Assembly: GCA_018303805.1 (NCBI GenBank)
Contig: JAGVXL010000001.1
Coordinates: forward strand, 241,528 to 305,527
From: Candidatus Pacearchaeota archaeon
Lineage (GTDB): Archaea > Nanobdellota > Nanobdellia > Pacearchaeales > DTIR01
DNA length: 64,000 nucleotides
Direction: 5' to 3'
Positions 1 through 64,000 of the stretch are shown here, piece by piece. Under the pieces are notes generated by a model. The model made no database searches. It worked only from the letters and a program-made list of their open reading frames with translations, and was not told where the DNA came from. Each line of letters begins with the position of its first letter. Position 1 is the stretch's first letter. Both the position numbers and the translations under genes were made by a program.

Positions 1-1856
1 TTGTCATATGCCCTGCAGTTCCACTTGAAAACACCTTCATAGGGCAGTGCATAGGAAAAATTTGTCTGGTTATAAATGCCTGAGACATTTGTGCTGTTGG
101 TATGAACTGTTGCGGTTGAATTCCACACATAAAGGGTTATATTTGCCAAACTATTTGAATCAGATGCATTGCAAGAAAATATATGTGTGCTTACAGCAGT
201 TGATGTTGAATTTATTGGTAATGATAAATTCACAACAGGGGCTTCATTAACATTGAAAATAACACTTGTTGAATTCATGTTGCCTGCGGAGTCAAGTGCA
301 TAGAATATGAATGAGTGGCTTCCCAATGTTGTGTTAAATGTTGTGTTAGCACAATTTGCAAGCGAAATATTCGCTGCAGAATCAATACTATAAAGGCAGT
401 CACTTAAATTCAGATTATCAGATGCAGAGAAATTTATTGCTAAGGATGTGTTGGTTGTGTAAGTTGTGTTTTCTGGTTTGGCAAGTGTTAAGTTTGGCTT
501 TGTTTCATCAATTGAAAGCAGTGCAGCATAAACATTTATTCTTGGTAAATTCAAGCCACTCCCAGAATCATAAATAACTTTGCCTGTCCTGTTAAAAATA
601 TCCTTAATTTGAACTGTTGTTAAATTAGTATTTTTCTCAAGTTTCTTGTATTGCTTCAGCAATGCAATTGCTCCTGAAACATGCGGCGTTGCCATGCTTG
701 TGCCTGAAATAGAACAGTAGGAATTACCTGTTCCGCAGGCTGTCTGCACAGTGCCGCCTGTAACATGGGACATTGTTGAATTTATGCTAACTCCTGGAGC
801 AAGAACTATTGTAATGTTGTTCCTATTGTATGTCACAGCATCATTCTTGTTTACAGCACCAACAGCAGTTGCATTCCTTATGCATGCAGGATTTGCAATT
901 GAATTTGTGTTGCCGTTATTTCCAGTTGCTGCAACAACAGTTATGTTTGCAGCAGTTGCGTTGTCTATCGCGCTTGTAAATGCAGTTGAGAGATTATCGC
1001 AGTAACTTCTATAGACAGTTGTTGTGCCCAAACTCATGCTTATGACTGAAATGTTAAAAATAGTGGAATTATCAGCACACCATTGCACTCCTGCAGTAAT
1101 GTCTGATGTATAGCCATCACCATTAGAGTCCAATGCCTTTATTGCAACTATTCTTGCTCCTGGCGCAACTCCTGTGATGCTGCCATTTGCAGCAACTATG
1201 CCTGCAACATGAGTGCCATGCCCATTGTCATCAATTGGATTCTTATCAAGATTGACATAATCATACCCCGCTATGACTTTACATGAAAAATCAGTGTTAT
1301 TGCCGAAGCATCCGCCCAAATCTGGATGCGAGTAATTCACGCCAGTATCAATCACGCAAACTGTTTGTGTTTCTCCAGTAAGGTTTGTTCCATTAACCTT
1401 TATTGGCATGACAAGGCTTGCGTTAATCAAAGGCACAGAATCTTGCAGGAGTGCATGAACAGGCAAATCCTCATCGATTTTCTCCACACGCGCGTCATTT
1501 TTGAGCTGTTCAAGAACATCAGCTGAAACTTCAACTGCAATTGAATTGCCAAAATCATGCTTTAATCTGAACTTGCCAGCAGGAAATTTTGAAAAATCAG
1601 AAATAACCTCTGCTTTAACCTCTTTCACTTCCTTAACATTCCCAAAAGATTTTGCCTTAACCGCTGAAATTTGTGCAGGTTCTTTCATGTAAACAAAAAC
1701 CCTAACCTTACCTTCAGAGGCAATTTTCTCATAGACTGCATTGTCAACTTTAACGCTACCTGATTTACCACTTCCTGAACTTGAGGCAAAAGAATTTACA
1801 ATTACCAGAATGAATAATATGAAAAATAAAATTCCCAGCACATATTTCTTTTTCAT
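1..1856 (-). CDS. Subtilisin-like secreted serine protease (S8), C-terminus beyond window
   Basis: The reading frame is open from ATG at 1856 to the left edge, 618 codons, so the C-terminus is missing. An N-terminal hydrophobic segment (about residues 4-25) acts as signal peptide. A propeptide-like region follows, then the S8 catalytic domain with Asp170 in VIDTGV, His213 in GHGTHVAG, oxyanion Asn313 in ATGNNG and Ser387 in GTSMATPH. The C-terminal part inside the window looks like Ig-like surface repeats, ending near a WNCRAYD stretch. It should be exported, self-processed and cell-wall or membrane associated. The family assignment is secure from the complete triad; the substrate is unknown. 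Confidence 0.93.
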   Translation of the reverse strand, partial: MKKKYVLGILFFILFILVIVNSFASSSGSGKSGSVKVDNAVYEKIASEGKVRVFVYMKEPAQISAVKAKSFGNVKEVKEVKAEVISDFSKFPAGKFRLKHDFGNSIAVEVSADVLEQLKNDARVEKIDEDLPVHALLQDSVPLINASLVMPIKVNGTNLTGETQTVCVIDTGVNYSHPDLGGCFGNNTDFSCKVIAGYDYVNLDKNPIDDNGHGTHVAGIVAANGSITGVAPGARIVAIKALDSNGDGYTSDITAGVQWCADNSTIFNISVISMSLGTTTVYRSYCDNLSTAFTSAIDNATAANITVVAATGNNGNTNSIANPACIRNATAVGAVNKNDAVTYNRNNITIVLAPGVSINSTMSHVTGGTVQTACGTGNSYCSISGTSMATPHVSGAIALLKQYKKLEKNTNLTTVQIKDIFNRTGKVIYDSGSGLNLPRINVYAALLSIDETKPNLTLAKPENTTYTTNTSLAINFSASDNLNLSDCLYSIDSAANISLANCANTTFNTTLGSHSFIFYALDSAGNMNSTSVIFNVNEAPVVNLSLPINSTSTAVSTHIFSCNASDSNSLANITLYVWNSTATVHTNSTNVSGIYNQTNFSYALPYEGVFKWNCRAYD

Positions 1857-1894
1857 CTCGCAATAACCCCAAAGATTATTATAACTCCCTACAT

Positions 1895-2218
1895 CTATGA
1901 AACCGCTTCACACTTTCCCTGCACACAACTGCAGCTTTTAATCTGGCAGGCATACATTGCAATGCACATCAAGTCAGAAGGGCAGTTTTTTGCAGTTAAA
2001 TTTTCTGCTTGAATTTTGCCTGCACAAACCTCTTTTCCCCCCATGGCACAGGAGCAGCATGTTGTCTGCACTTTCACGCAGTCAGCATCAGTTACGCATT
2101 CAGCGGAGCCAGATTTATTCTGGTTAAAAGTCCTGTTTGAAAACACTGCCAGAACCACAACTAAAAACAGCGCAATAATCCCCGCCGCCTTAAACAAAAC
2201 ACCCCTTTTCCAGCCCAT
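1895..2218 (-). CDS. Small Cys-rich membrane-anchored protein
   Basis: I do not recognise this gene. The 107-residue product has one N-terminal membrane segment (about residues 10-27) followed by a short extracytoplasmic domain holding thirteen cysteines in clustered patterns such as TTCCSCAMGG and SCSCVQGKC, which suggests disulfides or metal binding outside the cell. The ATG at 2218 is preferred; an in-frame TTG lies two codons upstream at 2224. It is transcribed towards the protease gene with a 38-base gap and divergently from the ABC transporter. Confidence 0.7.
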   Translation of the reverse strand: MGWKRGVLFKAAGIIALFLVVVLAVFSNRTFNQNKSGSAECVTDADCVKVQTTCCSCAMGGKEVCAGKIQAENLTAKNCPSDLMCIAMYACQIKSCSCVQGKCEAVS

Positions 2219-2317
2219 ATCCAAGAATATATCCCCATGTTAAAAAACCTTTCCCCAATGCAACTGCAAATATTTTTAAATCAGTGAAGATTAAAATTAA
2301 TATACAAAAAGGGCAAA

Positions 2318-3253
2318 ATGGCAGGTTCAATTCTTAAAATAGAAAATTTGAAAAAGAGTTTCGGCAGGAAGGAAATCCTCAAGGGGATAAATCTAGATAT
2401 AGGGGAAGGCGAGGTTTTCGGCATAATAGGCATGTCAGGCAGCGGCAAAAGTGTGTTTTTAAAAACAATAGTTAATTTCTGGAAGCCATCTGCGGGGAAG
2501 GTTATGTATAAAAATGCTGACACGAAAAAGTTTGCATTCAGGAAGCACTTTGGATTTTCAACACAGGAATCATGCTTCTATCCTGAACTGAGTGTTGAAG
2601 AAAACCTGATGCATTATGGCAGGCTTTATGGCTTAAAGGGGAAGGAAATTAAAGACAGGATAAAAAATCTGCTTGAGATGCTGAAACTTGAAAGCTGCGC
2701 GAAACAGATTTCAGCAGAGCTTTCCGGAGGCATGCAAAAAAGGCTTGATATTGCATGCTCGTTAATACACAAGCCCAAACTTCTGCTGCTGGATGAGCCG
2801 ACAGTTGAGCTTGACCCCATATTAAGAAGAGAAGTCATGAACTTAATTAGCAAGGTGAATAAAGAAGAGAAAGTCACAATTTTGATGGCTTCCCATCTGC
2901 TAGGCGGTATAGAGGCAATGTGCAGCAATATTGCGATATTGCATGAAGGAAAGATAATCAAAACAGGCAACCCTAGCAGGATAAGGGAAGAATATGGGAA
3001 GAACGAGGAAATCCATATTAGGCTTGCATCTGGGAACTACAAGAAGGCTGAAAAGCAGCTTGAAAGCAAGAAAAGCAGTTTTGGCATAAACAAGATAATA
3101 ACCAATCACTTGCTTACAATTTACTGCAAAGATGCTGAAAAAATCCTGCAGCATATCTTGAGCATGCTAAAAAACATGAATGAAAAAATTGTGGAGTTGC
3201 ATGTAAGCAAGCCGAGTTTGACAGAAGTGTTCACTTCATTAATAAGAGAGTAG
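2318..3253 (+). CDS. ABC transporter ATP-binding protein
   Basis: This 311-residue ATPase powers an ABC-2 exporter. It has a Walker A GMSGSGKS (residues 38-45), Q-loop region near STQES, signature LSGGM (135-139), Walker B LLLLDEP (155-161) and H-loop His193. The C-terminal about 80 residues are the accessory extension typical of drug or lipid exporter ATPases. An AT-rich TATA-like stretch near 2269-2280 precedes the ATG. The permease gene follows after 63 bases, so the two should form a complex with two copies of each. The exported substrate is not evident. Confidence 0.93.
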   Translation: MAGSILKIENLKKSFGRKEILKGINLDIGEGEVFGIIGMSGSGKSVFLKTIVNFWKPSAGKVMYKNADTKKFAFRKHFGFSTQESCFYPELSVEENLMHYGRLYGLKGKEIKDRIKNLLEMLKLESCAKQISAELSGGMQKRLDIACSLIHKPKLLLLDEPTVELDPILRREVMNLISKVNKEEKVTILMASHLLGGIEAMCSNIAILHEGKIIKTGNPSRIREEYGKNEEIHIRLASGNYKKAEKQLESKKSSFGINKIITNHLLTIYCKDAEKILQHILSMLKNMNEKIVELHVSKPSLTEVFTSLIRE

Positions 3254-3316
3254 AAAAAACAGCCGCTTAATGAAGCAAAAAGGGCAAAATAATAAATAAA
3301 AAAGAGGGAATTGAAA

Positions 3317-4906
3317 ATGAGGAATCTGATTGAGTTGATAAAGAAAGATTTTAAACTCCTGTTCAGAAATAAAAGCTCAACATTGATTTTTGTTTTAGGG
3401 CCATTGCTGATTGTCCTTATTCTCGGATTTGCCTTTAATAGCGCTGATTTATACGGCTTGAAGCTCGCGACATACTCTCAGCAATACAGCACATTAACCG
3501 ATGGCCTGCTTAACAAGCTATCAAGCCAATTTACAATAATCAAAACAGCAACCCAGCAGGCATGCATAAATGGGGTAAAGCTAAGCGAGTGGCATGTCTG
3601 CCTTGTTTTTCCAAATGGATTTGACATAAAAGGAAATAACAACATTGATTTCTACATAAACCCCACAAAGATGAATTTAGTGTATATCATAACAAATCTT
3701 ATCTCGGCGAAGGTGGGTGAGCAAACTACAGAGATAAGCAAGGAGCTGGTTGAAGCCCTATTGAAAAAAATGAGTTTTGTAAAAGATGAAGTTGATAAAA
3801 ACAAGGAGCTGCTTGCAAACATAAATGAAGCTACTGTAGACATAAAAGACAGGTCTTCAAGGCTGTATGATAAGTTTGCAGCCCTCAATATCTCTTTTAA
3901 TGAAACCGGCCTGAACACAACAGGAATTGAAGAACAGCTCAAGACCTTGAGGATTAATGCCGCAAAAATCGGCACTGCAAAAGAGAACATAAGTGATTCA
4001 GAAATAAAGTCAATAATCTCAAGCGCTTACACAAACGTAAGCAGCGAGATAACGATACTCACTTCATCCATAACTGACTTAAAGGATGCTGTGCAGTCAG
4101 CAAGAGACACTTTAAACAATGCTTCAAGCAGCCAGGTGATGGCAAAAACAAGCCTGGCAACGACACTGCTGCAGCTTGACAATTCTCTTAATGACATAAA
4201 TAACATGAGCAGCAGTTTTGCAGTCATGCAGGAACAATTGATAACTGGGCTGGATGCAAGCAAACTTGTCCAGCCAATCACAACAAGCATCAAGGAGGTT
4301 ACAACAGAGAAGCGTTATATCAGCTTTATATTTCCCATCCTGCTTGTAATGATGCTTATGTTCGGGGGAATTTTTTTCGGCTCAAGCCTTGTGATAAGCG
4401 AGAAAACCTCAAAGGCATATTTCCGCAATTTGATTGTCCCTGTGAGAAGGATAACCTTTATTCTATCAGCATATATAACAACGATGATTGTTCTTGCAGC
4501 AGAAGCAGGAATTGTTTTTGGTGCCGTGTATTTTTTTACAAAGTCGGCGATAAGGCCTGATTTGTTGGCAGCACTTGTGCTTATAGCAAGTGTTTTTACA
4601 TTCATAGGCTTGCTGATTGGCTATATTTCAAGGAACTCGGAAGTTGCCATGCTCCTCTCAATAGCGATTGTTGCCCTGCTGATGTTCTTCTCAAACTTAA
4701 TCCTGCCGATAGAAACCATTGCATACATGAAAGAAGTTGCAGTTTACAACCCCTTCACCATAGCATCCAACATAATCAAGGAGAGTATGCTCTTAAGCAT
4801 AGGCTACAAGGCACAACTCAAATATATAACAGTCCTATTCTCTTATCTTGCAATTGCTTTCATCTCAAGCCTGCTTGCGCAGAAACTCAGCAAAAGGCAT
4901 GTTTAA
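3317..4906 (+). CDS. ABC-2 type transporter permease
   Basis: A 529-residue membrane protein. One transmembrane helix lies near residues 20-40, then a large extracytoplasmic region of about 280 residues rich in predicted coiled-coil, then about five transmembrane helices in the last 200 residues. This is the layout of ABC-2 permeases of the YhgE/ABC2_membrane_3 kind. The ATG at 3317 is chosen over a TTG at 3311 because GAGGG at 3304-3308 is properly spaced for it. Partner of the ATPase just upstream. Its 3' end overlaps by 20 bases the convergent ispH remnant. Confidence 0.88.
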   Translation: MRNLIELIKKDFKLLFRNKSSTLIFVLGPLLIVLILGFAFNSADLYGLKLATYSQQYSTLTDGLLNKLSSQFTIIKTATQQACINGVKLSEWHVCLVFPNGFDIKGNNNIDFYINPTKMNLVYIITNLISAKVGEQTTEISKELVEALLKKMSFVKDEVDKNKELLANINEATVDIKDRSSRLYDKFAALNISFNETGLNTTGIEEQLKTLRINAAKIGTAKENISDSEIKSIISSAYTNVSSEITILTSSITDLKDAVQSARDTLNNASSSQVMAKTSLATTLLQLDNSLNDINNMSSSFAVMQEQLITGLDASKLVQPITTSIKEVTTEKRYISFIFPILLVMMLMFGGIFFGSSLVISEKTSKAYFRNLIVPVRRITFILSAYITTMIVLAAEAGIVFGAVYFFTKSAIRPDLLAALVLIASVFTFIGLLIGYISRNSEVAMLLSIAIVALLMFFSNLILPIETIAYMKEVAVYNPFTIASNIIKESMLLSIGYKAQLKYITVLFSYLAIAFISSLLAQKLSKRHV

Positions 4907-5507
4907 GCGTTTTGGCACTCTTTCTTTTCCATTTCTTGTTTCTCAGGCATTTTATTATACTCTCTGAAACAAACAAGGGAGTTGAAGCACTTGCAATAAT
5001 CCCGATTTTTCTGGCTCCAACAGGGATTTTTTCAGCATCCTTGACTGCCTGAACAAGTTCAGCCCTGCAAAACTTCCTGCACACATCAACAAGATTGTTC
5101 GCATTTTTTGAAATGCTGCCCCCAACAACAAGAACCAAATCAGATTTTCCTGCAATTTCAGCAGCATTCTCCTGCCTTGATTCTGTCTCTGGGCACCTTG
5201 TTGGGATAAAAACAACATTCTCGGGGTTCTTGCATTTTCGCTTTATAACCGGCAAAATCTCATTTATCCTGTCAAGCGTTTGAGTTGTTTGGGTGAGCAC
5301 AACAGCTTTGGAAAGGCGGGGGATTTTCACTGCTTCTTTTATGCTGCCGACAATTATCGGCTTTTTTAAAAAACTGCAGATGTTCTTTGTTTCTGCATGT
5401 TTCTTGTCAGCGATAATAACAACCAGATAGCCTTTTTTTTCAAAACTCAAGGCAAGATTAAGCAGTTTCTTTACAAAAGGGCATATCAAATCTAAAAATT
5501 CTAAGTC
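4887..5507 (-). pseudogene. ispH: C-terminal two thirds of IspH (LytB), N-terminus lost
   Basis: The frame matches 4-hydroxy-3-methylbut-2-enyl diphosphate reductase from the middle Cys ligand (ICPFVKK) onwards. The His/Glu pair (KKHAE), QTT, the third Cys ligand region (TRCPETESRQ), VVGGSISKN and ASASTP are all recognisable. The first roughly 95 residues, which carry the first iron-sulfur Cys, are absent. The frame begins exactly where the ispG fragment ends, offset by -1 across an A7 run. It cannot be a normal IspH. I read it as a deletion remnant, possibly made worse by an indel; the homology itself is clear. Confidence 0.8.
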
Positions 5508-5707
5508 TTTTTTTCTGATTCCATGTCTGGGATTGCTATTCTAACAATCTCGCAGCCAGCTTCCTCCAGCTGGCTAATCTGTTTGATTGTTTCTTCTGCA
5601 TTTCGTGTTCTTATATCGCACATTGACTGGACCCTAACAGGATTATTGCCGCCAAGAATAAGTTTCCCAACTCCAACCTCTTTTGTCCTTTTTCTCTTAA
5701 TCCGCAT
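5501..5707 (-). pseudogene. ispG: N-terminal fragment of IspG (GcpE)
   Basis: From ATG at 5707 the 68-residue frame matches the start of 4-hydroxy-3-methylbut-2-enyl diphosphate synthase: KEVGVGKLILGGNNPVRVQSM, then the EEAGCEIVRIAIPDME barrel strand. It stops at 5501-5503 after KKT. The rest of the TIM barrel and the iron-sulfur domain are missing, and IspH sequence takes over in the next frame. Both genes belong to the MEP isoprenoid pathway, which most archaea lack (established knowledge). This therefore looks like the scar of a deletion inside an acquired ispG-ispH pair. Confidence 0.78.
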
Positions 5708-5803
5708 AATAATAAGCAGAATCAAAAATTTAAATAACTTGCTAAACAGCAAGTTAGCACTCTCAAGGAGAAAATTTAAATAGTTTTATAGGTTGGAATA
5801 GGA

Positions 5804-6661
5804 ATGGCTAAACAGATAGATATTGAAAAGCTTATAGAAATGCTTTATAACCAAGACAGCGATTTGGGTAAAGCAGCTAATGAAGGGGTGAATGAGGGCT
5901 TGTTCAGGGCAATGCATACAAAAGAAAGCGGGCTTGTTCATTATGTTGATGAAGCGAAAGTTGATAAGGCTATAAAATACATGCAGAAAAAAGGCCGTAG
6001 TGCTGCAGAAATCAAGCAGAAAATTTCAAGTGAAATTGCAAACGGACTGTATTTGAATACTGCTGGCAAAAAGGTTTTCTTGCGTGAGAGAACCGAGGAA
6101 AAAAAGGAGCATGGCTTGCTTTACAAGATTGAGCATCCAGTACAGACAATCAAAAGCTATCTTGCACCGAGACCTGTAGACAATATCCTGAGGGCGGCAG
6201 GTAAATTCTATGACATATTAAAAATGGGCGGGGATTTTGCGTCTGAAAAATTTAAGAACGCTGTTATAAAACTTAACCAGTATGATTTTCTGCACCCTAT
6301 ATTGCAGATAGCAAAAGAGGAAAAATTAAAGGGGATTAACTATAACCAAACGCTAAAGAGTATAAACGAGAATATCAAAAAGTATGGGAAGGATATGACA
6401 GAGGGCATTAAAGAGATGGCCAAAGAATATGTTCCAGCCAAGGTTACAGCATCAATCCTCCTCATAGCATCATTCCTTATGCTTGGCTTTTCTGCATCAA
6501 ACCTGACAGGATTTGCAATAGCTGGAAACAAGATTCCTTCAGGGTATCCTATCGGCGCGGGATTTGTCCTTCTCGCCATCGCATTCTGCCTGTCTTTCTT
6601 CAAGAGAAAGCCAAAAAAACAAAAGGGAAAGGCAGGAAAAATTAAGGGAAAAAGCAAGTAG
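5804..6661 (+). CDS. Membrane protein with lysine-rich cytoplasmic domain and two C-terminal helices
   Basis: I do not recognise the family. About 200 charged, helical residues come first with no signal peptide, then two transmembrane helices (about residues 212-235 and 245-265) and a very basic tail ending in lysines. The loop between the helices carries SNLTGFAIAG. That loop, the following helix and the basic end together resemble a tripartite surface-sorting signal (see findings). It stands alone between the ispG/ispH remnant and uL11. Confidence 0.65.
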   Translation: MAKQIDIEKLIEMLYNQDSDLGKAANEGVNEGLFRAMHTKESGLVHYVDEAKVDKAIKYMQKKGRSAAEIKQKISSEIANGLYLNTAGKKVFLRERTEEKKEHGLLYKIEHPVQTIKSYLAPRPVDNILRAAGKFYDILKMGGDFASEKFKNAVIKLNQYDFLHPILQIAKEEKLKGINYNQTLKSINENIKKYGKDMTEGIKEMAKEYVPAKVTASILLIASFLMLGFSASNLTGFAIAGNKIPSGYPIGAGFVLLAIAFCLSFFKRKPKKQKGKAGKIKGKSK

Positions 6662-6683
6662 AAGAAAATAAGCAATAACAAAC

Positions 6684-6692
6684 TTTATAAAA
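6684..6692 (+). promoter_or_regulatory. TATA box of the uL11 gene
   Basis: TTTATAAAA is centred about 26 bases before the ATG at 6714, so the transcript is expected to start at or next to the start codon (leaderless). Confidence 0.65.
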
Positions 6693-6713
6693 CTTCTTTT
6701 TTTACTCCTTGAC

Positions 6714-7433
6714 ATGATAATGAAGCTGCTTGTTGACGCCGGTGACATGAAACCAAATCCTGCAATTAGCCAGAAAATCGGGCCTTTGGGCCTGAACCTT
6801 GGCAAGATAATACAGGATGTGAACAAGGCAACTTCAGAGTTTAAGGGAATAAAGGTTCCTGTTGCATTAGACATAGACACAAAAACTAAAACCTTCAAAG
6901 TGGAGGTTTCAACACCCCCGACTTCTGAACTGCTTAAGAAAGAGTTTGGCTTGGAAAAAGGTTCTGGTGAGCCAAACAATATTAAGGTTGCCAATGCAGC
7001 CATTGAGCAGGTTATTTCAATTGCAAAGACAAAGCAGCAGGCATTGCTCACAGAGGATTTCAAGAAGGCAGTAAAAAATGTTTTAGGAACTTGCGTCAGC
7101 TTGGGCATTCTCGTTGAAAACAAGAATGCCAAGGATGCCTGCAAGGAAGTTGATGAAGGCAAGTATGATGAAGCTATAAAACAGCAAAAAACTCAGGTTA
7201 GCCCTGAAAAAAAATCCGAGCTTGAGAGCCATTTCGCAAAAGTCAAGGCCAAGCAGGATGAGATGCTGAAGAAGAAGGCAGAAGAGGAAGCAGCAAAGGC
7301 AGCTGCAGCTGCCCCAGCAGCAGGAGCAACTCCGGCAGCAGGAACAGCAACTGCAGCAGGGGCGGGGGCTTCAGTAGCAGGGACAAAAACAGAGGCAAAG
7401 GCAGAAGCTAAGCCTGCAAAAGCAGGAAAGTAA
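6714..7433 (+). CDS. rpl11: 50S ribosomal protein uL11 with Ala-rich C-terminal tail
   Basis: uL11 binds the GTPase-associated centre of 23S rRNA and helps factor recruitment. The N-terminal domain (PNPAISQKIGPLGLNLGKI, about residues 13-33) and the rRNA-binding C-terminal domain (KQQALLTEDFKKAVKNVLGTC) are intact through about residue 165. After it comes a charged linker and an Ala/Gly/Pro-rich tail of about 50 residues that resembles the hinge of P1/L12 and is not usual for uL11. A second ATG lies at 6720. It is not next to uL1-uL10-P1, which sits 54 kb away. Confidence 0.94.
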   Translation: MIMKLLVDAGDMKPNPAISQKIGPLGLNLGKIIQDVNKATSEFKGIKVPVALDIDTKTKTFKVEVSTPPTSELLKKEFGLEKGSGEPNNIKVANAAIEQVISIAKTKQQALLTEDFKKAVKNVLGTCVSLGILVENKNAKDACKEVDEGKYDEAIKQQKTQVSPEKKSELESHFAKVKAKQDEMLKKKAEEEAAKAAAAAPAAGATPAAGTATAAGAGASVAGTKTEAKAEAKPAKAGK

Positions 7434-7554
7434 AAACCTGGATGAGAGCCAAAAATCCACATAAAAATAACAAAACCTGCAAAAAATAACCCTATATAAT
7501 AATAGTAATATTAAATCAGTTTAAACTCATTAAAATTCAAGGGCTTAACAAAAT
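7434..7554. other. Non-coding gap after uL11
   Basis: AT-rich sequence between the uL11 stop and the tRNA-Pro promoter. I see no ORF of note and no clear hairpin here. Confidence 0.5.
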
Positions 7555-7562
7555 TTTATAAA
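7555..7562 (+). promoter_or_regulatory. TATA box of tRNA-Pro
   Basis: TTTATAAA lies about 28 bases before the first base of the mature tRNA at 7586, the normal archaeal spacing. Confidence 0.65.
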
Positions 7563-7585
7563 CCGCTTGCCTCTAATCAAAAAGA

Positions 7586-7659
7586 GGGGCTGTGGGATAG
7601 TCTGGTTAGCCTTCGAGCTTTGGGAGCTTGCGACCCCAGTTCAAATCTGGGCAGCCCCA
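7586..7659 (+). tRNA. tRNA-Pro (anticodon TGG)
   Basis: A complete cloverleaf of 74 bases. The acceptor stem GGGGCTG pairs perfectly with CAGCCCC, discriminator A at 7659. The anticodon stem CGAGC/GCTTG closes the loop TTTGGGA, giving anticodon TGG. The T arm CCCAG/CTGGG encloses TTCAAAT. CCA is not encoded and there is no intron. A pair of unusual hairpins begins right after the 3' end. Confidence 0.95.
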
Positions 7660-7662
7660 TCG

Positions 7663-7769
7663 AGGAGTTTCGCTCTGCTAACATAGGAGATATCAATAAC
7701 CAGAGCGTAACTCCGAGTAGCATTTTGGTTTGCTAAAATAGGAAATAGCAATAACAAATCAAAATGCGA
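7663..7769 (+). repeat. Two tandem hairpins with conserved loops and different stems
   Basis: Hairpin 1 has the stem GGAGTTTCGCTCTG with CAGAGCGTAACTCC (13 of 14 pairs). Hairpin 2 has GCATTTTGGTTTG with CAAATCAAAATGC (12 pairs plus one G-T). The stems share no sequence. The loops of about 22 bases are nearly identical: each starts CTAA, then A/C, ATAGGA, then A/G, ATA, one variable base and CAATAA. Conserved loop plus compensatory stem is the mark of a selected RNA structure. It lies between tRNA-Pro and eL43 and may be cotranscribed with both. Confidence 0.65.
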
Positions 7770-7794
7770 GACCCATTCATAATCAATTTAAAAC

Positions 7795-8007
7795 ATGTCA
7801 AAAAGAAACAAAGTAGGCTCTGCAGGGAGATTCCGCGCAGGATACGGAAGGAAAGTAAGGGAAAAAGTATGGAAGGTTGAAAAGATACAGAAGCAAAAGC
7901 AATTATGCCGCTGCTGCGGAAAGCCAAAAGCGAAAAGGCTTTCTAAAGGATTATGGGAATGCAAGGCATGCAATAAAAAATTCACAAGCCATGCCTATCA
8001 CACTTAA
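7795..8007 (+). CDS. rpl37ae: 50S ribosomal protein eL43 (L37Ae)
   Basis: This 70-residue zinc-ribbon protein of the large subunit has the family start KVGSAGRFRAGYGRKVREKV and two CxxC pairs (Cys38/Cys41 and Cys56/Cys59) around KRLSKGLWECKAC. It ends in the usual SHAYHT-type tail. Length is normal. No TATA box sits at the right distance from its ATG, so it may be read from the tRNA-Pro promoter through the tandem hairpins. Confidence 0.92.
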   Translation: MSKRNKVGSAGRFRAGYGRKVREKVWKVEKIQKQKQLCRCCGKPKAKRLSKGLWECKACNKKFTSHAYHT

Positions 8008-8068
8008 AAACAATCAAAAAAGGCACTAACAGTAAATTTTTAAATCATAATCAAGTAATAAAAACACC

Positions 8069-8209
8069 TTTAGAAACAGAGGAAATCAGGCAAGGCTTAC
8101 CGAGGTGAGAATTACGGGATTTCCTACAGGGAAAATCTATAGATTTTCCATGCCCCAAAAACCGAAAGGTTTTTGCGGTGCCCCGAAAATCTCTCAAGAT
8201 TTTCGCGGG
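8069..8209 (+). repeat. Mosaic palindromic repeat, copy A (leader of rpoP)
   Basis: A chain of hairpins: GGAAATC with GATTTCC, GGAAAATC-TATA-GATTTTCC, AAAAACC-GAAA-GGTTTTT and CGAAAATC with GATTTTCG. Positions 8118-8192 are identical over 75 bases to 62332-62406 in front of uL10. A TTTAGAAACAGAGGAAATCA unit at its left edge recurs at the very end of the window. It lies between a TATA-like TTTTTAAATC at about 8037 and the rpoP start, so it is probably transcribed in the 5' leader. Confidence 0.8.
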
Positions 8210-8228
8210 GGTGTAACCAAAAAGAAAG

Positions 8229-8366
8229 ATGGCAAATTACAAATGTTTTTTTTGCAGCAGGCAAATCTCCAGCAAGAGCCTCGAGAAAAGGTTTGTATGC
8301 CCAAGCTGCGGCAGCAGGGTTTTCTTCAAGCCAAGGGGCGCTGTAAAAAAGGTTAAGGCTGTGTAA
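8229..8366 (+). CDS. rpoP: DNA-directed RNA polymerase subunit P (Rpo12)
   Basis: A 45-residue protein read from ATG at 8229 to TAA at 8364-8366. It has the zinc-ribbon pattern of Rpo12/Rpb12: YKCFFC (Cys6, Cys9), then VCPSCGSRVFFKPRG (Cys24, Cys27) and a basic end. Rpo12 bridges the Rpo3/Rpo10 assembly platform to the large subunits. Gene order eL43-rpoP-prefoldin beta is a normal archaeal cluster. Its leader holds mosaic repeat copy A. Confidence 0.88.
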   Translation: MANYKCFFCSRQISSKSLEKRFVCPSCGSRVFFKPRGAVKKVKAV

Positions 8367-8420
8367 AGATGGAAAAGGGAATTGGGGGAATAAAATATTC
8401 AAAAACAAATAAGGTAGAAA

Positions 8421-8759
8421 ATGCCAACAAAACAGATTGATGAGGAAACTGGCAGGCAGATTCAGGAACTGCAATTGTTAGAGCAGAACCTGCAGAATTT
8501 TCTTCTGCAAAAGCAGGCATTCGTGTTTGAAAAGAACGAAACAGAAAATGCGCTTGAAGAAATAAAGAAAACAGATGAAGACGTCTACAAGATAATAGGG
8601 CAGGTAATGCTGAAATCAAAAAAGGCAGCGGTTGAGAAGGAATTGCAGCACAAAAAGGACATACTTGAGCTCAGAGTCAAGGCAATAGAAAGGCAGGAAG
8701 AGCAGATAAAAGAGCAGCTCATAAAAAAAAGAGACGAAGTAATGAAAAAACTGAAGTAA
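8421..8759 (+). CDS. pfdB: Prefoldin subunit beta
   Basis: A 112-residue coiled-coil chaperone subunit. Two long heptad helices (about residues 5-45 and 70-110) flank a short beta-hairpin region around EDVYKIIGQVMLKSKK, which is the prefoldin beta barrel segment. Four beta and two alpha subunits form the hexamer that hands unfolded proteins to the thermosome. It follows rpoP after 54 bases, as in many archaea. Confidence 0.9.
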   Translation: MPTKQIDEETGRQIQELQLLEQNLQNFLLQKQAFVFEKNETENALEEIKKTDEDVYKIIGQVMLKSKKAAVEKELQHKKDILELRVKAIERQEEQIKEQLIKKRDEVMKKLK

Positions 8760-8817
8760 TGGCCAGAACCGTTAATAAAACCAGAAAAATGCCTGAAAAG
8801 TATTCATAACAGAAAAG

Positions 8818-8827
8818 TTTATAAATA
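8818..8827 (+). promoter_or_regulatory. TATA box of sepF
   Basis: TTTATAAATA is centred 25 bases before the ATG at 8847, predicting a leaderless transcript. Confidence 0.65.
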
Positions 8828-8846
8828 TCTTGTTGATTAAAACAAT

Positions 8847-9242
8847 ATGGTGATTAAAAAAATAAAAGAGGGCTTGTCTAGGGTTTTTGCCAGGGGAAAG
8901 GAGCCTGTTGAGGATTATATTGAAATTGATTTAGGAAGAGACGCGATAAGAAAGTCAAAGATACTAATCAGGCCTTTTGTTCTGAAGGTTTTTGAGGACA
9001 TCAATCCTATTCTTAACACATTAAGAGAGGGCTATACAATTGCAGTCATAGATATCAAGCATCTTAAGAGCAAGGATATTGTTGAGCTTAAGCGCGCAAT
9101 TGCAAAGCTCAAGAAAACAGCTGATGCCCTTGAAGGCAGTATTGCAGGATTTGGCGAAAACACAGTCATTGCCGCGCCAAGCTTCGCTGAAATCTACAAG
9201 GGCGAGACGCTCAAGTCTGTTGAATCTGTAGAAAGAAGGTAG
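8847..9242 (+). CDS. sepF: Cell division protein SepF, archaeal type
   Basis: A 131-residue protein. An N-terminal amphipathic helix (VIKKIKEGLSRVFARGKE) can dock on the membrane, and the SepF core follows from about residue 40 (IRPFVLKVFEDINPILNTLREG, then AVIDIKHL and LEGSIAGFGENTVIAAP). SepF is the membrane anchor of FtsZ rings in archaea that have FtsZ (established knowledge), so ftsZ is expected elsewhere in this genome. It appears to be a single-gene unit with its own TATA box. Confidence 0.85.
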   Translation: MVIKKIKEGLSRVFARGKEPVEDYIEIDLGRDAIRKSKILIRPFVLKVFEDINPILNTLREGYTIAVIDIKHLKSKDIVELKRAIAKLKKTADALEGSIAGFGENTVIAAPSFAEIYKGETLKSVESVERR

Positions 9243-9444
9243 ATTCCTTTAAAAATGGGCGGTAGTAGTGGCGGTATATAATTTTCAAGGAAATTCTTCT
9301 ATAAGATTAAATAAATACTTTCTTGATGGATATTTCTAAGCAAGGGGGGGGTACATTCCTAAAAGAATAAATTAATAGGATAAATATTCCTATTAGAATA
9401 GAAATGTCAGGAAAATATATATAGAAGCTGCCATTTAAGTATAA

Positions 9445-10182
9445 ATGGCAGAAAAAATAAGCAAGGTTTCATTGGATGGAATTTTAGAATTGAAAGAAAA
9501 AGGCAAGAGGTTATACAAGATAGAAGAGCTACAAAAACCATTTGAAGATAAAGACATCAAAATTAAAGCCATAGTAAACAGCAAAAACAAGATTTATTTT
9601 TATGAAGATAAATTTTGGTTTTATGGTTATGAAAGAGATAATAAAATTAGGTTTGATTCAGATGACCACCCTTACTTTAATGCATATTTTGGGCAAAAGC
9701 CACAGAATTCATTTAAGTTATATGATGGCTACTTTCTTGGCCGTTACGGATGCGGAGGTTCTCATAGGGGGGTAGGAATTATAGAAAGGGTATACAATCT
9801 TATCACCGCATCTAATAGCAGACGCCATAAGGAACTTTTGGATGAATTTGATTCTTTTTATGATAACATCAAAGATAATGAAGTTTATGAACTTAAAGAA
9901 GAGTTTGGATTATGCAATATAAACCCAAAAAAGATACTGGAATCTAAGACAACCTCCCTTCCACTATGCGAAAAAGAAAAAAAGTTTATTATAGCATTTG
10001 GAAATTGGTATGGGCAATTTATAAACAAAAATGGAGAATATAATCGGAAAATAAAAGTGGTAAGGAAAAAAGAACACGAAACAGCTTTCAAAAAATATAT
10101 CCAAGAAACAATTAAGAAACTTGAGATTAATGGTTTTAAAAAATGTGAGAAATATTGCAAGCAAAAAATTCTAATGCCTTGA
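9445..10182 (+). CDS. Hypothetical protein, AT-rich gene
   Basis: Not recognised. The 245-residue product is soluble, rich in Lys, Tyr and Phe, with a glycine stretch GYFLGRYGCGGSHRGVG near residue 105 and scattered cysteines. Third codon positions are much richer in A/T than in neighbouring housekeeping genes, which suggests recent arrival. TATATATAG at about 9416-9424 lies about 25 bases before the ATG, so it has its own promoter. The 200-base gap before it contains an AT-rich partial palindrome (ATTCCTATTAGAAT) but no gene. Confidence 0.6.
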   Translation: MAEKISKVSLDGILELKEKGKRLYKIEELQKPFEDKDIKIKAIVNSKNKIYFYEDKFWFYGYERDNKIRFDSDDHPYFNAYFGQKPQNSFKLYDGYFLGRYGCGGSHRGVGIIERVYNLITASNSRRHKELLDEFDSFYDNIKDNEVYELKEEFGLCNINPKKILESKTTSLPLCEKEKKFIIAFGNWYGQFINKNGEYNRKIKVVRKKEHETAFKKYIQETIKKLEINGFKKCEKYCKQKILMP

Positions 10183-10229
10183 ACAGTTAATCTTAAAAAT
10201 CTATTTCTGTTTTGTTTGTTATGGAAAGA

Positions 10230-10305
10230 GTGGTTGCTGAAGGTATCGGAACCAAGAAAAGCAAAGCTTTTCTGGTCCAGAAAATCTCAAGATTTTCTTG
10301 GAACC
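10230..10305 (+). repeat. Mosaic palindromic repeat, copy D (leader of dph2)
   Basis: Two adjacent hairpins, AGAAAAGC-AAA-GCTTTTCT and AGAAAATC-TCAA-GATTTTCT, preceded by GGTATCGGAACCAAG. The GGTATCGGAA unit recurs in the uL1 leader at about 61625. It sits directly in front of the dph2 start codon and after a TATA-like TTAAAAATC near 10192, so it is probably part of the mRNA leader. Confidence 0.6.
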
Positions 10306-10321
10306 GCTGGAGTTTCTAATT

Positions 10322-11011
10322 ATGGAGTTCATGTTTATAGAAGCCAGAAAGATATTTTCTCAGGAAGAGATTGAACAAGTTAAACAGGCAGTGAAAAATT
10401 TTGCAAAAAACAACCCTAAAATCAGAAGAATTGGCATGGCTGCATCATTGCAGTATCTCGGCTTGCTGCCAATAATCGGGGAAGAACTGGAAAAAAACAA
10501 AATTAGCGCAGTAACCAGCAGGGGCAATCTGGCGAAACATGAGGCACAAATTCTCGGCTGTGACATAAATGCAACGAAGAACATAGAAAAAAAGGTTCAG
10601 GCATTTCTGCTTGCAAGCAATGGAAAATTTCATGCATTGCAGCTTGCAAATTCAACAAGCAAGCCAATATTTATCCTATCTGGCGGCATTATAGCAAAAA
10701 TAAGCAAGGAAGAAATTGAAAGTATGAGGAAAAAAAGGCTTGGAGCAATAAAAAATTTCCTTGCAAGCAAAGAAATCGGGATAATTGTCTCAACAAAGCC
10801 AGGACAGAACAAGATTAAAGATGTTAAAAAAATCAAGGAAATGCTTGAAAAGCAAGGGAAAAAGGCATTCCTTTTCATAGCAGACACCATTGATATAAAC
10901 GAGCTTGAGAATTTTTCATGTGAGGCATGGATAAACACGGCATGCCCTGCACTTATCTTGGATTCAACGAAAATCGTGAACTGGAATGAGGTTGAAAAAT
11001 TTTTCAGATGA
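10322..11011 (+). CDS. dph2: Diphthamide synthesis protein Dph2 lacking domain 1
   Basis: Dph2 is a noncanonical radical SAM enzyme that starts diphthamide formation on the His of aEF2. This 229-residue protein matches domains 2 and 3: AQILGCD (Cys80), KFHALQLAN, GIIVSTKPGQ and the final NTACPALILD (Cys208). The first domain of about 105 residues, which brings the first cluster Cys (CYGACD-type), is absent, and no matching sequence lies in the 115 bases upstream. ATG at 10322 is chosen; a TTG at 10298 is in frame but lies in the repeat. Either domain 1 is encoded elsewhere or the protein is degenerate. Confidence 0.8.
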   Translation: MEFMFIEARKIFSQEEIEQVKQAVKNFAKNNPKIRRIGMAASLQYLGLLPIIGEELEKNKISAVTSRGNLAKHEAQILGCDINATKNIEKKVQAFLLASNGKFHALQLANSTSKPIFILSGGIIAKISKEEIESMRKKRLGAIKNFLASKEIGIIVSTKPGQNKIKDVKKIKEMLEKQGKKAFLFIADTIDINELENFSCEAWINTACPALILDSTKIVNWNEVEKFFR

Positions 11012-11101
11012 AAAATTTTTAAAGAGTAAAGCTAAGGCAGTTTCAAGAAATCCAAAAAAGGAAATATTTATAAATAGTAACAACTGTAAAATAACAACAC
11101 T

Positions 11102-13015
11102 ATGGAGAGAGAAATGAAAACAAGGATATTGCTTACAACAGCATTTTTATCAATTCTTGTACTATTAACAACTGCAAATGCATTCACGATAACCAGCCCT
11201 GATTCTCTTACTGCCTTGCATAATTATGTTCTGCCAATCAATATAACAGTTAACAATTCCGGCTTTGAAGCCATGCAAAACATGACAATAACCGCAACAG
11301 ATATATCAAACCAATCTAATATTCTAAGCACCTCTGCATCAAATATCTCTGCAGGACAAGTAAAGGTATACACGCTAAATTATACAATACCCCAATACAC
11401 CTATGCAAAGGCATACCCAATAACAATAAACATCTCAGGGCAGAACATGTCTGGCAATATGTCCTCTGCAGCAAAAACAATAACAATAACCGTGAATGAA
11501 AACAAGGGGTTGAGCAGTTCTGCAACAGCAATGAGCGTTTCCTCTGCAGCCGGTACCACAAAGCAAGCAACTTTCGCAATAACAAACACAGGAAATGTCA
11601 ACTTGACAAACATCACTGTAACGCAGCAGACAATATTGAATGATTCTGACAATAATATAATAACACTTTCAATAACCTCTGACAAGAATTTGCAGGCGTT
11701 GGCTCCTGGCAACACAGCCACTATTTTTATTAATGCCACTGTTCCAAATTCCCAGCAGAGAAAAACATACAGCACAAACCTCCTTGTAAATTCAAGTGAA
11801 GGAATAGGCGCAACTATTGCTTACCAAATTACAATAAAAGAAAGTTACTGCGAGCTGGGAAACAAGGGCTCATACCTTACAGTTGATATAAAAGAGCCAG
11901 ATAATGGAGATGATTTTTACCCTAATGATGAAATCCCGGTTATGGTAAGAGTGAAAAACACCGATAATGACGAAAGGGATGTTATAGTAAGGGCTGACTT
12001 GTATGACGAGACAGATGACCAGTTCCTTGATGTTGAGTATGAGACAGACGCAACAATAGGAGATGACTCAAGCGAGGATTTTGAATTCACCCTGAAAGTC
12101 CCTCTTGATATTATAAACACGCATGATTTCAGGATTTATGCCAAGGTGTATGAGGACGGAGAAGAAGAAAGCCAATGTTATGAGGATTACATATCAACAG
12201 ACCTCAAGAAAGAATCGCACTCTTTGCTTATAGACAAGGTTGAAATGCCTTCAACTGCAAAATGCGATGACAGCATAGAAGCAGATGTAAAGCTGGCTAA
12301 TGCAGGCAAGAATGATGAAGAGGATGTAAAGCTGGAGGTAATAAATTCAGAACTCGGCATAAGCGAGGAAAAGCTTTTCAACCTGGACACGGGAGAGGCA
12401 AGGACTTCAACATTGGCAATAAAAATCCCAAAGAACACAACAGAAAAGGATTACACAATAACAATAAGGGCATCCTATTACCTTTCAAATGACGAGTATA
12501 AGAAGGATGTGCAGGCGGTTAAGACAGTCAAGGTTTCAGGAAACTGCATGCCCGTAATAGAGAATACTGTTGTAAATGCCGAAGTGCTGAACACAGCAGT
12601 TGTAAAAGAGCAACTGGGCATCAAGCTTACCATATTCAACACAGGCACATCAACGGCAACATACAATGTTGCTGCTTCAGGATATGAAACATGGGCAACA
12701 CTTGATAAGGTTGAGCCGGCAACAGTAACTGTTGAGGCAGGAAGGTCAGAATCAAGCTACGTTTATCTAACTCCATTGGAGAACACTGCAGGCGCACACA
12801 CCATCACATTGAAAGCGATGTGGGGCAGCAGGAGCCTTACAAAAACAATAACAATCCCTGTAACAGAGAAGATGACACCGCAAAGCGCATATCAGAAAAT
12901 CTCGCAGAGATTGAGCAACCTAAGCGGATTTGACTTGGCAACAGTAAATATTGTGCTTGTCGTGGCAATAGTTCTGGTTTTTGCATGGATAATGCGTGTG
13001 AGAAGGGCTTACTAG
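11102..13015 (+). CDS. Secreted surface protein with CARDB-like repeats and C-terminal anchor
   Basis: A 637-residue exported protein. A signal peptide covers about residues 6-26, then come several Ig-like/CARDB-like beta-sandwich repeats with many N-glycosylation sequons (NIT, NMT, NQS). A second acidic domain starts near YCELGNKGS. One C-terminal helix (NIVLVVAIVLVFAW) ends in RVRRAY. LSGFDLA precedes that helix, giving a motif-helix-basic end. TATTTATAAATA at 11065-11076 supports a start at 11102; an ATG at 11114 is an alternative. It is probably an S-layer-associated or adhesion protein. Confidence 0.75.
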   Translation: MEREMKTRILLTTAFLSILVLLTTANAFTITSPDSLTALHNYVLPINITVNNSGFEAMQNMTITATDISNQSNILSTSASNISAGQVKVYTLNYTIPQYTYAKAYPITINISGQNMSGNMSSAAKTITITVNENKGLSSSATAMSVSSAAGTTKQATFAITNTGNVNLTNITVTQQTILNDSDNNIITLSITSDKNLQALAPGNTATIFINATVPNSQQRKTYSTNLLVNSSEGIGATIAYQITIKESYCELGNKGSYLTVDIKEPDNGDDFYPNDEIPVMVRVKNTDNDERDVIVRADLYDETDDQFLDVEYETDATIGDDSSEDFEFTLKVPLDIINTHDFRIYAKVYEDGEEESQCYEDYISTDLKKESHSLLIDKVEMPSTAKCDDSIEADVKLANAGKNDEEDVKLEVINSELGISEEKLFNLDTGEARTSTLAIKIPKNTTEKDYTITIRASYYLSNDEYKKDVQAVKTVKVSGNCMPVIENTVVNAEVLNTAVVKEQLGIKLTIFNTGTSTATYNVAASGYETWATLDKVEPATVTVEAGRSESSYVYLTPLENTAGAHTITLKAMWGSRSLTKTITIPVTEKMTPQSAYQKISQRLSNLSGFDLATVNIVLVVAIVLVFAWIMRVRRAY

Positions 13016-13045
13016 GGCTTTATTTTTTTATCCTAAGCAAGAGAA

Positions 13046-13294
13046 ATGAAAAATTTGCTAAAAAAACTGATTTATGAGATTGAGAGGAGAAAGTATATTC
13101 ACTGCCTCAAGGAGAATCCAGAGGACACAGAAGTAAGGAGAGGGCTGCTTACATGGCATCTTAAGCATGGATATTACGCAAAGGCATTTGAGCAATATAA
13201 ATTAATCAAGGATAAATACAGCAAGGGTGCAAGATTTGAAGAGCTTCTGGAAGCAAAAGAGGCTTTGAAAAGCAAGGGTTTTTCTATAGATTAA
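13046..13294 (+). CDS. Small TPR-like protein
   Basis: An 82-residue helical protein, mostly charged, whose pattern (HCLKENPEDTEVRRGLLTWHLKHGYYAKAFEQYKL, described here as two helical pairs at residues 18-52) resembles a single tetratricopeptide unit. No catalytic motif. It follows the surface protein after 30 bases and its stop overlaps the convergent lipid kinase gene by 4 bases. Function unknown. Confidence 0.55.
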   Translation: MKNLLKKLIYEIERRKYIHCLKENPEDTEVRRGLLTWHLKHGYYAKAFEQYKLIKDKYSKGARFEELLEAKEALKSKGFSID

Positions 13295-13935
13295 ATCAGT
13301 GGCAAAAACTTGCTGAGCAGATACAGGGTTGTTGCGGCAACGAGCGGCACAACTAAATTGTCATCAACATCATCCCCTCTGAGCTGCAGGGTTAACGCCT
13401 CAGCAAGCATTGCCATGCTAGCGGCAAGCAATGCCTTGATTGGGGAAACAAAAAACAATGCGGCAATGAAACCTGAAATTATGCCTACAATTGTGCCTTC
13501 AATCTTCTTTAAAGTATTAAATGGCTTCCTGTGATTCTTCCTGCCGATAAAAATGCCGGAAATAGTTGCAAAGGGATCAGCAACTGTCAAAATTGCAATT
13601 GATGCAAGCGCAATGCCATAAGGAAAAATCTTCAGAACAAGCAGACAGCCGGCAACAAAAAACAATGTGCCCTTTCCAGGGAACCTCCTGATATACCTTG
13701 GCTTCTCAAACGCTTTAAGCATGAGATAGATAAACGGCAATTTAAAGCGCAATGAAATCAATGAGAGGATTATGCCTGAAACAAGCAGGGAAAACAGGAA
13801 CCATCTTATGCCGGAGGCAAAGTTCATTGCAAGCCATAGGATTGCAAAACCCATTAGGATATGGAATATTGCCCTTCTCACCCTCAAGAAGCTTACTGCG
13901 CTTCCTCGCTTTTTCCGCTGTTCTTTCTTTGGCAT
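13291..13935 (-). CDS. Dolichol kinase / CTP-dependent lipid kinase family protein
   Basis: A polytopic membrane protein of 214 residues with about six helices. It has the signature of the SEC59/Dgk1-like CTP transferase family: TVADPFATISGIFIGRK, then FNTLKKIEGTIVG and ALTLQLRGDDVDDNLVVPL. Such enzymes phosphorylate polyprenol or diacylglycerol-type lipids with CTP. ATG at 13935 follows the PAP2 stop by one base, so both are cotranslated. The pairing of a kinase and a phosphatase suggests a lipid-carrier (dolichol) cycle for surface glycans (inference). Confidence 0.8.
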   Translation of the reverse strand: MPKKEQRKKRGSAVSFLRVRRAIFHILMGFAILWLAMNFASGIRWFLFSLLVSGIILSLISLRFKLPFIYLMLKAFEKPRYIRRFPGKGTLFFVAGCLLVLKIFPYGIALASIAILTVADPFATISGIFIGRKNHRKPFNTLKKIEGTIVGIISGFIAALFFVSPIKALLAASMAMLAEALTLQLRGDDVDDNLVVPLVAATTLYLLSKFLPLI

Positions 13936-13936
13936 T

Positions 13937-14590
13937 TTACTTTTTAATTCCAAAAATTTTTTTCAGCACAGAAAAGATATTGCTGTATCCATATCCTTCT
14001 TCAAGCCTGACAGCAGCCAAGCCGATAAAATAACCTAAAAACGCCCCTGCAAGAACATCGCTCATATAGTGCAGCGAGAAATAAACCCTTGAAAATCCCA
14101 CCAAACAGGCAAAAACAAGCCAGAAAAACTTTAATCTGGGGAATTCCCTGTCTAAGATTGGCAATGCTGCGAAGGCGACTGCTGCATGCAGGCTTGGGAA
14201 ACTTGAGGCAAGCAAGCCCTGGGTCTGGACAAGAACCTTCAGTGTGGGAAACCCTATGTAATAAGGCCTAACCCTTATAAAAACAAGTTTAAGCGCTGCT
14301 ACAACCGCAAATGAGGACAGCAAGCTCATCCATAAAGGGAAAAGCCATTTTCTCTTATGTTCATGCCACAAGAATAGCGATGTAAGCACAAATAGAACAA
14401 CGATGACTGAGCCGGCATAAGTAACAACAAGCATGAACTTATCCAGCAGGGGATTCTGCAGCTCAGAGGCAAATTTTACTATGGAATTGTCAAACTTTAA
14501 CGAGAGAAGCAGCATAGCTGTAAAAGCCGCAATAAGCAGGGCTAACTTGGCTAATAAAAATCTTGATTTTCCCACACTCCTTTTCCCCAT
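13937..14590 (-). CDS. PAP2-superfamily membrane phosphatase
   Basis: A 217-residue membrane protein with five to six helices and the acid phosphatase triad: KLVFIRVRP, then SSFPSLHAA and SRVYFSLHYMSD. These residues act on lipid phosphates such as polyprenyl diphosphate on the outer face of the membrane. ATG at 14590 is used; an in-frame TTG lies at 14596. It is the first gene of a two-gene unit with the CTP-dependent lipid kinase and is divergent from the archaeosortase-like gene. Confidence 0.85.
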   Translation of the reverse strand: MGKRSVGKSRFLLAKLALLIAAFTAMLLLSLKFDNSIVKFASELQNPLLDKFMLVVTYAGSVIVVLFVLTSLFLWHEHKRKWLFPLWMSLLSSFAVVAALKLVFIRVRPYYIGFPTLKVLVQTQGLLASSFPSLHAAVAFAALPILDREFPRLKFFWLVFACLVGFSRVYFSLHYMSDVLAGAFLGYFIGLAAVRLEEGYGYSNIFSVLKKIFGIKK

Positions 14591-14668
14591 AAACAAAAAA
14601 CAGGAAATCTATTTAAATAGATTTTGCCTTAAGCTTTCTCTAAAGAGAAACCTTAGAAAGAGAAAAAA

Positions 14669-15253
14669 ATGGCAGGAAGAAAGAGAGGGAAGGGCAGAAT
14701 AAACAGAAAAAAAGGGATAGAGAACAAAAGGGCGGCAATGGACATAGCAGCAAGATATTTGCTGCTTCTTCTTGCATCTCTGAACAGCCTCTGGATTTTT
14801 TATATTATTTTCACGCCATTAACAATTCAGGCAGCCGCATTGCTGCTAAAAATTTTTTACACAACAGAGGTTTACAAAAATATTATCCTGCTGAACTATG
14901 AAGTTGTGATAGATATGGTGAGGGCATGCATTGCCGGCTCGGCATATTACCTTCTGCTGATATTAAACCTGACAACTGCAAGGATAAAACTGAAAAAAAG
15001 AATCTGGATATTCCTCTTTGATTCTTCACTTTTCTTTCTGCTGAACATAGCAAGGATATCCCTGCTTGCTATAATGCAAGTCAACAAGATTGCGGCTTTT
15101 GACATAACACACAAGCTGTTCTGGTATGGCATGAGCACTATCTATGTGGTTTTAATCTGGATTCTAACAATCAATATCTTTAAGATAAAAAACATTCCAG
15201 TTTACTCTGATGTAAGGTTTCTTCTGGAACAGGCAAAGAGAAAATTACAATAA
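14669..15253 (+). CDS. Archaeosortase/exosortase-family transpeptidase
   Basis: A 194-residue polytopic protein with a basic N-terminal tail and about five helices. It carries the exosortase-type triad in order: Cys87 (MVRACIAGSAYY), Arg129 (LLNIARIS) and His148 (FDITHKLFWYG), each at the outer membrane face. These enzymes cut C-terminal tripartite signals and transfer surface proteins to a lipid (established for ArtA). It stands among lipid-carrier and surface protein genes. Candidate substrates in this window are given in findings. The family call rests on the spacing of the triad; overall sequence is divergent. Confidence 0.72.
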   Translation: MAGRKRGKGRINRKKGIENKRAAMDIAARYLLLLLASLNSLWIFYIIFTPLTIQAAALLLKIFYTTEVYKNIILLNYEVVIDMVRACIAGSAYYLLLILNLTTARIKLKKRIWIFLFDSSLFFLLNIARISLLAIMQVNKIAAFDITHKLFWYGMSTIYVVLIWILTINIFKIKNIPVYSDVRFLLEQAKRKLQ

Positions 15254-15730
15254 AGCCCTGAACATGCTTAATCCAGCAAGTGTCAATAAAGTGACAATCA
15301 CTCCTGCAATTAAAACACCCAAAGCAATAGCAGCAAAACTTTTTTTCCTGTTCAAGCCAAGAAGCCAAGCAATTAAAGCGCCTGTCCAAGCCCCTGTAAC
15401 AGGCAAGGGCACTGCAACAAACAAGGCAAGGGAAATATATCCATATTTGTTTATCTGCGGCTCAAGCTTCTTTGCTTTTCTCTGGATTCTTGTAATAAAT
15501 AAATTAAACAGTTTTCTGTAAAAATTAATGCCCAAAAACCTGTGATGCAGAAAGTCAAGGAAAAAGAAAACAGGCAGCACAACAAGGATGTTCGCAAGAA
15601 TGCAGATTAAAGGCAGGGCAATTGCATTTGCAAAGGTTAGCGTAGAGACACTTAAAATATAAGGAATGCCCCCTCTAAGTTCAGAAATTGGAGAGATGCT
15701 CAATAGTATAGCCAAAAATATGCTGTTCAT
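15245..15730 (-). CDS. Small multidrug export family membrane protein (COG2426)
   Basis: A 161-residue membrane protein with about four helices. ISPISELRGGIP at the start and PLPVTGAWTGALIAWLLGL near residue 110 are the hallmark segments of the Sm_multidrug_ex family. The family name rests on a weak drug-export phenotype; the true substrate is not known. It is convergent with the archaeosortase gene (9-base overlap) and lies 6 bases after the next membrane protein gene. Confidence 0.85.
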   Translation of the reverse strand: MNSIFLAILLSISPISELRGGIPYILSVSTLTFANAIALPLICILANILVVLPVFFFLDFLHHRFLGINFYRKLFNLFITRIQRKAKKLEPQINKYGYISLALFVAVPLPVTGAWTGALIAWLLGLNRKKSFAAIALGVLIAGVIVTLLTLAGLSMFRALL

Positions 15731-15736
15731 TTTAAC

Positions 15737-16447
15737 TTATGAAGCTGAAATCTTCCACAGCCCTTTTATAATTTCCAGCATAAATGCCTCTGTTGTCTCA
15801 ACAATCCTGCAGTTGGATACATTCAGGACATAGCAGTCACCCCGCTGTGAGATGGAATTTTCAGGGGACTGCTGCAGCACGATTACTGTCTTGTTCAGGG
15901 CATCTGCACAGTCTCTTTCAGGGATATTCTCATCAATTGCAGTCTCATGGGAAGTTGTCGCGCCCTTGACATCTATGCCTAAAGCAGAAAGAAGGGAAGC
16001 CAGCTCAAAAGCGGCGAGGCTGCTTGCATAGCACTTGCTTGTTTCAGGCTGAAAAGAGATATATCCTGTCTTCCTCAATGCCACAGAAACATTTACCGGC
16101 ATTTTTAACTTGCGGGGGTCATTTCTTATGTATAAATTATAGTTAAAAGTTCCCTTTGAATTTGACAAGCCAATCCTGCCGTGGTATATTGTAACGCCCC
16201 CCTGAACAACCTTCTGGAACTTTATGCCGTGATACAGGAATGTCCCGATATTCCTGTAAACAAAGAAGAATATCAGGAATGCGGCAACAGCAGCAACCAT
16301 GAAAAGGACTATAACCAGTGTTTGTTTCTCCTCTTTTGAAAGCTTTCCTTTCCTGCCTCTAACAGGATTTTTTATTTCGCGCCCTGTTTTGTTTTCAGGC
16401 TTTTTTCCCCTCACCTTTTTTTTACCCCTCTTTTCTTTTTGCGCCAT
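15737..16447 (-). CDS. Single-helix membrane protein with Cys-containing outer domain
   Basis: Not recognised. A very basic 42-residue cytoplasmic tail precedes one transmembrane helix (about 44-64), and the remaining about 170 residues are outside. The outer domain has NLYIRNDPRKLKMP, then conserved-looking Cys residues (KCYASS, RDCADAL, RGDCYVLNVSNC). It appears paralogous to the product of the next gene upstream (16519-17133), sharing helix position and the order ECAD/DCAD-Cys-NC. Function unknown, probably envelope. Confidence 0.6.
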   Translation of the reverse strand: MAQKEKRGKKKVRGKKPENKTGREIKNPVRGRKGKLSKEEKQTLVIVLFMVAAVAAFLIFFFVYRNIGTFLYHGIKFQKVVQGGVTIYHGRIGLSNSKGTFNYNLYIRNDPRKLKMPVNVSVALRKTGYISFQPETSKCYASSLAAFELASLLSALGIDVKGATTSHETAIDENIPERDCADALNKTVIVLQQSPENSISQRGDCYVLNVSNCRIVETTEAFMLEIIKGLWKISAS

Positions 16448-16518
16448 TTTTCAGTTTATTTCTGAGCTTTTTTAGTTTCTTCTCTCCGAAGTCTCTTCTT
16501 TTCTAAAGAAGAGAGCTC

Positions 16519-17133
16519 TTATATAATTCCGTAAATCCCAAATAACAACCTATCTGCCGCCCTTATTAAATTTTTTGCTGTTGAATCAATATAGATGCAA
16601 TTCTCATCCTGATAAATTCCTTCATTTACGAGAGTGGCATTATTAAATTTTTTCTCGTTTATAACAATCAGGATATCCCAGCATGTCTTGACAGGCAAAT
16701 CTGCGCATTCAGCCAGATTTGCCTGCTCCTCAAGGCAGGCAAGCTGCACCCTTAATGCAGGCAGGTTTCTGGCTATCTCATTCGCCGCTATCTTGGTTTC
16801 ATCATTCAGGGCAACAAAATAAATCTCCCTGCCTGAAAAAAGGTTTTGCGATAACTTGGCAGAGTAGGAGATGTTTTCAACATCCTGCGGCAAATATCTT
16901 ACAACAAGCCCAAAGTTTTGGTTCTGCAGCTGCCATAATCCACCTGAACTGGCAAACTCAAAATTGTTGTACTGCTTTCTCTCGCCCCGCCCCTGCTGCT
17001 GCCTCGCACTCCTGTCCATAATGCTGTAACCTGCAGTGCTTAACACCATTATTGCAACAAGTATTACTCCAACAACAATCTGGTTTCTCCTCTGTTTTTT
17101 TTCCCTCTCAGCTTTTGTTTCAATCCTCTTCAT
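16519..17133 (-). CDS. Single-helix membrane protein, paralogue of its neighbour
   Basis: Not recognised. The 204-residue product has a basic cytoplasmic tail, one transmembrane helix (about 20-40) and an outer domain with LVVRYLPQDVENISYSAKL, AECADLPVKTCWDILIVIN and ENCIYIDSTAKNLIRAAD. Alignment by eye with the 15737-16447 product matches domain order and cysteine placement, so the two genes are probably an old duplication. Same strand, 71 bases apart. Confidence 0.6.
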   Translation of the reverse strand: MKRIETKAEREKKQRRNQIVVGVILVAIMVLSTAGYSIMDRSARQQQGRGERKQYNNFEFASSGGLWQLQNQNFGLVVRYLPQDVENISYSAKLSQNLFSGREIYFVALNDETKIAANEIARNLPALRVQLACLEEQANLAECADLPVKTCWDILIVINEKKFNNATLVNEGIYQDENCIYIDSTAKNLIRAADRLLFGIYGII

Positions 17134-17246
17134 AAATCATTAATCAAGAAAAGAGATTTAAAGCTTTCGCTTGATTGTTGTTAAATGCAATAAATCTGGG
17201 CTTTTGAAAGATAACTTTATTAAATACTAACCTTTTACCTATTTAA

Positions 17247-17831
17247 ATGACAAACATTAATTCGATATCTAAGAAAAAATATCTACTTTTTAGTGTTATT
17301 GGATCTCACGCAGGGGAATCTGAGCAAGAAATTTTTAATAGAAAAAAAAGAGAAATTCTTAATGCTGATAAATCGTTTTGGTTAATTAAATCATTTAAAT
17401 CTAAAACTGAAGATATCCAGAATTTCTGTAGATTGGCTTCTGAAGAGGGTGAAGATATTTTTTGTATTTTTCTTGAAGCTTCTCAAAAAGGTGGTGCACA
17501 ACCTACAAAAACAAATTCAGTTGCTTATCAATTTTCATCAAATAATATTCATTGGTCAGATATTCCGAAAGGGATTAGAGTAACTGGAAAAATTGATAAA
17601 AAAACTACTGCTTTAGTTTTAGAGAGTTTAGAAATCAATAATGAAAAGAAAGTTGAAATGGATTTATGGAATTATTCAAATTTTTTAAATGATTTAGAAC
17701 CCATAAAATTCATGCAAGGAGCATCAACAATATGTGCAATAGAAAAACACAATAAAGGGATGAAATCAAGATATCGAAAAATTATTGCATTTGGAAAATT
17801 AACTAAGCCATTTGCAGTTTGGTTGAAATAA
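17247..17831 (+). CDS. Hypothetical protein in AT-rich island
   Basis: Not recognised. A 194-residue soluble protein that begins with a beta strand (KYLLFSVIG). Base use is far more A/T-rich than in the genes on its left, with common TTT, AAA and ATT codons, which fits horizontal transfer. It is followed at once by a GC-rich nested inverted repeat, an arrangement reminiscent of a mobile gene cassette. TATTTAAATG overlaps its start region. Confidence 0.6.
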   Translation: MTNINSISKKKYLLFSVIGSHAGESEQEIFNRKKREILNADKSFWLIKSFKSKTEDIQNFCRLASEEGEDIFCIFLEASQKGGAQPTKTNSVAYQFSSNNIHWSDIPKGIRVTGKIDKKTTALVLESLEINNEKKVEMDLWNYSNFLNDLEPIKFMQGASTICAIEKHNKGMKSRYRKIIAFGKLTKPFAVWLK

Positions 17832-17845
17832 GCCCAGATTTACTC

Positions 17846-18014
17846 AAGCCACGCTGCGCTCTCCCTACGCTTCGCTTCGGTCGGGTCACTTAACAAGGGA
17901 TATACGGTTCAGCCCTCGGCACGGGCTTCACCCAAATTTTGCTCCGTTTCACTCCGCAAAACTTCTGTTAATCGCATTTATATCCCCAATTTCTGGTAAA
18001 TTTTGTCGTGGCTT
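17846..18014. repeat. Large nested inverted repeat, recombination-site-like
   Basis: Outer arms AAGCCACG (17846-17853) and CGTGGCTT (18007-18014) pair perfectly. Inner arms GGGATATA (17897-17904) and TATATCCC (17979-17986) also pair perfectly. Inside are two hairpins, AGCCC/GGGCT (17911-17927) and TTTTGC/GCAAAA (17937-17961). The segment is much more GC-rich than its flanks. The size and fold recall integron attC sites, but the paired R boxes are not clear. It also could be a structured RNA. Confidence 0.5.
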
Positions 18015-18020
18015 CAGAAA

Positions 18021-18311
18021 TTAATAATTTCTGATAGTGCTCAAGAATTGAAGATTCTTGACATGGTCAAAATCATCAAGGAAAATCAGGTCATTTGGCT
18101 TATCATATTTAAAAACAAGAACAAAATGCCCAACATGAACCCTTTTGTACTCTTTCAAATCGTAATGTAGATTCTTATAATGCTCTATGTCTAAGATGTT
18201 TAAAATTTCATTCATTTTATTTAGGAGATTTTCATAAAGCTGTTTGTCTTTCTTTTGCAGCTTGGCAAGAACTCTATCAAAATTTTTACTTGTTTTATAC
18301 TTTCGGGGCAT
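18021..18311 (-). CDS. RelE/ParE-family toxin
   Basis: A 96-residue basic protein with the RelE fold pattern: an N-terminal helical pair (NFDRVLAKLQKKDKQLYENLLNK), then YKRVHVGHFVLVFKY and LIFLDDFDHVKN strands. Such toxins cut mRNA on the ribosome. It is immediately downstream of the antitoxin gene with 1 base between them. The exact catalytic residues are not certain in this divergent copy. Confidence 0.78.
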   Translation of the reverse strand: MPRKYKTSKNFDRVLAKLQKKDKQLYENLLNKMNEILNILDIEHYKNLHYDLKEYKRVHVGHFVLVFKYDKPNDLIFLDDFDHVKNLQFLSTIRNY

Positions 18312-18312
18312 T

Positions 18313-18504
18313 TTACCCTTTTTCTATTTTCCTTCTTAATTGTTCAATAGAAGTAAAAGTTTCGCCATATCCCTCTTTTTCTATTCTTTTCAATTTTTCC
18401 AGATACTCTGGCCTTAATTCCGGCTCTAAAATGCTTGCTCCGCAGTCAATAACTATCTTTGCTATTGCCTCGCTTTTCGTTTTCAAGTTGTATCTGGCTT
18501 TCAC
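18313..18504 (-). CDS. Antitoxin partner of RelE (DUF2683-like), start uncertain
   Basis: Sixty-three residues from GTG at 18504. The sequence LKTKSEAIAKIV is the helix of a ribbon-helix-helix-like archaeal antitoxin, and the C-terminal half would wrap the toxin. The frame stays open for 13 further codons upstream (reading IEIPDEANHILNI, which resembles the family N-terminus) to a TAG, with no ATG. Either a non-ATG start is used or the 5' end is damaged. Pair function is inferred from context. Confidence 0.6.
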   Translation of the reverse strand: MKARYNLKTKSEAIAKIVIDCGASILEPELRPEYLEKLKRIEKEGYGETFTSIEQLRRKIEKG

Positions 18505-18562
18505 TATGTTCAGGATGTGGTTTGCTTCATCTGGAATTTCAATCTATAAACCTTTCGGTTTT

Positions 18563-19240
18563 TTATTTAAGAATTCTTTTGAAAAAAAGATTTTCTTTTT
18601 CACCACTACTTATCTTTTCTAAAATATAATCTGTTAACAATTCTTTCAATCTATCTTCGCAATTTCTGACTATTTTTGCTGCTGAGGAAATGCCCGACAC
18701 AATAAAAATCATTGAAAGATGAGAGCTAATAATTGTTGTAGTTTGTTTGATTACATCTCTTTCTTTATCATCTTTTTTTACAAATAAAACATGTTTCTCT
18801 ATATTTTCCAAAATGTTTATGATATCTTTCTTGAATTTTTCAATAGAGATAATATCGTCTATTAATATCCCAATATACCTGTTTAAAATCCCATTTTCTA
18901 CAAATTGAGCAATATGCAATCCCTTTACTTTATATTTATTAAAAATCTTATTTCGTAAATTCATTTTTCTTTCTTCTTCTTTTTCCTTCTCTAAACTTCT
19001 TAATGTTAAACCCATTTTCAATAAAAAAAGCATTTCACTATCTTCAATATACTCTTTATAAAAAGATAATTCACCAGACCTATATTGTTCTTTGACTATC
19101 TTAATTGTTTTTTCATCTTGAATAAAAGCGAGTTTCCTATCTTTAAATTTAGAAGCCAGCTTTTTAACAAATTCTTCTCCCCATTTAAGAAACCCTTCTG
19201 TTGCTCCCTTTGAAGCACTTTCTATAGGATCATAGGACAT
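18563..19240 (-). CDS. Hypothetical helical protein, second gene of an AT-rich pair
   Basis: Not recognised. About 225 mostly helical, charged residues from ATG at 19240, with a possible membrane-facing or hydrophobic helix near the end (HLSMIFIVSGISSAAKIV). The ATG overlaps the stop of the previous gene by 11 bases, so translation is coupled. Position between a toxin-antitoxin pair and the S-layer gene, and high A+T content, suggest a mobile or defence cargo pair, but no defence domain is visible. Confidence 0.5.
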   Translation of the reverse strand: MSYDPIESASKGATEGFLKWGEEFVKKLASKFKDRKLAFIQDEKTIKIVKEQYRSGELSFYKEYIEDSEMLFLLKMGLTLRSLEKEKEEERKMNLRNKIFNKYKVKGLHIAQFVENGILNRYIGILIDDIISIEKFKKDIINILENIEKHVLFVKKDDKERDVIKQTTTIISSHLSMIFIVSGISSAAKIVRNCEDRLKELLTDYILEKISSGEKENLFFKRILK

Positions 19241-19472
19241 CTCCAAACTCCTCCAGATATTTAGAGACACTTAACTCATTATCGTCAAGGATTATTTCGC
19301 TACCGGGAAAAATAACCATATTCTCCATTTTAACAGGTATTTCTAAATATCTATCTAAAACTTTATTTCCTTTAGAATCCAATACAAATTCCCCGTCAGA
19401 ATTATACCCTAATTCTTTTAACAGTAGAATTTTAGATTCAGGAGAAACTTGTTTTAATGAGACTAATTCCAT
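19230..19472 (-). CDS. Small hypothetical protein, first gene of an AT-rich pair
   Basis: Not recognised. An 80-residue acidic protein (PESKILLLKELGYN, then NMVIFPGSEIILDDNELSVSKYL) whose short strands could form a small beta domain. It overlaps the following gene, so both products probably work together. TATTTAAATATT near 19507-19518 is a plausible promoter. Confidence 0.5.
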   Translation of the reverse strand: MELVSLKQVSPESKILLLKELGYNSDGEFVLDSKGNKVLDRYLEIPVKMENMVIFPGSEIILDDNELSVSKYLEEFGDVL

Positions 19473-19582
19473 TTTATTTTTCCTCTTTTATACAAAATAA
19501 TGTAGAGTATTTAAATATTTATCTTTTATGCACAGTTTATAGTTTATGTTTTTTATGCCTGTCCAAAGATTCAAAATTCATG

Positions 19583-19598
19583 CTTGCCAGCAAGCAAT
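19583..19598 (-). terminator. Possible terminator of the S-layer gene
   Basis: On the minus strand a long T-rich run follows the S-layer stop (19600-19640) and then the perfect inverted repeat TGCTTGC-TG-GCAAGCA. A T-run is the usual archaeal termination signal; the hairpin may only protect the 3' end. Confidence 0.4.
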
Positions 19599-19642
19599 AA
19601 AAAAATAAAAGAAAAAGAAAAAAATAAATAAAACAAAGCTAA

Positions 19643-22288
19643 TTACACAACGTCTGCGTATGTAGCAGTTTGCTTCTTCAGTGCTGTTCCAACAGTTGTT
19701 GCAGGCTTGTTTGCTGTCACGTAAGTTACAGCCTTTCTTGTGTCTGCTCCCTCATAACCAGCGACAAGCATTGCAACCTTTCCAGTTGCGTAAGGCGAGT
19801 CCAAAACCTTTATGAGGAATTGGTCTGCGCTAATGCCTGACTTGTTTGTGAAGTCTGCTCCACAGATAGGCATGTCACTTCCGAGCAACTTTGCGGCAAC
19901 AGTATTGATACAGCTTCCGCCAACAACAATCAGGTTCTTTGAGCTGACAGTGTCAATCTCAGAGTCCATCACTGCCACTGAACCAAGTTCAGCAACAGCG
20001 CTTCCTGTTGTTGAAGCTGAAACTTCTGCACTTGTTGTAGCAATAACAACATCCGCAAGCATCTGCTCATCAGGATATTTTATTGTAACTCTATCGTTGT
20101 CTGTTGAGTCATACTCGTTGAAAGTTCCATATCTTGTAACCTGCCTTCTCAAGTTTGAATCGCTTGTCAAACTTGTAAGAGGTGAAGCAATGTTTGTTAC
20201 TAGAGGTGTAGAAACGCTAATCTCTACTGGTGATGTACTTCCAGATTTGTCAACATTTACACAAATGGCATCTCCATTGTCAGCATTGCCTGTTTCTGAA
20301 GTCTTCTTTTCCTCAATGAAAAGAATTGCTGCTCCGTTCTCTGTTGTTGAGTTGAACAAACAATCTGTTCCTGCTACTAAGGCACTGCCATCATTCTGAT
20401 TTATGTCAATACCAATAATGGTATTGTTTGTACTGCCTCTGAAATCTATGGTATAGTTAACATTGCCGAACTTCTTGCTTCCATACCCGCTAGCAGCATT
20501 GCTGTTGTTGATGATAGATAATCCTGTCTCATAGTCAGCAAGTGTCTGTATACCTGGCAGTGAATAAGTGCCGGAATTTGATAGCGTGACAGGCTTTAAG
20601 ATTGCAATCCAGCCACCTTTCGCAAGCTTTATTCTTGGATAGATGGTATTCTGCGTACCTGTTCCATTAGTTCCATAAGTGGCACCTGCACCCCATGTGA
20701 TAGACGCATTTGAAGTGCTGCCGTTGTATACCTTGAACTTGTATTGATTGCCATCAATGTTTGTTGTTGCCTGACCTGATGTACCAACAGTTAATCCTCC
20801 CTCAAAGAGGTTTTTGCCTGTTATAACATCCTCAAATTGAACCTTTGAGGTAGTATCAAGGTCTCCTGTAGGCACCTCAGTAAGCTTTATGATTCTACCA
20901 TAGTCGCCTACATTAATCACCGCATATTCGTTTATTAATACAGCATCGCTCTCAACAACATGTACGGTTTTGTTTGCTGAATCCGTAAGCAATGTTCTTA
21001 TTCCTGTATCTGCATCATCGTCATCATGCCCGAAGTAGATTGTTTTTTCTCCTGCTTCGCCAGCAAGAGCACTTGTAAAGGTTACCTTTGCATTCCTGCT
21101 ATTGTCTGTGTCAATCTTTACCTTATCTCTTGTTACAGCATCCAAATCTGGAGTTACAGAAACAAACTGTGTCTTGATCCCACCAAAAACAGGATCAACA
21201 AAACTTTCTCCTGCTTTGATGTAATCCTTTGTGGATGTTGTCATAGACACATTCACCTTGACTGCTGACACCAACGAATCAGATGTTGGGTCAATATCAA
21301 CCTCTGTGCCATAGATAGATGTTTCATCACTGCCTTGTTTCACTGCTGAACCATGCTGCAAGATAATCTTCTTGCTCCCTATGTTTAAGTCGGCATAGCT
21401 AACCTGTGCTTCTTTTGCAAGGTAATGGACTGTTTTTGCATAAACCTCCAAGCCGCCAACCTTAGATGAGCTGCCTTCTGCGATTCTTCTTACTGTGCTT
21501 CCATCAATAGATACAGACACATAGTTCACAGAACTGATTAGCTCAATACTCGATACCTGAACAGAATAGGTTTTGCCGCCTATCTCAATTGAAGCAGTTT
21601 CGCCTTCTTTCAAGGTTTTCTCTGTTCCTGCACCAAACAATACAAGCTTGTCTGTTCCTGATGTTGTAGAGCCAGAGCCAATTGTGTAATCCTGACCCAT
21701 TATCTTTATGCTGTTGCCTTGCACATCAGTATGTGTAATGTTCAAGTTCTTGTTGAAGGTAGTCACATATTGGTACAGATAATTTTCAGCAGCTGTTCCA
21801 ACCTCTACAAGCAATGCAGGGTCATTCAAATCGCCTCCTGAAGTGCTGTAGTTAATTGCTCTACTGCCGAGTGTCAAGGTCTGGGTGTAGCTGTATTCTG
21901 TTCCTGCATCATCAAGAATTTTACCATTTCCAAGCAAAGTTGGTAACTCTGATTTTGTCAAAGAGGTTCTTGCATCATTCAACTTGCTGTTAAGATAAAT
22001 CTTTTGGCTTGTTGTTGCAAGATTTGCTGACTCCTCCGTTGAGCTTGTGCTTGCTGAGCCGCCTGTTGCTGTCTGTTTTGCAAGCTCTGCCTGCAAGTTT
22101 GAAGCAATGTCAACAGCTGCAATATTGTCTATTGTGGCTGCACTTGCCCCTATGACTATCGCAACATCAGCTGCCCCGCTCTTGATAAAAGGTGAAGGGT
22201 ATGCTGCGGCACTTGCTACAGCTATGCTTGAACCAATCATTACTGCGCTAGCTAACACTGAAGTAATTTTTCTAAAGTTAAATTTCAT
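19643..22288 (-). CDS. S-layer protein
   Basis: An 881-residue secreted protein. The signal peptide (about residues 8-28) ends at ASAAAYPSPF, followed by ADVAIVIGASAATIDNIAAVDIA, a pattern shared with methanogen S-layer proteins. The body is beta-rich, Ser/Thr/Asn-rich and poor in Cys. The C-terminal domain has VVGGSCINTVAAKLLG and KVAMLVAGYEGADTRKA, also typical of this family. No membrane anchor is seen, so it probably self-assembles. AAAGGAGGT lies about 16 bases before the ATG, an unusually strong but distant ribosome-binding site, as expected of a highly expressed gene. Confidence 0.88.
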   Translation of the reverse strand: MKFNFRKITSVLASAVMIGSSIAVASAAAYPSPFIKSGAADVAIVIGASAATIDNIAAVDIASNLQAELAKQTATGGSASTSSTEESANLATTSQKIYLNSKLNDARTSLTKSELPTLLGNGKILDDAGTEYSYTQTLTLGSRAINYSTSGGDLNDPALLVEVGTAAENYLYQYVTTFNKNLNITHTDVQGNSIKIMGQDYTIGSGSTTSGTDKLVLFGAGTEKTLKEGETASIEIGGKTYSVQVSSIELISSVNYVSVSIDGSTVRRIAEGSSSKVGGLEVYAKTVHYLAKEAQVSYADLNIGSKKIILQHGSAVKQGSDETSIYGTEVDIDPTSDSLVSAVKVNVSMTTSTKDYIKAGESFVDPVFGGIKTQFVSVTPDLDAVTRDKVKIDTDNSRNAKVTFTSALAGEAGEKTIYFGHDDDDADTGIRTLLTDSANKTVHVVESDAVLINEYAVINVGDYGRIIKLTEVPTGDLDTTSKVQFEDVITGKNLFEGGLTVGTSGQATTNIDGNQYKFKVYNGSTSNASITWGAGATYGTNGTGTQNTIYPRIKLAKGGWIAILKPVTLSNSGTYSLPGIQTLADYETGLSIINNSNAASGYGSKKFGNVNYTIDFRGSTNNTIIGIDINQNDGSALVAGTDCLFNSTTENGAAILFIEEKKTSETGNADNGDAICVNVDKSGSTSPVEISVSTPLVTNIASPLTSLTSDSNLRRQVTRYGTFNEYDSTDNDRVTIKYPDEQMLADVVIATTSAEVSASTTGSAVAELGSVAVMDSEIDTVSSKNLIVVGGSCINTVAAKLLGSDMPICGADFTNKSGISADQFLIKVLDSPYATGKVAMLVAGYEGADTRKAVTYVTANKPATTVGTALKKQTATYADVV

Positions 22289-22712
22289 TTTGTTTTCACT
22301 TAACCTCCTTTCAACTGTATAATAATTCGGCCTTTGATACCATGCCTGGCATTAATAGGGTAATTGCCAAGCCAGATATCTTAGATAGTAATCTTCGTAG
22401 CCCCTATTTAAGAATCACTGTTACTGGCCAGTCTATGTTAAGCACTAATTTCCAGGCGTTTAAAAAGCTTTCGCTGGCTCTCCAGGATTCCAAGCTAGAG
22501 ATAGAAGGGAAAAGCCGGATTTTCCGGCTTTTCTTTATAAATATGACGTCGTTACCGGGTTATAGTTACAACTTAGGAGAGCTAAGGAAGGGTTATTGCA
22601 TCGGCTCATAATATTAGGTAAAAAATACCCTAGATATTACTTACCATAGAAGGGATTACTAAACATATAAGTAAAACATAATATTTAAATAGCTCTATTG
22701 CTTAAAAAGGAT
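22289..22712. promoter_or_regulatory. Divergent control region of the S-layer gene and a regulator
   Basis: A 424-base region without a convincing gene. It holds the S-layer leader, a perfect hairpin AAAAGCCGGA/TCCGGCTTTT at 22510-22532, a TATA-like ATTTATAAA on the minus strand at 22534-22542, and a symmetric TATTTAAATA near 22681-22690 that can serve either strand. The S-layer mRNA leader would be over 200 bases by either start. The hairpin plus TTTTCTTT could also end a plus-strand RNA. Confidence 0.5.
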
Positions 22713-23081
22713 ATGGCAAAAGAGGAAAAAACAGGGCATTTTGAAATCAAGTTAAGGCATGGGGCTTTCTCCACTTTTTTCAGGCGCTTTAAAGTTGAAG
22801 GCAGAAGGTATGCTGGCTTGGATTTCTCTGATATCTCTGCATTAAGGCAGCTTTTAAGCAATGAAAAAGCAAGGATACTCTGGACACTGCAGAACAAAAA
22901 GCCAGGCTCGCTCTACGAACTTTCAAAAATGCTAGGAAGGGATTTTAAATCAGTAAGGCAGGATATAGAGCTTTTGAGGCAGTTTAATCTTGTGAGGTTT
23001 GTGCAGGAAACAAAGGGGAAGAGAAAAAAATTAAGGCCAGTGATAAATATAGAGAAGCTGGATATAACAATAAGCCTCTAA
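22713..23081 (+). CDS. Winged-helix transcriptional regulator
   Basis: A 122-residue basic protein from ATG at 22713 (a TTG 15 bases earlier is less likely). The segment KARILWTLQNKKPGSLYELSKMLGRDFKSVRQDIELLRQFNLV is split here only for description: helix 1, turn GSLYELSKML, recognition helix FKSVRQDIELL and a wing. This is the archaeal winged-helix type related to HVO_A0114. It is divergent from the S-layer gene and could regulate it (inference). The N-terminal 60 residues are not assigned. Confidence 0.7.
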   Translation: MAKEEKTGHFEIKLRHGAFSTFFRRFKVEGRRYAGLDFSDISALRQLLSNEKARILWTLQNKKPGSLYELSKMLGRDFKSVRQDIELLRQFNLVRFVQETKGKRKKLRPVINIEKLDITISL

Positions 23082-23085
23082 ATTC

Positions 23086-23616
23086 TTAATAGCAAAATTT
23101 AAGCACTATTTCTATGTCTCCTGCATCAAGGGGAACAAGCTCTTTTGCAGATAGGGTGTTTCCTGAACACTTTCCTTTGCTTAATGCAAGGATGTCTGCC
23201 TGCTGTTTCATGCCGAAAGTTGACTGCGTTGTTGAATAGCTGATATTTAAATGGTATGCACTAACTGGCCTGTCAATGCCCATATTGGGCATGGCTGCGT
23301 TAAGCATCTTCTCAGCTGTTTCCTTTAAACCCTGGCACGCTGGAATGCCGCTGCTGCACTGCATCCCCTCATAGCAGCTCTTAGCCAAATCTCTGAAAGT
23401 TTCATATGCTGGCTTGTAAACACTGCAGTCAGTTGTGTATTGCAGCATTGCACCAAGCAAATTTGAAACCTGCCTGCTTTCTATTGGTTCCTGCTTTTTT
23501 GTAAGCGACAAGCCAAGAAAAACAAGGGCAATAACCGCAATCAGCACAATAACAACAACAAAGCCTACTATCTCCTCCTGTGATTTTTTATTTTTCAAAC
23601 TTCCAACCTTGTTCAT
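23086..23616 (-). CDS. Pilin-like membrane protein, fourth of four
   Basis: A 176-residue protein with a short basic head (KNKKSQEE) and a hydrophobic helix directly after it (IVGFVVVIVLIAVIALVFLGLSL), as in class III-type archaeal pilin precursors. The outer domain has cysteines (DCSVYK, SCYEGMQCSSGIPAC) likely to form disulfides. It closes a tight run of four genes with 2-6 base gaps, all of this build. Probably minor pilins of one surface filament or a secretion pseudopilus. Confidence 0.6.
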   Translation of the reverse strand: MNKVGSLKNKKSQEEIVGFVVVIVLIAVIALVFLGLSLTKKQEPIESRQVSNLLGAMLQYTTDCSVYKPAYETFRDLAKSCYEGMQCSSGIPACQGLKETAEKMLNAAMPNMGIDRPVSAYHLNISYSTTQSTFGMKQQADILALSKGKCSGNTLSAKELVPLDAGDIEIVLKFCY

Positions 23617-23618
23617 TT

Positions 23619-24116
23619 TTATCTCCTCTCAAGCTTTACATTTTCAACTGAAACCAGCAGTTTCGCCAGGCTGCACTGCTGCCATGTATATCCTTCCTGC
23701 TGCAAAGTCCTGCACAAAGGCACAAAAGAGGCATAGCTCACTTCTGGCTTGCCCTTCTGGTAAATAGTAATGGTTTCTGATTTTGGATAAATCCTGACAA
23801 CCTGTATCCTTACTATGCCTTTCCACAAATCATTGTATGCAGACATATTTCTTAGGGCATACAGCTTGTCCTCATCTATGCAAGCCCCATGCAAGCAGGA
23901 GAATTCAGGCATTGCCATGAACTTGTCAAGCAGGCTTATGGCCTGCTCTTCCAGCCGGTTATTCTTGGCAGCATAAACCTGCCTTACCTGATAATTTGAA
24001 TAAAAGATAAACAGGATGGCAAATAATAATGCGAGAGCCAGCAGCATAAATGCAGTCTCCTGAATTTTCAGCTGGGCTTTTCTTGCCATATAGATTATTT
24101 TCTTATTATTGTCCAT
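23619..24116 (-). CDS. Pilin-like membrane protein, third of four
   Basis: A 165-residue protein with head ARKAQLKIQE and an N-terminal helix (TAFMLLALALLFAILFIFYS, about residues 18-38). The outer domain includes FSCLHGACIDEDKLYALRN and ends in a short beta-rich part. Two bases separate it from the following gene, so the four proteins should be made together. No assembly ATPase lies nearby. Confidence 0.6.
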   Translation of the reverse strand: MDNNKKIIYMARKAQLKIQETAFMLLALALLFAILFIFYSNYQVRQVYAAKNNRLEEQAISLLDKFMAMPEFSCLHGACIDEDKLYALRNMSAYNDLWKGIVRIQVVRIYPKSETITIYQKGKPEVSYASFVPLCRTLQQEGYTWQQCSLAKLLVSVENVKLERR

Positions 24117-24122
24117 TTTTAT

Positions 24123-25091
24123 CTAAAACACCCTGCAAACCAAGCCATTATTCTCATTTTCAGCTTGCTTGACAAAATCATTTATCATCTGTATATTCCC
24201 CCCTTTTGTGAGATAGGAAGCCTGCGTGCTTAAAACACTCATTTTTTCCCTGAGCTTGCCTGTGCCGCAGCCTCTCGCATCAAGCAGTTTGGATTTCTCT
24301 GCATAGAGCTTTGAAACCAAGCTTAACCTGCTCATCAATCTCTGGACATTGCACTTATACATCTCAGAATCAGAGAACACAGCAGCATACATAAGGGGCA
24401 GGCCAAGATAATAAACTATCTCAACCTTGCTGTCTGCCCTGTTCTCTACAATTCCATAATCATAAATATCTTCGCATAAACCAAAACACTGCCCATACAC
24501 ATTGATTTCACAGGCAGAATTCTGAAAGCATACTGTCCTGCTGCCTTTCCTGCATTCTCCTAACCTGTAAACAGCATGCATATTGCTCATGTTAAGCTCA
24601 TTCAGTTCAGAAAGCACCTTGTCAGGAGGATTGACAAAGCAGTAATCCTGCATGACAGCATAGGTTAAATCAGCAACCTTAAATGGCATCTCAAATGGCT
24701 TTGAAAATACATACAAAACCTTGCCCTCCTGAAATTTGGAAAAAACATACTTGTTGTAGATGTTCTGGGTTGCTCCATACTCCTGCCATTTTTTCCCGAA
24801 TGTGGAGAATGTTGCAATCTTCAGGTCCTCCCTGCCTATGCCAGAATAAACGCAGCTTAACTGCATTCTTGTCTGGACAGGCAGGTCTATCCTTGTAGCA
24901 ACAGCAGAGGCAATGCTGCTTTCAATAGGGTTAAGCAAAACAGACAGTTTTGCCGCCAGTTCAGTGTCATACTGGTATCTCTGAATATTCATATATCTTG
25001 AAACAGCAAACAAAGCCAAGAAGAGTATTACAGCCCCGACAATGATTGCAAACACAAACTGGAATGGGATTTGCGCCTTTTTTTCTGTCAT
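24123..25091 (-). CDS. Pilin-like membrane protein, second of four
   Basis: A 322-residue protein, the largest of the cluster. Head KKAQIPFQ and helix FVFAIIVGAVILFLALFAVSRY, then an outer domain with several cysteines (ECRKGSRTVCFQNSACEI, FGLCED). The KKAQ/KKSQ/KSGQ-type head shared by the set is the likely site of prepilin peptidase processing (inference from position). Confidence 0.6.
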   Translation of the reverse strand: MTEKKAQIPFQFVFAIIVGAVILFLALFAVSRYMNIQRYQYDTELAAKLSVLLNPIESSIASAVATRIDLPVQTRMQLSCVYSGIGREDLKIATFSTFGKKWQEYGATQNIYNKYVFSKFQEGKVLYVFSKPFEMPFKVADLTYAVMQDYCFVNPPDKVLSELNELNMSNMHAVYRLGECRKGSRTVCFQNSACEINVYGQCFGLCEDIYDYGIVENRADSKVEIVYYLGLPLMYAAVFSDSEMYKCNVQRLMSRLSLVSKLYAEKSKLLDARGCGTGKLREKMSVLSTQASYLTKGGNIQMINDFVKQAENENNGLVCRVF

Positions 25092-25093
25092 TT

Positions 25094-25663
25094 TTAATTT
25101 CCTATCCTTACAAGGGCATCGTTAAATCCCTTAACCAGCTTTATCCTGATTTTGCCTTTGACCTCTAGGAAGCATAATGGATTGGTTGCATTCTGGATAC
25201 GGATATGCTTTATATCGCTGGCAGCCATGCTGCATGCCTTCTGCCACGGATAAAGAAAGAAGTTTGCGTTCCTGTACTTGAAATAAGCTGCCAAATCATC
25301 ATAAATCTGCGAGGCAGTTTCCCTCTCCGCATCATTCAAGCCGGCAAGAATCTTGCCTATCTGGAGGTCAGCAAAACATGCATAGTCCAGCCCAGAGGGC
25401 AGTTCATGTTCAAAGAATGTTGATGCTTCCTGCGCCTGCCAGACCTCATCAATCTTATCCTGCAACTGCCTTGTAAACAAGCCGATATCTGCGCACCTCT
25501 TAACTTCCAAAAAATGCCTGATGACAAAAAAGGCAACAGCGAGAAAAACTGCGATTATAAACAGGGAAAAAATCATTTCAAGAGGAAGATGCATCTGCCC
25601 TGACTTTCCAAAATTAAACCTCTTTCTTGCCAAAATTGCCATGTTCCCTCTTTTGTATCCCAT
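25094..25663 (-). CDS. Pilin-like membrane protein, first of four
   Basis: A 189-residue protein starting the cluster. The basic head ends in GKSGQMH, followed by the helix MIFSLFIIAVFLAVAFFVIRHF. The rest is an outer domain with scattered Cys. ATG at 25663 is used; an internal ATG lies at 25642. It is divergent from purF, with the two promoters in an 85-base gap. Confidence 0.6.
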   Translation of the reverse strand: MGYKRGNMAILARKRFNFGKSGQMHLPLEMIFSLFIIAVFLAVAFFVIRHFLEVKRCADIGLFTRQLQDKIDEVWQAQEASTFFEHELPSGLDYACFADLQIGKILAGLNDAERETASQIYDDLAAYFKYRNANFFLYPWQKACSMAASDIKHIRIQNATNPLCFLEVKGKIRIKLVKGFNDALVRIGN

Positions 25664-25747
25664 ATAAAATAAACCACTATCTAAAAATCTTTTGGTTTAT
25701 TAAAAGGTATTTAAACTTTGCTTGTTCATAACCCTATGATTATTAAA

Positions 25748-27181
25748 ATGCCTGAGAAAATAAGCCACAATTGCGGCTTCTGTGTTGCACATACATTGCA
25801 TGATGCATATTCTTTGATAAAATCACTCCAGCACAGAGGCAGGGAAGCAACGGGAATAGCTGCTGTGGGAACCAACAGAATAGACGTCATAAAGTGGAAA
25901 GGGCCTGTAGACAGGTTTGATATAATAGATTTGTATAAATTATTTCCAAGCACGCAGTATCATACCTATATGGCGCATGTCAGGTATGCAACAAGAGGAA
26001 GAAAAGACAGGATATTGGAGGATGCACACCCCCATACAATAGGCGGCAAAGCAGAAGATAAGGGCAATCACATATTAATATTGGATTGTGAAATGGCTGC
26101 GGTGCATAATGGCCAGATAAATGAAGGGTATTTTGACGGAATTGACAGGAATTTATTAAAAACAGAATGCGATACAGAGGCGCTGCTTCATTTATTTCGG
26201 GAAAAAGGCGAATATGAAATCTTAAAACAAATTCCCGGTGCATATACCCTGTCCATAGCAGATAAAAAGAGAAAAGAGATTATTATTTTAAGGGATAGGA
26301 CGGGGATAAAGCCGGGCGTGTTGGGATGGAAGGACGGAAAATATTGCATTGCTTCAGAAGACATAGCCCTCAAAAAAAATGAAGGAATGTTCATAGAGGA
26401 CCTTGATTTGGGCTCTGCATACTATTTGAATCCTGATGGCAGTTACGGTAAAAAGAATATTGCCAAGCAGCAAGCAGCATACTGCTTCTTTGAATGGAAT
26501 TATATTGCAGATGTTGATTCTATCTTGAATGGAATAAGCGTGAGAAGGATAAGGGAATCTTTGGGGGAGATGCTTGTAAGGGAATTTTATGCCCAGGCGG
26601 ATTTGGTGACATTCCTACCAAGATGCCCCGAAGTGGCCGCAAGAAGCTACGCCAAAAAAAGAGGCATCCCTTTTGAGCCTATTTTTTACAAGATGAGGGG
26701 CGAGAGGGCTTTTCAGGGCTCAACAATGGATGAGCGGAAAATTTCTATTGAAGAAAACCTGCACCTCCTGCCTGCAAAGGATAATCTGAAGGGAAAAAGG
26801 GTTATCTTGATAGATGACAGCACAGTAAGAGGCAATAATGCAAAGAGGGTAAGAGAGCTGCTGTATAAGCAGGCAGAAGTTGGAATTGCTTACCATGTAA
26901 ATTATACGCCTGCAATAGGCATAGTTGGCAAGGACGGCACAGCAAGAGGATGCATGTTTGGGGTTGATATGCCGCCAAATGACAGTTTTATAGCCAGAGG
27001 CAGGACACTGGAAGAAATCAGCAGTGAAATGGGAATGCCTGTGAATTATATCTCCCTAGAGGGAATGTTAAGGGCATATGAAGAATCAGGAATGCCAAGA
27101 GAGGATTTATGCACCTATTGCATCGGGGGCAAGCATCCATTTGGAATTCTAAATCAGGATAGTTTTATGGCAAAAATTTAA
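25748..27181 (+). CDS. purF: Amidophosphoribosyltransferase PurF, iron-sulfur type
   Basis: PurF makes 5-phosphoribosylamine from PRPP and glutamine, the first step of purine synthesis. ATG at 25748 gives a short propeptide MPEKISHN before the catalytic Cys9 (CGFC), as in PurF proteins that mature by self-cleavage. The glutaminase part has QHRGREATG and HVRYATRG; the transferase part has the PRPP loop VILIDDSTVRGNN. Cysteines in YCFFEW, ARGCMFG and LCTYCIGG sit where iron-sulfur PurF enzymes bind a 4Fe-4S cluster. Codons upstream to 25718 (TTG start) are unlikely. It is followed by serS. Confidence 0.93.
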   Translation: MPEKISHNCGFCVAHTLHDAYSLIKSLQHRGREATGIAAVGTNRIDVIKWKGPVDRFDIIDLYKLFPSTQYHTYMAHVRYATRGRKDRILEDAHPHTIGGKAEDKGNHILILDCEMAAVHNGQINEGYFDGIDRNLLKTECDTEALLHLFREKGEYEILKQIPGAYTLSIADKKRKEIIILRDRTGIKPGVLGWKDGKYCIASEDIALKKNEGMFIEDLDLGSAYYLNPDGSYGKKNIAKQQAAYCFFEWNYIADVDSILNGISVRRIRESLGEMLVREFYAQADLVTFLPRCPEVAARSYAKKRGIPFEPIFYKMRGERAFQGSTMDERKISIEENLHLLPAKDNLKGKRVILIDDSTVRGNNAKRVRELLYKQAEVGIAYHVNYTPAIGIVGKDGTARGCMFGVDMPPNDSFIARGRTLEEISSEMGMPVNYISLEGMLRAYEESGMPREDLCTYCIGGKHPFGILNQDSFMAKI

Positions 27182-27205
27182 ATACAACTTTATCATTTTA
27201 ACAGC

Positions 27206-28516
27206 ATGATTGACATAAAACTCATAAGAGAAAATCCAAAGATAGTCAAGGAAAGCCAGAAAAAAAGGGGGCTTGATGAGAAAGAGATAGACAATCTAGT
27301 AGAGATTGACAGCAAGTGGAGGGTCATAAAGCAGGAAACAGACAGCACGAGGGCAGAAAGAAACAAGATAACCCTTGAAATAAATGAAGCCAAGAAACAA
27401 GGTAAAGATGTTAATGAGTTGATAAAAAAAGCAAGAGAACTTCCAGGCTTGCTTGCAAAAAATGAGGCAGGGCTGCAGAAACTTGAGCAGGAGAGAATTT
27501 CAATTCTTGAGAACATTCCCAATATCGTGGATAAGTCAGTTCCAGTGGGAGATGAAAGCAAAAATAAGGTTATAGAAAAAGTCGGCAAGGCAAAAAAGAT
27601 TGCCTATGCAAAAGGGCATGAAGAACTGCTTCTCACACTTGAGCAACTGGATATAGAGAGGGCGGGCAAGGTTGCAGGGGCAAGGTTTTACTATCTGAAA
27701 AATGATATTGTAAAATTAAATTATGCCATAATCAATTTTGCGCTTGATTTGTTCAGGAAAAAGGGTTTTATCCTTATGCAGCCGCCGTACATGCTGAGGA
27801 GAGATGCATTAAAAGGCGCATTAAATCTCGCGACCTTTGAAGAAATGATTTACAAGATACAGGATGAGGACTTGTATCTTATAGGCACGGCAGAGCATGC
27901 CTTGAACGCTTACTATATGAATGAGGTTCTACAGGCAGACAAGCTGCCGGTAAGGTTCGCAGGAATCTCACCATGCTTCAGGAAAGAAGCTGGCTCGCAT
28001 GGCAAGGACACAAAGGGAATTTTCAGGATACACCAGTTTGAAAAGGTTGAGCAGTTTGTTTTCTGCAAGCCAGAACAGGCATGGAAGGAATTTGATGAAA
28101 TACTCAAAAACACAAAAGAGATTTTCAGGAAGCTTGAAATCCCATTCCAAGTTGTTATTTTGTCTTCGCGAGACATGGGCAGGACTGCAACAAAAACTGT
28201 TGATATTGAGGGATGGTTTCCATCGCAGAAGGCATACAGGGAACTCGGCTCTTGTTCAAACTGCACAGATTATCAGGCGAGAAGGAGCAACATAAAATAT
28301 GATGAAAAAGGGGAAAGGAAATTTGTATACACCTTAAACAACACTGCAATTGCAACAGAGAGGGCAATTGTTGCCTTGGTTGAAAATCACCAGCAGAAAG
28401 ACGGCAGCATAAAAATTCCTTCTGCACTCTGGCAATATACTGGCTTCAAGGAAATCAAGCCAAAAAATAAGGCAGCCAATAGGAAAAAGGCAAAGTTGCG
28501 GGAAAGAAAAAAATAG
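27206..28516 (+). CDS. serS: Seryl-tRNA synthetase
   Basis: A class II synthetase of 436 residues in the common (not methanogen) form. A long antiparallel coiled-coil arm at about residues 28-105 grips the tRNA-Ser variable arm. Motif 2 is at FRKEAGSHGKDTKGIFRIHQ, and motif 3 near NNTAIATERAIVA. Length and layout are normal. The gene starts 25 bases after the purF stop and is probably cotranscribed. A lysine-rich tail ends the protein. Confidence 0.95.
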   Translation: MIDIKLIRENPKIVKESQKKRGLDEKEIDNLVEIDSKWRVIKQETDSTRAERNKITLEINEAKKQGKDVNELIKKARELPGLLAKNEAGLQKLEQERISILENIPNIVDKSVPVGDESKNKVIEKVGKAKKIAYAKGHEELLLTLEQLDIERAGKVAGARFYYLKNDIVKLNYAIINFALDLFRKKGFILMQPPYMLRRDALKGALNLATFEEMIYKIQDEDLYLIGTAEHALNAYYMNEVLQADKLPVRFAGISPCFRKEAGSHGKDTKGIFRIHQFEKVEQFVFCKPEQAWKEFDEILKNTKEIFRKLEIPFQVVILSSRDMGRTATKTVDIEGWFPSQKAYRELGSCSNCTDYQARRSNIKYDEKGERKFVYTLNNTAIATERAIVALVENHQQKDGSIKIPSALWQYTGFKEIKPKNKAANRKKAKLRERKK

Positions 28517-28582
28517 CAGGCAGGAAAACAGGGAAAAGAAAGAAAAAGTGAAGGGGGTTCTAATCAAGGTTAAAAAGGAAAG

Positions 28583-28696
28583 TTCACCGCAAAAAGCTCT
28601 TGCTTTTTGGGGCCCCGAAAATCTATAAAGATTTTCGCGGTAAGAAAACCTTGCTTTTGAAAGGAAAGTTCATAAGAAAACCTTGGTTGTCTTATA
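28583..28696 (+). repeat. Mosaic palindromic repeat, copy C (leader of cmk)
   Basis: GCCCCGAAAATCTATAAAGATTTTCGCGG (split: GCCCCGAAAATC, TATAAA, GATTTTCGCGG) matches the right part of copies A and B. Before it, CCGCAAAAAG with CTTTTTGGGG is the AAAAACC-type hairpin in inverted orientation. After it comes AGAAAACCTTGGTTGTCTTAT directly in front of the start codon, a module also seen near 55648 and 61640. Confidence 0.7.
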
Positions 28697-29236
28697 ATGA
28701 TTATTACTATTTCTGGGATGCCAGGCAGCGGAAAGAACACTGTTGCAGACATTCTTGCAAAAAAGCTTAAGCTGAAGAGATACAGCGTCGGGAATTACAG
28801 GAGAGGGATGGCAAAAAAACATGGAATGACATTACAGGAATTAAACAAGCTTGGAGAAAAACAGGGCTTTACTGACAAGGAAGCTGATGAATGGCAGAAA
28901 AGGATAGGAAAAAAACAAGGCAATTTCATAATTGACGGCAGGTTAAGCTGGCATTTTATCTCCAACTCCATAAAAATTTTTCTTGATGTCAAGCCGGAAA
29001 TAGGGGCAAAGAGAATCATGCTTGACAACAGGCAGGAAGAAACTGCAAAAACAAATAGGCAGGCAATAAAGATGTGGAAAACAAGGGTTGCGTCAGATAT
29101 CAAACGATACAAGAAATACTACAACCTCAATCCATACAGCAAGAAAAATTATGATTTTGTGCTTGATACTTCCAGCCTTAACATTAAAGAGGCAGCAGGC
29201 AAGGTTCTGGAGTTTATTAAAGCCTGTAAAAAATAA
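28697..29236 (+). CDS. cmk: Cytidylate kinase, archaeal type
   Basis: A 179-residue P-loop kinase that converts CMP and dCMP to diphosphates. P-loop GMPGSGKNT lies at residues 7-15; Asn replaces the usual Ser/Thr after the Lys, with Thr next. The NMP-binding part (RGMAKKHGMTLQELNKLGE) and IIDGRLSWHF match archaeal CMP kinases. Its leader holds repeat copy C, with the start codon only a few bases after the last palindrome. Confidence 0.88.
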   Translation: MIITISGMPGSGKNTVADILAKKLKLKRYSVGNYRRGMAKKHGMTLQELNKLGEKQGFTDKEADEWQKRIGKKQGNFIIDGRLSWHFISNSIKIFLDVKPEIGAKRIMLDNRQEETAKTNRQAIKMWKTRVASDIKRYKKYYNLNPYSKKNYDFVLDTSSLNIKEAAGKVLEFIKACKK

Positions 29237-29335
29237 AACCTGGGATAATCCTCCTTTTTTCCTGAACCACTCAACTATTGCCCCCGATTACCCACCATAA
29301 AACCAAACAGGTTATTTAAAAGTGCCAAGGATTAT

Positions 29336-29998
29336 TTATTTAATCCATTTGCTAACCCTAAACTTCCTTGCAATTCTGCTCCTGCTTAATCTCTCTCCCT
29401 GCTTCAATAGAAAATAATCAAGATTTTTCAGCTCTGCAGGCGTTATTCCAATAACAGGGATCCTGTGGGCAGGATACAGCTTGTTCTTCAGGACTTTCTT
29501 TTTCCATGCCAAAGGATAGCCGCCGTAAAATTCAACAAATATATTCCAATGGGGGATGTAAAAATCCGGGGTGCAGATGTTACCCCTGAATGGCTTTTTT
29601 GTTATCATCAGTGAAATTGATTCATACAGGCAGGGGATTTTGTTTTCGTAGAGAAAATTTGCTATCTTCTGTTCTCCCTTGCTCCTGACGAGAAATTTCT
29701 GTTTTGTTCTGAGGTGCTTTTTTAATGGGTTTTTTCCATGTTTTAAGAATTCCTTGAAAGCATCAGGGTTTTTCATGAAAAAATTCCTTATTTTCTCGGA
29801 GAATTCTTTTCTCACCCTCTTATCCCTAAATCTCGCATGTTGGGCTTTGCCCAGCTTTTCCCTATAGGCAGGATTTTTGTATGCCTTCACGATTGCATTA
29901 ATCCGTTTCAGCTCAATTTTCCTGCTCTTCCTCAACCTTGCCTGCAATTCCTTTCCAGATTTAACTCTGCCCTTGCTTACAAAGCTGTAGCGCGACAT
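29336..29998 (-). CDS. Putative PD-(D/E)XK nuclease with NUMOD-like helices
   Basis: A 220-residue basic protein. The N-terminal half has short helical repeats with Lys/Arg-rich heads (YREKLGKAQHARFRDK type) like NUMOD3 DNA-binding modules of homing endonucleases. The C-terminal half, from about residue 105, has GEQKIANFLYEN, CTPDFYIPHWNIFVEFYGG and IPVIGITPAEL, a PD-(D/E)XK/Vsr-like nuclease fold. It is a shorter paralogue of the protein at 58790-59857. Possibly a free-standing homing or repair endonuclease; target unknown. Confidence 0.65.
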   Translation of the reverse strand: MSRYSFVSKGRVKSGKELQARLRKSRKIELKRINAIVKAYKNPAYREKLGKAQHARFRDKRVRKEFSEKIRNFFMKNPDAFKEFLKHGKNPLKKHLRTKQKFLVRSKGEQKIANFLYENKIPCLYESISLMITKKPFRGNICTPDFYIPHWNIFVEFYGGYPLAWKKKVLKNKLYPAHRIPVIGITPAELKNLDYFLLKQGERLSRSRIARKFRVSKWIK

Positions 29999-30051
29999 TC
30001 ATCAGGAAGGAAAGGAGGATTTTTAAACTTCTACACATTATAACCGAAAAG

Positions 30052-30060
30052 CTTAAATAT
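30052..30060 (+). promoter_or_regulatory. TATA box of the Cys-rich peptide gene
   Basis: CTTAAATAT is centred 25 bases before the ATG at 30081, the exact spacing for a leaderless transcript. This supports the small ORF as a real gene. Confidence 0.6.
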
Positions 30061-30080
30061 CTCTACCTATTAGGAACGAT

Positions 30081-30185
30081 ATGGAAGAAGATAGTATTGA
30101 AGTGATTTGCAAGAGTAAAAATGAGAATTTGGAAGTAAAGAACTTTGAGATGGGATGCTCAGAGAACTGCCCTTGTTGCACATAA
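30081..30185 (+). CDS. Cys-rich precursor peptide, candidate RiPP substrate
   Basis: A 34-residue peptide from ATG at 30081 to TAA at 30183-30185. The first 25 residues are acidic and leader-like (MEEDSIEVICKS...), and the tail is GCSENCPCCT, with four Cys in nine residues. It ends 3 bases from the convergent stop of a radical SAM/SPASM gene. Short size, leader plus Cys-rich end, correctly spaced TATA box and neighbour enzyme are what is expected of a ranthipeptide or sactipeptide precursor (inference). I know of no described family with this tail. A metal-binding peptide is the alternative. Confidence 0.68.
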   Translation: MEEDSIEVICKSKNENLEVKNFEMGCSENCPCCT

Positions 30186-30188
30186 GGG

Positions 30189-31460
30189 TCAGGCGACTCT
30201 AAGTTGTGTAAATCTTTCTGGAAAATTTTGTTTAAGATATAGTTTTATACGTGTTTTTATTATATTCTCCTTTAAATAACATGCGGGTTTATCTAATTTG
30301 ATATTTTTGAGGACAAGAGGGCACCCCCCACAGCAGAGAGGCAAAATCTTGCAAACTCTACACTTATCAATTTTAAGAGGGTCTCTAGCTAACCATTTGT
30401 AATAATTATAAGACATCGTCGCATTACCCCGACTGTCTATTTCTCCATCTAAGAAATTATCTAAAGGTAAAGCAATGCAAGAGTATAATTTTCCTTCTGG
30501 GTCTATTGTATATCCGTTAGCTGTGAGTTGCTTGCAGTATGAAAAAGAATGTGGTAGACCCATACCAAGTGCCATCTTAAATCCTTTATTTACCGCCATC
30601 TGCCATAATTTTGGTAGGAGTTTGATAGATGCAGGATAAGGATAATTACATGCGTTGCGTATGGGCAAAATTATCCCAAAATTAAGTGGCAATTCATTTA
30701 ATTTGACTGCGACAAGTGAATCTAACAATTCTTCAACATGGGAATATGCTCTCTTATCTATATTTATACATACATAAGCACTAATATTTTGTTTTTTAAT
30801 TTCAAGAAGATTTTTTATAATTTGGTCGTATGTCCCTTTACCACTTAGAAACGGCCTATTTCTATCATGTATACTCTTAGGTCCATTTAAGGTTATAGCA
30901 AGGGTTATAGGATACCTCTTTAATTTTTTAATGATCTTGTGGTTAAAAAGTGTGCCATTAGATACTATGCTGACAGAATATCTAATCCTATTTTGTTTAA
31001 TAAATTGATTCATTTTTTCTAAAAAATAGAAAACAATCTCCCCATTTACCATGGGCTCACCACCATAAAATCTCAAAGAAAAACTTTGGCTGTTCTTTGC
31101 TAACACTGTTTTTTTAATGAATTTTATTATACTCTTTGCAGTAGGCTTATCCATAGATTTAGATAATTTTTCGCCTTCATAGCAATATTTGCAATTAAGG
31201 TTACACGAATAGGTTGGAATAACAACAAATTCTAATTCTGTGTTATTGTACTTATAACTTTCAAAAAGAACTTTAAAAATAGTTTTTTCATCAACTCTAT
31301 CTTCGATCATTATCCCCTGATTTTTTAATAAAAAGACATCTTTAGAGAAAAGATTGTCAATTCTTCTGCCTTTTTTGAATATAAGTGAGCCTGTTAGGCA
31401 GTTATAGATTATCAAATTATTTTTATAAGGTATATTTAGATTATAATATGAAGGTTTCAT
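30189..31460 (-). CDS. Radical SAM/SPASM peptide maturase
   Basis: A 423-residue enzyme. The N-terminal 75 residues (KPSYYNLNI...IIYNCLTGSL) resemble the substrate-recognition part of SPASM peptide maturases. The radical SAM core has Cys86, Cys90, Cys93 (TYSCNLNCKYCYE) and YGGEP. The SPASM domain holds Cys309, Cys328, Cys367, Cys370, Cys376/377, Cys380 and Cys394, enough for two auxiliary 4Fe-4S clusters. Such enzymes form thioether or other crosslinks in peptides. The start is 1 base after the cysS stop, so both are cotranslated. The likely substrate is the 34-residue peptide at its 3' side. AT-rich codon use suggests transfer. Confidence 0.87.
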   Translation of the reverse strand: MKPSYYNLNIPYKNNLIIYNCLTGSLIFKKGRRIDNLFSKDVFLLKNQGIMIEDRVDEKTIFKVLFESYKYNNTELEFVVIPTYSCNLNCKYCYEGEKLSKSMDKPTAKSIIKFIKKTVLAKNSQSFSLRFYGGEPMVNGEIVFYFLEKMNQFIKQNRIRYSVSIVSNGTLFNHKIIKKLKRYPITLAITLNGPKSIHDRNRPFLSGKGTYDQIIKNLLEIKKQNISAYVCINIDKRAYSHVEELLDSLVAVKLNELPLNFGIILPIRNACNYPYPASIKLLPKLWQMAVNKGFKMALGMGLPHSFSYCKQLTANGYTIDPEGKLYSCIALPLDNFLDGEIDSRGNATMSYNYYKWLARDPLKIDKCRVCKILPLCCGGCPLVLKNIKLDKPACYLKENIIKTRIKLYLKQNFPERFTQLRVA

Positions 31461-31461
31461 T

Positions 31462-32892
31462 TTATACCTTAGTTAATTTGGGTCCATCTGAAGTGTCACT
31501 GATTTGATAGCCTTTGTTTTTTATTTGTGTTCTTACTTCATCAGCTTTTTTCCAGTTACCAGATTTTCTATATAACTCTCTTTCATCAATAAGTCTTTTA
31601 ATATCCCGAGATAGATCTCCTAAAAATCTAGAGGTAGTCTCTGTCAAGTCAAGAGCTAACACTTTATCAAAATCTTTAATTAAATCATATTTTTCTTTGT
31701 TTCCTATCCCCTTTTCAGCCATTAGATTCCACAATGTAGCCAAAGCTTCGGGCATGTTAAGATCATAACTTATATTTTCAGTGAATTCTTTTTTATACGA
31801 GTCTATTAATTTATGATTAGTTTTGCTAAATTGGTCTCCTTGAATAATTGAAACAAGATTCTTTAGTCTTTCATAAGCATTTTTTGCAGATTGGAGGTTT
31901 TTCATGCTAAATACTAGGGGTTTTCTATAACTGGCTGTAAGGCAGAAATATCTATAGGCAAGAGGGTCAAAACCTTGTTTTTCTAAATCGTTTATGGTTA
32001 GAAAATTTCTTTCTGATTTGCCCATTTTCCCTTCTTTTAATATTAAAAATTCCCCATGAAGCCAATAATTCACAAATTTACTGCCTGTAGAAGCCTCTGA
32101 CTGAGCTATTTCGTTAGTATGATGAACTGGGATGTGGTCTGTTCCTCCACAATGGACGTCAAAATGTTTACCAAGATACTTCATAGACATTGCTGAACAT
32201 TCAATATGCCAGCCCGGAAAGCCCTTGCCCCATGGACTGTCCCATTCCATTTGCCTTTTTTTGTCTGTTGGAGAAAATTTCCACAAAGCAAAATCGGTAG
32301 GGGAGTTTTTTTCACCCATCTCTATTCTTTTGCCTGCCTTTAATTTTTCTATTCTTAGCTTAGCTAATTTTCCATAATCTTTTAATTTCGAGGTATCAAA
32401 GTAGATACCCTCGCTTGTTTTGTAAGTATATCCTTTACCTTCTAATCCCCTAATTAATTCTATCTGTTCTTTTATGTGGTCTGTAGCCTTACATATTATA
32501 TCTGGTTTTTTTATATTCAATTTTTTCTCATCTACAAGAAAGGCTTTTGTGTAAAATTCTGCTATATCCCATATAGACTTTCCTTCCCTTTTTGCGCCTA
32601 TCTCCATCTTGTCTTCACCAGTATCGGCATCGCTTGTTAAATGCCCCACATCAGTTATATTCATCACATGTTTCACTTTGTAGCCATTATATTCCAAGAC
32701 CTTCTTCAAAACATCCTCAAAAATGTAAGTTCTTAGGTTGCCTATATGTGCATAATTATATACCGTAGGCCCACAACAATACATCTTAACATTTGGGGGG
32801 TTAATTGGCTTGAATTCTTCGAATCTTCTTCCTAAGGTATTAAAAAATACTATTTTGTTCTCCATTTTACCTAATACAGTCTCCAAGCTCAT
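31462..32892 (-). CDS. cysS: Cysteinyl-tRNA synthetase
   Basis: A class I synthetase of 476 residues. HIGH motif variant HIGN in [13 protein letters not shown], zinc ligands in [14 protein letters not shown] and the HCGG region, and KMGKS in place of KMSKS ([10 protein letters not shown]). A TATA-like run at 32914-32924 sits about 27 bases before ATG at 32892 and supports that start over an ATG at 32865. Codon use is clearly more A/T-rich than in serS or metG. It forms an operon with the SPASM maturase, so it may have travelled with that module or be the sole housekeeping copy. Confidence 0.93.
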
Positions 32893-32913
32893 TTTTATCT
32901 TTTACTATTCTAA

Positions 32914-32924
32914 TTTTTTATATA
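32914..32924 (-). promoter_or_regulatory. TATA box of the cysS-maturase operon
   Basis: On the minus strand TATATAAAAAA lies about 26 bases before the cysS ATG at 32892, predicting a leaderless operon transcript. Confidence 0.6.
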
Positions 32925-33039
32925 TCTATACCCTTTGTTTAAAAAGCAGGTCTTAATAAACCCTTCTATTATTACTCCTTAAGAATAGTATCAAATAGAA
33001 AGATTTAAATATCCTTTATTGTTAATAATAACAATTAAA

Positions 33040-33231
33040 ATGCCAGACATAACACATCTTTATGAGTGGATTCCAAAGGGCTTTGGGATAACCATAGAAG
33101 AAGATGTAGACCACTTGCTGTATGTGAAGCATAATGGAAAAACCAAGGGAACATTTAACCAGATGAATTTTACTGAGGAAATATTAAAAGAGCATGTTAA
33201 GAAGTTAAATCTTGAAGGAGTTATAAAGTAA
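33040..33231 (+). CDS. Small hypothetical protein
   Basis: Not recognised. Sixty-three residues from ATG at 33040, chosen because TTTAAATATCC near 33003-33013 is properly spaced; a TTG at 33019 is the alternative. The sequence is mixed alpha/beta (IPKGFGITIEEDVDHLLYVKHNGKTKG). It precedes the next gene by 9 bases and probably shares its transcript. Confidence 0.5.
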   Translation: MPDITHLYEWIPKGFGITIEEDVDHLLYVKHNGKTKGTFNQMNFTEEILKEHVKKLNLEGVIK

Positions 33232-33240
33232 ACTTGAAAA

Positions 33241-33921
33241 ATGGCACAAAATATTGAGAACAAATTAAGCAATGAGAATAAAGTTGAGGGGATATTGAAG
33301 GTAGGCAGGCATCTCAGGGAAATCCAAAGAAGGGGCGCAAGTTCAGGCATCTCAGGTGACAGGCAGGATAATCAGAACAATCAGGGCAATTCAAATTCTA
33401 ACCATCAAAATCCTTTTTACAGCAAGTTCAGGAGAGGCGCAGGAGCCTTTCTTTTAGGGGTGAGTTTGATAGGGGGTGGTTTGGGGTTGATTTCAACTAA
33501 TAAAGGATATTGTCAAGAAGTAAACGAACAAAAAATTGAAGATTCTGTCACCTCAAACCTTACGCAAGAATATGACCATCAGGAGATATGGAACAATAGG
33601 ATTGATGATGATGTGTACAAGGGCAATGTTGCCTTTACTTCATATATTGGAAGCGGAACAAGCAGACAGACAGAATTATTCGCTGGGAAGATGGATGATG
33701 ATGGAAATGTCAAGGATATAAAAAGGCTGACACATACACAAGAATGTGAAATAGGCCCAATTTTCACAGATACTCTGAGGATAGATTACGGAAGGGCTAA
33801 ATCAACTTTGATAAAAGATATGGAGTTAGATAAGTGGTTTCGCATTAATAAAGACGGAACCAATATCCAGCCAATTGATTTTATGACATGGCTAGGGGAA
33901 TACAGCAGAAACCACCGTTAA
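33241..33921 (+). CDS. Membrane-anchored protein with Asn-rich linker and propeller-like fragment
   Basis: A 226-residue protein. Cytoplasmic head with an Asn/Gln-rich low-complexity stretch (about residues 45-60), one transmembrane helix (GAFLLGVSLIGGGLGLI), then an outer part whose IWNNRIDDDVYKGNVAFTSY and KDIKRLTHTQECEIGPIF recall one or two TolB/WD-type propeller blades. Normal propellers have five to eight blades, so this is either truncated or a different fold. It runs into a duplicated gene fragment at its 3' end, which hints at rearrangement. Confidence 0.5.
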   Translation: MAQNIENKLSNENKVEGILKVGRHLREIQRRGASSGISGDRQDNQNNQGNSNSNHQNPFYSKFRRGAGAFLLGVSLIGGGLGLISTNKGYCQEVNEQKIEDSVTSNLTQEYDHQEIWNNRIDDDVYKGNVAFTSYIGSGTSRQTELFAGKMDDDGNVKDIKRLTHTQECEIGPIFTDTLRIDYGRAKSTLIKDMELDKWFRINKDGTNIQPIDFMTWLGEYSRNHR

Positions 33922-34010
33922 AACACATTTGTCTTCTCACTTGCCTTAACATCATACGCATTAACCTGCATGCTGCACTCTGAAGGTGCAGGCATGTTAG
34001 CAAACTTTCC
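33918..34010 (-). pseudogene. 3' end remnant of a duplicate of the 1230-residue surface protein gene
   Basis: Minus-strand frame reading NMPAPSECSMQVNAYDV and a short unrelated tail to TAA at 33918-33920. It copies the last residues of the large gene at 35222-38914 (GNMPAPSECSMQVNAYDVPTG). A run of about 45 bases around TGCATGCTGCACTCTGAAGG is nearly identical in both places. A stop codon lies just upstream, so only about 29 codons remain. It marks an old tandem duplication whose middle was replaced by the HEPN/MNT pair. Confidence 0.75.
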
Positions 34011-34085
34011 CTATTATCAAATTGCCTAATAAAATATATTTTATAGTATAGATAAATTTATATATAGTTATATACAAAATTATAT

Positions 34086-34598
34086 ATGGTTATCGAAGAC
34101 ATAATACCAACTCTGCCAAAAAAGAAAGAGGGGATTGAGAATGCATATAAGAATTGTTGCAAAAATAAAAAATTCATTCCTGTAAAAAAAGATAATTTTT
34201 CTGTTTACTTAGAAAAAGCAAAAAGCGATTTATCAAACACAAAAACTGATTTTGGAAATCAGGCATGGGACGGGGTTATAATCAAATGCTATTATGCTAT
34301 ACATCATGCAATCAACGCCTTGCTTGTCAAATCACAAGGATTTTATTCAAAAGACCATATATGCGCAATATTAGCATTAAATTATCTTAAATTGATATCA
34401 GAAAGTTTCTATAAAAAATTAAGAGAGATAAATACAAAATTCTCGGATTTTACTGGTTTTGAGATAAGCTATTCATTGAGAAAATTAAGCCAGTATGATG
34501 TCCTAAAGTGGAAATCGATAAACAAAAAAGACGCTGAACAAATATACTCTCTGGCAAAAGAACTTATTTTATTTGTTGAAGTGGAGTGCTACAAATGA
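34086..34598 (+). CDS. HEPN-domain protein of a HEPN/MNT pair
   Basis: A 170-residue helical protein with the HEPN-type core NQAWDGVIIKCYYAIHHAINALL and YSLRKLSQYDVLKW. HEPN proteins act as RNases or as targets of a partner nucleotidyltransferase that silences them. The usual Rx4-6H active motif is not obvious here, so activity is uncertain. The next gene overlaps by 4 bases (ATGA). AT-rich and flanked by rearranged sequence, consistent with a mobile toxin-antitoxin unit. Confidence 0.72.
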   Translation: MVIEDIIPTLPKKKEGIENAYKNCCKNKKFIPVKKDNFSVYLEKAKSDLSNTKTDFGNQAWDGVIIKCYYAIHHAINALLVKSQGFYSKDHICAILALNYLKLISESFYKKLREINTKFSDFTGFEISYSLRKLSQYDVLKWKSINKKDAEQIYSLAKELILFVEVECYK

Positions 34599-35206
34599 TA
34601 TTCCCAACATCTAAAGCAGAATACAAAATAATCAAGGAGATATATGAAAATCCTGGGATAAATATCTCGACATTGTTAAAAAAAACAAGAACTTCCCCCC
34701 AAGCAGGATACAAGTATATAAAAGAACTATTAAAGGCACAAATTATAAAAGAGGCAAAAGAAGGAGAGAAGCCTATTCTCAGGCGTTTCTATCCAAATTT
34801 CTCAGAAGTAGGAAAATTAATTTTTGCATTGATTGAAGAAAACAAAAAGCAGGATTTCTTGAATATTCATCCTATATTCAAAGGTGCAATAATTCAGTTT
34901 GAAAAAGAAATAATTGATCAGGTTGACTGTGTACTTATTTTTGGTTCATTCGCCAGAAAAAGTGAAACTAAAGAAAGCGATGTTGATATGCTTGTTCTTG
35001 GCAAAAAAGAAATCAAGAAATATATAGAGAAATTGACAGAGCGTGCTTTTATCACTATAAGAAATAAGATTTCATTAAGATTTAATAAAACCAAAGATTT
35101 CATTAAAAAAATTGAGAATAATGACTCTTTTGCAGTTCAGATACAAAAGGAGCATGTTGTTACAGTAAATGCCAAAAAATGGGTTGAAATAGTTTCAGAA
35201 TTATAA
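34595..35206 (+). CDS. MNT-type nucleotidyltransferase with N-terminal HTH
   Basis: A 203-residue protein from ATG at 34595. An N-terminal winged helix (EYKIIKEIYENPGINISTLLKK) could bind the operon promoter. The nucleotidyltransferase domain has GSFARKSETKESDVDMLVLG, the GSx10DxD signature of the minimal nucleotidyltransferase family. Such enzymes AMPylate their HEPN partner and act as antitoxin (established for related pairs). The 4-base overlap with the HEPN gene supports pairing. Confidence 0.82.
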   Translation: MIFPTSKAEYKIIKEIYENPGINISTLLKKTRTSPQAGYKYIKELLKAQIIKEAKEGEKPILRRFYPNFSEVGKLIFALIEENKKQDFLNIHPIFKGAIIQFEKEIIDQVDCVLIFGSFARKSETKESDVDMLVLGKKEIKKYIEKLTERAFITIRNKISLRFNKTKDFIKKIENNDSFAVQIQKEHVVTVNAKKWVEIVSEL

Positions 35207-35221
35207 ATCTAAATAAAAAAT

Positions 35222-38200
35222 TCAACCTGTTGGAACATCATACGCGTTTACCTGCATGCTGCACTCTGAAGGTGCAGGCATGTTTCCATAAATATCCCTG
35301 CACTTGATATAGTAAGTTATGTCTGTTCTCCAGTCTGCTGTGTGCTCTGTTGATGTTGTGAAAGGCATTTCAGTAGCAGCAGTAAAGTCAAACTTACAAT
35401 CTTTAATGCTGTATCTGCACTCACTCTCTTCATCAGTTATTATTTTAAGCATGCCTGCATCCTGGTAGACCCTGACAATCAAAGGTGCAGTCCTGTCAAC
35501 TTCTGTCTTGAAGCTGGTTATTGCCTTATCTGTATTGCCCCCTAAATCTCTGCATAGCACATAATAGGTATTGTTTTCTGCTGCATACAAATCTAACTTT
35601 TGTTCATGTATGCTGCTTCCAGTTGTAAAGAATTCTACCATTGCATTTTCATAACCTGCAGGAGAGAAATAGCAAGACGCATCTCCATTATTGTAGCCAT
35701 TTGAAGTCTCAATCTTTAATGTAACAGGAACTGGCTCTGAGCCATACTTGATAGTTCCATTTGGCTCAATCTTTGTTATGTTAAGAGGAATTGTCCCTTT
35801 TAATGTGAAAACATAACTTTCCTTGTTCACATTCCTGTCACTTTCATTAGCAGTTCCAATAAGCCAAGGCTGGTCTCTGCACCTGAAATAAAATTTATTT
35901 TCAACTTTGTCCTGTATCTTCGTTAAAGTTGTTGAACATTTGTAAGTCATATCCCATTCCATTTGCTCAAGTGAGGAAGAACAAGCAAATGTGCTGTTCA
36001 TATTTGAATAGTCCTGGTCTGTCTTGCTCCACTTGCATTCTGCTGGCTCGTTCAAATAAACATCTAAATCAGAATTTTTAGTGCCATAGGCGACAGGAGC
36101 GCCATTCTCAATGCCTGTTCTCATAACTGTTGCAGGAGTTGTATCAGGGCCAGGGTCAACGCAGAATTGCATTGCCATCTCCCCAAGATTCCAGTTTCCA
36201 TTTCCATCCCTGCATCTTGCATAAAGCGTATACTTTCCATCATTCTTAAGTTCAGGGCTTTCAAGCTGTGCATTGATATGTGCAGGAGCAGGCAGGCTCA
36301 TCTGCATGCTGTGATTATACATATACAGATTATCGCCAAAGAAGAACTGCATGTCATCAAACTTAGATGTGTGATTTGTGTCAACCTTGCATTGCGCAGG
36401 CTCATTTGTCTCTATGCCAAATGTCAAAGGTGTAAATGCCTTGATACAGCCATCTTGTGCGCCCTGCCTAATAATATTCCAGCAACCAGGTCCTGGAGGG
36501 CATGGCTTAACGCTTTGATAAGAATGGTCTTTTGTAAGCACGCCATCCCATGGCTTTATAGTCGGAGCATTTGTATCATCTTTATTGAGCCATGCGCAGA
36601 TATCCTTGCCAGTTCCCTCATTCAACAAACTGCATCCAGTGCCCAAGCTCTCACACCTGTACTTGCTGCACGGCTTCATTGGCCCGCCAAGAGGTGCCTT
36701 ATTGCATTTTTCGCAATCCTCTCCGCCTGTTGGTGGCTGCCAAGGCATACAAGTAAAGGTTACGGTTTCAGTTCTTGTTGAACCTATCTTCATAACTTTA
36801 AGGATTATTGCAACTATAATCATTGCAACAACCGCCCAAATAAGAGGGCCGAACCATGGCCCTTTCGGACCTAAAAGAAGCCACTTACCTGTTGCTCCTC
36901 CAAAACCTTTAACAAATCCTGCCATGGATGTCAAAGCAGCAGTACTAACGCCCGTCATTGTTACGGTATTAGCAGCTTCGCCTTTCAGACCAAACATTTG
37001 ATTTATTAGAATTGATGTCAAATAAGCACCTGCTACATTAACTGCAAGATTAGCAAAGCCACCTTGTTGGGCGTTTATTGTTAACCATTGATTTAATGTT
37101 AATTCTTTACCTGGAGCATATCCTAATTTCAAACCTTTAAGACTAGTAACTCCCTTTTGCGTCCCTCCAAAGAATTTAGCAGCTTCTAATGCTGTCTCTC
37201 CAGAAACAGGTATGAAATGGAAACTATTAAATAATATCCCTACACCAATGGCAACACCCCCAGCAAATAAAATCCCGCCAAACTGCCCCATGCCAGCATC
37301 CTGATTGCTGACGTTCTTGTCTGGCTCGTTCTGCGTTCCAGAAATTTGATAACCATCATCTGTGAACTTTCCTGCAATATTATACTTGCCACCGCAATCA
37401 CCCAGGCTTGTGCAGAATTTACTAATTGCATTTATCCAATTCTTCTCCTTGCATTCGCAATTTTGTATGCATTTCCATCCGCTCTTTAATGTCTTTTGAT
37501 AAATAACAGTGCATGATTGTGTTGCCATGCTGCAATAAGTATTAGCAGATAAACCCCCGCCCTCTGTCTTTAAATTAAATCCCGGTGGAAAGTTAGGCAC
37601 ACACATCTTTGATTTTGTTGCAACAGTGTTTAATTCCATATACATGCAGTCATTATTATCCTTGCATGCCTTCTCAACATTCGGCTTTGTATTATAATCA
37701 AAGCACATCTTCCATGCATTTGCACGGCACATTGCCTCTGTAAAATTGCCAGAGCCTTCAACTTTAACACTATCCTGAACACAAATTGCCTGCCTGTAAT
37801 CATCGCAGGGCTCAACCTTTTCCTCACCCTGCACACAAAGATTTCTCCAATGCCTTGAGCCAGGCGCATCTCTTCCCTTGCCAACCAACCCATCAAAAAC
37901 GCACCAGCTCTCACCATGCTTGTAATCATTGCCATTTGAGGTTTTATAACAATTCAAGTCCCTGCAAATATAATCTCCTGAAGCTGGGCGCGGCTCAACT
38001 CCTGTTCTTGCCTTTCCGCACATTGAGCCAAGATAATACTGGCAGTTCCCGCAGGAAGGATCTTTTGCATTATTCTCATTAGGGTCACAGGATTTTTCCT
38101 TGCTCAAAATCTTCCCAAAATTATAGCTTCTCGTCTTGTCTGAATCATAAATATTCTCGGCATTGCCGCATGAATCAAACCAATATACTTCATCCTTGCC

Positions 38201-38914
38201 TTCTATGCATCCTGTTCTTGCCTGCCTTGCGCAGTTTGTTCCAAGCTGTTCTGCTGAACAGAGAAAATCTTTATAGAAAGCAGACTCATTTCTTGTTAAT
38301 GTCTTGCACTCTGCCCTTGTGGCAAATTTGCATGTTCTTTCTGTTGCTGTGTCAATCACACAGGCACCTTTATCCTGGGATTGCGCAATCGCAACGCATG
38401 CAGATTCAGTTGTAATGCCGCTCCTGAAATCTGTTTCCAAGCCATAATATGAAGCAAGCTTCTTGCATTTTACTAATGTAGTGAGAGAAGCATCACTTCC
38501 TAAAACACAGCATCCTAATGAGCATTGCGCTATTTTGCAGTCTGCATTCACATCAAAGGTTCCATTTCTCAACTCGCATAATTTTCTTGGGGTATTCTCT
38601 GCGCAAGTTCCCTCAACAGAATCATAACAGCAGCCGAGCTTGCAGAATGAAGTTGAAGCGCATGCAGTCGGAGCAGACTTAAAAGCAGTATTACAAGTGT
38701 CAGACATGGAATTCTGGCAAAACAATCCAGAATCCTTGACTTTCTCGCAGCATGCCGGCTGTGCAGCTTTAACAACAGGAATCGGCGCTGCAATCAAAAC
38801 TGAAAAAGCAAAGATTGAAACTATCAAAATAGCAATCTGGAAAAAAGCCTCGCTAACGACGCTCGGCTTTTTCAGCGCCTCTTTCAGCTTGATTTGAATT
38901 TTGGCTTTATCCAT
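35222..38914 (-). CDS. Giant Cys-rich membrane-anchored surface protein
   Basis: A 1230-residue protein. A cytoplasmic basic head and one helix (about 22-50) lead to an outer region with more than 60 cysteines in the first 560 residues, suggesting many disulfides. Two hydrophobic segments follow, near GGILFAGGVAIGVGILFNSF and FGPLIWAVVAMIIVAIILKV. Repeated Ig-like modules around EPAQCKVD and EPAECKWS occupy the C-terminal third. It is the last gene of a unit with two tiny membrane proteins. Function unknown; adhesion to a host or partner cell is plausible for a DPANN archaeon (inference). Confidence 0.7.
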   Translation of the reverse strand: MDKAKIQIKLKEALKKPSVVSEAFFQIAILIVSIFAFSVLIAAPIPVVKAAQPACCEKVKDSGLFCQNSMSDTCNTAFKSAPTACASTSFCKLGCCYDSVEGTCAENTPRKLCELRNGTFDVNADCKIAQCSLGCCVLGSDASLTTLVKCKKLASYYGLETDFRSGITTESACVAIAQSQDKGACVIDTATERTCKFATRAECKTLTRNESAFYKDFLCSAEQLGTNCARQARTGCIEGKDEVYWFDSCGNAENIYDSDKTRSYNFGKILSKEKSCDPNENNAKDPSCGNCQYYLGSMCGKARTGVEPRPASGDYICRDLNCYKTSNGNDYKHGESWCVFDGLVGKGRDAPGSRHWRNLCVQGEEKVEPCDDYRQAICVQDSVKVEGSGNFTEAMCRANAWKMCFDYNTKPNVEKACKDNNDCMYMELNTVATKSKMCVPNFPPGFNLKTEGGGLSANTYCSMATQSCTVIYQKTLKSGWKCIQNCECKEKNWINAISKFCTSLGDCGGKYNIAGKFTDDGYQISGTQNEPDKNVSNQDAGMGQFGGILFAGGVAIGVGILFNSFHFIPVSGETALEAAKFFGGTQKGVTSLKGLKLGYAPGKELTLNQWLTINAQQGGFANLAVNVAGAYLTSILINQMFGLKGEAANTVTMTGVSTAALTSMAGFVKGFGGATGKWLLLGPKGPWFGPLIWAVVAMIIVAIILKVMKIGSTRTETVTFTCMPWQPPTGGEDCEKCNKAPLGGPMKPCSKYRCESLGTGCSLLNEGTGKDICAWLNKDDTNAPTIKPWDGVLTKDHSYQSVKPCPPGPGCWNIIRQGAQDGCIKAFTPLTFGIETNEPAQCKVDTNHTSKFDDMQFFFGDNLYMYNHSMQMSLPAPAHINAQLESPELKNDGKYTLYARCRDGNGNWNLGEMAMQFCVDPGPDTTPATVMRTGIENGAPVAYGTKNSDLDVYLNEPAECKWSKTDQDYSNMNSTFACSSSLEQMEWDMTYKCSTTLTKIQDKVENKFYFRCRDQPWLIGTANESDRNVNKESYVFTLKGTIPLNITKIEPNGTIKYGSEPVPVTLKIETSNGYNNGDASCYFSPAGYENAMVEFFTTGSSIHEQKLDLYAAENNTYYVLCRDLGGNTDKAITSFKTEVDRTAPLIVRVYQDAGMLKIITDEESECRYSIKDCKFDFTAATEMPFTTSTEHTADWRTDITYYIKCRDIYGNMPAPSECSMQVNAYDVPTG

Positions 38915-38915
38915 T

Positions 38916-39059
38916 TTAACTTAAAAATTTAATTAATATCAAGAGGAATAATACCAACAGCAGGGATATTGAAATCTCCTTCTTTTTTGTGAATAAACTT
39001 ATAATTGCGGCGATTGCCACTCCTATTATCCCATAATCATAAGGTGTTATGTTTATCAT
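38916..39059 (-). CDS. Tiny two-helix membrane protein
   Basis: Forty-seven residues: helix GIIGVAIAAIISLF, the charged turn TKKKEIS, then helix ISLLLVLFLLILIKFL. Its ATG overlaps the stop of the previous tiny gene (ATGA) and the big surface protein starts 2 bases after its TAA. The tight coupling, rather than any homology, is the reason to call it a gene. Confidence 0.62.
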   Translation of the reverse strand: MINITPYDYGIIGVAIAAIISLFTKKKEISISLLLVLFLLILIKFLS

Positions 39060-39223
39060 TTTAAAATTGCAAGCATTAGAGCTCCAATTGTTGAGATAAT
39101 GCCTCCAACTATAATTAAAGTTTTATCCTGAATTATGCTGCCGTAAGTTGTTAATATTATGCCTATTACAGCAATTCCTTTCTTTATATTCTCTGCCAAA
39201 TTTCCTTTTTCTTTCTTTGCCAT
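39056..39223 (-). CDS. Tiny two-helix membrane protein
   Basis: Fifty-five residues: a basic head MAKKEKGNLAENIKKG, helix IAVIGIILTTYGSI, short turn QDKT, helix LIIVGGIISTIGALMLAIL. It starts a three-gene coupled unit ending with the 1230-residue protein. The build recalls holin-like or accessory subunits of membrane complexes, but no family is recognised. Confidence 0.62.
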   Translation of the reverse strand: MAKKEKGNLAENIKKGIAVIGIILTTYGSIIQDKTLIIVGGIISTIGALMLAILK

Positions 39224-39336
39224 TTTTTGTTAAGGCCCTGAAGCGCCACTACTTTCCATTTTTAGCTTCCTATCACATCCATTCCAAGTTCCTCTGAATA
39301 TTTAAATTCCACCAATTATTCCTTCCATTTTTCATC

Positions 39337-40110
39337 TTAAAATCCCGGAGGCATGACATAGCTCCTTGTCGCAAACAGGAATCTCTGCCCGCTTCCCCTT
39401 TCCTTTAGCATGTATATTGTGGCTTCTCCTGAGAGCTTCTTCTCTATATCTGTATTAGACTTGTAGAGCATATAGCTTAACTGGTCATAATCTCCGTAGC
39501 TTATCTCTGAGTTTACTATGTCCTGGGCGAGCATTGCCTGCTCATAAATTGGCGAGAGGATTATGGCTTGGAAATTCTCAAATGTCTTTGTCTCTTCCTT
39601 GCTTATTGTCAATGGAATTGAGGCAGAGATTATAACCTTTTTTGGCTGCAATGTTGTCTGCAACTGCAGGTTTCCTGTTTTTACTATATAGCCCTTCTTC
39701 TCCAGCTGGCTTTTTAACTGGGACACGCATGCCTGGACTTTCGGAGCAGTATAAGAGGTTATCTCTTCTTCAATGCTGTATTTCAGCATTGGCTGCTGAT
39801 TAACACACTTTGAGTAATAGTCAGAAGTATAGCAAAGATAGTTTATCTTGTTGCTGTCATATGTTGCGTATGCCAGAGGTTTCAAAGTGCCGCCTTGTTT
39901 TGTTAATAACTGAATGGCGTCTGTTGCATAATCCTCCATGCATTTTTCTACATATGCCTGGGGCTCTGTAGCTTTTGGCATTACTTTGATTCCCCCCCTT
40001 AAGGAAAAAAACAAGGCAATCCCAGCAACGATGACAACGGCGATGATAACAAAGAGGGCAACTTGTGCTTTTTTGTTCAGAATAGCTGTTTTGCTCCCTC
40101 TTATTTGCAT
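39337..40110 (-). CDS. Pilin-like membrane protein
   Basis: A 257-residue protein from ATG at 40110, which sits 25 bases after the TATA box at 40131-40139. The frame continues upstream to 40191 but that part precedes the promoter. Head NKKAQ and helix VALFVIIAVVIVAGIALFF match the pilin-like set at 23086-25663. The outer domain has four Cys (EKCMEDY, YLCYTSDYYSKC, VQACVSQ). Probably cotranscribed with the tiny membrane proteins and giant surface protein downstream. Confidence 0.65.
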   Translation of the reverse strand: MQIRGSKTAILNKKAQVALFVIIAVVIVAGIALFFSLRGGIKVMPKATEPQAYVEKCMEDYATDAIQLLTKQGGTLKPLAYATYDSNKINYLCYTSDYYSKCVNQQPMLKYSIEEEITSYTAPKVQACVSQLKSQLEKKGYIVKTGNLQLQTTLQPKKVIISASIPLTISKEETKTFENFQAIILSPIYEQAMLAQDIVNSEISYGDYDQLSYMLYKSNTDIEKKLSGEATIYMLKERGSGQRFLFATRSYVMPPGF

Positions 40111-40130
40111 GCCTTTCAAACGAACAAGAA

Positions 40131-40139
40131 GTTTATAAA
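40131..40139 (-). promoter_or_regulatory. TATA box of the pilin-like gene
   Basis: On the minus strand TTTATAAAC is centred 25 bases before ATG at 40110; this decides the start against longer frames. Confidence 0.6.
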
Positions 40140-40217
40140 TATTTTGAAATAACTGAAAATCACTCAGATTTTCTGAAAAGCACTCCCGCATTCAATAGGG
40201 AAAATAGGCAACTAAAA

Positions 40218-40376
40218 TTAATAATCGATTGGGATATCCATTTTTTTTATTATCTTTCTGCCGTAAAAATCCGCATTTTTTGCTGATTTTTTTATTATGC
40301 CCCTAACTTTTTTCTCCAAAATAACCTCTAATTCTTTGATAGCCTGCTTGCTGATTTTTTTATTTTTCTGTTTGTA
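40218..40376 (-). pseudogene. Histone-fold ORF without a standard start codon
   Basis: A 52-codon frame ends at TAA 40218-40220 and reads ISKQAIKELEVILEKKVRGI, then KNADFYGRKIIKKMDIPID. The ISKxAIxEL start, the central long helix and the GRKxxKxxDI end are the pattern of an archaeal histone. No ATG, GTG or TTG precedes the histone part in frame; a TAA lies 7 codons upstream of ISK. A TTG in another frame could join it with one indel in the A-runs. It is either decayed, mis-sequenced or starts unusually. Confidence 0.5.
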
Positions 40377-40382
40377 TTACCA

Positions 40383-40405
40383 ACTTGTTGGTAGAACCAA
40401 CAAGT
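40383..40405. promoter_or_regulatory. Perfect 23-bp palindrome, likely operator
   Basis: ACTTGTTGGT-AGA-ACCAACAAGT is a perfect inverted repeat with a 3-base centre. A further half site TTTGTTGGTA lies at 40423-40432. The cluster fills the gap between metG (ends at 40444) and the histone-fold ORF, and would sit at the promoter of that ORF. It looks like a dimeric repressor site; the regulator is unknown. Confidence 0.6.
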
Positions 40406-40443
40406 ATTAATAAAATTGTTTAGTTTGTTGGTACTATAAAAAA

Positions 40444-41970
40444 CTAATCTCTTTTAGGGAAAAGCACTCCAGCATTCTTAACCTTGCAGTCTTCCAGCAA
40501 TCCAAACCTGCAATCTTCCAATCTTGCTTTTGTTAAATCAACTCCCAGCACAAAGGCAATTTTTTCTGCTGATGCAGGGATGAATGAATAAAGCAGGATT
40601 GAAATTATGCGCAATGAATCTGCAAGAGTATAAAGCACTTGCTCAAGCTCCTTGCCCTGCAGCAGCCATGCCTTTTTGCCCTGAACATAAAGATTGCATG
40701 CATTGACAAACTCAAAAATTAAAGCCAATGCCCTGTCAATCTCCAGGTTTTCCATTTTCTTTTTTATCTCATCAAGCTTCAGCTTTTTGCTTAGAATCTC
40801 ATCAATTTTTGCCCTGCAAATCTTCCCGCCCAGTTTTTTCTCAATCAAACCAACAACCCTCGAAACCAGATTGCCTAAGTTATCTGCTAATTCTGAATTA
40901 TATCTCTCCTTCAAAGCATCTTCAGAAAAATCCCCGTCTGATCCAAAGGGGATTCCTCTAACAAAGAAATATCTTAAGGCATCAACGCCATACTCTCCAG
41001 CGAGATAAACTGGGGAAATGACATTGCCAAGGGATTTTGAAATTTTCTGCCCGTTTATTGTGAAATAGCCATGGACAAACAGTTTTTTTGGCAGTGCTAT
41101 TCCAAGTGCTAAAAGCAAAGCAGGCCATATTGTCGCATGAACTCGTAAAATATCATTGGCCATAAGCTGCACATCCGGCGGCCAGAATTTTTTAAAATTT
41201 TTTTTGTCATCAAGGCCGGTAATATAATTCCAGAAAGCATCAACCCACACGAAAGTGGTATGATCCTTATCAAATGGCAATCCTATGCCCCAGTATACCT
41301 CTGATTTTTTTCTTGATATGGATATATCCTGCAAGCCCTGCTCAATAAAGGAGATTACTTCATTTCTTCTTTTGATTGGCAATATGCAATATTTCCCTTG
41401 CTTAATTAAATCTAAAAGCTTGGGCTGAAAAGCTGAAAGTTTGAACAGATAGGCTTCTTCTTTCTTTATCTCTGGCTCTTTCTGATGTAAAGGACATTTG
41501 CCCTCTACCAAATCACTTTGAGTTAGATACTGCTCGCAGCCGACACAATAATATGCTTCATAATACCCCTTGAAGATAAATTTTTTATCATAAAGTTTCT
41601 GCAACACATTTTTAACTTCTTTTTCATGTTCTGGCTGAGTTGTTCTGAGGAAATTATTGTAAGATATATTCAAAATTTTCCATGTTTCTTTAAATTTATT
41701 AACAGTTTTATCAACAAATTGTTTTGGATTGGTGCCTTGGGATTCAGCAGTTCTCTGTATTTTAATGCCATGCTCATCTGTTCCTGTCAAGAAAAAAATA
41801 TCTTCACCAAGAAGTTTATGCCATCTTGTGAGTATATCTGCCGCTATGGTAGTATATGCCGACCCCACATGGGGCTCTGCATTAGCATAATAGATTGGTG
41901 TTGTGACATAAAACTTCTTTCCTGCCTTCTCCGCAGTTCTGCCAGATTTCTGTTTAGTTTTGCTTGCCAT
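40444..41970 (-). CDS. metG: Methionyl-tRNA synthetase
   Basis: A class I synthetase of 508 residues. The HIGH-like motif is in PIYYANAEPHVGSAYTT, the single-zinc connective peptide has CVGCEQYLTQ and KCPLH, and the KMSKS motif appears as KISKS (INGQKISKSLGN). The anticodon-binding helical domain follows. There is no C-terminal tRNA-binding (EMAP-like) extension. The form with a reduced connective peptide looks bacterial-like, not the usual archaeal form (inference). Confidence 0.93.
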   Translation of the reverse strand: MASKTKQKSGRTAEKAGKKFYVTTPIYYANAEPHVGSAYTTIAADILTRWHKLLGEDIFFLTGTDEHGIKIQRTAESQGTNPKQFVDKTVNKFKETWKILNISYNNFLRTTQPEHEKEVKNVLQKLYDKKFIFKGYYEAYYCVGCEQYLTQSDLVEGKCPLHQKEPEIKKEEAYLFKLSAFQPKLLDLIKQGKYCILPIKRRNEVISFIEQGLQDISISRKKSEVYWGIGLPFDKDHTTFVWVDAFWNYITGLDDKKNFKKFWPPDVQLMANDILRVHATIWPALLLALGIALPKKLFVHGYFTINGQKISKSLGNVISPVYLAGEYGVDALRYFFVRGIPFGSDGDFSEDALKERYNSELADNLGNLVSRVVGLIEKKLGGKICRAKIDEILSKKLKLDEIKKKMENLEIDRALALIFEFVNACNLYVQGKKAWLLQGKELEQVLYTLADSLRIISILLYSFIPASAEKIAFVLGVDLTKARLEDCRFGLLEDCKVKNAGVLFPKRD

Positions 41971-42066
41971 ATAAAAAAATAGGAACTCAGATTTATAAAT
42001 TTAGTTAATTTTACCTCGCAGAAATTACAGGGATAGTTTTTTATAATCTCTCTGGGTTATATAATT

Positions 42067-42561
42067 ATGAAAAGAAACAGGGCAAAAGTGGTGAGAAATG
42101 AGTTTGTTGTTCTTGCATCTTCATTGGTAATAACCGGCTTTTTGCTATTGTTTGAAAGTTTTGGCTATCTCAATGGAATAAGCCGGCTCTGGCCTGTCTT
42201 TTCCCTGATAATCGGCATTGGCCTGGCAATGCTATTCAGAAATCAGGGGGATACAGGCTTATTGTGGCTTGGCTCGCTTATGATAATGCTCAGCCTGTTT
42301 TTCTTTTACTTGAATTTCACTTCATGGAGGCGGCTTGCAATGCTATGGCCTGTTTTCATAGCAATATTTGGGCTGGCTTTTTTGTTCTGCTATTCCATAA
42401 ACAAAAACAGGGCAGTCCTGATAGCAAGCATCTTCACGATACTATTAAGCATAGCTTTCATATTAATATTCAGCCTGTCAATAAAATTATGGCCTATCTC
42501 ACTGATAATCGCAGGCATATTCATGTATATAGTGTCTAAATGCAATCAAAAAAATGGCTAA
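42067..42561 (+). CDS. Polytopic membrane protein, LiaF/DUF5668-like
   Basis: A 164-residue protein with about six short helices and paired motifs RLWPVFSLIIGIG and MLWPVFIAIFGLAF plus LWPISLIIAGI, the repeated W-P-hydrophobic hairpins found in DUF5668/LiaF-type membrane proteins. Role unknown, possibly envelope stress. The next gene overlaps its end by 8 bases. Confidence 0.65.
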   Translation: MKRNRAKVVRNEFVVLASSLVITGFLLLFESFGYLNGISRLWPVFSLIIGIGLAMLFRNQGDTGLLWLGSLMIMLSLFFFYLNFTSWRRLAMLWPVFIAIFGLAFLFCYSINKNRAVLIASIFTILLSIAFILIFSLSIKLWPISLIIAGIFMYIVSKCNQKNG

Positions 42562-43957
42562 ACAAAATATTCTGGAAGAGTGCAATAAGGACAAAAAGAT
42601 AATCTTTGTTGAGCCTCAAGGCAGCAAGGAGAATGTTTTTTCTAAATGGATGAATATGCCTCTGCTTGGGCCAATATATCTTGCAACAATGCTGAAACAA
42701 AAGGGGTATGACGTTATTGTGCATAATGAAAATATGAGTGGCAGGGTTTCAAAGCATCAATTAAATGCAGATGTGTTATGCCTCACAGGGTTAACATCAA
42801 CAATAGAGCGGGGATATGGGATATCCAAGGAATTTAGGGTAGTAAATCCTGACGGCAGGATAGTAATTGGCGGAATCCATGTCTCCTTCAATAAAGAGGA
42901 AGCGGCAAAATATGCGGATAATGTTGTGATAGGGGAAGGAGAGAATGTGATTCTAGATGTTATAGAGAACAAACCCCGACAGAAATTTATATTTGCTGAC
43001 AGACAGACCAATATAAGCGGGCTGCCAACACCTGATTTTAGCGTTTTGAAGGATTATAAAAGGATGAGGATAACCCCTGTTATGACTTCTCGTGGATGCC
43101 CGTTTGCATGTAATTTTTGCTCTGTTACTGCAATGTTTGGCAGGCAGTACAGGACAAATAATGAAGAGCAGGTTATCAAAGAGATGAGGATGATAAAAAC
43201 AAAAAGCAGCTTCATTTACGACGATAATTTCTGCGCGAATAAGGAAAGAAGCCACAGAATTTTGGATTCAATGAAAAGGGAAGATTTTAGATTTAAGTGG
43301 ACTGCCCAAGTAAGATGTGATGCTGCAAAGGATGAAAAGCTGATCAAAAAAATGGCTGAAACAAATTGCCAATTGGTATGCATAGGATTTGAATCTGTAA
43401 ACTCAAAAACATTGGATGGATACCAAAAGAGCCAGTCGTTAGAGGATATTAAATTAGCAATCAAAAGATTCCACGATTATGGCATAAGGATTCATGGAAT
43501 GTTCATCTTCGGCTCAGATGAAGACAACAAATCCACATTCAAGCAAACAAACAATTTCTGCAACAACCAGGATATAGATTCTGTGCAGTACTCTGTCCTG
43601 GTGCCATTGCCAGGCACCCCCCTCTTTCAGAATCTAGAAGCGCAGAACAGATTGCTGCATAAGAAATGGAAATTTTATGACGGCATGCATGTTGTTTTCA
43701 AGCCAAAGAATTTCACTCCAATAGAACTTCAAGAGGGGGCGATAGACTGCTACAAGGACTTCTACACTTACGCAAAAGCGCTGAATGGCGCGGCAAATGT
43801 TGTCTATGACAGCACTATCAACTGCCTGAAGTCATCAGGCGAGAGGTTAAGGAGATATTTCTCAAAAAACTGGGACACAACACTCTTGGGGAAGTATATA
43901 ATAAAAAAATGGCTGAAACAAAACAAGAATTATGTAGATTATCTCAAGACAGTATAA
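42554..43957 (+). CDS. B12-binding-domain radical SAM protein
   Basis: A 467-residue enzyme. A Rossmann-like cobalamin-binding domain (about 15-140, with LLGPIYLATMLKQKGYDV and VIGEGE) precedes the radical SAM core with Cys182, Cys186, Cys189 (SRGCPFACNFCS). The C-terminal 90 residues are helical. This is the BchE/class B-type architecture used for methylation or lipid and cofactor changes. The true substrate cannot be read from the sequence; partner with the preceding membrane protein would favour a lipid substrate (inference). Confidence 0.85.
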   Translation: MAKQNILEECNKDKKIIFVEPQGSKENVFSKWMNMPLLGPIYLATMLKQKGYDVIVHNENMSGRVSKHQLNADVLCLTGLTSTIERGYGISKEFRVVNPDGRIVIGGIHVSFNKEEAAKYADNVVIGEGENVILDVIENKPRQKFIFADRQTNISGLPTPDFSVLKDYKRMRITPVMTSRGCPFACNFCSVTAMFGRQYRTNNEEQVIKEMRMIKTKSSFIYDDNFCANKERSHRILDSMKREDFRFKWTAQVRCDAAKDEKLIKKMAETNCQLVCIGFESVNSKTLDGYQKSQSLEDIKLAIKRFHDYGIRIHGMFIFGSDEDNKSTFKQTNNFCNNQDIDSVQYSVLVPLPGTPLFQNLEAQNRLLHKKWKFYDGMHVVFKPKNFTPIELQEGAIDCYKDFYTYAKALNGAANVVYDSTINCLKSSGERLRRYFSKNWDTTLLGKYIIKKWLKQNKNYVDYLKTV

Positions 43958-44188
43958 ACAAGATTTCTGCTATTTTATTTTTTGCAAAACTCTTCACATA
44001 ACCTAAGATATTTTTTATGAACAATAGGTTTTATCATATAACGTATGTTATAAAATAGAACTATTTAAGTCGTGTTCTTTTAATCCGGCAGAATTCTCCA
44101 GCAGCCAGGAATATTTTTGCAGATTTTAGTTGAGTGTTAATCCTCTTCTCAGATTATCTTCGTTATTCTTAGATAATTTTTGTCTCAG
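43958..44188. other. Non-coding gap between convergent genes, with palindromes
   Basis: Holds a perfect 16-bp palindrome TATAAC-GTAT-GTTATA (44037-44052) and ATTATCT with AGATAAT near 44153-44177. No ORF of note. Both flanking genes end here, so these may be terminators or 3'-end structures. Confidence 0.5.
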
Positions 44189-44932
44189 CTAATCTTCGGT
44201 TTCAACCCTCGGCGCCAGAACAAATCCAAGTTCAATCCCTTCTGTTTTAAAATCAAGCTGCATCGGATAATCTGTAGAAAACTGCAATAATGCCTTCTCG
44301 CTTAACTTTGATGCCTTGATGAATTTCTTGAGGTATTCAACTGAATATTTTGATTTTGCATCCTGAACATTGAGCTTTGCCTCGTCTGAGCTGAATTCTG
44401 CCCTTGCAGAATTCAAGGAGCCCTTTGCCTCAATTGCAAAAATGCCATCTTTCTTATTTGTAAGGAATGTGCATGCATCAGCAACGATAGAGGCGTCTTC
44501 AATTGCATCAGCAAACAGGGAAGAATCAATCTCAACCTTGCTGCTGAATTCCAGCTTTGGAGCCTGCTTATCCTCTGCATTGGTATCAATCAATGCAAGC
44601 GAAAAGCTCCTTTTCACTTTATCCTGGATATTGAAATTAAGTGTATTATCCTGCCTTTCAATGACAAGGCTGCTTCCAGCACCGCATCTTCTCAAAACTG
44701 CCTTTAAATCAGAAAGGTTCAAGCCGAGCTCTTCTGTTTCATCGTTCTCAAGCTTGAATTGTGAGAATGAAGATGCAGGCAGTTTCAGCATAACAAGGGC
44801 AACATTGGCCGGATCAATGGCAATAATGCTAATGCCCTGTTTTGTGACTCTTGCCCTTACTTCTGTGACAAGCTCTGAAATAATTGCAACTGCATCGCTC
44901 AATAATTTTGGCTCGTCAAGCTTAAGCATCAT
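44189..44932 (-). CDS. pcn: DNA polymerase sliding clamp PCNA
   Basis: A 247-residue clamp subunit from the tandem ATG at 44932/44929, with GGGAG about 10 bases before. Two PCNA folds are joined by the interdomain connector (ALIDTNAEDKQAPKLEFSSKVEI). GISIIAIDPANVALVMLKL and the C-terminal LDFKTEGIELGFVLAPRVE are typical. A homotrimer would ring DNA and tether polymerase, ligase and nucleases by PIP boxes. Length is normal. Confidence 0.94.
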   Translation of the reverse strand: MMLKLDEPKLLSDAVAIISELVTEVRARVTKQGISIIAIDPANVALVMLKLPASSFSQFKLENDETEELGLNLSDLKAVLRRCGAGSSLVIERQDNTLNFNIQDKVKRSFSLALIDTNAEDKQAPKLEFSSKVEIDSSLFADAIEDASIVADACTFLTNKKDGIFAIEAKGSLNSARAEFSSDEAKLNVQDAKSKYSVEYLKKFIKASKLSEKALLQFSTDYPMQLDFKTEGIELGFVLAPRVETED

Positions 44933-45038
44933 TTTTCTTACACTCCCTTTTTTGCATATCATCCTTAGTATTCAAATCTTACAGCATGAAGGCACTTTTA
45001 AATTTTGTTGTTGCAAGAAATAACAATCATTAGCCATT

Positions 45039-45554
45039 TTATTTTCTTCTCAAAAAAGCAGAAACTATAACAAGAGAAAATAAAATTGCCAAACCTGCTA
45101 TGCCTGATGCTTTTGGGTTCTTATCTGTGAAATCCATGACTGCATAGCCTGTTGCCTGCAAGAATCCATGTGACAAAATTTTTATTGTGCTGCTCTGCAG
45201 TTCAGAAACATGCCCATAAACATCTACTGCATTAATCCTGCATGAAACTTCATCTCCTAGCTGCAGGCTTGCATGCAAAATTCTATCTTTACTTTCCTGT
45301 ACAACAGCATTATTAACAAGCCATTCATATTCTACCTGCAAGGAGCTCATGTTCGCATCGTAAATATCTGCCTCGCATAAAACAGCAGAATCAGGATAGG
45401 CAAGTTCAGGCTTAATTTGCAGGGAATTTATTCTTGGGGGGGCATCTGCAACCCTTACATAAACATATGCTGTATTGCCTGCAAAAATTAACTGGCTGAG
45501 CAAAACAGCATAGAGGATTGATATTCCCAACACTAGTAATTTTTTTATACTCAT
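45039..45554 (-). CDS. Small exported Ig-like protein with C-terminal sorting-type end
   Basis: A 171-residue protein with a signal peptide (about 5-25), one Ig/PKD-like domain with two Cys (LCEADIYD, VSCRINAVDVYGH), and a tripartite end: ATGYAVMDF, then a helix (GIAGLAILFSLVIVSAF) and RRK. The build matches substrates of archaeosortase-type enzymes. The region upstream is shared with the divergent primase gene. Confidence 0.68.
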   Translation of the reverse strand: MSIKKLLVLGISILYAVLLSQLIFAGNTAYVYVRVADAPPRINSLQIKPELAYPDSAVLCEADIYDANMSSLQVEYEWLVNNAVVQESKDRILHASLQLGDEVSCRINAVDVYGHVSELQSSTIKILSHGFLQATGYAVMDFTDKNPKASGIAGLAILFSLVIVSAFLRRK

Positions 45555-45601
45555 TTTCTCTTCTAAGAATAAAAGAGGGGAAGGTTAAATATATTCCTAA
45601 A

Positions 45602-46867
45602 ATGCCAGACACAACAGAAAGAATAAGGGAAACCGCAAGATTCTACTACAAGAGGAGGGACATACAAAAAGCATTAGTTGGATTCTCTGGGCATAGGGAG
45701 GTTGTTCCAAGATATCTCGACAGTTTTGGCAGGCGCCCAGACACCTTGCAGTATGAATCAGATGTTTCAGCCCTGGCAGACAAAGGAGCAACATCATTTC
45801 ATTGTTCAGAAGAGCTTTGGAGAGACCCATTAAAACTGAACACAGAAATGACAGAGGAGCAGGTAAGAGAGCTAAGGCAGGGCTGGGACTTGCTCATAGA
45901 CATTGACACGCAATATCTTGATTATGGGAAAGTAACAGCTGAACTGCTTGTTGAGGCATTGAAATTCCACAACATGCATTCTTTTGGCATTAAATATTCA
46001 GGAAGCAGGGGGTTTCATATAGGAATTTCCTACAGGGCATTCCCGGAAAAAATAGGGGAAATAGAAACAAGGAATCTCTTTCCAGAAGGGGCGAGGGCAA
46101 TAACCTCTTACCTGTATGAAATAATCAAAAACAGGCTGGCAGAAAGGATAAATGAAATTTCAGGGATAAAATTCAAGGATGCTGTCCTTCCTGATTTTGT
46201 TCTTGTTTCTCCAAGGCACTTATTCAGGATGCCTTGGTCACTGCATGAAAAAACAAGCCTTGCAAGCATAGTTATCAAGCCAGAGCAATTAAGGCAGTTC
46301 AAGCCAAGCTGGGCAAAGCCTGAACTTGTAATGCCAAAGCCATTTTTGCCAGAGCCGGAGAAAAATGAGGCAAAAGAATTATTAATCCAGGCAATGGACT
46401 GGCAGGCAAGATTAAAGGCAAGCGAGAAGGAAAAATCAGTTGGAAAGAGAGGCGCATATTCAGAAGTAATCATAAAAGATTTGACTCCTGCATTGTATCC
46501 CCCATGCATCACAAACATTTTGGCAGGCATGAAGCAGGACGGCAGGAAAAGGGCATTGTTTATCCTGCTGAACTTTTTCAAAAGCTTAAAGCTGAATGAG
46601 GAGGAGATTGAAAAGAGGTTAGCAGAATGGAACAAAAAGAACTATAAGCAGTTAAGAGAAGGCTATGTAAGGACGCAGATTTCATGGTTCAAGAGACAGC
46701 AGGCAGTGCTCCCGCCAAACTGTGATAAAACAGTCTATAAAGAGATAGGTGTCTGCATGCCAGATGGCATGTGCGGGCTGATAAAAAATCCTGTAAATTA
46801 CACAAACAGAAAGGCAAGATTGCTGAACCAGCAGGATAAGCCAGGAAAAAGGGTGAAGGAAAAATAA
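45602..46867 (+). CDS. priS: Fused DNA primase (PriS catalytic and PriL iron-sulfur parts)
   Basis: A 421-residue primase. The catalytic part has Asp100 and Asp102 in LLIDIDTQ, SGSRGFH (133-139) and VSPRHLFRMPWSLHE. The C-terminal 120 residues match the PriL iron-sulfur domain, with PPCI, PPNCD and GVCMPDGMC giving four Cys. Normal archaea use two polypeptides; a single fused chain is known from Nanoarchaeum and related DPANN. ATG at 45602 is used. The Cas4-family gene follows after 1 base. Confidence 0.88.
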   Translation: MPDTTERIRETARFYYKRRDIQKALVGFSGHREVVPRYLDSFGRRPDTLQYESDVSALADKGATSFHCSEELWRDPLKLNTEMTEEQVRELRQGWDLLIDIDTQYLDYGKVTAELLVEALKFHNMHSFGIKYSGSRGFHIGISYRAFPEKIGEIETRNLFPEGARAITSYLYEIIKNRLAERINEISGIKFKDAVLPDFVLVSPRHLFRMPWSLHEKTSLASIVIKPEQLRQFKPSWAKPELVMPKPFLPEPEKNEAKELLIQAMDWQARLKASEKEKSVGKRGAYSEVIIKDLTPALYPPCITNILAGMKQDGRKRALFILLNFFKSLKLNEEEIEKRLAEWNKKNYKQLREGYVRTQISWFKRQQAVLPPNCDKTVYKEIGVCMPDGMCGLIKNPVNYTNRKARLLNQQDKPGKRVKEK

Positions 46868-46868
46868 A

Positions 46869-47702
46869 ATGAACGATGGGAACAAGGATGTAAGGCAGGC
46901 ACTAAATGTAAGGGACATCTCAGACTACTTATACTGCGCAAGAAAAGTTTATCTGAGAAAAACCCTCAATCTAAGGGAAAAAACCAATGCAAAAATGATA
47001 AAGGGCATGATACGGCATGAAATTTTTGATGAACTCAATAAAACCGAAGCAAACATTGTTTCAGGCATAACACAGCAGAAGAACCTGACAGAGATGGGGG
47101 ATATCTACAAGATGCATCTGCTTGGAATTACAGAACGGATTTTCAGAAAATATGAGAATCTTGCGGTTTCATTTGAGATAAACATGCAGGAATACTGGCA
47201 GGACTTCTGGAAAAATGTGCAGCAGGAAATACAGCTCAGAATCAAGGCAATCTCAAAACTACTTGAGAAAAATATTTTGGGCTATGAACTCTGGCAGAGC
47301 CTTGAGCCAAAATACCTGACAGAATTCAAGATTAGTTCAGAAAGATTGCAGCTTGTCGGCAGGATTGACAGGGTGATGATTGAAAAGCAGGACGGCAGGA
47401 CAATTTATGTGCCATGCGAGATTAAAAATGCAGATGCAATAAAGCCATATGAATCAGACATGCTGCAGCTTGCATGTTATGCTATCCTGCTTGAGGACAA
47501 GTTTAACACAAAAGTCATGGAAGGCATAATACAATACAAAAACAAGAGCATCAGGATTGCGATTGATGAAAGCCGAAGGCAGAAAGTTTTCAGCATAATC
47601 AAATCAATAGACAATTTTCCTTCCTCGCAGATTCCAAAGATACAGGAAAATTTCAGGAAATGTGAGTCATGCGGCTTGCGGGATGAATGCTTTGATATCT
47701 AG
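46869..47702 (+). CDS. Cas4/RecB-family nuclease, no CRISPR nearby
   Basis: A 277-residue PD-(D/E)XK nuclease. The N-terminal DISDYLYCARKVYLR and C-terminal KCESCGLRDEC give the four Cys of the Cas4 iron-sulfur cluster. The catalytic core has GRIDRVMIE and VPCEIKNAD (E-x-K). Cas4-like enzymes resect DNA ends; solitary ones outside CRISPR loci are thought to work in DNA repair or replication. Cotranscription with primase supports a replication or Dna2-like role (inference). Confidence 0.8.
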   Translation: MNDGNKDVRQALNVRDISDYLYCARKVYLRKTLNLREKTNAKMIKGMIRHEIFDELNKTEANIVSGITQQKNLTEMGDIYKMHLLGITERIFRKYENLAVSFEINMQEYWQDFWKNVQQEIQLRIKAISKLLEKNILGYELWQSLEPKYLTEFKISSERLQLVGRIDRVMIEKQDGRTIYVPCEIKNADAIKPYESDMLQLACYAILLEDKFNTKVMEGIIQYKNKSIRIAIDESRRQKVFSIIKSIDNFPSSQIPKIQENFRKCESCGLRDECFDI

Positions 47703-47835
47703 TAAAAGATATATTACAATATATACTATTAAAAAATAATATACAACATTATTACTAAATTTAAAAGGAGATCTTCCCTTCTTTAAACAAGGGGTTATTA
47801 GGGATACCGTCTCGCTGTCTTTGACATGTTGGGAC

Positions 47836-48318
47836 TTAACTAATTTTGCCTTTGTGCAACCCCTTACCTATTTTTTCTAGAATTTGTTTGGGGTTTACAA
47901 TGGTATTAGCTTCTTTGGGATGTTTATGGATATGGTTAACATAATTATCTGCAGGGGATCTTCTGCTACCGTCTTTGCCGAAAATTATTTTTATATTTTT
48001 AAGATTTGGAAACAGATTAAAGAGTTCCCTTGAAAGCATTGCCTTAGGAAAATCTGGGCATATTATCATCTCTTTTATTTGTTTTAAGAAAGGTTCAATG
48101 CAGAAAAAGATAAGGGAACAATGTACCTTGCATTCCCTATTTTTAATCTGGATATCGGAATCAATTATCTTTTTGATTCCCTCCCGCGGAATGAAGACAC
48201 TATTTTTAATAGTTTTAGTCTCATTCACAAAACCTACAACGGTACCTGGAAAGAGCTTCTCATTCCTTCTTTTATAACACTGGGTTACTTGGCAACTTGC
48301 GTCTACATAAATCTTCAT
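47836..48318 (-). CDS. Hypothetical protein, AT-rich gene
   Basis: Not recognised. The 160-residue product begins with a beta strand carrying an Asp (MKIYVDAS) and has a basic C-terminal part with GKDGSRRSPADNYVNHIHKHP. The start resembles RNase H-fold proteins, but the other acidic residues cannot be placed with confidence. Codon use is A/T-rich. The 130-base gap before its stop is very A/T-rich and holds nothing I can name. Confidence 0.5.
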   Translation of the reverse strand: MKIYVDASCQVTQCYKRRNEKLFPGTVVGFVNETKTIKNSVFIPREGIKKIIDSDIQIKNRECKVHCSLIFFCIEPFLKQIKEMIICPDFPKAMLSRELFNLFPNLKNIKIIFGKDGSRRSPADNYVNHIHKHPKEANTIVNPKQILEKIGKGLHKGKIS

Positions 48319-48467
48319 TAACTTTTCACTTCCAATGGATATTTAAAATTTTATATATTCTTATTGCTGGTTTTAATATAAGCCATTTTCAAAGCAAGGG
48401 AGAACAAAAAAGCATAATAAAGGCAAAACAACGAAAGGATTTTAAAGTAAGCCGACTATAAAATTCC

Positions 48468-50240
48468 ATGAACAAAAAACATATGGTTTTTTGCCTTGCG
48501 GCATTTTTTATGCTGGCAATTTTCAGCTCTAATGCCCTTGCTGCTTATAATGCAACAGAGGAGACAGGGCTTGTAAACAAGGGATACACATGGCTGTCTG
48601 ATTCTGTGAGGGGAAAATGGCCTGTTGGAACAGAGGATACGGCATTTTCATTGCTGGCATTGGCATATGACGATATGCTTGCCTCTCAGGGCAAGGCGGC
48701 ACTAGAAGAAACAAGCAAGGATTTGGAGTGCTGGCCAAAGGCATCCTGCAATGTCAAGGAGACTGCCTTGGCTGTAATGGCGTTGGCAAGAATAGGGCAG
48801 GATACAAGCAAGGCAGAGGAATGGCTGATGGCAAAAAATAGCACGCCTTCTGAATTAAACTGGTTCCTGCAGATTGACTCCGCAGAAAAAACAACATGCA
48901 CTGTATATTACAACCAGGACAGCTTAAGCTACAACATAACACTTGACACAAACAAGAAAATAAATAAGGCAGCTGGAAGCTGCCTAAGCCTGAGCTATGG
49001 AAACTACTGGCTCAAGATTTCAAGAGACTGTTATGAGAAAAAATTCTCAATTTCCTGCGACAGGGAGTTTGTTACAACACTATTTTACCAGAAGCCAGGC
49101 ACTCCGACAATATATATATCCAGCGACACAAAACGAATGTCAGCAGGGGGGGAGGCAGCATTAAAGATAAGCTCAATCTGCCTGAAATCACAGGATTCAT
49201 GTGATTATGAAGGCACTGCATGGGCAGCATTTGCCTTATCCAAAAACAGGGACGCCTCTGTGTTCATTCCGTATCTGGTTGGATACGCAGAAGCAAACAA
49301 GAATGTTATGCCTGAAGCATTTTTGTTGCTGTTGACAGGGCAGGATGATTATGCAAATTCCCTTATAAGCCAATTCAAAAGAGAGGGTTATTGGAGTTCA
49401 GGAAGCAGAAATTCATATTTTGACACTGCACTTGCATTGCTCGCCTTGAAAGATAAGGCACCAAAACAAAAAGATATAGCAAAGAACTGGCTTTTAAAAG
49501 AGCAGGCAAAATCAGGTCCAGATACTGGAAGCTGGCAGAATAGCAGGAAAGATACTGGTTTTGTATTGTATTCAGTCTGGCCAAAGGACGCAACATATGT
49601 CAGAACAGAAAAAACCTACTGCAATGACTATGGCTATTTCTGCCTGCCAACCTATGACTGCAATTTTGATGCAAGGCTGCCTGATTATTACTGCTCTGGC
49701 TCAGATGTTTGCTGTATGGAAAAACAGGAGGAAAAACTGCAGAGCTGCAGCGAAATGGAAGGGAATATCTGCGATTACAATGCAATATGCAGTGGGACAA
49801 GCAAAAATTCATTGAATGGATTATGCTGCATAGGAGACTGTGAAACACCTCAGGAATTAAGCGAGTGCGAGAAATTAGGGGATACATGCAGATATAATAA
49901 ATGTGTAGAAGGAGAAAAGAAAAATGATTTGGAATGTGCAGGGGCAAGAATATGCTGCCAGCCAGAAATTGCAAAAAAGGGCAGCAAGCTGCTCTTGTGG
50001 ATAATGCTTGGAATAATCGCTGCAGGAATTATCGCATTTTTCCTGGCAGGCAAGAAATTCAAATTCAAGCCAAGGCAAAAACCTGGCATGATAATAAAGC
50101 CAGGCCCAAGATTTCCCCCTTTCCCTCCCCAGCAAGCAAGGCCTTTCGCTAGGTCATTCGGCAGAAGCCAGCCAAGGGAGCTAAGCTCAAACAAGGACTT
50201 GGAGGAAACATTAAGAAAATTAAGGGAAAGGGGGTTGTGA
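48468..50240 (+). CDS. Surface protein with alpha/alpha-toroid repeats and C-terminal anchor
   Basis: A 590-residue exported protein. Signal peptide about residues 5-25. The body has repeats of the prenyltransferase/squalene-cyclase toroid type: DTAFSLLALAYDD, VKETALAVMALARIG, YEGTAWAAFALSK, YFDTALALLALKD and DTGFVLYSV. A Cys-rich stalk (about 16 Cys) precedes one helix (LLLWIMLGIIAAGIIAFFLAG) and a basic Pro-rich cytoplasmic tail. The repeats resemble those of thioester-containing macroglobulin-like proteins without the active site. Paralogue of the next gene. Confidence 0.72.
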   Translation: MNKKHMVFCLAAFFMLAIFSSNALAAYNATEETGLVNKGYTWLSDSVRGKWPVGTEDTAFSLLALAYDDMLASQGKAALEETSKDLECWPKASCNVKETALAVMALARIGQDTSKAEEWLMAKNSTPSELNWFLQIDSAEKTTCTVYYNQDSLSYNITLDTNKKINKAAGSCLSLSYGNYWLKISRDCYEKKFSISCDREFVTTLFYQKPGTPTIYISSDTKRMSAGGEAALKISSICLKSQDSCDYEGTAWAAFALSKNRDASVFIPYLVGYAEANKNVMPEAFLLLLTGQDDYANSLISQFKREGYWSSGSRNSYFDTALALLALKDKAPKQKDIAKNWLLKEQAKSGPDTGSWQNSRKDTGFVLYSVWPKDATYVRTEKTYCNDYGYFCLPTYDCNFDARLPDYYCSGSDVCCMEKQEEKLQSCSEMEGNICDYNAICSGTSKNSLNGLCCIGDCETPQELSECEKLGDTCRYNKCVEGEKKNDLECAGARICCQPEIAKKGSKLLLWIMLGIIAAGIIAFFLAGKKFKFKPRQKPGMIIKPGPRFPPFPPQQARPFARSFGRSQPRELSSNKDLEETLRKLRERGL

Positions 50241-50306
50241 TAGGCAGCTGTATCTATCGTTAGATTTATTAATCTTTTTTATTTAATTCTTGGAAGAGGT
50301 TATAGA

Positions 50307-52595
50307 ATGAAAAGAATTTGCCTTGTCTTGGCAGCATTACTTGCTGTATTTTCATTGCTCCCGTTAAATTATGCATTTGAAATAAAAACAAGTAAGATGT
50401 CATATCTCACAGGAGAAACATTTCTTGCAGAAGTGAACGCAGAATTTATTGAGCAGCTTGCAGCGAAAAATATTTTCTTTTACAAAAATAACCAGGAGAT
50501 TGAGCCGGCATTTTACATTTTGCAGGCATCAAAACAACAGTATTTCATCTGGGTTAACCTGCAGGACACAGGAAATTACAGTTTTGTGATAAAAAACATG
50601 CTCTACAAAGAAAATGGGGTTTTGAAGGGAGATGAGAAGGGGGTTGAGTTTGAAGTAGAGCCATCAATCAATGTTCTTTACCAATCATTAATCCAGACTG
50701 TGAAAAGCAAATGGCCTAGTTCTATAGACGAAAACGCGCTTTCATTAATGGCTTTGTCTTATGATGATGCGCTTGTATCAGCCGGCAGGGCAGTATTGAT
50801 GAGTAAGAGCAAGGATGGTGGAGAGTGCTGGCCAAAGGCATCCTGCAATGTAAAGGAAACTTCTCTTGCAATAATGGCATTGGATAAGATGAATATAGCA
50901 GTAAAAACAGAATGGCTTGTTGACAGCCAGAACAATCTTGATTTGGGATTGTGGAATCTGCAAATCAACTCTGCATCCCAGCAGGAATGCAAGCTGCTTA
51001 TCAATACTGAATCCCAGACATTAAACCTTTCACAGAGCACAAACACAATAGAGCTGGACTTGAAAAGCAAGCCGGAAACTGCAAGCATAAAAGTAAACTG
51101 CTCTATTGTCTCTGGAAAAATTATCCATACATATCTCGGCAGAATAACTGAATTTCCAATGCAAATCCAAAGCAATGAAGCAGGCATTGAATTAAACAAT
51201 AAAAAATGCTTTGGAGCAGGATACAGAAGCGAGTGCGATTCAGAATCAACTGCTTATGCGGTATTGGCATTGAAGAGCATAGATGCAGAGAAAACCAAGG
51301 CAGTTGAATGGCTCAAGAAAAATGCGCAGACAACAAAGGAAAAATCCATTGTTTTATACCTGTCAAGCTCTTCTGATATTGAAAACTGGCTTGTAAACAA
51401 CCAGCATTCCTCTGGATATTCCAGCAGCAAGTCCCTGCTTGAATCACAGCAGGCAGATTTTGAATCAACTGTTTTTGCGGCATTGGCATTAAAAAAGGAG
51501 AAGAAAACAGCAGAATATGGAAAAGCTGAAACATGGCTTAAAGATAATTTTGTTAATGCAAACTTAAAAGACAAGGCATTGGCAGCCGCATATATATTCA
51601 TAGCATCAGGCATAGAACCGATAATAACAATTAATCCTGCTGCATTAAAGGCAAAAACAAACACCACGATTAACACAGTCATCTCTAACAAGGCAGTCCT
51701 GCCTGTAAACATAACAGCGGAATTTTTGCCATTCAAGACAAAGCAGACTCTGAGCATCAAGGCAGGCAGCTCTGAAAAATTAACATTTGAAGTGCCGATA
51801 AAGATAGGCAGGCAGGAAATAATAAACGACACTCCAGGCAGTATTAATTTAGAAGGCAAAACAAGCCTGCTTGCAGAAAACAGCTACAGCATCCCGGTTA
51901 TTATTCTTGCAACTGAAAATGAGACAGCAAATGAGACAATAGAGATTCCTGCATGGCACTTCAAATTCTCAACAGATAGCATCAAAGCAACAATTCTTGC
52001 CGGAGATGAGACATTGATGCCATTAACCTTGAGAGATTTGTCGCATTATGTCATAAGGGACATTTCAATAACCTATAGCAGGGATTTGAAAGACATAATA
52101 AACATAACCCCAACAAGCATGGCATTTATCAATCCGGGGGAAGAGGCAGGGATAAACCTGACATTCAAATCAGGAAAAATAAGGAACATTTCCGGCTTTA
52201 TTGAGGCAAGGGCAGCAAGCCCTGTAGAGATTTCAGCAATGCTGCCTGTTGAAATTTCATTCACAACAAATGCAACTGCAGTCAGCATCAAAATCAACAC
52301 AACTGAAGAAGAAAAAACATGCAGGGAGATGAACGGAACAGTATGCAAGGGCAAGCTTGTATGCACAAAGACAACAAAGGCAAAGGATAATGACAGGTGC
52401 TGCATCGGGACATGCAAAAGCGGCATAAACATGACAAGGATTGTAGGCATTCTGCTCATAACAATCGCAGTAATAATCCTTGCAGTTTTTGTTATGATTG
52501 GGCTAAAAAAGCCGAAAAAGCAGTCAAGGGATATTTATTCAGACATAGAAAAGAAATATTCAAAGCCAAGCAGGATAATTGAGCCGAAGGGCTAA
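50307..52595 (+). CDS. Surface protein with alpha/alpha-toroid repeats, paralogue of its neighbour
   Basis: A 762-residue exported protein with signal peptide (about 5-23), an N-terminal beta domain (residues 25-125), then toroid repeats nearly matching the previous protein (DENALSLMALSYDDALVSAGRAVL, ECWPKASCNVKETSLAIMALD, described as two blocks). A long beta-rich part follows, then a short Cys cluster, one helix (IVGILLITIAVIILAVFVMIG) and a basic tail. Its stop overlaps the convergent FKBP gene by 4 bases. The tandem pair clearly arose by duplication. Confidence 0.72.
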   Translation: MKRICLVLAALLAVFSLLPLNYAFEIKTSKMSYLTGETFLAEVNAEFIEQLAAKNIFFYKNNQEIEPAFYILQASKQQYFIWVNLQDTGNYSFVIKNMLYKENGVLKGDEKGVEFEVEPSINVLYQSLIQTVKSKWPSSIDENALSLMALSYDDALVSAGRAVLMSKSKDGGECWPKASCNVKETSLAIMALDKMNIAVKTEWLVDSQNNLDLGLWNLQINSASQQECKLLINTESQTLNLSQSTNTIELDLKSKPETASIKVNCSIVSGKIIHTYLGRITEFPMQIQSNEAGIELNNKKCFGAGYRSECDSESTAYAVLALKSIDAEKTKAVEWLKKNAQTTKEKSIVLYLSSSSDIENWLVNNQHSSGYSSSKSLLESQQADFESTVFAALALKKEKKTAEYGKAETWLKDNFVNANLKDKALAAAYIFIASGIEPIITINPAALKAKTNTTINTVISNKAVLPVNITAEFLPFKTKQTLSIKAGSSEKLTFEVPIKIGRQEIINDTPGSINLEGKTSLLAENSYSIPVIILATENETANETIEIPAWHFKFSTDSIKATILAGDETLMPLTLRDLSHYVIRDISITYSRDLKDIINITPTSMAFINPGEEAGINLTFKSGKIRNISGFIEARAASPVEISAMLPVEISFTTNATAVSIKINTTEEEKTCREMNGTVCKGKLVCTKTTKAKDNDRCCIGTCKSGINMTRIVGILLITIAVIILAVFVMIGLKKPKKQSRDIYSDIEKKYSKPSRIIEPKG

Positions 52596-53323
52596 CCAGA
52601 TTTTTGTTTCTCTTTTTCATCAACTATTCCTTCTTTTTTCTCTGCTGGCTTTTCTTCATTATGCTCTTTCTTTACCTCAGAAACCTTAATCTCAACATCA
52701 ATCCCCATAATCTCCTTAACTTTCTTCGCAAACTCCTTTTCTATTGCCTCGGGGACTTTAACAAAGAATTCAATTATGCCCTTGCCATTCTCAATCCTGA
52801 CATTTTCTGCCTTTCCAAGCAAGAAACCTGCAAGAATTTTCAGCTTCTCTGCTGCATCTTCAATTGCCTTATTTACCCTGAATCTGTAAACAACAGCCCT
52901 GCCTGCCAAGGGATTATTAAAATCCGTTATCACCCTGCCTGAGGAAACAGATGCAATCCTTACAAGCATGCCGTCCAGATTAAGCATCATCCCCTGCATT
53001 GGCATAATGCCCTTTTCCCTGAAAATTTTTAATGGTATAACTTTGACAAGCTTTGTGTCTCTCTCGCCAAATGCCTCTTTTGGGGAGATTTCAACTTCAT
53101 GCCATTTCCCAAGTTCCTTGCCTTCAAGCGCCTTGTCCAAGCCAGGCAAAAGCATGCCCTGCCCTATGCAAATCCCCAATGGCATGAACTTGCTTTTTTC
53201 AGAAGCATCATGCAAGAGCCCTGCCTTTTCTGCCTCGTCAAGCAGTGTTGTGTCAAAAACAGCGTTTGTTTCCCTGACTCTTGCTGTAAAGTCCATCTCA
53301 ACAAAATCATTTTTCTTGACCAT
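52592..53323 (-). CDS. FKBP-type peptidyl-prolyl isomerase, SlyD-like
   Basis: A 243-residue protein. The FKBP part has GICIGQGMLLPGLDKALEGKE and WHEVEISPKEAFGER, with the insert-in-flap chaperone domain after it and AGRAVVYRFRV closing the fold. The C-terminal third adds a long-type archaeal FKBP domain and a charged tail rich in Glu and Lys. It should assist folding of cytoplasmic proteins at proline bonds. Confidence 0.9.
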   Translation of the reverse strand: MVKKNDFVEMDFTARVRETNAVFDTTLLDEAEKAGLLHDASEKSKFMPLGICIGQGMLLPGLDKALEGKELGKWHEVEISPKEAFGERDTKLVKVIPLKIFREKGIMPMQGMMLNLDGMLVRIASVSSGRVITDFNNPLAGRAVVYRFRVNKAIEDAAEKLKILAGFLLGKAENVRIENGKGIIEFFVKVPEAIEKEFAKKVKEIMGIDVEIKVSEVKKEHNEEKPAEKKEGIVDEKEKQKSG

Positions 53324-53383
53324 TTGAAAGCAAGAAAAAGCAGGTTTAAAAATTTAATCCTGAAAATAACAACAACAAAAAAT

Positions 53384-53391
53384 TTTATAAA
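53384..53391 (+). promoter_or_regulatory. TATA box of the aIF5A gene
   Basis: TTTATAAA is centred 25 bases before the ATG at 53413, predicting a leaderless transcript that also covers eL40. Confidence 0.65.
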
Positions 53392-53412
53392 CCATTCTAA
53401 TCTACAACTTGC

Positions 53413-53811
53413 ATGCCAATCAAGATGGTTTATGTTACTGAATTAAGAGAGGGGAATTATGTGATTATTGAAGGGGTTCCATGCATTGTCAGGAACATAG
53501 AGATAAGCAAGACAGGGAAGCACGGGCATTCCAAGGCAAGATTTGATGCTATTGGCTTGATTGACAACAAGAAGAGGGTCGTTCTTTTGCCTGGGCATGA
53601 AAAACTTGATGTTCCTTTGGTTGAGAAGAAAAGGGGGCAAGTCCTGTCAATAAGAGAAAAAGCAAGCATAATGGATTTGGAAAGCTTTGAAACAATTGAG
53701 ATTGCAGTTCCTGATGATTTAAAAGAAGAGATTAAAGAAGGCGTTCAAGTGGAGTACTGGGATGTTGAGGGGCAGAAAGTAATAAAAAGGGTAATGGGTT
53801 CTGCTGCCTGA
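53413..53811 (+). CDS. eif5A: Translation factor aIF5A
   Basis: A 132-residue factor that rescues ribosomes stalled on proline-rich and other poor peptides. The hypusine loop SKTGKHGHSKA is intact with Lys36 as the modified residue. The N-terminal SH3-like domain and C-terminal OB fold (SIMDLESFETIEIAVPDDL) are complete. eL40 starts 7 bases after the stop, so they form an operon. Deoxyhypusine synthase should be encoded elsewhere. Confidence 0.95.
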   Translation: MPIKMVYVTELREGNYVIIEGVPCIVRNIEISKTGKHGHSKARFDAIGLIDNKKRVVLLPGHEKLDVPLVEKKRGQVLSIREKASIMDLESFETIEIAVPDDLKEEIKEGVQVEYWDVEGQKVIKRVMGSAA

Positions 53812-53818
53812 CTGAAAA

Positions 53819-53998
53819 ATGGCTGTAAAGATTCCTGCTGCGCAGGCAAGGTTGTTGAAGAATATATGGATTTGCAAAAACTGCAATTCAAAAATCAGGG
53901 CAAAGTCAAGGCAGATAATTGAAGGCAAAGTCAAGTGCAGGAAATGCAAGTCAAGGAATTTTAGGCCCATGAGGAAGAGGGGAACAACAGCCAAATAA
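53819..53998 (+). CDS. rpl40e: 50S ribosomal protein eL40
   Basis: A 59-residue basic zinc-ribbon protein from ATG at 53819 to TAA at 53996-53998. ARLLKNIWICKNCNSKIRAK carries Cys19 and Cys22, and VKCRKCKSRNFRP carries Cys40 and Cys43. It matches archaeal L40e, with a slightly longer basic tail. Cotranscribed with aIF5A. Confidence 0.9.
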   Translation: MAVKIPAAQARLLKNIWICKNCNSKIRAKSRQIIEGKVKCRKCKSRNFRPMRKRGTTAK

Positions 53999-54051
53999 GC
54001 CCTGAAAGGTTGAAGAGAAGCGAAAGAGAGGAGCAATAAAGTTTTGTAAAA

Positions 54052-55542
54052 ATGAATTTTTTATATTATGATTTGATTTTTCTTGCCTTATTCTGCCTGT
54101 CAATGGTCTTGATTTTCTTGAAGAATAAAAAGAATGTCAAGGTTGAAAGCAGATTTTTTATCCTTTATAAGACAAAAGTAGGGCTGAAAATCATAAATTT
54201 CATTGGAAACAGGTTCAAAAAAACACTTAAGATTTTGAGTTATATTGTTATGGCTACAGGATACATGCTTATGGCTCTCGCAGTATTTCTTTTTGTGCAG
54301 ATGATTGCCTCCGTAATAAAAATGCCGGAAATCCTCAAGATAGCAAAAGTTCCGCCTATAATGCCTTTAATACCTTACTTGCCCCAGATGTTTAATATAG
54401 ATTTCCTTCCACCTTTTTACTTTACTTACTGGATTATTGCAATTGCCATTATAGCCGTATTCCATGAAGGGGCGCATGGCATATTCGCAAAGTTTTACAA
54501 GGTTAAAGTCAAATCAACAGGATTTGGCTTTCTTGGGCCTTTCCTTGCGGCATTTGTTGAGCCAGATGAAAAACAGCTCGCAAAAAAGAGGGGCAGGGAG
54601 CAGATTGCAATCCTCGCAGCAGGAAGCTTCGCAAATCTTCTGATGGCACTGATTTTTATAGCCCTTATAGCCCTGTTCTTTTACTTCTTTTTTTCACCGC
54701 AGGGGGTGCAGTTTGAAACCTATGCTTCTAGTGCAATCAACATAAGCAGCATAACTGCGATAAGCGGTATTTCCATTGAAAATCCAAGCATCCAGGATAT
54801 CGCCTTGGCAATGCAAAATCTGAATACAATAGACGTGAATCTTAAAGTTGACCGCAAAACAATAAACCTCACAAAAATAGAAACTCTAGATGGCACCTAT
54901 TTTGCTGTCACTAAAAATTTGAAGTCTGAGTTGAAGCAGGAGATGAAAAAAGGTAACTCTTCTGTGCAGCAGCTTCTTGTTTTTGATGACACGCCTGCGC
55001 TGCATGCAGGATTGCAGGGGGCAATAACCAAAATAGACTCTGCAACAATAAGGAATCTGGATGAGTTTGAAGCGCAGCTCTTAAAATACAAGCCAAATGA
55101 TGAAGTAATTATTGAAACTAAGAACAAAGACAGCTACAATTATTACAAAGTCAGGCTTGCGGCAAGGCATGAGAACAAATCTTTAGCTTACTTAGGGGTG
55201 GGCTTTATTAATGTGAAGGCAAGAACAGGAATCCTTGGCTATATCGGAAGGATAATAAACAAATTAAAGAATCCAACAATATTCTACCTGCCAAAATATT
55301 CACCCGGATTAACAATTTTTGTCTATAACCTTTTATGGTGGATAATCATGATAAATCTCTCGGTTGCAATAATGAACATGCTGCCTCTCGGCATTTTTGA
55401 CGGCGGCAGGGTTTTCTATCTCACTATTCTTGCCATAACAAAATCAAAGAAAAAAGCAGGCTTGATTTTCAAGATAATGACTTATCTGCTTCTAGGGCTT
55501 GTTATTGCCCTTACAGTAATGTGGGTAATCGTGATGATATAA
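54052..55542 (+). CDS. Site-2-type membrane metalloprotease (M50) with PDZ domain
   Basis: A 496-residue intramembrane protease. The zinc motif HEGAH (His138, Glu139, His142) lies in a membrane helix. A PDZ-like domain (about residues 310-385: DDTPALHAGLQGAITKIDSATI) is inserted. The third metal ligand motif is NMLPLGIFDGGRVF near residue 440. Such proteases cleave membrane proteins to release regulators or clear signal peptides. The natural substrate is unknown. It ends before tRNA-Ala. Confidence 0.9.
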   Translation: MNFLYYDLIFLALFCLSMVLIFLKNKKNVKVESRFFILYKTKVGLKIINFIGNRFKKTLKILSYIVMATGYMLMALAVFLFVQMIASVIKMPEILKIAKVPPIMPLIPYLPQMFNIDFLPPFYFTYWIIAIAIIAVFHEGAHGIFAKFYKVKVKSTGFGFLGPFLAAFVEPDEKQLAKKRGREQIAILAAGSFANLLMALIFIALIALFFYFFFSPQGVQFETYASSAINISSITAISGISIENPSIQDIALAMQNLNTIDVNLKVDRKTINLTKIETLDGTYFAVTKNLKSELKQEMKKGNSSVQQLLVFDDTPALHAGLQGAITKIDSATIRNLDEFEAQLLKYKPNDEVIIETKNKDSYNYYKVRLAARHENKSLAYLGVGFINVKARTGILGYIGRIINKLKNPTIFYLPKYSPGLTIFVYNLLWWIIMINLSVAIMNMLPLGIFDGGRVFYLTILAITKSKKKAGLIFKIMTYLLLGLVIALTVMWVIVMI

Positions 55543-55670
55543 CAAAAGCTCTTTTAGAAAAGACCTTGGAGAAAAACAAAATAACAAAAGGTTTTTATCT
55601 TATTCCTTCTGAATTAAATATAACTCTTTAAAAGGAAAAGATCTTAAGAAAAACCATTGGTTTGTCTTAT

Positions 55671-55742
55671 GGGCCTGTAGTCCAACGGTTAAGACGCGTC
55701 CCTCGCATGGATGAAATCTGAGTTCAATTCTCAGCAGGTCCA
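55671..55742 (+). tRNA. tRNA-Ala (anticodon CGC)
   Basis: A 72-base cloverleaf. Acceptor GGGCCTG pairs with CAGGTCC and includes the G3-U70 pair that defines alanine identity; discriminator A at 55742. Anticodon stem CGTCC/GGATG closes loop CTCGCAT, anticodon CGC. T arm CTGAG/CTCAG encloses TTCAATT. CCA is not encoded. The leader carries AACCATTGGTTTGTCTTA, related to the AAAACCTTGGTTTT repeat module. Confidence 0.95.
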
Positions 55743-55765
55743 TCTTCAGTTTCAAAATTTGAAAA

Positions 55766-56716
55766 ATGATTCCCAAAAGCATAAAATCTGAATTTGAGAG
55801 GCAGGGCTACAGGATTGTAGGCAGGCACTCAGCAATAAAGATTTGCCTTTGGTGCAAGAATGCAATAAGGGGCGAAGGCACATGCTACAAGCATGCTTTC
55901 TATGGCATTAAAAGCTGGAGATGCGTGCAGATGTCATGCAGTTTAGTAAACTGCTCAAACAGATGCCTGCACTGCTGGAGGGATATGAAGCTGACAATCA
56001 ATGAAGAAATAAAAAATCCAGACGAGCCCAAGTTTATAGTTGAGCAGAGCATTAGGGAACAGAAAGAAATCTTGCAGGGTTTTAAAGGCAGCGCAAAAAT
56101 AAACAGGAAAAGAATTGAAGAGGCAATGAATCCTCTACACTTTGCAATAAGCCTGGCTGGAGAGGCATTTTTCTATCCAAAACTTGCAGAACTGATACAG
56201 GAGATACACAAAAGAGGCATGACTTCTTTTCTTGTTTCAAACGGGCAGCTGCCTGACAAGATTTCCGAGCTAATCAAGCAAGACATATTTCCAACACAGT
56301 TTTATATTTCACTTAATGCACCAAACAAAAAACTGTATTCAAAAATGTGCAGGCCATTGTTCAAGGATGCATGGCAGAGATTTAACAAAAGCTTAGAAAT
56401 AATGAGGAAAATTGGAACAAGAACTGTGTTGAGAATGACACTTGTGAGGGATTTAAACATGATTGAGCCGGAAAATTATGCAAAACTCATAAAAAAAGCC
56501 CAGCCAGACTTTGTGGAGGTAAAAAGTTATATGGCTGTTGGGTCATCAAGGCAGAGATTGCCTTATGACAGAATGCCTTTGCATTCTGAAGTCAGGGGAT
56601 TTGCAGAGAATATTGCAAAACATGCCGGCTTGAGAATTCTTGATGAGAAAAAAGAGAGCAGGGTTGTTTTGTTAGGCAAAAGCAGGAAGAATTTGAAATT
56701 GAAATTTAGAGATTAA
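55766..56716 (+). CDS. taw1: tRNA wybutosine-synthesis enzyme Taw1 (radical SAM)
   Basis: Taw1 condenses N1-methylguanosine-37 of tRNA-Phe with pyruvate to form the tricyclic imidazoline core of wyosine bases. The 316-residue protein has GRHSAIKICLWCKNAIRGEG and CYKHAFYGIKSWRC for the pyruvate-binding cluster, the radical SAM triad Cys63, Cys67, Cys70 (NCSNRCLHCWRD), and VEVKSYMAVGSSR near the end. Length is normal. It follows tRNA-Ala by 23 bases. Confidence 0.93.
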   Translation: MIPKSIKSEFERQGYRIVGRHSAIKICLWCKNAIRGEGTCYKHAFYGIKSWRCVQMSCSLVNCSNRCLHCWRDMKLTINEEIKNPDEPKFIVEQSIREQKEILQGFKGSAKINRKRIEEAMNPLHFAISLAGEAFFYPKLAELIQEIHKRGMTSFLVSNGQLPDKISELIKQDIFPTQFYISLNAPNKKLYSKMCRPLFKDAWQRFNKSLEIMRKIGTRTVLRMTLVRDLNMIEPENYAKLIKKAQPDFVEVKSYMAVGSSRQRLPYDRMPLHSEVRGFAENIAKHAGLRILDEKKESRVVLLGKSRKNLKLKFRD

Positions 56717-56736
56717 GCAAAATAAAACTGCAAGAA

Positions 56737-57351
56737 TTAAAGTTCAATCACTTTCCCTTCTGCACCAGGATTCAAAATTGTTGTTCTACTTAATTTTTCC
56801 TCTTTTCCGGCATTCTCATGGAAATGCCCACATATGCAAAAGTCTGGCTCATGCTTCCCAATAAATTCCCTTATTGCCTTGCTTCCAACATGCATGCCAT
56901 CAATCCTGTCAAGCATTGTGTTAAGCGGGGGCTCGTGAACAACAAGAACAGCCTTTTTTCCCTTTCCTGCAAACCTTCCAAACTTTCTAAGCTGCCTATC
57001 AATTTCCATGTCATCCAGCTCAAACGGAGTTGAAAAGGGCGTTATCTTGCTTCCCCCCAGGCCGATAAATATCCTTCCCTCAAGCTCAAGAACAGAGTTG
57101 TGCAGATTCCTTACAAACTTGAATTTCCTTGCGGCATCCCTAATATCATTAGGCAGTTCGTGGTTGCCAGGAATGAGAATCAAAGGCAAGCCAATATCCA
57201 GTCTTTCAATGAGGTTATCTAGATTGCTTCCAAAAAAAGTCAAATCCCCTGCACAAACAAGAGCAGAAACCTCTTCTTTCCTTGCTATCTCAACAATATT
57301 CTTTATTCTGCCAATCTCTCCGTGAACATCCACAAAAACAAGGATTTTCAT
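56737..57351 (-). CDS. Metallophosphoesterase
   Basis: A 204-residue calcineurin-like phosphoesterase. Metal ligands occur in order: DVHG (residues 8-11), CAGDLT, PGNHE, VVHEPP and CGHFHE. It resembles the YfcE/MJ0936-like cytoplasmic subgroup of small phosphodiesterases. The substrate cannot be told from sequence. Single gene, with no clear partner. Confidence 0.88.
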   Translation of the reverse strand: MKILVFVDVHGEIGRIKNIVEIARKEEVSALVCAGDLTFFGSNLDNLIERLDIGLPLILIPGNHELPNDIRDAARKFKFVRNLHNSVLELEGRIFIGLGGSKITPFSTPFELDDMEIDRQLRKFGRFAGKGKKAVLVVHEPPLNTMLDRIDGMHVGSKAIREFIGKHEPDFCICGHFHENAGKEEKLSRTTILNPGAEGKVIEL

Positions 57352-57647
57352 TTTCCACTAAGGAGAGAAAAAAGAGATGTTTTTAAAGATTGTGAAAGCA
57401 AGAAATGACATCCTCCTCGCCCTAAAGGGCGAGGTATCCTCCGTTATCAAATATTGAACACAAGAAAAGCATAAAGAAAAATGGCAAATGCAATCCCCCT
57501 CAAGATAAAATTAAATAGAAGGTATTAGAAACCAAGGAATTCAAAAGAACCTTGGTTCTTTTATGGAAGCATGGCAATTCCTCCTCTATTTGAAAATAGG
57601 GGGTTGATAAGGGGTTTCCCCTTATTTGCGATATTGTAATGAAGAAA
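57352..57647. other. Intergenic region with three palindromic elements
   Basis: Holds an IS200/IS605-end-like palindrome (57415-57434), an AACCAAGG/CCTTGGTT repeat (57530-57557), and two back-to-back hairpins, CCTCTATTT/AAATAGGGG and ATAAGGGG-TTT-CCCCTTAT (57581-57621). A 22-codon ORF (57571-57639) overlaps the last two and is probably chance. Confidence 0.5.
57415..57434. mobile_element. Orphan IS200/IS605-type end palindrome
   Basis: CCTCGCCCT-AA-AGGGCGAGG is a perfect 9-bp hairpin preceded by GACATCCT. Hairpins of this composition occur at the ends of IS200/IS605 elements, where the right end also forms part of the TnpB guide RNA. No tnpA or tnpB gene is present, so this would be a solo remnant. 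Basis is resemblance only. Confidence 0.45.
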
Positions 57648-58001
57648 TTAAAGTTCCTTCACACCCTCTTTTGTCAAAACCATGAACCTTATGCCAACAG
57701 GCAGGCATAAAAGGGCGGCAATCAGGGCCATGTGCTCTTTGCCTGAGCCAGAAGCAATGCTCAATGCAACCTCTGTGCCCTGCAGCTTGTCTCTTAGCTT
57801 GCTCATCAAATCCTCTTTTAGATTTATAATCGGCTGGTTAAAATCAACAAAAATAAACTCTGAAGGCTTGTCCCCCTTGAATTTTTCTGCATATTGCTCA
57901 CCAACAAGGATAACCTTTTCCCAGCTTCCTTGCTTAATCAAGCCGGAAATTTGAGCCCAGCTCCCCTTGCCTGTGGAGAGCAATGCAACTAATTCCATCA
58001 T
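57648..58001 (-). CDS. Conserved-looking Rossmann-type protein, CARF-like
   Basis: A 117-residue protein. Strand ELVALLSTGKGSWAQISGLI, strand KVILVGEQYA, strand FIFVDFNQ and the block VALSIASGSGKEHMALIAALL are laid out like CARF/Rossmann ligand-binding proteins that sense nucleotides. There is no effector domain. No CRISPR locus is seen nearby, so a signalling link is only a guess. Tandem ATGs at 58001 and 57998. Confidence 0.5.
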   Translation of the reverse strand: MMELVALLSTGKGSWAQISGLIKQGSWEKVILVGEQYAEKFKGDKPSEFIFVDFNQPIINLKEDLMSKLRDKLQGTEVALSIASGSGKEHMALIAALLCLPVGIRFMVLTKEGVKEL

Positions 58002-58102
58002 GTTTTTTGCCCTTTTTAATTTATAAAGTTTGTTTATTACTTGATTAAGGTACTAAAATTTCCCAAGGAAAGGTTTAATAACAAATCTGCATAAAAAAGT
58101 TT

Positions 58103-58561
58103 ATGGCAAAAGTGGTGAAAGATTCTGCCTTAAGCGAATTGATTCTAAGAAAATATGAAAAGCCCTATAATCTCAACAGAAGAGATACTGTAAAGAAAAT
58201 TTGTCTGAGCTTGGGCTTGTTGCAGGCAGGTGACAGCAGGGATATTATTGTAGATATTCTGCTTGTGTTGATAGAAACAAGCAAGGAAAAAAGGGAGCTT
58301 GAAGTTAAACAAATACAAGAGAAAGCAGTAAAAATCAGGCAAGAAAACAGCTTAGAGGCAAAGGGCATAGCAGAGTCAAACATTAGAAGGCAGCTGAAGA
58401 GATTAAGGGATTTGATGATTGTTGAAAAGCAGGCAAACGGCTACAAGCTGAGCGAGTTTGAATCTTTAAGTAGCATATTCAAGAATAAGATAGAGGGTTT
58501 TTTGCTGCCCCAAATCCTCACAAGGATAAAGGAATATCTTGCTGAACTGGAAAAGAGTTAA
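58103..58561 (+). CDS. Helical DNA-binding-type regulator
   Basis: A 152-residue protein with a winged-helix-like segment near residues 90-115 (GIAESNIRRQLKRLRDLMIVEKQANGYKLSEF, given as helix, turn and wing). The N-terminal part (RRDTVKKICLSLGLLQAGDSRDIIVDILLVLIE) is helical and may dimerise. It resembles archaeal transcription regulators without a known ligand. Single-gene unit. Confidence 0.55.
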   Translation: MAKVVKDSALSELILRKYEKPYNLNRRDTVKKICLSLGLLQAGDSRDIIVDILLVLIETSKEKRELEVKQIQEKAVKIRQENSLEAKGIAESNIRRQLKRLRDLMIVEKQANGYKLSEFESLSSIFKNKIEGFLLPQILTRIKEYLAELEKS

Positions 58562-58789
58562 CTTAATCCTTTTATTATTCCGCTTAAATATGGCATTTGC
58601 CTTTCGATAACCTCTTTCTTGCATTCTCATTCGATTTTAAAAAATCCAAAAGGTTTATCCCTTGATATAAATAACCTTTATTTAGGTTGTAATAACCCTG
58701 ATGATAGTTATATTCAGACATTTCTATAAAAGTTGTCAGGATTGAAAGGCAGGAAATGTTTTTATTTGTTCATGCTATAGATTATTAGG

Positions 58790-59857
58790 ATGAAACTAAA
58801 AAGAGATGCTCGCGGGAGGTTTGCGAAAGGCAATGTTCCCCCATTGAAGGCATTGGGGAACATGCCTGAATGGTGGAGGATGAAGGATTCCTTTGCAAAG
58901 AAGAAGCTGTATGCTGAAAACCCTTCACTTGCGAAACAGCATTCTGATTTTATGTATGAATATTACAAAAATCCTGCAAACAGGGAAAAGACAAGGAAGG
59001 CTGTTCTTGATTTCTTGAAGAAGAATAAGGATTTTGGAAGGAGAGTGAGTGCAAAGCTGGTTGAATATAATAAAAAAAATCCTGAAGCTTCTGCAAGGCA
59101 TAGAAGATTTATGCATGATTACTGGAGCAATGATAAGAAAAGGAAAGAAAAAAGCCTTGAGATGAAGCAGATGTACAGGGAAAATCCTGACAAAAGAAAG
59201 AGGTTAAGCGAGTTCAAGATTTTGTATTACAAAAAGCATCCTGAACTGAAAATCCTGATTGGAAGGAATACTGCCAGGTTTTTTGCATCAGCAAAAAATA
59301 GAAAGCTGGCTGCTGAAAGGATGAATGAAAGATACAAGAATCACCCTTATTTAAAAAAAGAGATTAGTGAGGCAAAACAGCTTTACTATGAAAAGCATCC
59401 TGCTGCATTAAGGAAGCTTCTTGAATATGGCAAAAAGGCATGCAAGAGGCATCTTAGAACAAAACAGAAATGGCTTGTCATGAGTTTTGGAGAAAAAAGG
59501 ATTGCGGATTTCTGCTATGATATAAAAGAGCCGTTATTGTATGAATCTGTGGAATTAAATTTTCCTGAAATGGACCCTGTGCCTGATTTTTTCATGCCAA
59601 GGCTTAATGTTCTTGTGGAGTTTTATGGAGGGCATTACAAGGCATGGAAGTCAAAGGTAAAAAAGAACAGGCTCTATAAAAAATACAAAATTCCTGTTAT
59701 TTTTATAACTCCTGCAGAACTTGACAATTTGGATTATTATCTTATCAAAGAGGCTGAAAGAATGAGCAAGACTGCAATTTGTAGGGATTTTAATGTTAAG
59801 AATTGGGCTTTGAATAAGAAAGGGCTGACAGAAGGGGAATTGAAAAGCCAAAAATAA
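58790..59857 (+). CDS. PD-(D/E)XK nuclease with NUMOD-like repeats
   Basis: A 355-residue basic protein. The first 215 residues hold about six repeats of short helices ending in Asn-Pro or His-Pro (YKNPANREKTRK, KKNPEASARHRRFM, RENPDKRKRLSE, KKHPELKILIG), like NUMOD3 DNA-binding modules. The C-terminal domain has GEKRIADFCYD, VPDFFMPRLNVLVEFYGGH and IPVIFITPAELDNLDY, a Vsr/PD-(D/E)XK fold, then a short HTH-like end (KTAICRDFNVKNW). Longer paralogue of 29336-29998. Probably a homing-type or repair endonuclease. Confidence 0.68.
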   Translation: MKLKRDARGRFAKGNVPPLKALGNMPEWWRMKDSFAKKKLYAENPSLAKQHSDFMYEYYKNPANREKTRKAVLDFLKKNKDFGRRVSAKLVEYNKKNPEASARHRRFMHDYWSNDKKRKEKSLEMKQMYRENPDKRKRLSEFKILYYKKHPELKILIGRNTARFFASAKNRKLAAERMNERYKNHPYLKKEISEAKQLYYEKHPAALRKLLEYGKKACKRHLRTKQKWLVMSFGEKRIADFCYDIKEPLLYESVELNFPEMDPVPDFFMPRLNVLVEFYGGHYKAWKSKVKKNRLYKKYKIPVIFITPAELDNLDYYLIKEAERMSKTAICRDFNVKNWALNKKGLTEGELKSQK

Positions 59858-59889
59858 ATAAGAAAAAGGTTTAAAGCTAAAAAATACCC

Positions 59890-60777
59890 CTATCTTAAAT
59901 AACCCCTGTTTGAATCAAGATATTTTCTGAAAAACCACTGCAGGAATATGCCTTTATCCTTCTTTATTTGCGCCCTCTCCAGCGCATTATAATAGCTGTT
60001 CCTTTTTTCATAGGTTATATCCAGCATAGGAAGTTTATTCTTATTCAGAATGAAATTCATCATCATCCTTGAGATTCTCCCATTACCATCTCCAAAAGGG
60101 TGGATTGTTACAAATTTTAAATGCACTAACGCTGCCAATTCAACTGGATTCAGCTTATTCCTGCTTTTGCCATACCACTCAAAAAATTCTCTCAGCAAAG
60201 GCTGCAATTCTGCAGGAAAGGGCGGCAGAAACCTGCTTCCTGAAATCTTAACCTGATGCTCCCTTATCCTGCCCGCCATGTCTGGCTTCGTATTCTCAAG
60301 CAGTTTCTTATTCCAGTATAACACTATCTGCAATGTTAAGTCTTTTTTGTAATCCAGCATTTCATAGAAAAGTTTTTTGTGGGCTTCTGCTTCCTTTATG
60401 TCCCTGACTGGCTTGTCTTTTGGTGTTATGCCCCGCTCAAGCAGGTTTGCAGTGTCCCTAAGGCTTAATTTAGAGCCCTCTATCCTCTGGGTGTTGTAAG
60501 TAAACCTGACTGCAAAATCCTCCCTTTCCTTTTCTTGTGCAGACAGTGGTGTAACCTTTGTTTCCTGTGCATAATTTTTTCTTATTTTATCAAACAAGCC
60601 AAACCACTTTTCCTTGTAAATCTCAAGAATAAATTTTCTTTTTAATTCCTCAATATTCTCTGGAATCTGCTTGCCGAGATAAAGCTCTTTCTTCTCAACT
60701 CTATCTTTCACTCTCCTGCTATGGTTCAGGTAGTAGTATTCTTCCCCTTTTATTATTTTCTTGCTTACGGATACCAT
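59890..60777 (-). CDS. Fic-family AMP-transferase with inhibitory helix
   Basis: A 295-residue protein. The Fic motif HPFGDGNGR (226-234) is complete. Upstream, TQRIEG (Thr96 to Gly101) fits the (S/T)xxxE(G/N) inhibitory helix, so this is a self-inhibited class II enzyme. Fic enzymes transfer AMP to Ser, Thr or Tyr of target proteins. The N-terminal 60 residues carry YYLNHSRRVKDRVEKKELYLGK, seen in other archaeal Fic proteins. TATTTATAAATA near 60798-60809 is its TATA box. Confidence 0.9.
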   Translation of the reverse strand: MVSVSKKIIKGEEYYYLNHSRRVKDRVEKKELYLGKQIPENIEELKRKFILEIYKEKWFGLFDKIRKNYAQETKVTPLSAQEKEREDFAVRFTYNTQRIEGSKLSLRDTANLLERGITPKDKPVRDIKEAEAHKKLFYEMLDYKKDLTLQIVLYWNKKLLENTKPDMAGRIREHQVKISGSRFLPPFPAELQPLLREFFEWYGKSRNKLNPVELAALVHLKFVTIHPFGDGNGRISRMMMNFILNKNKLPMLDITYEKRNSYYNALERAQIKKDKGIFLQWFFRKYLDSNRGYLR

Positions 60778-60876
60778 ATTGCTTATTATATCTACATATT
60801 TATAAATATTTCTATTTTATCAGAATTGTAGGGTTAAATATCCTTTGGGCAGTGCTCCTTTCGCCGCAAGAAAAAG

Positions 60877-60884
60877 TTTAAAAA
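60877..60884 (+). promoter_or_regulatory. TATA box of an unassigned RNA gene
   Basis: TTTAAAAA is centred about 26 bases before 60907, where the structured RNA begins. Confidence 0.55.
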
Positions 60885-60904
60885 GGGGAGGGTATAAGGT
60901 ATAT

Positions 60905-60989
60905 ATGTATCCTAGCTAGGGAGGTCGTCCTGTAAAGTCTGGAGGGACAAACTAGATTTCGGCCCTCTCATGGGGGTCCACGGATACAT
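60905..60989 (+). ncRNA. Structured RNA gene of unknown class, about 85 nt
   Basis: The ends ATGTATCC (60905-60912) and GGATACAT (60982-60989) pair perfectly over 8 bp. Inside, GTCC/GGAC and GAGGG/CCCTC stems can form. G+C is near 58 percent against roughly 35 percent around it, a usual sign of RNA genes in AT-rich archaea. A well-spaced TATA box precedes it and a T-rich run follows. There is no good ORF. It does not fold as a tRNA and lacks the marks of RNase P, SRP, H/ACA or C/D RNAs. Confidence 0.6.
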
Positions 60990-61005
60990 CAATTTTTATT
61001 TTTTC
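60990..61005 (+). terminator. T-rich terminator of the structured RNA
   Basis: Two T-runs (TTTTT and TTTTTT) directly follow the closing stem, the common archaeal stop signal. They overlap the last codons of the convergent gene. Confidence 0.5.
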
Positions 61006-61304
61006 AAAAATTTCTCTACTTCCTCAAGGCTTATTTTAACATACCCTTTCATCTGGTTTTTTGTATCTTTTCTCATTAAATAAGCATATTTGTCTGCATT
61101 AGACTCCTTAGGCAGTTTGGTATATCTAAAGATAGGTTTTAATTTCAGCAAGTCCCCTAAGAAATATTTTAAATTTGAAGTTATGTCTTTTTCATGTCCC
61201 TGAAAATCCTTGCAAATTTCAATACCTGCTTCTCTATTGCTATGTCTAAAATCTATACTCTTAAAGAGATAGTAAATAATGATGCAGTAAACTCTCACTC
61301 TCAA
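60996..61304 (-). CDS. Second part of a possibly frameshifted hypothetical gene
   Basis: About 100 residues in a frame that opens at TTG 61304, overlapping the TGA of the previous frame. The frame remains open upstream with protein-like sequence (DSQQGKALLRVRVYC), so the N-terminus is likely contributed by the neighbouring frame after a shift. Motifs EICKDFQGHEKDI and LPKESNADKYAYLMRKD look conserved. Family not recognised; an RNase H-like fold is possible. Confidence 0.45.
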   Translation of the reverse strand: MRVRVYCIIIYYLFKSIDFRHSNREAGIEICKDFQGHEKDITSNLKYFLGDLLKLKPIFRYTKLPKESNADKYAYLMRKDTKNQMKGYVKISLEEVEKFLKK

Positions 61305-61486
61305 TAGGGCTTTTCCTTGTTGCGAGTCTGCATATCTATTTCTTTATTAGCATGTTTAAATCTTAGTTTCCTAATCAAATCCCTATCAAACTTAAACCCC
61401 TTTATCAGATTGTTTTTATCTGCAACAACAATGGTGTAATCTGAACTGAATATATCTTCCCCACTTACATCAATTTCAAAAAGCAT
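61301..61486 (-). CDS. First part of a possibly frameshifted hypothetical gene
   Basis: Sixty-one residues from ATG at 61486: FEIDVSGEDIFSSDYTIVVADK followed by KGFKFDRDLIRKLRFKH. The acidic first strand and second strand look like the start of an RNase H-type fold. The frame ends in an uncharacteristic tail (TRNKEKPY) and TGA, while the next frame continues with good coding character. Either two overlapping genes or one broken by an indel. Confidence 0.45.
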   Translation of the reverse strand: MLFEIDVSGEDIFSSDYTIVVADKNNLIKGFKFDRDLIRKLRFKHANKEIDMQTRNKEKPY

Positions 61487-61668
61487 TACCGTTATATAAT
61501 AAATTAATATAAAAATCTAACTATCAATTCACAAATATAAAAAACCCCGGAGTAAGGTTTAAAAACCTCTTTTTTCTTAGTGCCTTACCGGTATTACTAC
61601 AAGGAGACTATAAAGGTTCAAGGAAAGGTATCGGAAAACCTTGGTTTTCTGATGTAGGAGGTTGAAAT
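61487..61668 (+). promoter_or_regulatory. Promoter and structured leader of the uL1 operon
   Basis: TTTAAAAACC near 61558-61567 is the TATA element, lying between GTAAGG and CCTTAC arms. The leader contains repeat copy E (GGTATCGG, then AAAACCTTGGTTTT) and a strong ribosome-binding site AGGAGGT 6-12 bases before the ATG. uL1 is known to repress its own operon in methanogens by binding an rRNA-like mRNA site; such a site could lie here (inference). Confidence 0.55.
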
Positions 61669-62304
61669 ATGAAAGAAGAATTTTTACAAGCATTGCAGGA
61701 TTTAAGGAAGATAAGTGCAGAAAAGCCAAGAAAATTTGAGCAGACAGTTGATTTAATTCTTAATTTAAGGGATTTTGATGTAAGGAAACAGTCATTGAAT
61801 TTGTTTGTGCCAATGCCCCATAAAGCAAAAGATGTCAGAATTTGCGCCTTTCTGGAAAGGCAGAGCAAGAATTTTGATTTCTGCATAACAAAGGCGGAGA
61901 TTGAAGGGTGGCAAAACAAGAAAGATGTTAAGAAGCTTGTAAAGGACTATGATTTTTTTGTTTCTCTTGCAAGTCTGATGCCTAAAATAGCAACGCAATT
62001 CGGCAGGGTTCTTGGCCCAGTAGGAAAGATGCCCTCCCCCCAGCTAGGCGTTTTGGCAAGCCAGGATGAAGCAAGAGAAAAAGAGCTTGTTGAAAAAATA
62101 AGGGGCATGGCAAGAATAAAAGCAAAAGAGCCAAGCATAAAAATAGCCATAGGCAAAGAGAAAATGCCTGATGAAGAACTCGTAGAAAATGCTGTTGCAA
62201 TATATAATGCTGTCCTGCCTGCATTGCCAAAAGGCAGGGACAATTTTAGGTCAGTCATGCTCAAATTTACAATGAGCAAGCCAGTAAAAATAAAGTTCAA
62301 ATAA
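61669..62304 (+). CDS. rpl1: 50S ribosomal protein uL1
   Basis: A 211-residue protein that forms the mobile L1 stalk near the ribosomal E site. Domain I has KPRKFEQTVDLILNLRDFDV, domain II ends with FGRVLGPVGKMPSPQLG, and the C-terminal part of domain I follows (FRSVMLKFTMSKPVKIK). Length is normal for archaea. It heads an operon with uL10 and P1; uL11, often the partner in archaea, is elsewhere. Confidence 0.95.
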   Translation: MKEEFLQALQDLRKISAEKPRKFEQTVDLILNLRDFDVRKQSLNLFVPMPHKAKDVRICAFLERQSKNFDFCITKAEIEGWQNKKDVKKLVKDYDFFVSLASLMPKIATQFGRVLGPVGKMPSPQLGVLASQDEAREKELVEKIRGMARIKAKEPSIKIAIGKEKMPDEELVENAVAIYNAVLPALPKGRDNFRSVMLKFTMSKPVKIKFK

Positions 62305-62309
62305 GCTCT

Positions 62310-62421
62310 TTTAGGACAGAGGAAATCTGCTGATTTCCTACAGGGAAAATCTATAGATTTTCCATGCCCCAAAAACCGAAAGGTTTTTGCGGTGCCCCGA
62401 AAATCTTGGAAGATTTTCGCG
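62310..62421 (+). repeat. Mosaic palindromic repeat, copy B (between uL1 and uL10)
   Basis: Same chain of hairpins as copy A, with 62332-62406 identical over 75 bases to 8118-8192. The last hairpin differs only in its loop (TTGG in place of CTCA). It starts with TTTTAGGACAGAGGAAATC, a variant of the unit at 8069 and 63978. It lies inside the uL1-uL10 intergenic leader, ahead of GGAG that serves uL10. Confidence 0.8.
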
Positions 62422-62445
62422 GAAAGACCTTGGAGAAAAAATAAA

Positions 62446-63372
62446 ATGGAAGCAAAAATCATGGCTGAAAAACCAGAAAAGAAAGAAGAGAAAAAAATGA
62501 AAAAGATAGAGACAAAAGTGTCAGCAAGAAAGCTGAAAATTTTGGATGAACTCGTAAAACTGTTGATAGGGCACAATACAGTTATAATCTCTTCATTAAA
62601 GGGGATGCCATCTGCGCAATTCCAGAAAATCAGGAAAAAACTGAAAGGCAGGGCTGCAATCAAGGTTATCAAGAAGAATGTCATGGCAAGGGCGATGGAA
62701 GAGGCAAGCAAAAAGAAAGGCGAGGAGCATCTGAAAGAAATAGAAAAGTATCTTGAAGAGGGCTCAGCAGTTTTATTCTCTGAGCTGGATGCATTTGAGC
62801 TTGCGGGAATCCTGGCGGATGAGAGGGTTTTAGTCAAGGCAAAGCCAGGGCAGATTGCATTGCAGGACATACAGATAGATGCAGGCCAGACTGACATTCC
62901 AGCAGGGCCGATGATAAGCGAGTTTGGGAGTATCGGAATAAAGATAGGCATTGAGCAGGGCAAGATTACAGTAAAAGAATCCAAGACACTTGTAAAGCAG
63001 GGAGAGAAAATTTCAGAGGGTGTTGCAGGAATACTCGCAAAGATTGAGATACTGCCATTCAGCATAGGCTTGGAGCCAATAGCAGCCTTTGACGCAAAAA
63101 CAGGGAAAACCTATGCGGGCATCAAAGTAAACAAGCATGAAGCCCTTGAAACATTCAAGAAATCATTCTCAGATGCAAGGGCATTGGCGATTTCAGTAAG
63201 TTATCCTGCTGCTGAAGTCATAAGCATGATTATTGCAAAGGCGGCAATGCAGGAAAAGGCAGTTGCTGCTTTGATAAAGCCTGAGACAGGTAAAGAACAA
63301 GTTGCTTCATCAGCTGAAACAAGCACTCAAGAGACTAAATCTACTCAAGGAGAAAATTTACAAGGAGGTTAA
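62446..63372 (+). CDS. rpl10: 50S ribosomal protein uL10 (P0) without the usual C-terminal peptide
   Basis: The stalk base protein of 308 residues. ATG at 62446 has GGAG 10 bases before it; 62461 is an alternative. The rRNA-binding domain has [18 protein letters not shown] and [12 protein letters not shown]; the insert domain has [17 protein letters not shown] and [17 protein letters not shown]. Helical spine for P1 dimers is present. The expected acidic end with a (L/F)GALFG-type peptide is missing: the protein stops after [11 protein letters not shown]1 keeps that peptide, so factor binding would rely on P1. Confidence 0.92.
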
Positions 63373-63377
63373 AAAAA

Positions 63378-63653
63378 ATGGAATATGTATATGCAGCTTT
63401 GTTGCTTCACAAACTAGGCAAGGGAATAGAAGAAGATGCAGTGAAGAGGATAGTTGAATCTGCAGGCATAACAGCAGATGAAGCCAAGGTGAAGACACTT
63501 GTCGCTTCATTGAAGGGAGTTGACATTGAGAAGGCAATCGCAGAATCAGCAGCCCAGTTGGCAGCGCCAGCGGCAAAAACAGAAGCAAAGGCAGAGCACA
63601 AGGAAGAGAAGAAAGAAGCAGCTGCAGAAGGATTGTCAGCTTTATTTGGCTAG
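63378..63653 (+). CDS. rpl12: 50S ribosomal protein P1 (archaeal L12)
   Basis: A 91-residue stalk protein. The N-terminal dimerisation domain ([21 protein letters not shown], described in part) and [22 protein letters not shown] match archaeal P1. An Ala/Lys/Glu hinge leads to the end GLSALFG, which recruits elongation factors. It starts 5 bases after uL10. Confidence 0.95.
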
Positions 63654-63690
63654 TTTTTATTTTTTGCATAATTCTAAAGCCAATAAGCTG

Positions 63691-63886
63691 ATGCCTTCTG
63701 AAAATAGTAAAATGGAAACTCCCTTAATGAGGAAAGCAGGAGAAAACAAAAACAGCATTTCTGAATTATTGAAAATATTGTGCTGCCCTAAATGAAATGG
63801 CGATTTAAAAAAATCAAAAAAAAATACTTTTCTGCACAAAATGCAAGAAAATTTCAAATAATACTCCTTTCATGCTTGCAAATTAG
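63691..63886 (+). pseudogene. Broken Trm112-like zinc-ribbon gene
   Basis: From ATG at 63691 the frame reads SISELLKILCCPK, then TGA at 63793-63795 stands where a Cys codon is expected, then NGDLKKSKK. After the A9 run at 63816-63824, the good coding frame shifts to ILFCTKCKKIS...TPFMLAN and TAG at 63884-63886. Together these give the Trm112 pattern: LxCPxC, NGDL, LxCxxC, then PxML. Trm112 activates tRNA and protein methyltransferases. Two separate lesions indicate a pseudogene, unless the A-run is a sequencing error and TGA is recoded. Confidence 0.65.
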
Positions 63887-63931
63887 GGGAAAAGGCAAAA
63901 ATTAAAAAGCGGTTTTTCTTCTTGTTATCAA

Positions 63932-63975
63932 GCCGACGTGGGACAATGGCACTCCGCCTGCCTTGAGTCTACAGT
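63932..63975 (+). tRNA. Possible 5' part of an intron-containing tRNA
   Basis: GCCGACG could be an acceptor strand, GGA/TCC a D stem around AATGGCA, and CCTTGAG part of an anticodon loop. No matching 3' half follows before the window ends; instead a hairpin GTTTCT-TTTT-AGAAAC and a repeat unit begin. A TATA-like AAATTAAAAAG sits about 28 bases upstream. An intron or split tRNA would explain it. Amino acid identity cannot be set. Confidence 0.3.
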
Positions 63976-64000
63976 TTCTTTTTAGAAACAGAGGAAATCA
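63976..64000 (+). repeat. Mosaic repeat unit at the window edge
   Basis: TTTAGAAACAGAGGAAATCA matches the left edge of copy A (8069-8088) exactly, and copy B with one gap. The rest of the element would lie beyond the window. Confidence 0.65.

Follow-up and report, generated by a model that had tools for sequence, protein, structure and literature searches.

Tandem hairpins behind a tRNA-Pro gene are probably copies of a small palindromic mobile element of Pacearchaeales-type archaea

Results

Two tandem hairpins lie between tRNA-Pro and eL43

The window, by which we mean the whole 64,000-nt stretch of DNA that we analysed, contains a tRNA-Pro gene with the anticodon TGG (UGG) at positions 7586..7659 of the plus strand (identified by ARAGORN and as Rfam RF00005) and, on the same strand at 7795..8007, an open reading frame for the zinc-ribbon ribosomal protein eL43, which is also found 3' of tRNA-Pro in relatives. 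Two hairpins, likewise on the plus strand, lie between these genes and were recognised from their fold and from matches to the covariance models R1 and R2 (see below). In particular, hairpin A (7661..7717), which starts one base further on from the last base of tRNA-Pro, comprises CGAG and a 13-base 5' arm, a loop (CTAACATAGGAGATATCAATAAC; 7678..7700, placed by pattern search and alignments) and a 3' arm followed by CGAG, and is covered by an R1 match at 7660-7717 that scores 76 bits. The portion of loop A that is conserved across the family alignments is its 3' part, ATATCAATAAC. Hairpin B (7717..7770) is a tandem copy with a diverged stem and a 3' end that reads GCGAG; its loop, CTAAAATAGGAAATAGCAATAA, was placed at 7733..7755 by pattern search and runs on into the 3' arm, which opens with a C. 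(Note that GTAG was seen solely at hairpin B of the window, CGAG being the consensus elsewhere.)

A first-pass annotation of this DNA had described tandem hairpins with near-identical loops after tRNA-Pro, and these are real: the two loops are identical at 20 of 23 positions, and the region spanning both hairpins folds at -33.6 kcal/mol, as against -19.9 +/- 3.1 kcal/mol for shuffled sequences (z = -4.4). Within the window the loop pattern matches hairpins A and B only, with a chance expectation of 0. The stems had been described as unrelated and sharing no sequence; in fact their 5' arms agree at 8 of 13 positions and their 3' arms at 7 of 13. The stems had also been put at 13-14 bp with almost perfect pairing; stem A is longer, since, judging from the sequence, the CGAG at both of its bases could form a tandem G.A (sheared) motif, and it contains one internal U.U mismatch.

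Because the tRNA-Pro–eL43 gene pair is conserved in relatives, it is plausible that the hairpins are cotranscribed with both genes, and the hairpins at tRNA-Pro are probably transcribed and then removed with the trailer. Further downstream, in the gap that separates eL43 from the next small zinc-ribbon gene (8064-8212), lies a compact multi-hairpin region (z = -5.5 versus shuffles), in which ACACC...GGUGU appears to enclose a stem formed by AGGAAAUC and GAUUUCCU along with three short palindromes; it has no Rfam match, and may be a structured RNA or a set of nested palindromic repeats.

Further copies in the same genome follow tRNA 3' ends

The genome holds more than the pair noted in the first pass. 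BLAST revealed further copies on the window's own 575-kb contig, and covariance searches with R1 and R2 agreed on exactly eight hairpins in the genome. Whether single or in tandem, all eight directly follow, in sense orientation, either a tRNA gene or a 3' fragment of one, at five loci (four tRNA genes and one tRNA fragment): A-B arrays follow both tRNA-Pro(UGG) and an intron-bearing tRNA that ARAGORN reads as Val(CAC), behind tRNA-Pro(GGG) there is a B-A array plus a truncated third arm, B alone follows tRNA-Ala(GGC), and A alone follows the tRNA 3' fragment, which lies downstream of another gene. The spacing of the tandem copies is 54-59, with no reading frame there. The remaining tRNA genes found in this genome are without a hairpin.

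The tRNA complement of G000 has two further peculiarities. Extra T-arm/acceptor 3' fragments occur behind intact tRNAs or alone, on contig C1 after tRNA-Gly(CCC) (L047), the L054 tRNA and tRNA-Arg(CCT) (L049), with another in L043 at about 1613-1645; they look like 3'-end duplications derived from integration, or possibly unrecognised split tRNA halves. There are also unusually many intron-bearing tRNA genes for a small genome (for example L053, L060, L063, L067 and L068), and several of the introns share similar hairpins rich in AAGAAAG/CTTTCTT.

Many genomes of the order retain tRNA-Pro followed by eL43, including relatives that are hairpin-free there. The nearest relatives have a spacer of 17-51 nt between the two genes, among them G001, the only other family member, versus 135 nt with two hairpins here. 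The simplest reading, in which the direction is taken from parsimony, would be that the hairpins were gained in the window lineage.

A hairpin that was once mobile could since have been retained as a tRNA 3' trailer, for 3' processing or transcription termination, and copies that sit solely at tRNA 3' ends, always in sense and several of them in tandem, are what such domestication might leave in the window genome. We nonetheless consider it unlikely: the hairpin is present at only four of the tRNA genes found and one fragment, sister genera have no hairpin at tRNA-Pro, and, with eL43 encoded downstream on the same strand, a terminator there would be unexpected.

The hairpin family is widespread in one archaeal order

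R1, the covariance model built from the eight copies of the window genome, gave weak homologues in the order, one of which also lies directly behind a tRNA, in that case tRNA-Val. From these homologues we derived the consensus CGAGC(G)-stem-loop-AATAAC-stem-GCGAG, which served for pattern searches and for a second covariance model, R2. With the pattern and R2, clear copies were found in 71 of the order's 200 sampled genomes, and single genomes carried as many as 25. In a phylum-wide sample of 279 genomes there were 11 positives, 11/11 in the same order. Incomplete MAGs make up many of the genomes. Pattern matches in GTDB were mostly labelled Candidatus Pacearchaeota or Nanoarchaeota, together with a few labelled as bacterial MAGs. 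Copies are 51-73 bp long and typically about 55 bp. We also considered a viral origin and rejected it, the strict pattern having no match among IMG/VR viral contigs.

Copies occupy tRNA ends, tRNA fragments, intergenic DNA and N-terminal codons

Copies sit behind tRNA 3' ends in the window genome, G002 and G131, and in the T-loops of duplicated tRNA 3' fragments in G168, with similar cases in G177, G162, G101 and G133. Intergenic copies occur chiefly in genera g36 and g75. In genus g29 and a few others, copies lie antisense in the first codons of genes for small membrane proteins whose N-terminus is positively charged and which have a Gln and a hydrophobic stretch. We call these proteins pilin-like from their sequence layout, since Pfam gave no convincing domain. 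In 35 of 35 coding-site copies, all antisense, an open frame runs through the hairpin into the protein, and tandem copies at such sites usually repeat every 57 nt, or 19 codons. At these sites, putative signal-peptide n-regions, the element end would re-create a Lys-Arg-Ser motif before the Gln.

Empty and occupied versions of one such site can be compared directly in a pilin-like gene that is present in 16 g29 genomes. The gene is hairpin-free in ten of them (for example, MLNKKA followed directly by QLKIQEM), contains one in-frame hairpin unit in G101 (MISKK-SIRVFNQLFNLKNLPDSKRS-QIKIQEM) and contains two in-frame units in G084, a close relative of G101. At the same N-terminal site, G030, G169, G073 and G086 (L212, L214, L216 and L217) carry other extra sequence, a different palindromic insert that is apparently a second element family. 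In G030 this insert reads GTCCTAAAAAATC-GAA-GATTTTTGGGAC and encodes ...QVLKNRRFLGPSSSKA...; G030 and G073 each have it twice, the codons that follow being repeated as well.

The tRNA-associated sites raise the question of whether the hairpins are parts of attachment sites left by larger integrative elements, such as plasmids or cassettes that target tRNA 3' ends. In G168, two identical hairpin-bearing tRNA 3' repeats, 160-bp direct repeats in each of which the T-arm is split by a hairpin, flank 2.87 kb with two ORFs beside an intact tRNA-Lys; a duplication of the tRNA 3' end also surrounds the hairpins in G131 and G177, and is not clear in the window genome, where the hairpin-bearing tRNA 3' fragment is nevertheless suggestive. 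Outside the window genome, T-arm sequence was found near 11 of 103 insertion sites against a background of 4% (P = 0.003), a modest excess in which some of the 11 are incidental. Against an integrative origin, most copies are isolated units, those at coding sites are unrelated to tRNAs, and there is neither a linked integrase nor a strict-pattern match in viral contigs; we judge it quite improbable. The G168 segment itself (L112, G168:C20, 1784-4820; the two repeats being near-identical over their 160 bp) encodes two proteins, one a repeat-rich membrane protein of 218 aa and the other 571 aa long, neither with a convincing Pfam domain and the latter without a match, and is a possible cargo cassette at a tRNA.

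The stem covaries and the loop is conserved

In an alignment of 16 hand-picked copies, made without fitting to a model, both partners were changed in 10 of 15 pairs, and the observed values were not matched in any of 500 shuffles. An alignment of 110 distinct copies, which was fitted to the model and is thus biased towards structure, had 92.5% of cells paired and compensatory change in 14 of 15 stem pairs; it contained 236 double-change cells, where shuffles gave 58 and not one of 500 came up to the observed number, and the covariation signal was lost when the partner was shifted by one column. The proposal that duplication was followed by compensatory change is thereby supported, in that the copies form one hairpin family whose stems covary strongly. 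The hairpin structure is under selection or needed for spread. Because the loop bases are conserved, a bound loop, also proposed in the first pass, may still matter for mobility.

As the main explanation, a functional small RNA or protein-binding RNA, expressed from tRNA transcripts with its loop bound by a host protein or guiding modification, is improbable: the strong compensatory change, the loop conservation and the sense orientation behind tRNAs at 5/5 window-genome loci are set against relatives that are hairpin-free at the same tRNA-Pro locus, 0-25 copies per genome, antisense copies inside coding sequence and the absence of an Rfam match, an Rfam 15 search of the window having placed tRNAs alone above the gathering score, with 18.8 bits (41 required) for the best sub-threshold match.

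Discussion

Our findings make it likely that hairpins A and B represent a mobile element of Pacearchaeales-type archaea, a palindrome of about 55 bp that is non-autonomous and is present here as two tandem copies. We observed that the hairpins belong to one family, that their stems covary, that copy number varies between genomes, that sites occur both empty and occupied, and that coding copies are in frame. A literature search for such an element in Pacearchaeota or DPANN, with subscription journals mostly outside its coverage, returned no description; the family is previously unreported as far as we could find, and may be reported elsewhere.

Each copy consists of a hairpin of about 15 pairs, bounded by CGAG...CGAG, with a conserved 3' loop half of the AATAAC type. 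We infer that an enzyme acting in trans recognises the folded single strand and moves the element, which would explain why the loops are conserved while the stems compensate freely; multiplication as a folded strand would likewise fit the tandem arrays and the precise insertion of units. In the window lineage, insertion would have taken place directly behind tRNA 3' ends and been followed by tandem duplication; in other genera the element would have entered T-loops within tRNA fragments, intergenic DNA and the genes of pilin-like proteins, in the last case in frame and ahead of the hydrophobic segment. Copies may survive mainly where the affected part of the product is discarded, as with a tRNA trailer or the n-region of a signal peptide, or where the product is unimportant or already non-functional, as with tRNA fragments.

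Two candidates for the mobilising enzyme were considered and rejected. The Y1 transposase domain of IS200/IS605-type (RAYT) enzymes (Pfam PF01797) is present in 67 of 180 genomes of the order; it gave no match in the window genome, and many copy-rich genomes also lack it (G043, G162, G131, G177, G101 and G076 are not among the genomes matched). Tyrosine recombinases (PF00589) occur in genomes that carry the element and in genomes that do not, and the copy-rich genomes G043, G131 and G177 gave no match. In the flanks of copies that we inspected, we identified no constant target-site duplication and no linked transposase. We raise, tentatively, the possibility that the element represents a new class of archaeal hairpins, directed at those stretches of a gene that do not persist in the mature product (the 3' trailers of tRNAs and class III-type signal-peptide n-regions) and mobilised by an enzyme that acts on folded single strands or RNA and is neither a RAYT nor a tyrosine recombinase.

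DPANN genomes are very small, yet in one order roughly one sampled genome in three carries this putative hairpin parasite, tucked away behind tRNAs and in putative leader peptides. It would offer a natural case of selfish DNA that persists in coding sequence by way of segments that are probably cut away, and could be used to mark how plastic the genomes of uncultured archaea are. Its spread points to a mobilising activity beyond those identified, and it counsels caution, as in these genomes an odd N-terminal extension or tRNA trailer can turn out to be mobile DNA and not a functional feature.

As with palindromic mobile elements in general, many related copies lie at unrelated loci, and orthologous sites are found empty. 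Like archaeal MITEs, the element is non-autonomous, palindromic and variable in copy number; we found neither an autonomous transposon sharing its terminal repeats nor a consistent target-site duplication. Integron attC sites also act as folded single-strand hairpins with a conserved structure and a variable stem sequence. In the archaeal element, however, the conserved bases are in the loop, the base has no RYYYAAC/GTTRRRY pair (R''/R' core), no IntI-type integrase or cassette array is linked, and recombinase matches are uncorrelated with copies. REP elements, which are GTAG-tagged and RAYT-mobilised, share with it the form of short multi-copy hairpins in pairs or arrays and the presumed recognition as a folded single strand, whereas the archaeal element follows no GTAG tag rule, is not associated with a Y1 (HUH) transposase and has its sites in tRNA and coding regions. 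Rickettsia palindromic elements (RPEs) are about 150 bp long, carry a CGTC tag and occur in Rickettsiales (PMC10969869, PMC3733652). Like the archaeal element, they are dispersed palindromes, present both between genes and, in frame, inside many protein genes, and have no known transposase of their own. In-frame coding insertion, an RPE trait, is seen in the 35 coding-site copies, whereas tag, size and host differ: the archaeal element is about 55 bp long, with CGAG at both ends, and its sites are tRNA ends and N-terminal leader codons. The element thus resembles RPEs and REPs, yet is a separate family.
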